Shown here: positions 1 to 20,920 of the stretch, piece after piece
Layout: the number at the start of each line of letters is the position of its first letter
Numbering within the stretch: position 1 is the stretch's first letter
Source: a virus
Length of the DNA: 20,920 bases
Reading direction: 5' to 3' (one strand)
IMG/VR virus record: IMGVR_UViG_3300028025_005669
Span: 1-20,920 of that record
Program-made: the position numbers and the translations under genes
The notes under the pieces: model-generated
What the model saw: only the letters and a program-made list of their open reading frames with translations
Databases searched by the model: none
Told to the model about the DNA's origin: nothing

Positions 1-126
1 CTTTCAGGAAGTACCATTACTACTTGGGGAGAAGATGATTCTGTTATCTTAGATGCTATTGCAGATGAACAAGGCACCTCAGTTATTGCTGTTGTATCTG
101 GAAGCGCTAACGGAATGGGATTCTAA
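1..126 (+). CDS. C-terminal end of an unidentified, probably virion, protein (partial)
   Basis: The window opens inside a reading frame that runs 41 codons to a TAA at 124-126. The visible tail is small-residue rich and acidic in its middle (TTWGEDDSVILDAIADE, then a Ser/Gly/Val-rich end finishing NGMGF). It has no recognisable domain. Codon use and strand match the downstream phage genes, and a 41-base gap separates it from the sulfotransferase gene. Its composition resembles C-termini of phage structural proteins, but that is only an impression. The start and most of the protein lie outside the window. Confidence 0.6.
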   Translation, partial: LSGSTITTWGEDDSVILDAIADEQGTSVIAVVSGSANGMGF

Positions 127-167
127 GAGATCCATTCCTTATTTAATTAGTTTTGTAAAATTTAGTT

Positions 168-992
168 ATGGCCATAAAGAAGGTATTTTATAATAGTTCA
201 CTGCCGCGTGCAGGTTCTACGTTAATTCAAAATATATTAGGACAAAATCCAACAATTCATACGACCCCAACTTCGGGGTTGTATGAAATGTTGTCTGCTT
301 GTAGAACTATCTACACAGATGGATTAGAGTTTAAAGCACAAGATACAACTGAAATGGAAACTGGTTTTAAATCGTTTTTAAAAAACGGTTTATATGGTTT
401 CTATGAAAATTTAACTGACAGACCTTACGTTATTGATAAATGCAGAGGCTGGGGATCAGAGTATGAATTTATCAATGCTTTTGATTCTAAACCCAAAATC
501 ATATGCATGATTAGGGATGTTAGAGCAATTTATTCGTCTTTAGAGAAAAAATACAGACAAAATCCACTTACAGATCACCACATTGCTAATTGGGGAAATT
601 TAACAGGCACAACTACAGATAAAAGAATGCAAGTATGGTCTGCAAATCCTCCTATTGGTCCTGCAATGGATAGATTATACCAAATTTTAGTTCAAGGTAT
701 ACATCAACATGTTTTATTTATTAAATTTGAAGAGTTATGTATAGATCCTGATGCTCAAATGCGTCGCATTTATGAGTATTTAGAATTACCTTATTACAAA
801 CATGATTTTGATAACATACCACAATACACAAAAGAAGATGATAAGTGGTATGGTATATTCGGTGACCATATGATTAGAGGAAAACTAAAACCCGTAAAAA
901 ATGATTTTTATGAGGTGTTAGGGCCAAATGCCTGTCGTATATTGGAGGACAGTTACAAATGGTTCTTTAATGATTTTGGATACCAAATATAA
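168..992 (+). CDS. PAPS-dependent sulfotransferase
   Basis: The 274-residue protein should transfer a sulfuryl group from PAPS to a hydroxyl or amine acceptor, probably a sugar or lipid-linked glycan. Two PAPS-binding elements are visible. The 5'-phosphosulfate loop is at residues 11-19 (SLPRAGSTL), and the 3'-phosphate element is near residues 115-124 (IRDVRAIYSS), in the form used by the Sulfotransfer_3 type. The length is normal for a single-domain cytosolic sulfotransferase, and no signal peptide or membrane segment is seen. The ATG has an A/T-rich leader and no Shine-Dalgarno sequence. The next gene begins 5 bases after the stop. An APS kinase gene two places downstream could supply PAPS, which supports the call. 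The acceptor cannot be read from the sequence. Confidence 0.9.
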   Translation: MAIKKVFYNSSLPRAGSTLIQNILGQNPTIHTTPTSGLYEMLSACRTIYTDGLEFKAQDTTEMETGFKSFLKNGLYGFYENLTDRPYVIDKCRGWGSEYEFINAFDSKPKIICMIRDVRAIYSSLEKKYRQNPLTDHHIANWGNLTGTTTDKRMQVWSANPPIGPAMDRLYQILVQGIHQHVLFIKFEELCIDPDAQMRRIYEYLELPYYKHDFDNIPQYTKEDDKWYGIFGDHMIRGKLKPVKNDFYEVLGPNACRILEDSYKWFFNDFGYQI

Positions 993-997
993 ATGAA

Positions 998-1960
998 ATG
1001 AATGTAGGTTATAAAACAGAAACAGATTTATTAAAAGAAGAAAAAATAGCGGTTTTGGAAGACAAATCAAATAATAGCACTAAATATGTCGTTTGGCATG
1101 TTGAAGGTGGACTAGGAAAAAATATTGCGGCAACATCTCTTATTTCAGCAGTAAAACAAAAATACAAAGACAGGAAATTAATACTTGTAGTATCTTATCC
1201 TGAAGTATTCTTAAACCACCCTGACATTCACAGAGTATATAGAGTAGGAATGGTATCTTACTTCTATGATGATTATATTAAGGATAAAGATACTATCATA
1301 TTCAAACACGAACCCTATTTCCAATCAGCTCATATTACAAAGAAAAAACATTTAATTGAAAACTGGTGTGATTTGTTAGATGTTAAATATGAAAAACAAC
1401 AACCTATTTTGTATCCAAATATGATACAAAAAGATATCATATTTAATTGGAAACGTGATAGGCCAACTATGATTCTTCATACTAATGGAGGACCACTACA
1501 ACAAAACACACTATATTCCTGGACGCGAGATATGCCTTATGGTATTGCTCAAGCAATTGTTGAAAAATATTCTAACAAATACCACATTATCCAAATAGGT
1601 AGAGACCCAGGTCATGCTATCCCAGGTACTGAATTTGTAAATGCACCAATGACTAATCATGAATTATTTAGTACATTAGTACTGTCAGATAAACGTGTAT
1701 TGATTGATTCAAGTTTACAACATGCTGCCGCAGCAATGAATCTAAAATCAACTGTATTGTGGATTGGTACAACACCTAAGAATTTTGGATACGATTTACA
1801 TTCAAATGTAGTAGCAAAACCACCAAAAGGCAATGTTAAAATGATTGATTCATATTTATTTGATTATTCCTTTGACGGTGTTGCTCATGAATGTCCTTAT
1901 ATGGATGCTAATGAAATGTTTGACATTAATGATATTTTTAAATCAATAGATAAACAATGA
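998..1960 (+). CDS. Glycosyltransferase, GT9 (heptosyltransferase)-like, GT-B fold
   Basis: This 320-residue protein looks like a GT9 enzyme, a family that transfers heptose or similar sugars to lipopolysaccharide cores. The N-terminal half has the Gly-rich acceptor-side loop (VEGGLGKNIAAT, near residues 35-46), followed by a segment like the family's 'fPevlkhHPdI' region. The C-terminal half has the donor-binding pattern, with LSDKRVLIDSSLQHAAAAMN followed by a Val-Leu-Trp-Ile-Gly strand. In typical GT9 enzymes this reads D-T/S-G-x-x-H-x-A-A-A. Sugar donor and acceptor are unknown. An in-frame alternative start does not arise from the ATG at 993, which is in another frame. The 3' end overlaps the APS kinase gene by 4 bases (ATGA), so the two are probably translationally coupled. 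Confidence 0.83.
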   Translation: MNVGYKTETDLLKEEKIAVLEDKSNNSTKYVVWHVEGGLGKNIAATSLISAVKQKYKDRKLILVVSYPEVFLNHPDIHRVYRVGMVSYFYDDYIKDKDTIIFKHEPYFQSAHITKKKHLIENWCDLLDVKYEKQQPILYPNMIQKDIIFNWKRDRPTMILHTNGGPLQQNTLYSWTRDMPYGIAQAIVEKYSNKYHIIQIGRDPGHAIPGTEFVNAPMTNHELFSTLVLSDKRVLIDSSLQHAAAAMNLKSTVLWIGTTPKNFGYDLHSNVVAKPPKGNVKMIDSYLFDYSFDGVAHECPYMDANEMFDINDIFKSIDKQ

Positions 1961-2394
1961 TAGTAGTATTATTTGGACAGCCTTGTAGTGGAAAATCTAC
2001 AATAGCGAAACAATTAGCAACTCACAATATCGACGGAGATAAGCTTAGAGAACTATTCGCAAATAAGGATTATAGTCGAGAAGGTAGAATAAAAAATCTA
2101 AATAGAGCTAGTGATATAGCACATTATTTAGACAATAGTATAGAAAATATAAAATTGACTTTATCTTTAGTTTATCCTTATAAAGAAGCAAGAGATTATT
2201 TAAACAGTTTAACAGAAAATGTTAAATGGGTTTATTTAACCTATGAAGGAGAAAGGGGAAGAGAAAATTTTCACGCAAAAGATTTTGAAGAGCCAAATGA
2301 AGAAAATATATTACATTTAGATACTTCTAAATTATCATTAGAAGATTGTATAATTAAAATAGAAGAATATGTGGGAGAAAAAATTACACGTTAA
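1957..2394 (+). CDS. cysC: Adenylylsulfate (APS) kinase
   Basis: APS kinase phosphorylates adenylyl sulfate at the 3' position to give PAPS, the sulfuryl donor for sulfotransferases. The P-loop is GQPCSGKST at residues 7-15. The substrate region DGDKLRELF (about 26-34) and the following DYSREGR...NRAS element match the family pattern DGDNVR...FSxxDRxxNIRR. A PYKEARDYLN segment corresponds to the usual 'P-Y-R-x-x-R' lid region. At 145 residues it is shorter than cellular CysC, which is commonly near 180-200, so some peripheral elements are trimmed. It starts inside the previous gene's stop (ATGA), and its end may overlap the following gene. Its pairing with a sulfotransferase suggests it feeds that enzyme rather than cysteine synthesis. 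Confidence 0.87.
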   Translation: MIVVLFGQPCSGKSTIAKQLATHNIDGDKLRELFANKDYSREGRIKNLNRASDIAHYLDNSIENIKLTLSLVYPYKEARDYLNSLTENVKWVYLTYEGERGRENFHAKDFEEPNEENILHLDTSKLSLEDCIIKIEEYVGEKITR

Positions 2395-2401
2395 AAGCTC
2401 A

Positions 2402-2767
2402 ATGGAGCGTAAAGACAGTCAGTGGTCATTATTCATTGGACGTTGGCAACCGCTTCACACCGGTCATAAAGAATTATTTAGACAAGTAATCAATGAAGGT
2501 GGTAAAGTTTGTGTAGCTATTAGAGATGGAGAAACTAATGAAAAGAATCCATTTAGTCCTCTTCAAGTAATGGATAATATCTTTAATGAAATGCAAGCTG
2601 AAATAGAAGCAGGTACATTAAAAGCAATCATTATCCCAGACATATGCAGTGTTGAATTTGGACGTGGCGTTGGGTATGATATTATAGAACACATACCACC
2701 AACAGAAGTAGCTGAAATATCAGCAACTAAAATTCGTGAACAAATGAAAGCAGAGGGTAAATTATGA
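2402..2767 (+). CDS. HxGH-type nucleotidyltransferase (NMNAT/cytidylyltransferase-like)
   Basis: The 121-residue protein has the signature of the HxGH nucleotidylyltransferase superfamily. The residues FIGRWQPLHTGH at 11-22 form the ATP-binding HxGH loop, and ISATKIR at 106-112 is the second triphosphate-binding motif. This pattern is closest to archaeal-type NMN adenylyltransferases (NadM, GRFQPxHxGH) and related phage enzymes. ATP sulfurylase belongs to the same superfamily, so making APS for the neighbouring kinase is a tempting but unproven alternative. A longer start at 2369, overlapping the kinase gene, would add 11 residues lying before any family motif. I chose 2402 because it brings the HxGH loop close to the N-terminus, as is usual. 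The stop overlaps the next ATG (ATGA). Confidence 0.82.
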   Translation: MERKDSQWSLFIGRWQPLHTGHKELFRQVINEGGKVCVAIRDGETNEKNPFSPLQVMDNIFNEMQAEIEAGTLKAIIIPDICSVEFGRGVGYDIIEHIPPTEVAEISATKIREQMKAEGKL

Positions 2768-3111
2768 TAAAACACCCCACCTACTTTGTAGATATTGATG
2801 GTACACTAATTAAGTATAGAAAATTTACTGAAATAAATGAAGTACCACCTACACCCATACAAAGCGTTATTGATAAAGTAAATGACGAATATAATAATGG
2901 GGCTCATGTTGTTATTACAACTGCTCGACCCACAGAACTTGAATTATTTACAAAACAAGAACTAGAAAAAATTGGAATTAAATATCATCAACTAGTAATG
3001 GGAATCGGGCGAGGTACAAGATATATCATTAATGATAAAGATCCAGAAGCACCTGAAGTTGATAGAGCAGTTGGTATCAATTTAAATAGAAATGAAGGAT
3101 TATGCATGTAA
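2764..3111 (+). CDS. HAD-superfamily small phosphatase
   Basis: At 115 residues this is a minimal HAD-like hydrolase. Motif I is FVDIDGTLI (nucleophile Asp10, acid/base Asp12). Motif II is the strand-end Thr in VVITTARPTE. A late IINDKDP stretch sits where motif IV usually supplies Mg-binding acids. There is no room for a large cap domain, so it resembles the C0-type phosphatases found in polysaccharide and nucleotide operons. The substrate is unknown. In this operon it could act on a sugar phosphate or a nucleotide by-product of sulfation, but nothing in the sequence decides that. It begins in the ATGA overlap with the nucleotidyltransferase gene and overlaps the DUF2061 gene by 10 bases, so it is part of one coupled transcript. 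Confidence 0.8.
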   Translation: MIKHPTYFVDIDGTLIKYRKFTEINEVPPTPIQSVIDKVNDEYNNGAHVVITTARPTELELFTKQELEKIGIKYHQLVMGIGRGTRYIINDKDPEAPEVDRAVGINLNRNEGLCM

Positions 3112-3317
3112 GTAAAAAACGACATATAGCTAAAACTATTAGTTATCGCGTTGTTAGTAGTCTTATTGGCTTTATTACTATATGGATTATATCGGGGTCT
3201 GTTAAAATAAGTACCGCTTTTGGCGTTGCTGAACTACTATATAAACCAATTCAATATTATATTCATGAACGTGTGTGGTATAGATGGATTAGATTTGGTT
3301 TACAAGATAAAAAATAA
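3102..3317 (+). CDS. DUF2061-type small membrane protein
   Basis: The 71-residue protein has the DUF2061 pattern. A basic N-terminus (KKRHIAKTISYR) leads into a hydrophobic segment of about 17 residues (roughly 18-34, SSLIGFITIWIISG), then a second amphipathic or membrane stretch. It ends YIHERVWYRWIRFG, where the family typically has 'YYxHERxWxRIxxG'. It should sit in the inner membrane with its charged ends in the cytoplasm. The function of the family is unknown. From memory, DUF2061 genes occur beside sulfate-activation genes in some bacteria. If so, its presence here beside an APS kinase is not random. The start overlaps the HAD gene, and the operon ends here, followed by a late-promoter-like motif. 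Confidence 0.8.
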   Translation: MHVSKKRHIAKTISYRVVSSLIGFITIWIISGSVKISTAFGVAELLYKPIQYYIHERVWYRWIRFGLQDKK

Positions 3318-3340
3318 ATTTGGTTATTTTCTGTCTCTTG

Positions 3341-3354
3341 TATATATTTATATC
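3341..3354 (+). promoter_or_regulatory. ATATTTATA motif, candidate late promoter -10
   Basis: The stretch TATATATTTATATC contains ATATTTATA at 3344-3352, 20 bases before the ATG at 3373, in the first real gap after the accessory operon. It is the same motif seen before the sheath, tube, gp26-like and tape measure genes. Initiation 6-8 bases downstream would give a leader of about 13 bases. Confidence 0.5.
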
Positions 3355-3372
3355 AAACAAATAAAATAAATT

Positions 3373-3672
3373 ATGTTAACATTGATTATTGCATTATTAG
3401 TAGCTTCAGCTGCCATTACATTTGTTCTTATTAAAAAAGGTAAAATTGCTGATGCTAACAACAACAACATTCCTGATGCTATCGAAAAACCAATCGAAGT
3501 AGTTAAAGAAAAAGTTGCTGAAATTAAGGCTGAGGTGAAAGAAGTAGTAGCTAAAGTTAAAGAAGCTAAGAAACCAGAGCCAAAAAAGAAAATGTCTGCT
3601 AAACCAGTCGAAAAAAAGCCTATCGTAATTGAAAAATCTCCAACTAAAAAACCAGCAAAAAAAGGTAAATAA
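3373..3672 (+). CDS. Membrane-anchored Lys/Glu/Pro-rich protein of unknown function
   Basis: I do not recognise a family beyond its architecture. Residues 1-20 are a hydrophobic helix (LTLIIALLVASAAITFVLI) followed by KKGK, which suggests an uncleaved N-terminal anchor or signal-anchor. Next comes a short acidic/Asn loop, DANNNNIPDAIE, which resembles the calcium-binding loops of EF-hand or thrombospondin type 3 repeats. Residues of about 35-65 are a charged Val/Glu/Lys heptad-like helix (KEKVAEIKAEVKEVVAKVKE), and the last third is Lys/Pro-rich and probably disordered. The protein may anchor something to the host inner membrane, but that is inference. It has its own upstream late-promoter-like motif and an A-rich leader. 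The next gene starts 4 bases after its stop. Confidence 0.75.
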   Translation: MLTLIIALLVASAAITFVLIKKGKIADANNNNIPDAIEKPIEVVKEKVAEIKAEVKEVVAKVKEAKKPEPKKKMSAKPVEKKPIVIEKSPTKKPAKKGK

Positions 3673-3676
3673 TAAT

Positions 3677-4138
3677 ATGGGAAACATTACATTAAAGTTA
3701 CAAGAATTCTATCAGCTTGAAGCCGAATTAAACGGCGTTACTAACCAACAAACAGGTGAAGTATTAGCTAAAGGTTTATTGAGCGAAAAAATCAAATTGA
3801 CTACAAAATATTGGTTAACTGATTTAGTTAAAAAAATAGCAGCTGAAAAAGAATCAATCGATAAACTTAGAGAAGAACTCGTTAAAAAATACGGTGTAGA
3901 AGAAAACGGCAACATTAGTATTCCTATCTACATCAATGAAGTAGTTGATGATGAAACCAAGGAAGTAGTTTCTCGTGAAGTAAACCCTAATTTCGTTTCA
4001 TTCCAAAATGATTTTAATTCATTACTTCAAGAAGAACGCGAATTGGAATATCATCCATTCAAATTAGAAGAATTTGAAAATGTAGAAACTGACGGTGTCT
4101 ATGTTACATTCTTCAAATTAGTTCAAGTAGGTGAATAA
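3677..4138 (+). CDS. Conserved phage-type protein of unknown function
   Basis: This is a 153-residue soluble acidic protein without a domain I can name. It starts NITLKLQEFYQLEAELNG and contains a long helical, heptad-like region (KKIAAEKESIDKLREELVKKYG), then a beta-rich, Glu-rich C-terminus. An upstream in-frame ATG at 3629 lies inside the previous gene. I prefer 3677, since it comes right after that gene's stop and sits in an AATAATATG context like the other starts here. The 3' end overlaps the GTG start of the zinc-ribbon gene by 8 bases. Its location ahead of the sheath gene suggests a late or structural-accessory role. Confidence 0.72.
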   Translation: MGNITLKLQEFYQLEAELNGVTNQQTGEVLAKGLLSEKIKLTTKYWLTDLVKKIAAEKESIDKLREELVKKYGVEENGNISIPIYINEVVDDETKEVVSREVNPNFVSFQNDFNSLLQEERELEYHPFKLEEFENVETDGVYVTFFKLVQVGE

Positions 4139-4364
4139 AATATCCGAAATATTCAAGTCGTGGGTAACTGCGGCTAATCCAACCTCTGAAGAACAAACGA
4201 TAGCCCAATACAGGGCTAACGTTTGTGATTCATGTTTTAAAAAAGAATATGTTAAAGCAATCAATACATTCATTTGTAGTGATTGTGGATGTCCACTAAA
4301 CAAAAAAGTATTTAGTCCTAAACCAGGTAAAGAAGCTTGCCCATTAGCTAAATGGGAAAAATAA
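4131..4364 (+). CDS. Small zinc-ribbon protein
   Basis: This 77-residue protein starts at GTG, within the last codons of the preceding gene. It has two CxxC knuckles, Cys32-x2-Cys35 and Cys49-x2-Cys52, followed by Cys54 and Cys70. The second knuckle reads CSDCGCPLNKK. This is a treble-clef/zinc-ribbon arrangement and should bind one Zn. The N-terminal 30 residues are a predicted helix with no Cys. Such ribbons occur in nucleic-acid-binding and assembly proteins, but the role here is not evident. The protein ends KWEK. The GTG start has no upstream Shine-Dalgarno sequence and probably depends on coupling with the gene before it. Confidence 0.78.
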   Translation: MNKISEIFKSWVTAANPTSEEQTIAQYRANVCDSCFKKEYVKAINTFICSDCGCPLNKKVFSPKPGKEACPLAKWEK

Positions 4365-4373
4365 ATTAATGTT

Positions 4374-4640
4374 ATGGCAAAATTAACAACAGAAGAATTA
4401 CAATCAATTAAAGATCTTCAATCAAAGTACAACCAAACTATATTTGAAATTGGTGTAGCTGAAGCACAACGTATTGCTTTGAATGAGCAAATCGAAAAAC
4501 TTCAAAGTAATAAAGTAGCATTAGTGAATGATCTTGCTACAATTGAAAAGCAAGAATCAGACTTAATAACATCGCTTCAAACTAAATATGGAACTGGTGC
4601 TATTAACGCAGAAACTGGAGAGATAACACCTGGCCAGTAA
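4374..4640 (+). CDS. Small coiled-coil protein of unknown function
   Basis: The protein has 88 residues, of which about 4-70 form one long predicted coiled coil with Leu/Ile/Val heptads (LQSIKDLQSKYNQTI, then EQIEKLQSNKVALVNDL and ATIEKQESDLITSL). The C-terminus is a short Gly/Thr-rich tail (GTGAINAETGEITPGQ). It resembles small prefoldin-like coiled coils frequent in T4-like genomes, but I cannot assign a function. The start follows the zinc-ribbon gene by 9 bases in an A-rich leader, so it is probably the last gene of that transcript before the sheath promoter region. Confidence 0.75.
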   Translation: MAKLTTEELQSIKDLQSKYNQTIFEIGVAEAQRIALNEQIEKLQSNKVALVNDLATIEKQESDLITSLQTKYGTGAINAETGEITPGQ

Positions 4641-4664
4641 CACTGCGGTTTATAATTATTTTTA

Positions 4665-4674
4665 GATATTTATC
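4665..4674 (+). promoter_or_regulatory. GATATTTATC motif, candidate late promoter -10 of the sheath gene
   Basis: The motif lies 44 bases before the sheath ATG at 4718. Just after it there is a small inverted repeat, ATAGG at 4676-4680 and CCTAT at 4686-4690, with a 5-base loop, followed by a T-run. That stem could shape the 5' end of the sheath transcript. Confidence 0.45.
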
Positions 4675-4717
4675 GATAGGTCAATCCTATTAAATTTTTT
4701 AAAAACAATTATACAAA

Positions 4718-6730
4718 ATGGCAGAAAAAATTTTAAGTCCTGGCGTATTCCAAAATGAATCTGACCAATCGTTAGTTCAAAGGGGTATTCAAGGGACGTC
4801 AACCGCAATCGTTGGTCCTACAGTATTAGGCCAACCATTAGTTCCAACTTATGTTACCTCATATAGCGAGTTCGTATCTAAGTTTGGTGAAACTTTCAAA
4901 AGTGGTAGTTACTACTACGAATATCTTACCTCATTAGCAGCTAAAGATTATTTTAACAATGGTGGTCAAACATTATTGGTTACTAAAGTAATTAGTGGTA
5001 GTGGTAATGTATCTACTTACGCTAATGCTGATGTAGCTTCTATTGCTACTTTAACTAGTGGTACTGCAGCTACAGCTAGCTTAAATTTGACTAATGCTGT
5101 TACTGCTCAATATTCTGCTTCCATTAATGGGGCATATACATTAAGCTTATCTGGATCTTCTGTACAGGATGTTTATAATCGTCTTACTGGTTCTGTTGCT
5201 TATAGTGCTATTTCTAGCAGTGTTATTAGTGCTTCATTTTCAACTCCAAACGTAATATTTACTGCTATTCCTAAAGGAACAGTAGGTAATAATTATTATT
5301 ATGTTTCTGGTAGTACAACAGTATTATTTACTGGTGGTGCTGATGTAAATTCTTTTACTCTTGAAACTATAGCCTGGGGTAATCAAATGAATAACTCAGG
5401 TAGTATATCTGCTGGTGCTTTAGCAAGTGGTAGTGCACTTAATGTTCGTTGGGAAATTACAAATGTAAACACAGGAAGTGGTGTATTTAATTTAGCAGTT
5501 CGTGCTGGTAACGATAATAATGCTCAACCTAATTATCTTGAAACCTGGCCTAACTTATCATTAGACCCAGCATTACCTAACTTTATTTCTCGTGTAATTG
5601 GTGATAATAAACCCGTTTATAGAGTAGATACTGACGGTGCTCCATATATTGACTATACTGGATCTTATGCTAATGCTTCACAATATATTCGTGTTAAATC
5701 AATAGTTACTCCAAATGTAGATTCTATTGACAACAACGGTAATTTTAAAACAGGATCTTATGCCTCTACTTTACCACTTGTAGGAAGTGGATCTTATGGT
5801 GGTTCATTTAGTGGTGGTGTTGCTGCAACGAATTTAGCTCAATTGATGAATGAAAGTATTACAGCAACAAACGTTCAAGGATTTGGTGTTGCTGATTACC
5901 AAGCTGCATTTAATTTATTATCAAATAGCGATGAATATCAATTCAACGTATTGTTAGCACCTGGTGTTACTTTAGATAATGCTGCTTCTGCAACTATGAT
6001 TTCTACTTGCGAAAATAGAGGTGATGCCATTGCAGTTGTAGACTGTAAATTATATGGTAATGTAGTAACAGCTGCTGCAAATGCCGCTGCTGGTCAATCA
6101 AGTAACTACGCAGCTACATACTGGCCTTGGGTTCAATTATTCTCAACCGCATTAGGTAAAGCCGTATGGGCTCCTGCCTCTACAGTAATGGGTGGTGTAT
6201 TCGCATTCAACGACCAAGTTGGTGCTGAATGGTTTGCTCCTGCCGGTCTAAATCGTGGTGGTGTACCTTCAGTATTACGTGCTGAGCGCAAATTAACTCA
6301 AAACGATCGTGATGTATTATATCAAGCAAATGTTAACCCATTAGCTACATTCCCTGGTGAAGGTGTTGTAGTATTTGGACAGAAAACATTGCAGCGTAGA
6401 GCAACCGCTCTCGACCGCGTAAACGTTCGTCGTTTGTTAATTGCTCTTAAAGGATTTATTGGTCAAGTTGCTAATAATTTAGTATTTGAACAAAATACCA
6501 ATGTAACACGCAATCGTTTCTTGGCTCAAGTTAACCCATATCTTGAATCAGTAGTACAACGTCAAGGCTTATATGCTTATAAAGTTGTAATGGATGACAC
6601 AAACAATACACCTGATGTAATAGATAGAAATCAGTTAGTAGGTCAGATTTATATCCAACCAACCAAAACAGCTGAATTTATCATATTAAACTTTAATGTC
6701 CTCCCCACTGGAGCCACATTTCCTGCTTAA
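4718..6730 (+). CDS. 18: Contractile tail sheath protein (T4 gp18-like)
   Basis: This is the sheath subunit that polymerises around the tail tube and contracts on infection. The 670-residue length is close to T4 gp18 (659). The N-terminal segment LSPGVFQNESDQSLVQRG, followed by GTSTAIVGPTVLG, is the classical sheath start, where the extended arm links neighbouring subunits. Residues from about 400 to 600 hold the conserved core, including the ATYWPW, EWFAPAG and VNVRRLL strands. The last 60 residues (QGLYAYKVVMDDTNN, then GQIYIQPTKTAEFIILNF) are the canonical C-terminal sheath domain. Residues of roughly 100-205 are Ser/Gly/Thr/Ala-rich and look like an inserted or surface-exposed beta domain. 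A late-promoter-like motif precedes the gene. The tube gene would follow directly but for the homing endonuclease. Confidence 0.96.
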   Translation: MAEKILSPGVFQNESDQSLVQRGIQGTSTAIVGPTVLGQPLVPTYVTSYSEFVSKFGETFKSGSYYYEYLTSLAAKDYFNNGGQTLLVTKVISGSGNVSTYANADVASIATLTSGTAATASLNLTNAVTAQYSASINGAYTLSLSGSSVQDVYNRLTGSVAYSAISSSVISASFSTPNVIFTAIPKGTVGNNYYYVSGSTTVLFTGGADVNSFTLETIAWGNQMNNSGSISAGALASGSALNVRWEITNVNTGSGVFNLAVRAGNDNNAQPNYLETWPNLSLDPALPNFISRVIGDNKPVYRVDTDGAPYIDYTGSYANASQYIRVKSIVTPNVDSIDNNGNFKTGSYASTLPLVGSGSYGGSFSGGVAATNLAQLMNESITATNVQGFGVADYQAAFNLLSNSDEYQFNVLLAPGVTLDNAASATMISTCENRGDAIAVVDCKLYGNVVTAAANAAAGQSSNYAATYWPWVQLFSTALGKAVWAPASTVMGGVFAFNDQVGAEWFAPAGLNRGGVPSVLRAERKLTQNDRDVLYQANVNPLATFPGEGVVVFGQKTLQRRATALDRVNVRRLLIALKGFIGQVANNLVFEQNTNVTRNRFLAQVNPYLESVVQRQGLYAYKVVMDDTNNTPDVIDRNQLVGQIYIQPTKTAEFIILNFNVLPTGATFPA

Positions 6731-6765
6731 ATAGTTTAAGCTCTCTTAAGTAGAATATTAAAATT

Positions 6766-6800
6766 TATCCTCCTGCAATATTTATTATCGTAGGAGGATA
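6766..6800 (+). promoter_or_regulatory. Hairpin sequestering the endonuclease Shine-Dalgarno, with late-promoter motif in the loop
   Basis: A perfect 9-base inverted repeat, TATCCTCCT at 6766-6774 and AGGAGGATA at 6792-6800, flanks a 17-base loop. The right arm holds AGGAGG (6792-6797), 8 bases before the ATG at 6806, an ideal Shine-Dalgarno sequence. The loop holds ATATTTAT (6778-6785). Read-through RNA from the sheath gene would fold and hide the ribosome site. RNA begun at the loop promoter would lack the left arm and be translatable. T4 controls I-TevI in the same way. Confidence 0.72.
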
Positions 6801-6805
6801 TTTTT

Positions 6806-7483
6806 ATGATAGTATATGTAACAAAAAATTTAGTAAACGGCAAAAAGTACATAGGAAAAGATTCACATAATGATCCTAATTATTTAGGTAGTGGTGCTTT
6901 ACTTTTAGAAGATATTAAAACATACGGTAAAGAAAACTTTAAAAAAGAAATATTAGAACATTGTACTAAAGAAAATTTAGGCGAACGTGAAGAATATTGG
7001 ATAGACTACTTTGATGCTGTTAAATCAAAAAATTTCTATAACATACGAAGTCAAACATCTGGTTGGTATAATAAAGATTTAAACTTAGAAAAATATGAAT
7101 ATGTTGTTAATAAGATAAGAAACAACACAAAAGGTATTCTTAAACCATCACTTCACAACAATCAAGAACGCTCAGAAAAATTAAGACAAGCCAATACAGG
7201 CAAACCAAAACCAGAAGGATTTGGTGAAATTATACGCCAAAAAGCAATAGGTCGTATATGTACCGACGAACATAAGAAAAAAATTAGTAATAGTAAAGTA
7301 GGCAAACCTCATCCTAAAAGTGGTAAACGTATATTACAATTAGATAAAGAAGGTAATGTAATACAGGAACACAATAGTATTGAAGAAGCCGCAAACTATA
7401 TTGGTAAAAAACGCTCTAATATAAGTTGTTGTCTAATTGGTATATCTAAAACAGCTTATGGATTTCAATGGAAATATATTTAA
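6806..7483 (+). CDS. GIY-YIG homing endonuclease with NUMOD domains
   Basis: This 225-residue free-standing endonuclease is inserted between the sheath and tube genes. The GIY-YIG nuclease core is at the N-terminus: VYV at 3-5 stands in for GIY, and YIG is at 15-17. The segments YLGSGALLLEDIKTYGKENF and GEREEYWIDYFDA follow, where the family has its catalytic and structural residues. Two NUMOD3-type DNA-binding repeats follow, TGKPKPEGF near 131 and SKVGKPHPKSGKR near 163. The C-terminal 50 residues, from ILQLDKEGNVIQEH to the Tyr/Gly/Phe/Trp end, form a NUMOD1 helix-turn-helix. It has a strong Shine-Dalgarno sequence, unlike its neighbours, which suggests arrival as a mobile cassette. It probably cuts endonuclease-free relatives near the 18-19 junction. 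No intron signs are visible; both flanking genes are intact. Confidence 0.95.
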   Translation: MIVYVTKNLVNGKKYIGKDSHNDPNYLGSGALLLEDIKTYGKENFKKEILEHCTKENLGEREEYWIDYFDAVKSKNFYNIRSQTSGWYNKDLNLEKYEYVVNKIRNNTKGILKPSLHNNQERSEKLRQANTGKPKPEGFGEIIRQKAIGRICTDEHKKKISNSKVGKPHPKSGKRILQLDKEGNVIQEHNSIEEAANYIGKKRSNISCCLIGISKTAYGFQWKYI

Positions 7484-7508
7484 AGTATTGTAGCTTTCTA
7501 ACACTCCA

Positions 7509-7518
7509 CATATTTATA
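7509..7518 (+). promoter_or_regulatory. CATATTTATA motif, candidate late promoter -10 of the tube gene
   Basis: ATATTTATA at 7510-7518 lies 39 bases upstream of the tube ATG at 7558. The region between is A/T-rich with no Shine-Dalgarno sequence. It would give the tube gene its own transcript independent of the endonuclease gene, consistent with the tube being needed in large amounts. Confidence 0.5.
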
Positions 7519-7557
7519 CCCAGAATAATTTAATAATAAAATTAAAATTTAAACGAT

Positions 7558-8043
7558 ATGCCTGTTCTAGATAGCAACGAAATTATGTTTACTGCTTTTG
7601 AACCCAAAGTTCAGAATCGCTTTATCATGTACCTTGATGGTATCCCATCATATTTAATTAAAGCAGCTTCTGCTCCTGGATTTGAAGCTGGTGAGATTAT
7701 TTTAGATCACATCAACGTTTACCGTAAAGTTAAAGGTAAAGTTAGATGGAATGATATGACTTTAAGTTTATACGATCCCGTAACCCCATCTGGCGCACAA
7801 GCAGTAATGGAGTGGGCTCGTTTAGCACACGAATCCGTAACCGGTCGTGACGGATATTCCGATTTTTACAAGAAAGATTTAACATTAGATATTTTAGGAC
7901 CAGTAGGAGATGTAGTAGGTGAGTGGATTATTAAAGGTGCCTATTGCAAAACAGCCACTTTCGGTGAATACGATTGGGCTAACGACGCAGCAATTAACTT
8001 ATCAGTAACAATCGCTATGGATTATTGTGTATTGAATTTCTGA
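7558..8043 (+). CDS. 19: Tail tube protein (T4 gp19-like)
   Basis: This is the subunit whose hexameric rings form the inner tail tube. The 161-residue length matches T4 gp19 (163). Family hallmarks include FEPKVQNRFIMYLDGIPSYLI at the start, ASAPGFEAGEIILDHIN, where tube proteins recognise the ring interface, and a 'VRWNDMTLSLYDP' strand. DLTLDILGPVGDVVGEW and GEYDWANDAAINLSVTI complete the beta-barrel near the C-terminus. It is intact, with no insertion. Synteny with the sheath gene (18-19 order as in T4) is preserved apart from the homing endonuclease. A hairpin 23 bases after the stop probably ends or stabilises its mRNA. Confidence 0.95.
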   Translation: MPVLDSNEIMFTAFEPKVQNRFIMYLDGIPSYLIKAASAPGFEAGEIILDHINVYRKVKGKVRWNDMTLSLYDPVTPSGAQAVMEWARLAHESVTGRDGYSDFYKKDLTLDILGPVGDVVGEWIIKGAYCKTATFGEYDWANDAAINLSVTIAMDYCVLNF

Positions 8044-8065
8044 TCCTTAATTAAGAAAATAAGTA

Positions 8066-8093
8066 AAAGCGTTTGTCTAAGGATAAACGCTTT
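8066..8093 (+). terminator. Stem-loop after the tail tube gene
   Basis: Arms AAAGCGTTTGTC (8066-8077) and GATAAACGCTTT (8082-8093) pair over 12 bases with one G-U pair and a 4-base TAAG loop. No long T-run follows (TTTCTTACATTT), so it may end transcription weakly or protect the tube mRNA 3' end. Copies of the palindromic TTAATTAAG flank it at 8047-8055 and 8101-8109. Confidence 0.65.
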
Positions 8094-8122
8094 CTTACAT
8101 TTAATTAAGCAAACATTACTAA

Positions 8123-8797
8123 ATGAAACAACCATCAAATAAAGAAACAATAAAACGTCTTTATAATGAATATAAAGAACAATACTTAAATGAAATATAT
8201 GATACACCACTAGAATTTAAAAAAGATTCTAATACAAAATATATTGTATACGATAAAGATGGAAATGAATTAGCATATTTTCTTTTTAAATTTATGTATA
8301 ATATTAATCAATCACCCGTTGATTATAAAAAATATAAACTAGACAGATATTGGAATATTGATTGGTATTGGATCGATAGATTGCCTAAAGAACAAAAAAA
8401 CGCTCAAAATTTTATTAAAGTTACATCTACTGCTTTTAAAATAGTTGATGATTTTATTATATCTAATAATTTTCCTTTACTATTGGGGTTTGGAGGATTA
8501 ACAGAAACCCACGATAGAATCTATTCAGATGAACGTTTTATAGAAAGATGGAGAATATTATTTGGAGAACGATATAAAGTAAAATACCATAATGATAAAT
8601 TATGGATCATAAACAAAATAATAACAATAGATGAAAATAAAATATCAAGAATAGCTGAAATATATGAAAAATCCAATTCAGAAGCATATAGAAAAGAATT
8701 ATTTCCTACTAAACGTGATGTTAAAGGTATATCACGTCACTATATGATTAAAGAACAAATTAAAAGAATCATATTAAAACGTATGTATTTGAGATAA
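8123..8797 (+). CDS. Unknown protein, moron-like position between tube and gp26-like genes
   Basis: I do not recognise this 224-residue protein. It is very rich in Lys, Ile, Tyr and Asn. Its N-terminal half holds an aromatic cluster, near residues 70-90, with YWNIDWYWIDRLPKEQ. The middle has a Gly-rich, hydrophobic strand-turn, ISNNFPLLLGFGGLTETHDR, and the C-terminus is basic (IKRIILKRMYLR). No membrane segment or signal peptide is evident. The gene lies between a stem-loop (8066-8093) and a T-tailed terminator (8875-8903), breaks the T4 tail-gene order and has no late-promoter motif close upstream. These features fit an acquired accessory gene. An adaptor or modifying enzyme with a mixed alpha/beta fold is possible, but nothing supports a specific function. 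Confidence 0.7.
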   Translation: MKQPSNKETIKRLYNEYKEQYLNEIYDTPLEFKKDSNTKYIVYDKDGNELAYFLFKFMYNINQSPVDYKKYKLDRYWNIDWYWIDRLPKEQKNAQNFIKVTSTAFKIVDDFIISNNFPLLLGFGGLTETHDRIYSDERFIERWRILFGERYKVKYHNDKLWIINKIITIDENKISRIAEIYEKSNSEAYRKELFPTKRDVKGISRHYMIKEQIKRIILKRMYLR

Positions 8798-8824
8798 TTT
8801 GGCAAGCGTCTTTTTTTGTTTGTA

Positions 8825-8832
8825 ATATTTAT
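8825..8832 (+). promoter_or_regulatory. ATATTTAT motif within an imperfect palindrome
   Basis: The motif sits inside GTTTGTAA (8818-8825), TATTTA, TTGCAAAC (8832-8839), an 8-base stem with one G-U pair. It lies upstream of a terminator (8875-8903), not directly upstream of a gene. It may be a promoter relic, or a promoter for a short RNA of about 60 bases ending at that terminator. No good ORF follows. Confidence 0.35.
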
Positions 8833-8874
8833 TGCAAACGATGAGAGAAAAATCATTTATCTTTATAAAACTAG

Positions 8875-8903
8875 GTGTCTGCTTTTGCAGACACTTTTTT
8901 TTT
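8875..8903 (+). terminator. Rho-independent terminator
   Basis: GTGTCTGC (8875-8882) and GCAGACAC (8887-8894) form a perfect 8-base stem with a TTTT loop, followed directly by nine T residues (8895-8903). This is the clearest terminator in the window. It isolates the gene at 8123-8797 from the gp26-like gene, whose candidate promoter begins 5 bases later. Confidence 0.9.
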
Positions 8904-8906
8904 GCG

Positions 8907-8916
8907 TATATTTATA
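8907..8916 (+). promoter_or_regulatory. TATATTTATA motif, candidate late promoter -10 of the gp26-like gene
   Basis: ATATTTATA at 8908-8916 lies 21 bases before the ATG at 8938 and directly after the terminator. Because upstream transcription should stop at 8903, this motif is the best candidate for driving the gp26-like and gp51-like frames and, by read-through, the tape measure gene. Confidence 0.55.
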
Positions 8917-8937
8917 TATACAATAATAAAATAGTTT

Positions 8938-9696
8938 ATGGCAGAATTAAAAATCCCAACAGAAACAGTTACATTACCTTCAAAAGGCTTACTGTATCCT
9001 GAGACATCTCCACTCGCTAAAGGAGAACTTGAAATGAAGTATATGACAGCTAAGGAAGAAGATATTCTTACCAATAGCAATTATCTCAAAAACGGAACTG
9101 TAATTGATAAATTACTCCAGGCATTAATTGTTACCCCAATTGACTATAATGAATTATTGATTGGAGATAAGAATGCAGTACTAATTGCTGCTCGTGTATT
9201 GGGTTATGGTAAAGACTATTCATTTAAATATACTAATCCTAATGGACAAGAAGCAGAAACAACAGTTGATTTATCTAAATTAGAAGATAAAGTAGTAGAT
9301 GAATCATTATTTAAAAGAGGATCAAATGAATTTCAATTTACTCTCCCCCATTCCGGTAATTTAATTACATTTAAACTACTTACACATGGAGATGAGCAAA
9401 AAATTGAAGCTGAAATTAAAGGATTAAAAAAGATTAATCCTAACACCACAACAGATATTACTACGCGTTTAAAACACATGATAACCTCAGTTGAAGGTAA
9501 ACGTGATCAAAAAGATATTCGTGAATTTGTTGATACATATCTATTAGCTAAAGATGCTAAAGCATTAAGAGACCACTATAATAAAGTATCTCCAGATATT
9601 AACATGATATTCAAGCCAGAGGATGAAAACTATACAGGGGAGGGTATAAATATTCCTATTTCTCTTAACTTTTTTTGGCCTGACGCCGGAGTATAG
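8938..9696 (+). CDS. 26: gp26-like baseplate hub assembly protein / tail chaperone frame 0
   Basis: This 252-residue protein matches the T4_baseplate (gp26) type. The N-terminal LPSKGLLYPE (residues 13-22) is the family signature. It is followed by the helical region with MTAKEEDILTN (about residues 36-46) and a middle domain with DLSKL and FKLLTHGDEQKIEAEIKGLK. In T4, gp26 is needed for hub assembly but is not a major part of the mature virion. The zero-frame end is FFWPDAGV, right after a run of seven T (9670-9676). The +1 frame from there encodes a conserved-looking gp51-like domain without its own start. Its place between the tube and tape measure genes is where many tailed phages put a frameshifted tail assembly chaperone. 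Confidence 0.85.
   Translation: MAELKIPTETVTLPSKGLLYPETSPLAKGELEMKYMTAKEEDILTNSNYLKNGTVIDKLLQALIVTPIDYNELLIGDKNAVLIAARVLGYGKDYSFKYTNPNGQEAETTVDLSKLEDKVVDESLFKRGSNEFQFTLPHSGNLITFKLLTHGDEQKIEAEIKGLKKINPNTTTDITTRLKHMITSVEGKRDQKDIREFVDTYLLAKDAKALRDHYNKVSPDINMIFKPEDENYTGEGINIPISLNFFWPDAGV
9668..9678 (+). other. Candidate programmed frameshift site (T7 slippery run)
   Basis: In frame 0 the sequence reads AAC TTT TTT TGG CCT GAC GCC GGA GTA TAG. With Phe-tRNA on the second TTT (9673-9675), both a +1 slip (to 9674-9676) and a -2 slip (to 9671-9673) keep three perfect base pairs. Either slip enters the frame that runs to 9949. A -1 slip meets TGA almost at once, so it is not useful. The alternative is a homopolymer error in the assembly. 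Confidence 0.6.
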
Positions 9697-9949
9697 ACTC
9701 TATCTATTTAAACAAATACACGAGATCGTATTTAACGGTCAAGGAGGGTATGATTGGGAAACCGTTTATAACATGCCTATTTGGTTGCGTCGCTTTACAT
9801 TTGAAACTTTAAAAGAACATTATGATAAACAACGTGAAGCTGCTGAAAAACAACAAAATATGCTTAAAAACAATAATAAGGGTGAAATATCACGACCGAA
9901 TGTAGCTCCAAAACAACCCACATATACAACCAAGGCGCCTAGAAAATAG
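9677..9949 (+). CDS. 51: gp51-like chaperone domain in the shifted frame (no own start)
   Basis: The +1 frame is open from just after a TAA at 9647-9649 to TAG at 9947-9949. It has no usable start codon before the conserved part; its only early ATG lies inside that part (NMPIWLRR). After the slip it reads GLTPEYRLYLFKQIHEIVFN, then GGYDWETVYNMPIWLRRFTF and a Lys/Gln-rich tail. The compact YNMPIWLRRFTFETL segment resembles the short hub assembly catalyst gp51, which is next to gene 26 in T4. The frame is 90 codons long. Joined to the upstream frame it would make a protein of 336 residues (+1) or 337 residues (-2). I give coordinates from the first codon read after the slip. Confidence 0.68.
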   Translation, partial: GLTPEYRLYLFKQIHEIVFNGQGGYDWETVYNMPIWLRRFTFETLKEHYDKQREAAEKQQNMLKNNNKGEISRPNVAPKQPTYTTKAPRK

Positions 9950-9956
9950 GCGCCTT
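9932..9956 (+). terminator. Stem-loop spanning the gp51-like stop codon
   Basis: AAGGCGCCTA (9932-9941) and TAGGCGCCTT (9947-9956) form a perfect GC-rich 10-base stem with the loop GAAAA. The TAG stop is part of the right arm. There is no T-run after it, so it is a weak terminator at best; it may instead protect the upstream mRNA end or reduce read-through into the tape measure gene. Confidence 0.6.
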
Positions 9957-9957
9957 C

Positions 9958-9967
9958 AATATTTATA
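9958..9967 (+). promoter_or_regulatory. AATATTTATA motif immediately before the tape measure start
   Basis: ATATTTATA at 9959-9967 ends only 3 bases before the ATG at 9971. A -10 element here would start RNA at or inside the first codons, so either the transcript is leaderless, a downstream start is used, or the motif does something other than act as a -10 element at this place. Confidence 0.38.
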
Positions 9968-9970
9968 TGT

Positions 9971-12004
9971 ATGAAACTTGACTTTACACCTCGCCTATTA
10001 TTTGATCCTCTACAGGATAAAATAGATGCATTCAATGACGGCCTTAAAAAAGCCGAACAAAGAATGGCTGATCTTGCTAATGAATTAGGAGGCCCAGGTA
10101 GTTCTATAGTAACAAATTTATCTAATGCTATTGTAGCCGCTAGAAATCTCTCTGATCCCTTATCAAAGGCTTCTGATATAACAAAAAAATTAAATAAATT
10201 ACAACAAGAGAACGAAGCTCGTATTATACGAAGAAAAGTTGCAGAAGAAAGTTATGCCAAATCTATAGGTAAAGCTACAGAAGCGGCTGCCCTAAATACC
10301 CTTAAAAAAGCATCAGCTGAACTTCAAGTAAATCAAATGCTTGAAGATCAGTTAAGAAATTTAGAAAGTATAGCAGAAGAAGAAACAAAAATAACAGAAG
10401 AAAAGAAAAAACAAAATAATTTATTTAATTTTGCTGCTGCTAAATATAAAGAAATTAAAGGACAACTTGAAACGTTCTTTAGTTTAGGTAGTATTTTTAA
10501 AATAATTTTAGATGGTGCTTTACGTTTTAGTAAAATATCAACTGAAATAGGTAAAAATTTAGGTTATGGAGCAGATAATGCTAATAGAGTAGCATCTAAT
10601 ATGATTGATGTTGCTCAATCTGCCAATAATGTTAATGTTACCTTTCAAAATTTAGCAGATGCTGCTAATGAACTAAGTACAGCTACTGGATATGTAGCAG
10701 AGTACTCAGCAGATGCTCTAGAAACTCAAGTAATGTTAACCAAACAATTTGGTTTACAAGCAGAGGAAGCAGCAGGTATTTATAAATTATCTGTATTAAC
10801 AGGAAAAGCTTCAAAAACAGTCAATCAAGAGATGGTTGGTGCTTTTGCAGCAACTAGAAATAATTTAAGAGCAGGTGTTCCTTTTAAAGCCACAATGGCT
10901 GAAGCTGCTAAAGTATCAGGAATTTTAGCTTCTAATTTGCAAAACAATCCCAAACGAATTGTTGAAGCAGTAACACAAGCTAAAGCATTAGGTACTTCTT
11001 TAGAACAAGCTGCAAGACAAGGTGAAGCACTTTTAAACTTTGAATCTTCACTTGAAAATGAATTAAAAGCTGAATTATTAACAGGTAAACAACTTAATCT
11101 AGAAAGAGCTAGAGCTGCTGCTTTAATAGGAGATCAAGTTACTTTAACTGAAGAATTAGCTAAAAATGTAGGTACAATAGAAGAATTTGATAGAATGAAT
11201 GTTCTTCAAAAGAAAGCTATTGCTGAATCTGTTGGATTAACTGCAGATGAATTAGCTAAACAACTACAAAATCAAAAAATAGCTATTGAAAATGGGAAAT
11301 CACTAGCCGAAGTAACAGCAGATGAACTAACTAAGGCTCAGGAAAGACAAAATGTTCAAGATAAATTTAACCAATCTATTCTTAAATTGCAAGATTTCTT
11401 TGGTAATTTATTAGCAGGTCCTTTAGGGCAGTTTTTAGAATATTTAACTAAATCTTTAGATTATATTACCGCTATAGGTGCTGGTTTATTAACATGGCAG
11501 ATAACAAGTAAAGCTATTGCTTTCTATAATGGTATAATATCATTACAAAAACAAAGACAAAAAGGATTTGGTGATGCTCTTTTATTTCAAAGTAGAACTC
11601 AATTAGGGTTAGATACAGCATCCGCTGCTGCTAAAGTTGCAGGAAGTGCTGCTGCTACTTTTGGTGCTATATTGCCTGTTGTATTAGGAGCTGTTGCTAC
11701 TGTGGGTACATTATTAGCTTCTTATAAAGCTGATGACTTAATGTCTGAAGGGGGTTATGGTAAACGCACTTTATTAGCTCCTGAAGGCGCAATCAGATTA
11801 AATGATAATGATACTGTAATAGCAGGTACCAATTTAGGTGGTGGTGGAATGTCTGGAGGATCAATTGATCTTACACCAATGATAGCAGCAATCAATGAAG
11901 TTAAAATAGCTGTTAACCAATTAATGAATCGCCCTGTTATTATTAATATGGATAGTAAACAGGTAGGTTCATCATTAGTGCAAGCTTCCCCCAAATCAGC
12001 ATAA
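9971..12004 (+). CDS. Tail tape measure protein (T4 gp29-like role)
   Basis: At 677 residues and mostly helical, this protein has the composition and position of a tape measure, which sets tail length and is threaded through the tube. Long Ala/Glu/Lys/Leu coiled-coil segments cover about residues 20-160 and 270-480, with a Phe/Ile-rich stretch (FFSLGSIFKIILDGAL) near 170. Hydrophobic segments lie near 497-520 and 560-586 (AILPVVLGAVATVGTLLA). These could insert in the inner membrane at ejection. The C-terminus has the virion-type GGYGKRTLLAPEGAIRLNDN segment, which other phage tape measures also carry. At roughly 0.15 nm per residue the tail should be near 100 nm. The ATG follows a late-promoter-like motif by only 3 bases. 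Confidence 0.88.
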   Translation: MKLDFTPRLLFDPLQDKIDAFNDGLKKAEQRMADLANELGGPGSSIVTNLSNAIVAARNLSDPLSKASDITKKLNKLQQENEARIIRRKVAEESYAKSIGKATEAAALNTLKKASAELQVNQMLEDQLRNLESIAEEETKITEEKKKQNNLFNFAAAKYKEIKGQLETFFSLGSIFKIILDGALRFSKISTEIGKNLGYGADNANRVASNMIDVAQSANNVNVTFQNLADAANELSTATGYVAEYSADALETQVMLTKQFGLQAEEAAGIYKLSVLTGKASKTVNQEMVGAFAATRNNLRAGVPFKATMAEAAKVSGILASNLQNNPKRIVEAVTQAKALGTSLEQAARQGEALLNFESSLENELKAELLTGKQLNLERARAAALIGDQVTLTEELAKNVGTIEEFDRMNVLQKKAIAESVGLTADELAKQLQNQKIAIENGKSLAEVTADELTKAQERQNVQDKFNQSILKLQDFFGNLLAGPLGQFLEYLTKSLDYITAIGAGLLTWQITSKAIAFYNGIISLQKQRQKGFGDALLFQSRTQLGLDTASAAAKVAGSAAATFGAILPVVLGAVATVGTLLASYKADDLMSEGGYGKRTLLAPEGAIRLNDNDTVIAGTNLGGGGMSGGSIDLTPMIAAINEVKIAVNQLMNRPVIINMDSKQVGSSLVQASPKSA

Positions 12005-12010
12005 TTTTTA

Positions 12011-12020
12011 AATATTTATA
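12011..12020 (+). promoter_or_regulatory. AATATTTATA motif, candidate late promoter -10 of the baseplate block
   Basis: ATATTTATA at 12012-12020 lies 15 bases before the ATG at 12036, in the only gap between the tape measure gene and the tightly packed baseplate genes. It would produce a leader of about 8 bases and could drive the 12036-17992 block. Confidence 0.5.
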
Positions 12021-12035
12021 TTAAACGATAAGACC

Positions 12036-12335
12036 ATGGGATTATTAGACAAATTAAAAGACAGTATCTTAGGATTGGGTGGGAATAAACCACAAAATTT
12101 TGGAGTTAACCCTGTACCACCAAATTCATTACATGATTTATATTCGGTTGATGGTAAACCAAATGTAACCTGGAGACCAAGCAATGGCCTCGGATTTAAA
12201 CCACAACCATCTACAATAGATGAATTGGATAAACAAGCCCCTAACCTAAACCCTGTTGGAGTAGTATCACAAGTGTACAAATCCAAACAAGGCCGCAGAT
12301 ACAAAGACCTAGGACCAACAGAAGGACGTTACTAA
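12036..12335 (+). CDS. Small Pro/Gly/Asn-rich protein, probable tail or baseplate component
   Basis: I do not recognise this 99-residue protein. It starts with a short amphipathic helix (MGLLDKLKDSILGLGG), followed by an extended Pro/Asn/Gly-rich chain (NFGVNPVPPNSLHDLYS and GLGFKPQPSTIDELDKQ). It ends basic, with SKQGRRYKDLGPTEGRY. This is the composition of an extended linker or clamp that follows a groove on another protein. The gene lies directly after the tape measure gene and ends 1 base before the next start, so it is co-transcribed with the large baseplate genes and probably assembles with them. Confidence 0.68.
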   Translation: MGLLDKLKDSILGLGGNKPQNFGVNPVPPNSLHDLYSVDGKPNVTWRPSNGLGFKPQPSTIDELDKQAPNLNPVGVVSQVYKSKQGRRYKDLGPTEGRY

Positions 12336-12336
12336 T

Positions 12337-14268
12337 ATGCCACTACTTGATCTAAAAACCGACTTAAAATCACTTAAGTACGGAAATGATCGACCAGGAG
12401 GAGGTGACAGCGGTCAACCATACCAAAAAGTCGATATCAACACTGTTGATAGTGGCTTTAACCGTTTTCGAATGACTAATTTCGACGATGGTTTAGTTAG
12501 AGGTGGAGTTGTAGGCGCTGCTAATGCTTCAATTGTCGATACACTCCGTATAGGAAAATTCCTTACTGATTTTCCTAAAGGACCTCTATTCATAGTAAAA
12601 CAAGTCGGTTTACAGTTATCTAATCCAAAATTAGAAACTAAAAAATTACCTTCTGGACCTGGTGTTTTAGGATTCCTAGGAGGTTTAGCTAACACAATTC
12701 AAGATAAATTAGGTATTGGTCCTACTCGCCTCTATAATTTAGGCATCAACACCTTAGCGCAAGTACCCGTTAATGCGTTTGGTATTCACTTTAATAGACA
12801 TGGTTTAGTACCTGTACAAGATGATAATACCAAATACCTAGCAGTAGCTCAAAGTAATAATAAAGGAAGTGGTGCTAATAATAGATTAGTAGGATTAACT
12901 AATAAATTTGGTTTAGGAACTACTAATACTAAAACAGTATTAAATAGAAGAGAATCAGGAGCTTTTCTCTCTACATTATTAAGTCTAGGAGAAGCAGCAG
13001 CTGGTTTTGTCCTTAGCAACAATATTCTGCCAGAAAGATCAAGCAAAATAGACGATTATATTGGTGGACCTGATTCTGTATATGGCATAGGTAGAACATT
13101 AATTAAAAGATACGATTATACTCGTACTATAACACAAGCAAAACAAGATAAATCTAATCCAAATCAAGTAAAAGTTGATTTTAACAATACTAATGATTTA
13201 GGTGTAGGAGGAAAAGCAATATCAAGTTATGGTGGGATTCCTACTAATGAAAATGATATAAAAAAAGGAATAGATTTAAATGCTATAAAATATTCTAGTC
13301 CATCTTTAAAAACATATTCTGCATTAAAGAAACAAATCGACCAACAAGCATCTGGTTCCGTTTTTAATTATAATCCATTCAAAAATACAACTTTAGGGTC
13401 TACTAGTTTTTTTGGAGGTGATGTGTATAATGGAGTAATTAATAACTATACTAATACTCCTATAAAATATAATAATGGTATAGATAAACCCATTACTATT
13501 AAACTAAATAAAACTACAGTAGGTACCTTTAAAAATGCTAACCGTGAAGTTAGAGTTGGTAGTGGCAGACAAGACCAAATTAATTTAACCCCAATATTTT
13601 CATCCACAGCAGGAACAATAGGAGATAAAATAAATATTCCCGGGATTGGAGAAAAAAACATAAACGATCTAGTTAAATTTAGAATTCAAGCATTAAATGG
13701 AGATAATCCAACTCAAGCAGATTGGATGATATTCAGAGCATATCTTACCCAATTCTCAGACAATACGGATGCAACTTGGAATTCAGTAAAATACGCAGGT
13801 AGGGGTGAAGATTTTTATATATATAATGGATTCTCTCGTAAAATTCAAATCGGGTTTAAAGTAGCAGCATTATCATCTCAAGAAATGCAACCAATGTATC
13901 AAAAATTAAATTATCTAATGGGTAACTTAATGCCTGATTATAAAGGTGTATTAATGAGAGGCCCATTAGTAAAAATGACTGTAGGTAACTGGTTAGATGG
14001 ACAAGATGGTATTTTAAATAATGTATCTTATACAGTACCTAATGATTCACCTTGGGAAATAGCAATAAATGAGCCTGCAACCGGGGAAAAAATATTAATA
14101 TTACCTCACATTGTAGAAGTATCATTAACCTTTACACCTATTGGTTCTCAAACTAAAGGTAAAAATCTAATATCTGAAAAATCATACACTACTTCTCACA
14201 TTGCTCAAAATGTAAATGAAGCCTCAACAAACCAATATATAACAGGAAGTATATTACAAGGAACATAA
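12337..14268 (+). CDS. Baseplate tail-tube initiator/cap protein (gp48/gp54-like)
   Basis: The 643-residue protein begins with an extended arm rich in Gly/Asp/Ser (GGGDSGQPYQKVDINTVDSG, then FRMTNFDDGLVRGG). Residues of about 480-620 form a tube-like beta domain, with SVKYAGRGEDFYIYNGFSRK, IQIGFKVAALSSQEMQPMYQ, MPDYKGVLMRGPLVKMTVGN and LPHIVEVSLTFTPIG. The same 'YNGFxRxIxFxF...MxPMYxKLxYL...VGNWL' arrangement marks T4-type proteins that link the tail tube to the hub (gp48 and gp54). A long, Asn/Gly/Lys-rich central region is less conserved. It lies between the tape measure and gp53-like genes, which fits a baseplate role. Whether it corresponds to gp48 or gp54, or merges both, cannot be decided by reading. 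Confidence 0.68.
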   Translation: MPLLDLKTDLKSLKYGNDRPGGGDSGQPYQKVDINTVDSGFNRFRMTNFDDGLVRGGVVGAANASIVDTLRIGKFLTDFPKGPLFIVKQVGLQLSNPKLETKKLPSGPGVLGFLGGLANTIQDKLGIGPTRLYNLGINTLAQVPVNAFGIHFNRHGLVPVQDDNTKYLAVAQSNNKGSGANNRLVGLTNKFGLGTTNTKTVLNRRESGAFLSTLLSLGEAAAGFVLSNNILPERSSKIDDYIGGPDSVYGIGRTLIKRYDYTRTITQAKQDKSNPNQVKVDFNNTNDLGVGGKAISSYGGIPTNENDIKKGIDLNAIKYSSPSLKTYSALKKQIDQQASGSVFNYNPFKNTTLGSTSFFGGDVYNGVINNYTNTPIKYNNGIDKPITIKLNKTTVGTFKNANREVRVGSGRQDQINLTPIFSSTAGTIGDKINIPGIGEKNINDLVKFRIQALNGDNPTQADWMIFRAYLTQFSDNTDATWNSVKYAGRGEDFYIYNGFSRKIQIGFKVAALSSQEMQPMYQKLNYLMGNLMPDYKGVLMRGPLVKMTVGNWLDGQDGILNNVSYTVPNDSPWEIAINEPATGEKILILPHIVEVSLTFTPIGSQTKGKNLISEKSYTTSHIAQNVNEASTNQYITGSILQGT

Positions 14269-14269
14269 T

Positions 14270-14578
14270 ATGAATCGCTACGATAACGCAACTATATTAA
14301 AAACAGAATTTACAGATAGACCATACTACAAAAGTAAGTCCTATCCAAATATACCACTATCAGAAAATGATGTGTATGTTATTACAACTGTTGGAGATAG
14401 ACTTGATTCCCTAGCTTATTCTTATTATAATGATGCCACCTTATGGTGGATAATAGCAGCAGCAAACAACAACGCTACTAAAGGTGCTTTATTTCCTATC
14501 CCTGGTACCCAATTAAGAATACCAACAGATGTAAATAGCGTTTTACAACAATTTGATCAATTTAATAAAGCAAGATAA
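14270..14578 (+). CDS. 53: Baseplate wedge protein with LysM-like domain (gp53-like)
   Basis: The protein has 102 residues. Residues of about 33-88 carry a LysM-like fold (VYVITTVGDRLDSLAYSYYN, then ATLWWIIAAANN and PIPGTQLRIPTD), with 'GDxLxxLAxxYYxDxxLWWxIAxxN' typical of small phage LysM baseplate subunits such as T4 gp53. Here the LysM domain is more likely to hold baseplate proteins together than to bind peptidoglycan. The N-terminal 30 residues (TEFTDRPYYKSKSYPNIPLS) form the extended arm common in these proteins. T4 gp53 is 196 residues, so this is a reduced version without the C-terminal part. The gene starts 1 base after the previous stop and ends 5 bases before the hub gene. Confidence 0.8.
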   Translation: MNRYDNATILKTEFTDRPYYKSKSYPNIPLSENDVYVITTVGDRLDSLAYSYYNDATLWWIIAAANNNATKGALFPIPGTQLRIPTDVNSVLQQFDQFNKAR

Positions 14579-14583
14579 ATGTT

Positions 14584-17505
14584 ATGTCAATATTTAAAGA
14601 AACGTTTAAAGACGGAGTTAAAAATCAAATAACAGCTAGGCAAGAAGCAATACTAAATCGTACTCCTTCTTCAATTCAATATTTTAATTCAAGAAACGCT
14701 TGGATTAGAATGACATCAGCTGTAGATGTTGGGGGTGATAAGGGTAAATTAGCTAAAGAATACACTCTATTAGGAGGTACATTAACTAATCTAGGCAAAT
14801 TTGGCTATACTTTAAAATCAGGAATAGGTAAAACCCAAAGCCAAGCCTATAGTACAGTAACACCAGGGGGAACAACAAACAGATTAGGTATACGTCCTAT
14901 GCCTGGTATAGTGTCAATTGATGTTAAATCCAAAGCAGCATATGGTTCATTAAGAGAAGTAACAGTAAATTTTCAATGCTGGGATATTAGACAATTAGAA
15001 GAACTAGAACTTCTATATATGCGCCCAGGCTACTCAGTACTAATAGAATGGGGTTGGGCTCCATATTTAAACAATGATAAAACATTAGGAACTAATATAC
15101 AATTTGTAGATGATGTTTTAAATGGAGGTAAATCTAAAGAAGAAATTTGGAAAACTATATTTACTAAAGCATCAACTGATGGTAATTATGAAGCTATATA
15201 TGGTTTTATAAAAAATTATAGTTGGAAAGCTAGACCTGATGGTGGATATGACTGTACTACTAATATAATAACAATGGGGGAAATAATTGAATCCCTTAAA
15301 GTTAACTATGGTGCTTTTGACTCTAAAAACTTAACCGAAAAAGGATTATTTGGTGGTGTTAAACAACAAAGTTCACTTCCCTCCAGTTTCCAGGCAACAT
15401 ATATTACAGCTCCTGGAGGAATTATTCCCGTCCCTGTTATGCCAGATGCTGTTGTAGATAGTGTTTCTTCGGCATATTCACAAAACATAATTGCAGGTAT
15501 ATGTGCTGAATTATATCAGATAGTAGTTGATAATACTAAAGCTGCTTCTGAAAGATATAGACTTGTTGATAAAGAAACAAAGTATACATATGAATTATTA
15601 AGAAACGATATAGCAGTTAGTGGAAATCAACAATCATCAATAACAAATAACGGTATTACTCAAGTATATATTCTATTAGAATCCTTTATTGAACTACTCA
15701 ATAAAAAAGTTTTATTAAATGATGGAAAAAATCCAATAGCTGGATTATCAATATATGAATCAGAGGTATATGGTAAGAAAAATCGATTATTGTGTTTAGC
15801 TGATATTCATCAAATATCAACCAATCCAACTGTATGTTTAATTAGAAATAGAAATTATTATGATCCTTTAAAGAGTTTAGGAATTGATAATTTAAATACT
15901 GAGGGTATTAGAAGGTATATGGATCAAATGGGGGGTACTTATTACGATGATGCTACCGGATTTGGTGTTATAGGAAACATATACATGAATTTAGATTATT
16001 TATCTAAATTGGCAACTAATGATACCTTAGCTTCACAAGATAAAAAAGAAAAAAACGATATCGTATTATTTGATTTTATTAAAAGTATGATGTCTGGAGC
16101 TAATACTGCTATAGGTAATGTAGCTAACTTTGATATATTTGTTGATCCTGTAGATTCTATAGCTAGAATTATAGATGTAAATTATGTAGATACAACTAAT
16201 AAAAATGAGGCTTATAAAAATGCATTTACAATAGAAGTACATAACTTAAAATCCACAGTTAGAAACTATAACCTAGAATCCCAAATATTCCCAGATCAAG
16301 TTACTACTATTGCTATAGGAGCCCAAGCCAAAGGAGGTGTTTTAGGATCTAACACCAATACCTTAATTGACTTTAATCAGAATTTAGAAGATAGAATAGT
16401 TCCTAAAAAAGATTCCCCTTTATCATTTCAAAATAAACCTACAGACCTTGTAGCTGAAGCAGAAGAAAGAGCAAAACTACTTCAGGATAATTTTGCTAAT
16501 CTTACTAAATATTTTGTTGAATTATCACCTTCATGGTTTAGTAAAGGAGATTATGATATAGAACAATCATCTAAATATGCTAATTCATTAAAAGATATTA
16601 TTAATTATTATATTAGTATTTTTAAAACAGAAGCAAAAAATAGAGCTATCATTCCCACTAAATTATCTCTTGAAATGGATGGTATTGGAGGAATAATAAT
16701 AGGAAATCTATTTAAAATTCCTGATGATTTATTACCTAGAGGATATAAAGGTGGTGGTGCTGGTCCTAAACAAATAGCTTATTTAGTTACCGGTTTAGGT
16801 CACTCAATTCAAAATAATGATTGGGTTACTAAAGTAGACGCTCAATTTATTATTCTAGATGAACCTAAAGGATTAGACTATAAAACTAATTTAGAAATAG
16901 TTAAAGTTAATAATAGACTAGCATCAGCAGAAACTCCCTTCTACAATAGACAAGGAAATAATTCTATTCCTTTTGATCTAACAAATATAGAAGATTCAGA
17001 TAATTCAGGAATTAATTTTACTTCATTTGTTTACCCCACTACAGGAAAAATAACAAGTGCCTTTGCTGTAAGACCTCCTATACCGGGAGGAGTTAGAGGA
17101 AGTGAATTTCATAGAGCTTTAGATATAGCAAATGTATTAAATACTCCTATCTATAGCATATGTGATGGTGAAGTTGTAAGAGCCGGCTCGGTTCCTGGAT
17201 ATGGGGATCATGCTATTTATATAAAAATGGACAGAAAATATCATAATCAAAATAAAGATTATTATGTTGTTTATGGTCATAATCAAGCACATTATGTAAA
17301 AGTAGGAGATAAAGTATCTACAGGTCAAAAAATAGCAGATATGGGATCACAAGGCGGAGGAAGTACAGGACCACATTTACATCTTCAAATAAGAGAAAGT
17401 GCTTTTGGATTTGATAGTTCAACTACATCATTGATGTTTGGAAAATATTTTCCACAAATCAATGGATCAATAACTGCTTTAGCATTATGGGGAACAAATA
17501 AATAA
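14584..17505 (+). CDS. Baseplate hub protein with C-terminal M23 metallopeptidase
   Basis: The 973-residue protein combines a hub body with a cell-wall-cleaving domain. Residues 1-800 hold virion-type segments (MPGIVSIDVKSKAAYGSLRE and QLEELELLYMRPGYSVLIEWGWAP near 135-160). Residues of about 814-950 are an M23 peptidase. The first zinc motif is H843-RAL-D847 (HRALD), with YGH near 897-899 and the HLH motif at 931-933 (GPHLHLQI). All zinc and catalytic positions are present, so it should be active and cleave peptide crosslinks. T4 divides these jobs between gp27 and gp5, whose lysozyme is a glycosidase. The YPTTGKITSAFAVRPP entry strand is the usual start of an M23 beta-sheet. The gene is coupled closely with its neighbours. 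Confidence 0.88.
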   Translation: MSIFKETFKDGVKNQITARQEAILNRTPSSIQYFNSRNAWIRMTSAVDVGGDKGKLAKEYTLLGGTLTNLGKFGYTLKSGIGKTQSQAYSTVTPGGTTNRLGIRPMPGIVSIDVKSKAAYGSLREVTVNFQCWDIRQLEELELLYMRPGYSVLIEWGWAPYLNNDKTLGTNIQFVDDVLNGGKSKEEIWKTIFTKASTDGNYEAIYGFIKNYSWKARPDGGYDCTTNIITMGEIIESLKVNYGAFDSKNLTEKGLFGGVKQQSSLPSSFQATYITAPGGIIPVPVMPDAVVDSVSSAYSQNIIAGICAELYQIVVDNTKAASERYRLVDKETKYTYELLRNDIAVSGNQQSSITNNGITQVYILLESFIELLNKKVLLNDGKNPIAGLSIYESEVYGKKNRLLCLADIHQISTNPTVCLIRNRNYYDPLKSLGIDNLNTEGIRRYMDQMGGTYYDDATGFGVIGNIYMNLDYLSKLATNDTLASQDKKEKNDIVLFDFIKSMMSGANTAIGNVANFDIFVDPVDSIARIIDVNYVDTTNKNEAYKNAFTIEVHNLKSTVRNYNLESQIFPDQVTTIAIGAQAKGGVLGSNTNTLIDFNQNLEDRIVPKKDSPLSFQNKPTDLVAEAEERAKLLQDNFANLTKYFVELSPSWFSKGDYDIEQSSKYANSLKDIINYYISIFKTEAKNRAIIPTKLSLEMDGIGGIIIGNLFKIPDDLLPRGYKGGGAGPKQIAYLVTGLGHSIQNNDWVTKVDAQFIILDEPKGLDYKTNLEIVKVNNRLASAETPFYNRQGNNSIPFDLTNIEDSDNSGINFTSFVYPTTGKITSAFAVRPPIPGGVRGSEFHRALDIANVLNTPIYSICDGEVVRAGSVPGYGDHAIYIKMDRKYHNQNKDYYVVYGHNQAHYVKVGDKVSTGQKIADMGSQGGGSTGPHLHLQIRESAFGFDSSTTSLMFGKYFPQINGSITALALWGTNK

Positions 17506-17506
17506 A

Positions 17507-17992
17507 ATGAAAGTACCATCAAATATAATAGTAAAGAGCCAATACACTCAAGGAAAAGAATTTATATATTCTGACACTTATGAGATGTATCAAGGATATT
17601 ATTATGAAATGAATAGTAGATATTTTATTGGTAGGACATTTGATCCTAATGCTCGTGAAATATTAAAACTTCAATCTGATAAAGTAGACAAATTAAGATT
17701 AAACTCCAAATTATCTACTTTTATTAGCTTATTAAAAACAAAATTACCTAACAGTATTAAAATATCTTCTATCCAACCAGATGGAAGAAATTCAACACGA
17801 TATTTTGCTAAAAAATTAAATTATAGTCCTATTCTAATTAAAGAAATAAATGAAGATACCTTCAATAAACTACAAATTGACCCAACATACCAAACCCTCA
17901 CTCTAACTCTACCAGCAAGTGATTATGATCCTGCTATTTTAGATCAAGCAGATAAACAAATGCCTGGATTAAAATCCTTTTTATTAGGCTAA
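17507..17992 (+). CDS. Unknown protein of the baseplate operon
   Basis: This 161-residue protein starts 1 base after the hub stop. Its N-terminal 45 residues read SQYTQGKEFIYSDTYEMYQG, then YYYEMNSRYFIGRTFDP. They have a common phage pattern, 'G-x-E-F-x-Y-x-D-T-x-x-x-Y-x-G-x-Y' with a second short strand, as seen in small virion proteins. The rest has alternating Lys-rich helices (LQSDKVDKLRLNSKLSTFIS) and a beta-like end (TYQTLTLTLPASDYDP). It ends PGLKSFLLG. No catalytic motif is visible. The context says tail or baseplate; the precise part is unknown. Confidence 0.68.
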   Translation: MKVPSNIIVKSQYTQGKEFIYSDTYEMYQGYYYEMNSRYFIGRTFDPNAREILKLQSDKVDKLRLNSKLSTFISLLKTKLPNSIKISSIQPDGRNSTRYFAKKLNYSPILIKEINEDTFNKLQIDPTYQTLTLTLPASDYDPAILDQADKQMPGLKSFLLG

Positions 17993-18002
17993 ATTTTTAT
18001 CT

Positions 18003-18014
18003 TATATTCAATTC
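18003..18014 (+). promoter_or_regulatory. TATATTCAATTC element, possible promoter of the polymerase-like gene
   Basis: The element lies 14 bases before the ATG at 18029. It matches TATATTTAATTC, which precedes the gp32-like gene at 20118-20129, in 11 of 12 positions. It differs from the ATATTTATA motif of the virion genes, so the two replication-type genes may share a separate promoter class. Confidence 0.35.
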
Positions 18015-18028
18015 AAAGGTTATGAAAT

Positions 18029-19330
18029 ATGTTTTACATTATAGAAAGATCCGATCAACTACAACAACTAAAACCGTTTGATGATTGTTTTGTTAGTTTT
18101 ATTCCTAAAAACAATAACTACCATCCATCACTCACATCATTAAGTCTAATCTATATTAGACCACTTGATGGGAAGAAAGGTTATATGTTGTGTTTAGATC
18201 ACAACGAATCATTTAGTTTAAATCAAACTGAGGTAATTGATTGGTTAAACATCAACACAAATAAATTATTCTTACTTGATAAGAAAGAAGCATTACATTG
18301 GGTATATTCATTATCTGATAAGTTGTTCGATATTAGTTTTATCGAACCTATTAATTTAACAGAATTAAATAATAACTGCACTAGCTATTATTATACTAAT
18401 CATACTAATTTATCTAATGTAAACTGTCTAATCCCAATCAGTAAACATTACGAAGAATGTGAAACAATATTTAATGTATCGTTACCCACTATTAAAAAAT
18501 ACACATTAACTAACACACAATTCCAATTTCAAAACTTTAGAACAACAGAGGTGTTCTATCAAATTGAAAAAAATGGCATTAAATTAGATAAAAACTGCTT
18601 TATAAACTACTATAAAGGTAAATTACAATATCCCGAATTTAATTTATCTAAGAGCAGAATATATTCTCAATATAATTTATATAATACCACTTCGCGCCCA
18701 TCTAACACATATAATAGCATCAACTTTGCAGCGCTAAATAAAGACGATGGTGAACGCAATTGCTACAAACCCGAAAACAACACATTCATTGAAATCGATT
18801 TTCAGGGTTACCATCCACGTCTAATCGGTGAGATGATTGGGTTTGAATTTCCTAAAGATCGCAACACATATGAATTGTTAGGTGAATTATTAGGTGTATC
18901 ACAACAAGAAGCCAAGGAATTAACCTTTAAACAATTATATGGTGGTGTTTGGTCTGAATATCAGAACAAACCATTCTTTAAAGAAGTAGCCATGTATATT
19001 GATGATATGTGGGACACGTACCAACATAGTGGACATGTTAAAACTGAAAATAAAATATTTATACGTGACCAACTTGATAAAATAACACCACAAAAACTAT
19101 TCAATTATATAGTTCAAAGTAAAGAAACATCAACTAATGTTGAATTATTAGAACTAGCATTAAACTATTTAAAAGACAAAAAAACCAAAATAGTATTATA
19201 TACCTACGATGCATTTCTGTTTGATTATGCTGAAGAAGACGGAAATATATTACCCGAATTAGTAAAATTATTACAATATCCGGTAAGTATCAAACAAGGA
19301 ACATCATATCACGGTTTAACTAAAATATAA
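18029..19330 (+). CDS. Divergent, compact family-A DNA polymerase-like protein
   Basis: This 433-residue protein resembles DNA polymerase I. FYQIEKNGIKLDKN (about 176-189) matches the start of the polymerase domain. TSRPSNTYNSINFAALN from residue 221 corresponds to TGRLSSxxPNLQNIP. Motif A is EIDFQGYHPR with Asp257. Motif B reads AKELTFKQLYGG, with K296, F300, Y304 and G305 in the K-x3-F-x3-YG spacing of the O-helix. Motif C is YTYDAFLFDY with Asp394. Both metal-binding Asp are kept. Three positions are unusual: the steric-gate Glu (E. coli E710) is His262, the O-helix Arg754 equivalent is Gln, and motif C lacks His-Asp-Glu. Only about 38 residues separate the domain start from the TSRPS motif, so the thumb is nearly absent. 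The N-terminal 170 residues may be a decayed exonuclease. Confidence 0.8.
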   Translation: MFYIIERSDQLQQLKPFDDCFVSFIPKNNNYHPSLTSLSLIYIRPLDGKKGYMLCLDHNESFSLNQTEVIDWLNINTNKLFLLDKKEALHWVYSLSDKLFDISFIEPINLTELNNNCTSYYYTNHTNLSNVNCLIPISKHYEECETIFNVSLPTIKKYTLTNTQFQFQNFRTTEVFYQIEKNGIKLDKNCFINYYKGKLQYPEFNLSKSRIYSQYNLYNTTSRPSNTYNSINFAALNKDDGERNCYKPENNTFIEIDFQGYHPRLIGEMIGFEFPKDRNTYELLGELLGVSQQEAKELTFKQLYGGVWSEYQNKPFFKEVAMYIDDMWDTYQHSGHVKTENKIFIRDQLDKITPQKLFNYIVQSKETSTNVELLELALNYLKDKKTKIVLYTYDAFLFDYAEEDGNILPELVKLLQYPVSIKQGTSYHGLTKI

Positions 19331-19338
19331 ATATTTAT
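19326..19338 (+). promoter_or_regulatory. Palindromic ATAAATATTTAT overlapping a start codon
   Basis: ATAAATATTTAT (19327-19338) is a perfect palindrome that includes the ATATTTAT motif and, on the same strand, TATAAATA (19326-19333), the T4 late-promoter consensus. It runs into the ATG at 19337. If it acts as a promoter, RNA would begin after that ATG, so its role here is unclear. Confidence 0.35.
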
Positions 19339-19753
19339 GACAGACAATATATTTTTCGATTTGAACAAGCTATTCTGTACATTTACTACCCCAGACGAAT
19401 TAGATACGGTTCTTGCCGATATCAATCGCCGATATACAATATTGTATAATAAAATATTCATTCTTGAATCACCTCAAAGCAAAGAATTAATATGTACATA
19501 CAACATTGATATGGGTAATACGGCTGATGCTCCTCTACCTAATACAATATTACTTCACCGCAAGAAGGAATCAAATACATTATATACAATTAATGCTCTC
19601 AATGCATTGATTAGAGAATTAAACAATGGTATGTTAGATACTAGGTTTATTATTAATTGGTCTGATTATAAAAATTGTATATTGCTTAACAACGGTCCTG
19701 AATTGCGCCGTTTAGACACTGCTATTTATAAAATCATAGATCTTAATAAATAA
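19337..19753 (+). CDS. Unknown protein downstream of the polymerase-like gene
   Basis: The protein has 138 residues and no named domain. It appears mixed alpha/beta: LNKLFCTFTTPDELDTVLAD at the start, KIFILESPQSKELICTYNID in the middle, and INALNALIRELNNGMLDTRF, then INWSDYKNCILLNNG, towards the end. It finishes in a basic helix (LRRLDTAIYKIIDLNK). It starts 6 bases after the polymerase-like gene and overlaps the next ATG by 1 base (TAATG). Its soluble, non-repetitive composition differs from the virion proteins, so a replication or regulatory role is as likely as a structural one. Translation may be coupled with the upstream gene. Confidence 0.68.
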   Translation: MTDNIFFDLNKLFCTFTTPDELDTVLADINRRYTILYNKIFILESPQSKELICTYNIDMGNTADAPLPNTILLHRKKESNTLYTINALNALIRELNNGMLDTRFIINWSDYKNCILLNNGPELRRLDTAIYKIIDLNK

Positions 19754-20088
19754 TGGCAACATATACTGCAACACAACTTTATGGTACTGGATCTATTGGT
19801 GAGAATCTATCTGGGTTAAAGACATTTACATTTACTAATCCAGGCGATTCATCATATTTTACTTTGGAAACTATTCCAAATGCAACTGGTTCATATGCTG
19901 GTGCCCCTACTAATGCTTTAGGAACATGGGTTGTGTCTGCATCAATGGGTTTTGTATCATCCTCATATGTTGCTTCGGTTGTAGTACAACCTGGTTCATC
20001 TGCTTTAACCTTTACTCCTACCTCTGCTGTTACTGGTACAACATATCGTTTAAGAGGAACTGGAACTTATAGTTTGACTATTGCTTAA
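19753..20088 (+). CDS. Small beta-rich virion-like protein
   Basis: The protein has 111 residues, rich in Ser, Thr, Gly and Ala. Strands such as LKTFTFTNPGDSSYFTLETI, then GTWVVSASMGFVSSSYVASV and TYRLRGTGTYSLTIA, suggest a single beta-sandwich of the kind used in decoration, tail-fibre or head-tail proteins. The composition is very close to the Ser/Gly/Thr-rich region of the sheath protein at residues 100-205, although I see no clear sequence identity. There is no signal peptide. It starts 1 base inside the preceding stop. A weak stem (AGATCG at 20088-20093, CGGTCT at 20099-20104) sits at its end. Confidence 0.7.
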   Translation: MATYTATQLYGTGSIGENLSGLKTFTFTNPGDSSYFTLETIPNATGSYAGAPTNALGTWVVSASMGFVSSSYVASVVVQPGSSALTFTPTSAVTGTTYRLRGTGTYSLTIA

Positions 20089-20117
20089 GATCGTTTGGCG
20101 GTCTAAATAAGGGTTAG

Positions 20118-20129
20118 TATATTTAATTC
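20118..20129 (+). promoter_or_regulatory. TATATTTAATTC element upstream of the gp32-like gene
   Basis: The element is 15 bases before the ATG at 20145. It contains ATATTTA, like the late motif, and is nearly identical to the element before the polymerase-like gene (18003-18014). A promoter here would give a leader of about 8 bases and could separately drive the abundant ssDNA-binding protein. Confidence 0.4.
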
Positions 20130-20144
20130 TAAAATAAATAAGTT

Positions 20145-20920
20145 ATGGATTTAAACATCGCAAAACAGAAGCTTGCTGCTTCACAAAACAAAGGTGGTCA
20201 ACAACGCGAGCGTATTGATTACACCAAAATTTTCTTTAAACCTAAAGCTGGTAAGTACCAAGTACGTATTCTACCAAGCAAATTTGACAAATCATGGCCT
20301 ATCCGTGAAGTACAATTCCATTATGGGTTTGCTAAAGGACCAATTTTGTCATTGACAAACTGGAGTGAAGCCGATCCGATTGCTGACTTTGCAAAACAAC
20401 TTCGCAAATCAGGCGACAAGGAAGATTGGCAATTGGCAAATAAAATCTCTCCTAAATCACGTTTCTTTGCTGCTGTAATCGTACGTGGTGAAGAGCATTT
20501 GGGCGCTCGTTTGTGGGAATTTGGTAAATTGACTCATGATCAACTTCTCGGCATCGCTGCAGATGATGATTATGGTGATTTTACAGACATCACAGATGGT
20601 AGAGACTTCACAATTGAAGCAACTGAAGACGTCATTGCTGGTAGGAAAGGTATTAAGTGTAATCTTCGTATTAAACCTAAAACCACTCCAATCTCAGAAG
20701 ACGGTGCTTTGGTAACTAAATTGCTCGAAGAACAACCAGACATCTTGGGTATTAATCGTAAATACTCTTATGATCAACTTAAGGATGTATTGGCTAAATG
20801 GTTGAATCCTGAAGAAGAACCAGCTGCAACTGAAGCTCCAATCGCATCAAAAGATGAGGACGAAGATGATTTCATTACTGAAATTAACAAACCAGTAACA
20901 CCAGCTTACTCACTCGAAAC
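20145..20920 (+). CDS. 32: Single-stranded DNA-binding protein, gp32-like (3' end beyond window)
   Basis: The frame is open from ATG 20145 to the window edge (258 full codons). The N-terminal helix MDLNIAKQKLAASQNK is followed by the T4 gp32-type core start YTKIFFKPKAGKYQVRILPS, where T4 has a similar 'FxPxxGxxxxRxLP' segment. The core continues with KSRFFAAVIVRGEEHLGARLWEFG and the DYGDFTDITDGRDFTIE region, typical of the OB fold. Near the end is an acidic stretch, KDEDEDDFITEI, as in gp32, which uses its acidic tail to contact replication proteins. The zinc-binding Cys/His set of T4 gp32 is absent; I see a single Cys. T4 gp32 has 301 residues, so some 30-50 residues may be missing. Confidence 0.88.
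   Translation, partial: MDLNIAKQKLAASQNKGGQQRERIDYTKIFFKPKAGKYQVRILPSKFDKSWPIREVQFHYGFAKGPILSLTNWSEADPIADFAKQLRKSGDKEDWQLANKISPKSRFFAAVIVRGEEHLGARLWEFGKLTHDQLLGIAADDDYGDFTDITDGRDFTIEATEDVIAGRKGIKCNLRIKPKTTPISEDGALVTKLLEEQPDILGINRKYSYDQLKDVLAKWLNPEEEPAATEAPIASKDEDEDDFITEINKPVTPAYSLE

Follow-up and report, generated by a model that had tools for sequence, protein, structure and literature searches.

The window analysed here is the whole 20,920-base stretch of IMG/VR record IMGVR_UViG_3300028025_005669, from a contractile-tail phage. On its + strand a tail sheath gene (4718-6730) is the 5' neighbour of a free-standing GIY-YIG homing endonuclease gene (HEG; 6806-7483, 225 aa), and this is followed by a tail tube gene (7558-8043), the product of which is 64% identical to its counterpart in Flavobacterium phage immuto. 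The endonuclease gene matches phrog_314 (5e-32) and, in Pfam, NUMOD1 and NUMOD3 above cut-off, with the GIY-YIG model SegE falling just below cut-off. A short motif, ATATTTAT, is found in the leader of the sheath gene (4666-4673) and again, on the + strand, before the tail tube gene (7510-7517). All sequences used in the comparisons below are metagenomic except those of the reference phages, and gene starts are predictions.

The 75 bases between the sheath and endonuclease genes contain, on the + strand, a block CTTAAGTAGAATATTAAAA (6745-6763) and, 3' of it, a 9-nt repeat, TATCCTCCT (6766-6774) and AGGAGGATA (6792-6800), separated by a 17-nt loop (6775-6791) in which another copy of ATATTTAT is located (6778-6785). 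An earlier sequence-only reading of this DNA had described the repeat, the loop and the position of the motif correctly; the stem extends further, to 11 bp including one G.U pair, with a left arm TATCCTCCTGC (6766-6776) and a right arm GTAGGAGGATA (6790-6800). The right arm holds a Shine-Dalgarno sequence (SD), AGGAGG, at 6792-6797 (predicted SD pairing -10.2 kcal/mol), and a U-run, TTTTT (6801-6805), fills the space from the stem to the start codon and may be a terminator tail. AGGAGG occurs eight times on the + strand of the window, and the copy at 6792-6797 is the only one with a gene start at SD distance. The leader folds with a z score of -2.7 (1 of 200 shuffles was equally stable), and the enclosure of the motif by one helix has a p of 0.010 when the left side is shuffled. 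An outer helix reaching the start codon is present in the fold of the window but absent from the RNAalifold consensus fold, and was therefore rejected as a conserved trait.

Distribution of the ATATTTAT motif

Copies of ATATTTAT are enriched in the window (14 vs 7), where they are intergenic and lie 5' of + strand starts, including those of structural genes. A 150-kb part of the phage immuto genome has 30 forward copies, 24 of them intergenic, and 4 reverse copies in all; among 111 intergenic copies in pieces of five phages, 87 are within 70 nt before a same-strand start and 5 are only before an opposite one. Where genes diverge, some contigs have one motif copy facing each. The consensus in control leaders is ATATTTATAANAAA, the extended form being ATATTTAT(AANAAA), and no -35 or other upstream element appears in the consensus of motif-led control leaders. 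In 172 other genes no motif is closer than 4 nt to the ATG, and the distances form a cluster at 4-6 nt and a peak at 14-17 nt. Because no ATG occurs at 0-3 nt and a cluster occurs at 4-6 nt, the RNA probably starts 5-7 nt past the motif, that is, at about 6790-6792 in the window, a position consistent with the 6-8 nt proposed from the sequence alone. In 16 of the 172 control genes the gap is just 4-6 nt, and their RNAs would be leaderless or nearly so.

Judged by its strand specificity, its place before structural genes and its avoidance of the last 0-3 nt before ATG, ATATTTAT appears to behave as a promoter of this phage group, and its spacing looks as would be expected if a promoter of one element set an RNA start 5-7 nt beyond it. 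The genes that it leads suggest that it is a late promoter. A gp55-type sigma is a candidate reader of the motif, with weak matches in 5 of 6 records, but the candidate was not confirmed by PHROGs or by profile comparison. A conserved protein of approximately 240 aa with weak similarity to T4 gp55 was observed in immuto (gp118; L145:28174-28872) and at L240, L241, L242 and L243. We found no description of the motif, or of the hairpin element, in Bacteroidota phages in the open-licence literature.

Conservation of the leader on either side of the tail tube gene

Protein and profile searches with the GIY-YIG gene returned over 80 loci, among which 14 distinct leaders are at the sheath-tube site; the GIY-YIG genes behind the sheath form one clade (support 100/99). 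The motif is enclosed at p<0.05 in 14/14 of these leaders, compared with 5% of the 172 other motif-led genes. The description of the locus as a promoter-like motif inside a start-hiding hairpin is upheld. Thirteen of the 14 keep the SD-arm stem, with the motif in the loop and a right arm that ends 4-10 nt before ATG; the motif has the form ATAT[TGA]TAT and an invariant position in all sheath-site leaders. The leaders were aligned in 14 rows, the 13 stem-bearing ones and L078, which is nearly identical to L079. In this alignment 8 of the 11 pairs have a compensatory change and 30 cells are doubly changed vs 10.2 +/- 2.7 in shuffles, although the leaders at each site are kin and these cell counts are not independent events. 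Slid-structure controls on the same alignment gave 1-7 doubly changed cells, and RNAalifold, unprompted, recovered the same 11 pairs. The sequence-only reading had named a lack of compensating changes in the stems of related phages as grounds for giving it up, and such changes are present.

Across the sheath-site relatives the right arm drifts from AGGAGGATA to AGGAGGGCA, AAAAGGGCA and AAAAGGATA, and pairing is therefore conserved more strictly than the SD. L074 and L079 have only weak SDs in the drifted arm and retain the pairing. In L080, which is nested in the clade, the SD arm and the U-run have been lost and the start codon has become the partner of the left arm (p 0.02), for a small gain in energy. 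The term Shine-Dalgarno-sequestering is thus too narrow. A T-run (T5-T7) follows the stem in relatives at this site and at the second site described below. The CTTAAGTAGAATATTAAAA block is conserved in the phages that bear the endonuclease, even in L080 with its changed arms, and may be an operator or belong to the homing site. In relatives without an HEG at this place (79 tube loci), the sheath-tube junction is mostly 28-90 nt long and the tube gene is preceded by the ATATTTAT motif; the nested-motif hairpin is absent from these junctions.

A gene-blind pattern, CCTCCT-N(0-8)-ATATTTATWAT-N(2-16)-AGGAGG, occurs at 43 places in IMG/VR, 39 of them before endonuclease genes that start 6-11 nt past the arm, 2 cut by a contig end at that very point and 2 without such a gene. 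A scrambled-motif pattern occurs in IMG/VR at 18 places, none before an HEG, and the original pattern occurs at 12 places in 84,980 bacterial and archaeal genomes, again none before an HEG. The 39 genes comprise 23 EDxHD/Vsr-like, 11 HNH and 5 GIY-YIG endonucleases, classes that were determined by profile scan for representatives (phrog_655 for HNH; DUF559, Vsr, phrog_559 and phrog_9084 for EDxHD) and assigned to the remaining genes by shared starts. An arm variant, TCCTTT/AAAGGA, was also tried; it is present at 21 places, with an HEG downstream only at L387 and L389.

The HNH and EDxHD genes have the tail tube gene directly upstream in 13/13 representatives read, and the baseplate hub gene is next downstream where the contig extends, except in L250, which has a second HEG-like fragment instead. 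With GIY-YIG genes at the sheath-tube site and HNH or EDxHD genes at the tube-hub site, the insertion sites thus flank the tube gene, and the element is wider than the GIY-YIG case from which it was first described, including as it does two more nuclease classes at the adjoining intergenic site. When HNH and EDxHD leaders were fetched by protein from all the loci collected, 14/14 distinct leaders folded with the motif in the loop, among them L389, L076, L213 and L238, which are outside the reach of the pattern. Covariation at this second site is independent of that at the first: 10 of 12 pairs, with 24 cells vs 11.2, in an alignment of imperfect register. In the window itself the tube-hub site, where relatives have HNH or EDxHD endonucleases, is occupied by a 224-aa gene (8123-8797) without a Pfam or PHROG match and without a motif leader.

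Taken alone, the bare SD hairpin, TATCCTCCT...AGGAGGATA, lacks specificity; it is present at 39 viral loci and has the motif in its loop only in L034 and L037, the two GIY-YIG loci of the present family. Same-arm SD hairpins were also observed just 5' of start codons in unrelated phages (L027, L039, L042 and L052), some with a TATAAT-like loop, and by these examples promoter-in-loop leaders may be commoner still.

The sequence-only reading had proposed that the leaders of other NUMOD GIY-YIG genes be compared for the same stem and motif. All 14 at the sheath-tube site enclose the motif, but outside the two tail sites a significant enclosing helix is found in only 8 of 25 leaders of the GIY-YIG family. 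The other sites are therefore mixed, and a hairpin element at every site of the family was rejected. The start codon serves as an arm in some leaders from other sites (L090, L092). In a separate group of the GIY-YIG family (L013-L022; 37% identity) the gene begins on the stop of another gene or immediately past it and has neither motif nor hairpin, its coupled starts being an alternative control. Motif-holding helices that cover the start region are also folded by some sheath-gene leaders (4666-4717 in the window, before 3205 in L068 and before 9587 in L154), and a few structural genes may have similar control. Before 1486 in L129, the start codon of an HNH/endonuclease VII-like gene from a different family is inside an 11-bp stem, TTCCATAATAT/ATATTATGGAA, that overlaps the motif.

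Start-region accessibility and the explanations of the hairpin

The computed cost of opening the SD/start region is higher in the long read-through RNA than in the short RNA by a median of 15.5 kcal/mol at the sheath-tube site (14 leaders) and 15.6 kcal/mol at the tube-hub site (14 leaders); the corresponding medians are 5.1 kcal/mol for GIY-YIG family leaders elsewhere and 1.6 kcal/mol for 169 non-HEG genes led by the motif. In these computations accessibility is lost in the long RNA and regained in the short RNA. The earlier suggestion that the endonuclease would be silenced in sheath read-through RNA is supported. SD pairing of -9 kcal/mol or stronger is predicted in 1.2% of control leaders vs 12/14 tube-hub leaders of this type; SDs are otherwise nearly absent from these genomes, and the arm SD is at normal spacing. 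Ribosomes of Bacteroidota mostly disregard SDs, and it is structure that tunes their initiation (PMC9976891, PMC6847099); those of flavobacteria reportedly do not read SDs (PMC9976891). Should the hosts belong to Bacteroidota, the SD might therefore be unimportant, and hiding would then work through structure.

We consider that the hairpin is probably a self-insulating expression element of a free-standing HEG inserted behind a strongly expressed tail gene. The hairpin and its nested motif, the covariation of the arms, the promoter-like distribution of the motif and the recurrence before three nuclease classes are seen in the sequences; the RNA start, the repression and its insulating purpose, set out here, are inferred. 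RNA that reads through from the sheath gene would contain both arms and form the 11-bp hairpin, with the SD/start region hidden, and might additionally terminate at the U-run. RNA from the ATATTTAT promoter in the loop would begin at or inside the right arm, could form no hairpin and would be translated. Expression of the endonuclease would in this way depend on the promoter of its gene and would not follow the amount of sheath RNA.

The same bases could simply end the sheath (or tube) RNA as an intrinsic terminator, with the next promoter in its loop by accident and without any hiding of the start region. The stem is GC-rich and the T-run after it is conserved at both sites, a d'Aubenton-Carafa-type score is positive in 12 of the 14 sheath-site leaders (21.7 in the window), and some relatives without the HEG have a separate terminator at the sheath-tube junction. 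In addition, 13 of the 14 sheath-site leaders have T at -3, a position at which controls have A, and good initiation is therefore not the reason for the U-run. An ordinary terminator-promoter junction, such as that at 8873-8915 of the window, likewise combines a GC-rich stem, a T-run and ATATTTAT. At ordinary junctions, however, in the window and in relatives without the HEG, the motif is un-nested and follows the T-run, whereas the HEG leader has it in the loop, with the start codon directly after the T-run. The loops are 13-19 nt rather than 4-7 nt, and L080, without U-run or SD arm, has its left arm on the start codon. Hiding is favoured as the main layer because the loop encloses the promoter, because the SD is at normal spacing in genomes otherwise without SDs, and because motif-enclosing GIY-YIG leaders at other sites, whose terminator scores are negative, have no U-run. 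A terminator acting by itself is accordingly unlikely, but termination at the conserved U-run is plausible as a second layer, and two layers, hiding of the start region and termination, are possible.

A T4-like time switch, in which the start is hidden on early read-through RNA and open on late RNA, was the interpretation of the sequence-only reading and would have the same logic as T4 I-TevI, segB, e and soc (PMC2988022, PMC3014915). This part of the reading does not hold well for the present phages: the sheath and tube genes upstream are structural and carry the same motif (at 4666-4673 for the sheath), and the incoming RNA should itself be late and simultaneous with that of the endonuclease. 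Insulation from late read-through fits better for this reason, and we regard the time switch as improbable. The inverted repeat might instead act as DNA, for example as an operator through which the endonuclease represses its own gene. This is the case for I-TevI, whose operator overlies the promoter of its gene (PMC2988022), and the conserved block at 6745-6763 adjoins the repeat. The arms, however, vary freely while complementarity is kept, in some cases by G.U pairs, and the layout is common to three nuclease classes with different DNA-binding parts, so an operator is very unlikely. Chance complementarity in an AT-rich leader could be imagined, short inverted repeats being frequent in the window (40 pairs of at least 9 nt), but the enclosure in 14/14 leaders, the double compensatory changes, the second site and a pattern search that is endonuclease-only leave it a negligible probability; a chance repeat is ruled out by the covariation.

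Relation to known leaders and significance

To our knowledge, hidden start sites of HEGs have been described for a few T4-like genes. In T4 I-TevI, I-TevII, I-TevIII and segB, and in Aeromonas phage Aeh1 mobE, incoming RNA folds a hairpin over the ribosome binding site of the HEG, and transcripts from the gene's own promoter, owing to its position, are without the left arm (PMC2988022, PMC3014915). The window hairpin similarly covers the SD/start region on incoming RNA, and the position and spacing of the motif fit an own RNA without the left arm. The logic is thus already known from T4 I-TevI, segB and Aeh1 mobE; what differs is the promoter, the late-RNA setting, the stereotyped layout and the occurrence before three nuclease classes. 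The motif is ATATTTAT(AANAAA), whereas the T4 late promoter, read by gp55, is TATAAATA, and the earlier remark that the promoter sequence is unlike that of T4 was accurate. The incoming RNA should come from genes with the same promoter class and not, as in T4, from earlier-transcribed ones. The layout of loop motif, right-arm SD, U-run and ATG is common to genes of the GIY-YIG, HNH and EDxHD classes at two adjacent sites, and its U-run, unlike the I-TevI type, is fit for termination. The T4 genes e (lysozyme), soc and 49 have an inhibitory hairpin at the start region, with a promoter inside its 5' strand or next to it (PMC3014915), but these are ordinary phage genes in early RNA, and the present element is almost exclusively found before mobile endonuclease genes.

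A transfer of this control from T4-like phages, which had also been suggested, finds no support, the arrangement being absent from five cultured-phage homologues (Serratia, Agrobacterium, Acinetobacter, crAss and Enterocloster). It is also doubtful that the leader is a portable module, acquired by unrelated HEGs through recombination near the tube gene, with a strong SD that, in hosts whose ribosomes normally disregard SDs, would tie translation to a special ribosome population. One GIY-YIG and one EDxHD leader have an identical 31-nt core, a 21-nt stretch reaching into the coding sequence is common to one EDxHD and one HNH gene, and predicted SD energies reach -13.7 kcal/mol; mean cross-class leader similarity is 10.8 vs 9.5 for control pairs, and as this is little above the controls, convergence is at least as likely as transfer of a module.

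One stereotyped layout recurs before three unrelated nuclease classes on either side of one tail gene. For this group of phages, which is large and mostly uncultured, the analysis provides a probable promoter motif and a sequence handle on the mobile nucleases. It also suggests that insulation from the abundant RNA of a neighbour may be a general requirement for a selfish gene that settles in a late operon, an idea that becomes testable by small reporters.

Follow-up and report, generated by a model that had tools for sequence, protein, structure and literature searches.

The locus analyzed here raises the question of whether a short gene with family-A polymerase motifs and hardly any thumb encodes the main replicase of its phage in a very trimmed form or an accessory polymerase. 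The window (i.e., the whole stretch of DNA that was analyzed, 20,920 nt) is the IMG/VR record IMGVR_UViG_3300028025_005669, a 20.9-kb fragment. Its source was a T4-like water phage carrying a small second polymerase. A sequence-only reading of the gene had been made earlier, and its interpretation was partly supported by the results given below. The features of the gene and of its downstream neighbors are listed in Table 1.

Table 1. Features of the polymerase gene and its downstream neighbors in the window
Feature	Position	Strand	Basis
divPolA1, thumb-truncated family-A DNA polymerase, 433 aa	18029..19330	+	homology, fold, invariant residues
Vestigial 3'-5' exonuclease-like domain (predicted), aa 1-165	18029..18523	+	fold; exonuclease positions lacking conserved acidic residues
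Thumb remnant, aa 181-222, IEKNG helix to R223	18569..18694	+	residue spacing, model helices
Motif A EIDFQGYHPR, catalytic D257 and steric-gate position H262	18791..18820	+	both 229/229
Motif B / O-helix QQEAKELTFKQLYG, Q292 at the Arg754 site; K296, F300, Y304 and G305 invariant	18902..18943	+	
N359...Q363 (Pol I N845/Q849)	19103..19117	+	N 226/229, Q 229/229
Motif C YTYDAF, catalytic D394	19199..19216	+	Y393, D394 and A395 229/229
138-aa partner protein	19337..19753	+	occurrence only alongside divPolA1
gp32-like ssDNA-binding protein, truncated at the end of the window	20145..20920	+	PF08804 E 9e-10, phrog_1192 E 6e-15

Identity of the Polymerase Gene

Single-sequence searches of Pfam, PHROGs and the PDB sequences with the window protein returned nothing useful, and the open reading frame looked unannotated because these searches failed. 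Pol I was reached from the protein by profile and fold only. No match to PF00476 (DNA_pol_A) was obtained for the window protein, the curated cut-off not being reached. The same family was matched at E ≤ 0.01 by 16 of 69 relatives (best E 7e-13), and its cut-off was exceeded by gp001 of Flavobacterium phage immuto. On the basis of the alignment and the structural model, the open reading frame encodes a family-A polymerase with the Klenow layout.

The relatives were collected by tblastn and by genome scans. Among 50,697 phage records, a match was obtained to immuto gp001 (35.9% identity, 97% coverage, E 9e-71), which is annotated as 'DNA polymerase family A'. The Microcystis phage Mel-JY01 was matched in a protein annotated as hypothetical, and LR756508 (484 kb) in a stretch without annotation. 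The gene was present in six phage records of this collection, and a seventh, very weak match (E 0.8) was not counted. Four IMG/VR scans gave 23, at least 587, 312 and 109 stretches with relatives, in sets that may overlap, and a scan started from the LR756508 member gave no further relatives. The scan of bacterial and archaeal genomes returned two loci only, both in MAG contigs, one of Winogradskyella (L104) and one of Rickettsiaceae (L103). Both were probably binned phage contigs, and the former may give a hint of a Winogradskyella host.

The family was described in 2024 under the name divPolA1 in 14 phages, including immuto (Yutin et al., Virol J 21:200, PMC11348598, section 13). According to that section, divPolA1 has a truncated thumb, an inactivated exonuclease domain and conserved catalytic residues, its genomes also encode a regular polymerase, which belongs to family A, B or C, and replication genes lie downstream. 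The window protein showed homology over its whole length, a palm with motifs A, B and C and both Asp residues, a truncated thumb and replication genes downstream. Its exonuclease domain was present and appeared inactivated, as read from the loss of acidic residues. Moreover, it was homologous to immuto gp001 over the full length (36-37% identity, E 9e-71), with no essential difference between the two. Judged by the description in section 13, the window protein belongs to divPolA1, a published family with immuto gp001 as its type member. The family is already published, and the find is therefore not new as a kind. The published set comprised 14 genomes, and many hundreds of members from metagenomes have now been added to it, with possible overlap between the scans.

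An invariant His gate, a missing O-helix Arg and an obligate 138-aa companion were not found in the text of PMC11348598, the part of the paper that was compared. The terms steric, RecA, UvsX and FEN were absent from this text, and the only 'small protein' mentioned there belongs to a different clade. Relative to the published text, both the fixed His gate and the obligate partner thus appear to be additions.

Predicted Fold and Domain Structure

The model of the window protein, built with AlphaFold2 on the alignment, had a pLDDT of 93.9 and a pTM of 0.91. Foldseek matched it to Klenow-type polymerases with a best E of ~1e-15. The VIA-align comparison gave a Z of 25.5 to Bacillus (Bst) Pol I (4f3o), with 403 aligned residues and an rmsd of 4.4, and the superposition spanned model residues 1-430 and chain residues 300-875. 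The ternary complexes of Bst Pol I gave Z values of ~25. The structural comparison with Pol I that had been recommended thus returned the Klenow fold, and the domain order and fold of the Klenow fragment (Bst, E. coli and Taq) were shared by divPolA1 over model residues 1-431 with Z ~25.

The thumb differed clearly from that of Klenow. From E180 to R223, it measured 43, 41 and 23 residues in the clades of the window, of immuto and of Mel-JY01, respectively, whereas the thumb of E. coli Pol I (E541 to R668, chain numbering) measured 127 residues. Only the short helices 188-195 and 202-205 were present in this region of the model, in line with the near-thumbless enzyme that had been claimed. The motifs A, B and C followed one another in the order of the Klenow alignment, as had also been stated. 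The family-A spacing assigned to them did not hold, however, because A and B were separated by 39 residues and B and C by 98, compared with 53 and 124 in Pol I. The shorter spacings indicate that the fingers were trimmed as well.

Since the model superposed on Pol I from residue 300, residues 1-165 were assigned to the 3'-5' exonuclease-like domain. The invariant columns of this domain were H32, Y42, H58, K85, K86, D101 and P136, and no metal-binding acidic set was found among them in the sequences of the full-length relatives. By this reading of the sequences, the proofreading domain of divPolA1 appears to be vestigial and dead, unlike that of Klenow-type enzymes.

Active Site and Selection

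Conservation was evaluated across a set of 229 full-length sequences that included the window protein, and the most distant of them shared ~23-25% identity with it. The correspondence with the Klenow fragment was taken from the alignment of a 69-sequence profile, which was in register with an E-value of only 0.059. This alignment was accepted because the motif order and the fold confirmed the register. In this alignment, D257, H262, K296, F300, Y304, N359, Q363 and D394 were equivalent to D705, E710, K758, F762, Y766, N845, Q849 and D882, respectively. D257, H262, K296, F300, Y304, G305, K356, Q363, Y393, D394 and A395 were identical in all 229 sequences, and so were E180, R223 and N232. The catalytic Asp pair, the Lys, Phe and Tyr of the fingers and the minor-groove Arg, Asn and Gln were shared with the Klenow fragment. 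The retention of both catalytic Asp residues was confirmed, and loss of D257 or D394 in a close family, which would have spoken for an inactive enzyme, was not seen among the 229 sequences.

Other active-site residues differed from those of Klenow. The steric-gate Glu (E710) was replaced by His, R754 by Gln, Tyr or other residues, and in motif C His881 by Tyr and Glu883 by Ala. Site 292, which corresponds to Arg754 of the O-helix, was occupied by Tyr (148 sequences), Gln (49), Thr (13), Ala (8), Lys (5), Pro (5) and Val (1), and by Arg in none of the 229. The substitutions of Glu by His and of Arg by Gln had been pointed out for the window protein and were both correct. Judged from the conservation set, the His gate and the loss of Arg belong to the whole family and not to one divergent copy, and the odd active-site residues are now known to be fixed family-wide. 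Nucleotide binding may be weak or different in divPolA1 because R754, H881, E883 and E710 were all replaced, and this difference counts against the role proposed below. Purifying selection was strong, as close pairs had dN/dS values of ~0.05-0.18 over the whole gene and of 0.02-0.16 within the polymerase part.

The same residues bear on whether the protein is an enzyme at all. A catalytically weak or inactive palm, serving with the 138-aa protein as a replisome scaffold or regulator, would agree with the missing thumb, the dead exonuclease, the loss of several dNTP-contact residues and the conserved neighbor pair formed with the 138-aa gene. A scaffold would not need the catalytic residues, however, and the Asp pair, K296, F300, Y304, N359 and Q363 were kept in essentially every member down to ~23-25% identity. 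This role is therefore quite improbable.

The replacement of the ribonucleotide-excluding Glu by His could also indicate synthesis of RNA or of mixed RNA-DNA, such as primers or transcripts. H262 occupied the gate in 229 of 229 sequences, and the E883 and H881 sites were changed too. His is still bulky, however, and T7-type single-subunit RNA polymerases have Gly at this position of motif A, where divPolA1 had His throughout. Furthermore, a separate DnaG-like primase (gp091) was encoded in the immuto genome, and the best-ranked fold matches were DNA polymerases. A role in RNA synthesis is hence considered unlikely, although an RNA polymerase role was raised by Yutin et al. for divPolA2 (PMC11348598). 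In the passage on that protein, divPolA2 of barbaviruses and vibriophages (AUR84708) is a small thumbless family-A variant that occurs beside a regular PolB in a variable neighborhood (PMC11348598). The gate Glu was apparently kept in AUR84708 (VYDFKAFE, by eye), whereas divPolA1 has His, and the two had no significant match in one profile search.

Separate Replicase in Relatives

The replicase census was based on the relatives, as the window phage was seen as a 20.9-kb fragment only. Twenty records of relatives had a length of 100 kb or more. In 19 of them, a full-size polymerase of family A, B or C occurred beside divPolA1, and the single record without one was a 119-kb fragment. This replicase was a PolB of ~840-920 aa in the clades of the window and of Mel-JY01 and a PolA of ~780 aa in the immuto clade, and both PolB and PolC were present in LR756508. 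In other words, divPolA1 was kept whichever replicase family was used, which points to a separate job.

The search for a separate replicase that had been suggested thus separated the two options left by the sequence-only reading. The accessory polymerase gained support, and the trimmed main replicase was refuted for the family. Its place at the head of the replication block would suit a main replicase, but its thumb and proofreading were both gone and 19 of the 20 large records had a full-size polymerase, and this option now has next to no likelihood. The use of divPolA1 as a mark of replicase-less genomes was rejected by the same census.

Two family-A enzymes were encoded in the immuto genome. 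The PolA gp199 (777 aa) was canonical by eye, with the exonuclease motif YDTET, the gate Glu (DYTSLE), the O-helix Arg (RNQAK) and an HDQ motif C. Similarity between gp199 and divPolA1 was undetectable in a sensitive profile search.

Gene Neighborhood and Proposed Role

In the window, divPolA1 is preceded by the gene of the baseplate hub and by one for a 161-aa protein. The order of the block was divPolA1, 138-aa protein, gp32-like SSB, RecA/UvsX, 5' nuclease and helicase. In the testable loci of relatives, SSB was encoded downstream of divPolA1 in 158/161, and RecA/UvsX, the 5' nuclease and the helicase in 129/135, 90/115 and 33/33, respectively. The 5' nuclease matched phrog_107 with E-values of 1e-33 to 6e-41. 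divPolA1 heads a conserved replication/recombination block. The gene had been assigned to the tail gene block rather than to a replication block; it does follow the hub gene, but it opens the SSB-RecA-5' nuclease-helicase block. A tail-fibre-like 111-aa protein (19753-20088, + strand, weak phrog_1101) separates the polymerase and partner pair from the SSB in the window, and this insert was found in some relatives only.

The block also bears on a role in lesion bypass. Family-A enzymes with dead exonuclease domains have been discussed as low-fidelity or lesion-bypass enzymes (PMC12926913). The vestigial exonuclease domain, the trimmed fingers and the missing thumb of divPolA1 would fit such a translesion or lesion-tolerant polymerase, with an open, low-fidelity active site that is used when the replicase stalls. 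A damage-response context was absent, however, and nearly all relatives had the gene linked to the core replication block, an unusual setting for an optional bypass enzyme, which makes this role rather doubtful. In order of likelihood after the accessory polymerase, lesion bypass was placed first, followed by RNA synthesis and then the scaffold.

The conserved residues, the predicted fold, the separate replicase of the relatives and the gene block suggest that divPolA1 is probably an accessory DNA polymerase of low processivity, which fills gaps or carries out synthesis linked to recombination. An active polymerase that grips DNA weakly would make short stretches on SSB-coated or recombining DNA. 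After primers or flaps have been cut away by the 5' nuclease, divPolA1 could fill the resulting gaps; alternatively, the enzyme may extend recombination intermediates. Unlike in Pol I, the 5' nuclease is a separate downstream gene in the divPolA1 block, and this neighborhood suggests that the polymerase and the 5' nuclease might amount to a split Pol I, with each part encoded by its own gene of the block. Okazaki fragments of T4 are matured in the absence of an enzyme of this kind, which counts against the split Pol I.

The 138-aa Partner Protein

The gene directly 3' of divPolA1 encodes a 138-aa protein, which formed one family across all three clades. The three clade sets of the partner overlapped by construction, and the cross-clade identity of 43-62% to the window copy agreed with a single family. 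The invariant core was HxKKxxNxxYTINxLNxLIxxLNxG, and relatives were located, for example, at L023:1346-1801 and L027:21224-21613. The partner was present in exactly the same six records of the phage collection as divPolA1. In the IMG/VR scan started from the partner, divPolA1 lay upstream in 79 of 79 testable loci among the best 80 of at least 592; the 80th was too short to tell, and none of the 80 was seen to lack divPolA1. Counted from the divPolA1 side, the partner was found in 144 of 197 loci, an undercount because a length filter dropped most copies of the Mel-JY01 clade. The loci L206, L257 and L273, which were filtered out of this count, do have the partner. The co-occurrence relied on was hence the 79 of 79 from the partner's side. 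In the six phage records and the best 80 of at least 592 IMG/VR loci, the partner was found nowhere outside divPolA1 loci.

The model of the partner had a pLDDT of 87.9. Searches of Pfam gave weak scattered matches only, and those of the PDB sequences gave none. The fold had no confident match, with a best Foldseek E of 0.18 and a best Z of 6.4 over residues 8-73 only. The strict pairing beside a thumbless polymerase suggests that the partner may be a subunit for DNA grip or recruitment, which the thumb provides elsewhere. A more specific proposal is a two-subunit polymerase in which the small protein replaces the thumb as a DNA clamp and the His gate gives unusual sugar selection; this proposal is tentative and rather unlikely. 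The strict partner gene is a concrete lead to how a thumbless polymerase could hold DNA. Moreover, the function has become testable, as it would take two small proteins and the phage immuto, an isolate that grows on Flavobacterium.

Other Genes of the Window and of Immuto

Several other genes were observed in passing. At its C-terminus, the hub protein (14584-17505, + strand) carried an M23 peptidase domain (PF01551, E 1.8e-21). A 225-aa protein (6806-7483, + strand), the gene of which is flanked by those of the tail sheath and the tail tube, was GIY-YIG homing endonuclease-like by eye. In the genome of immuto, a divPolA1 phage, queuosine/7-deazaguanine genes and a DpdA-like transglycosylase were found (L023, 18607-37015), which suggests modified guanines in its DNA.
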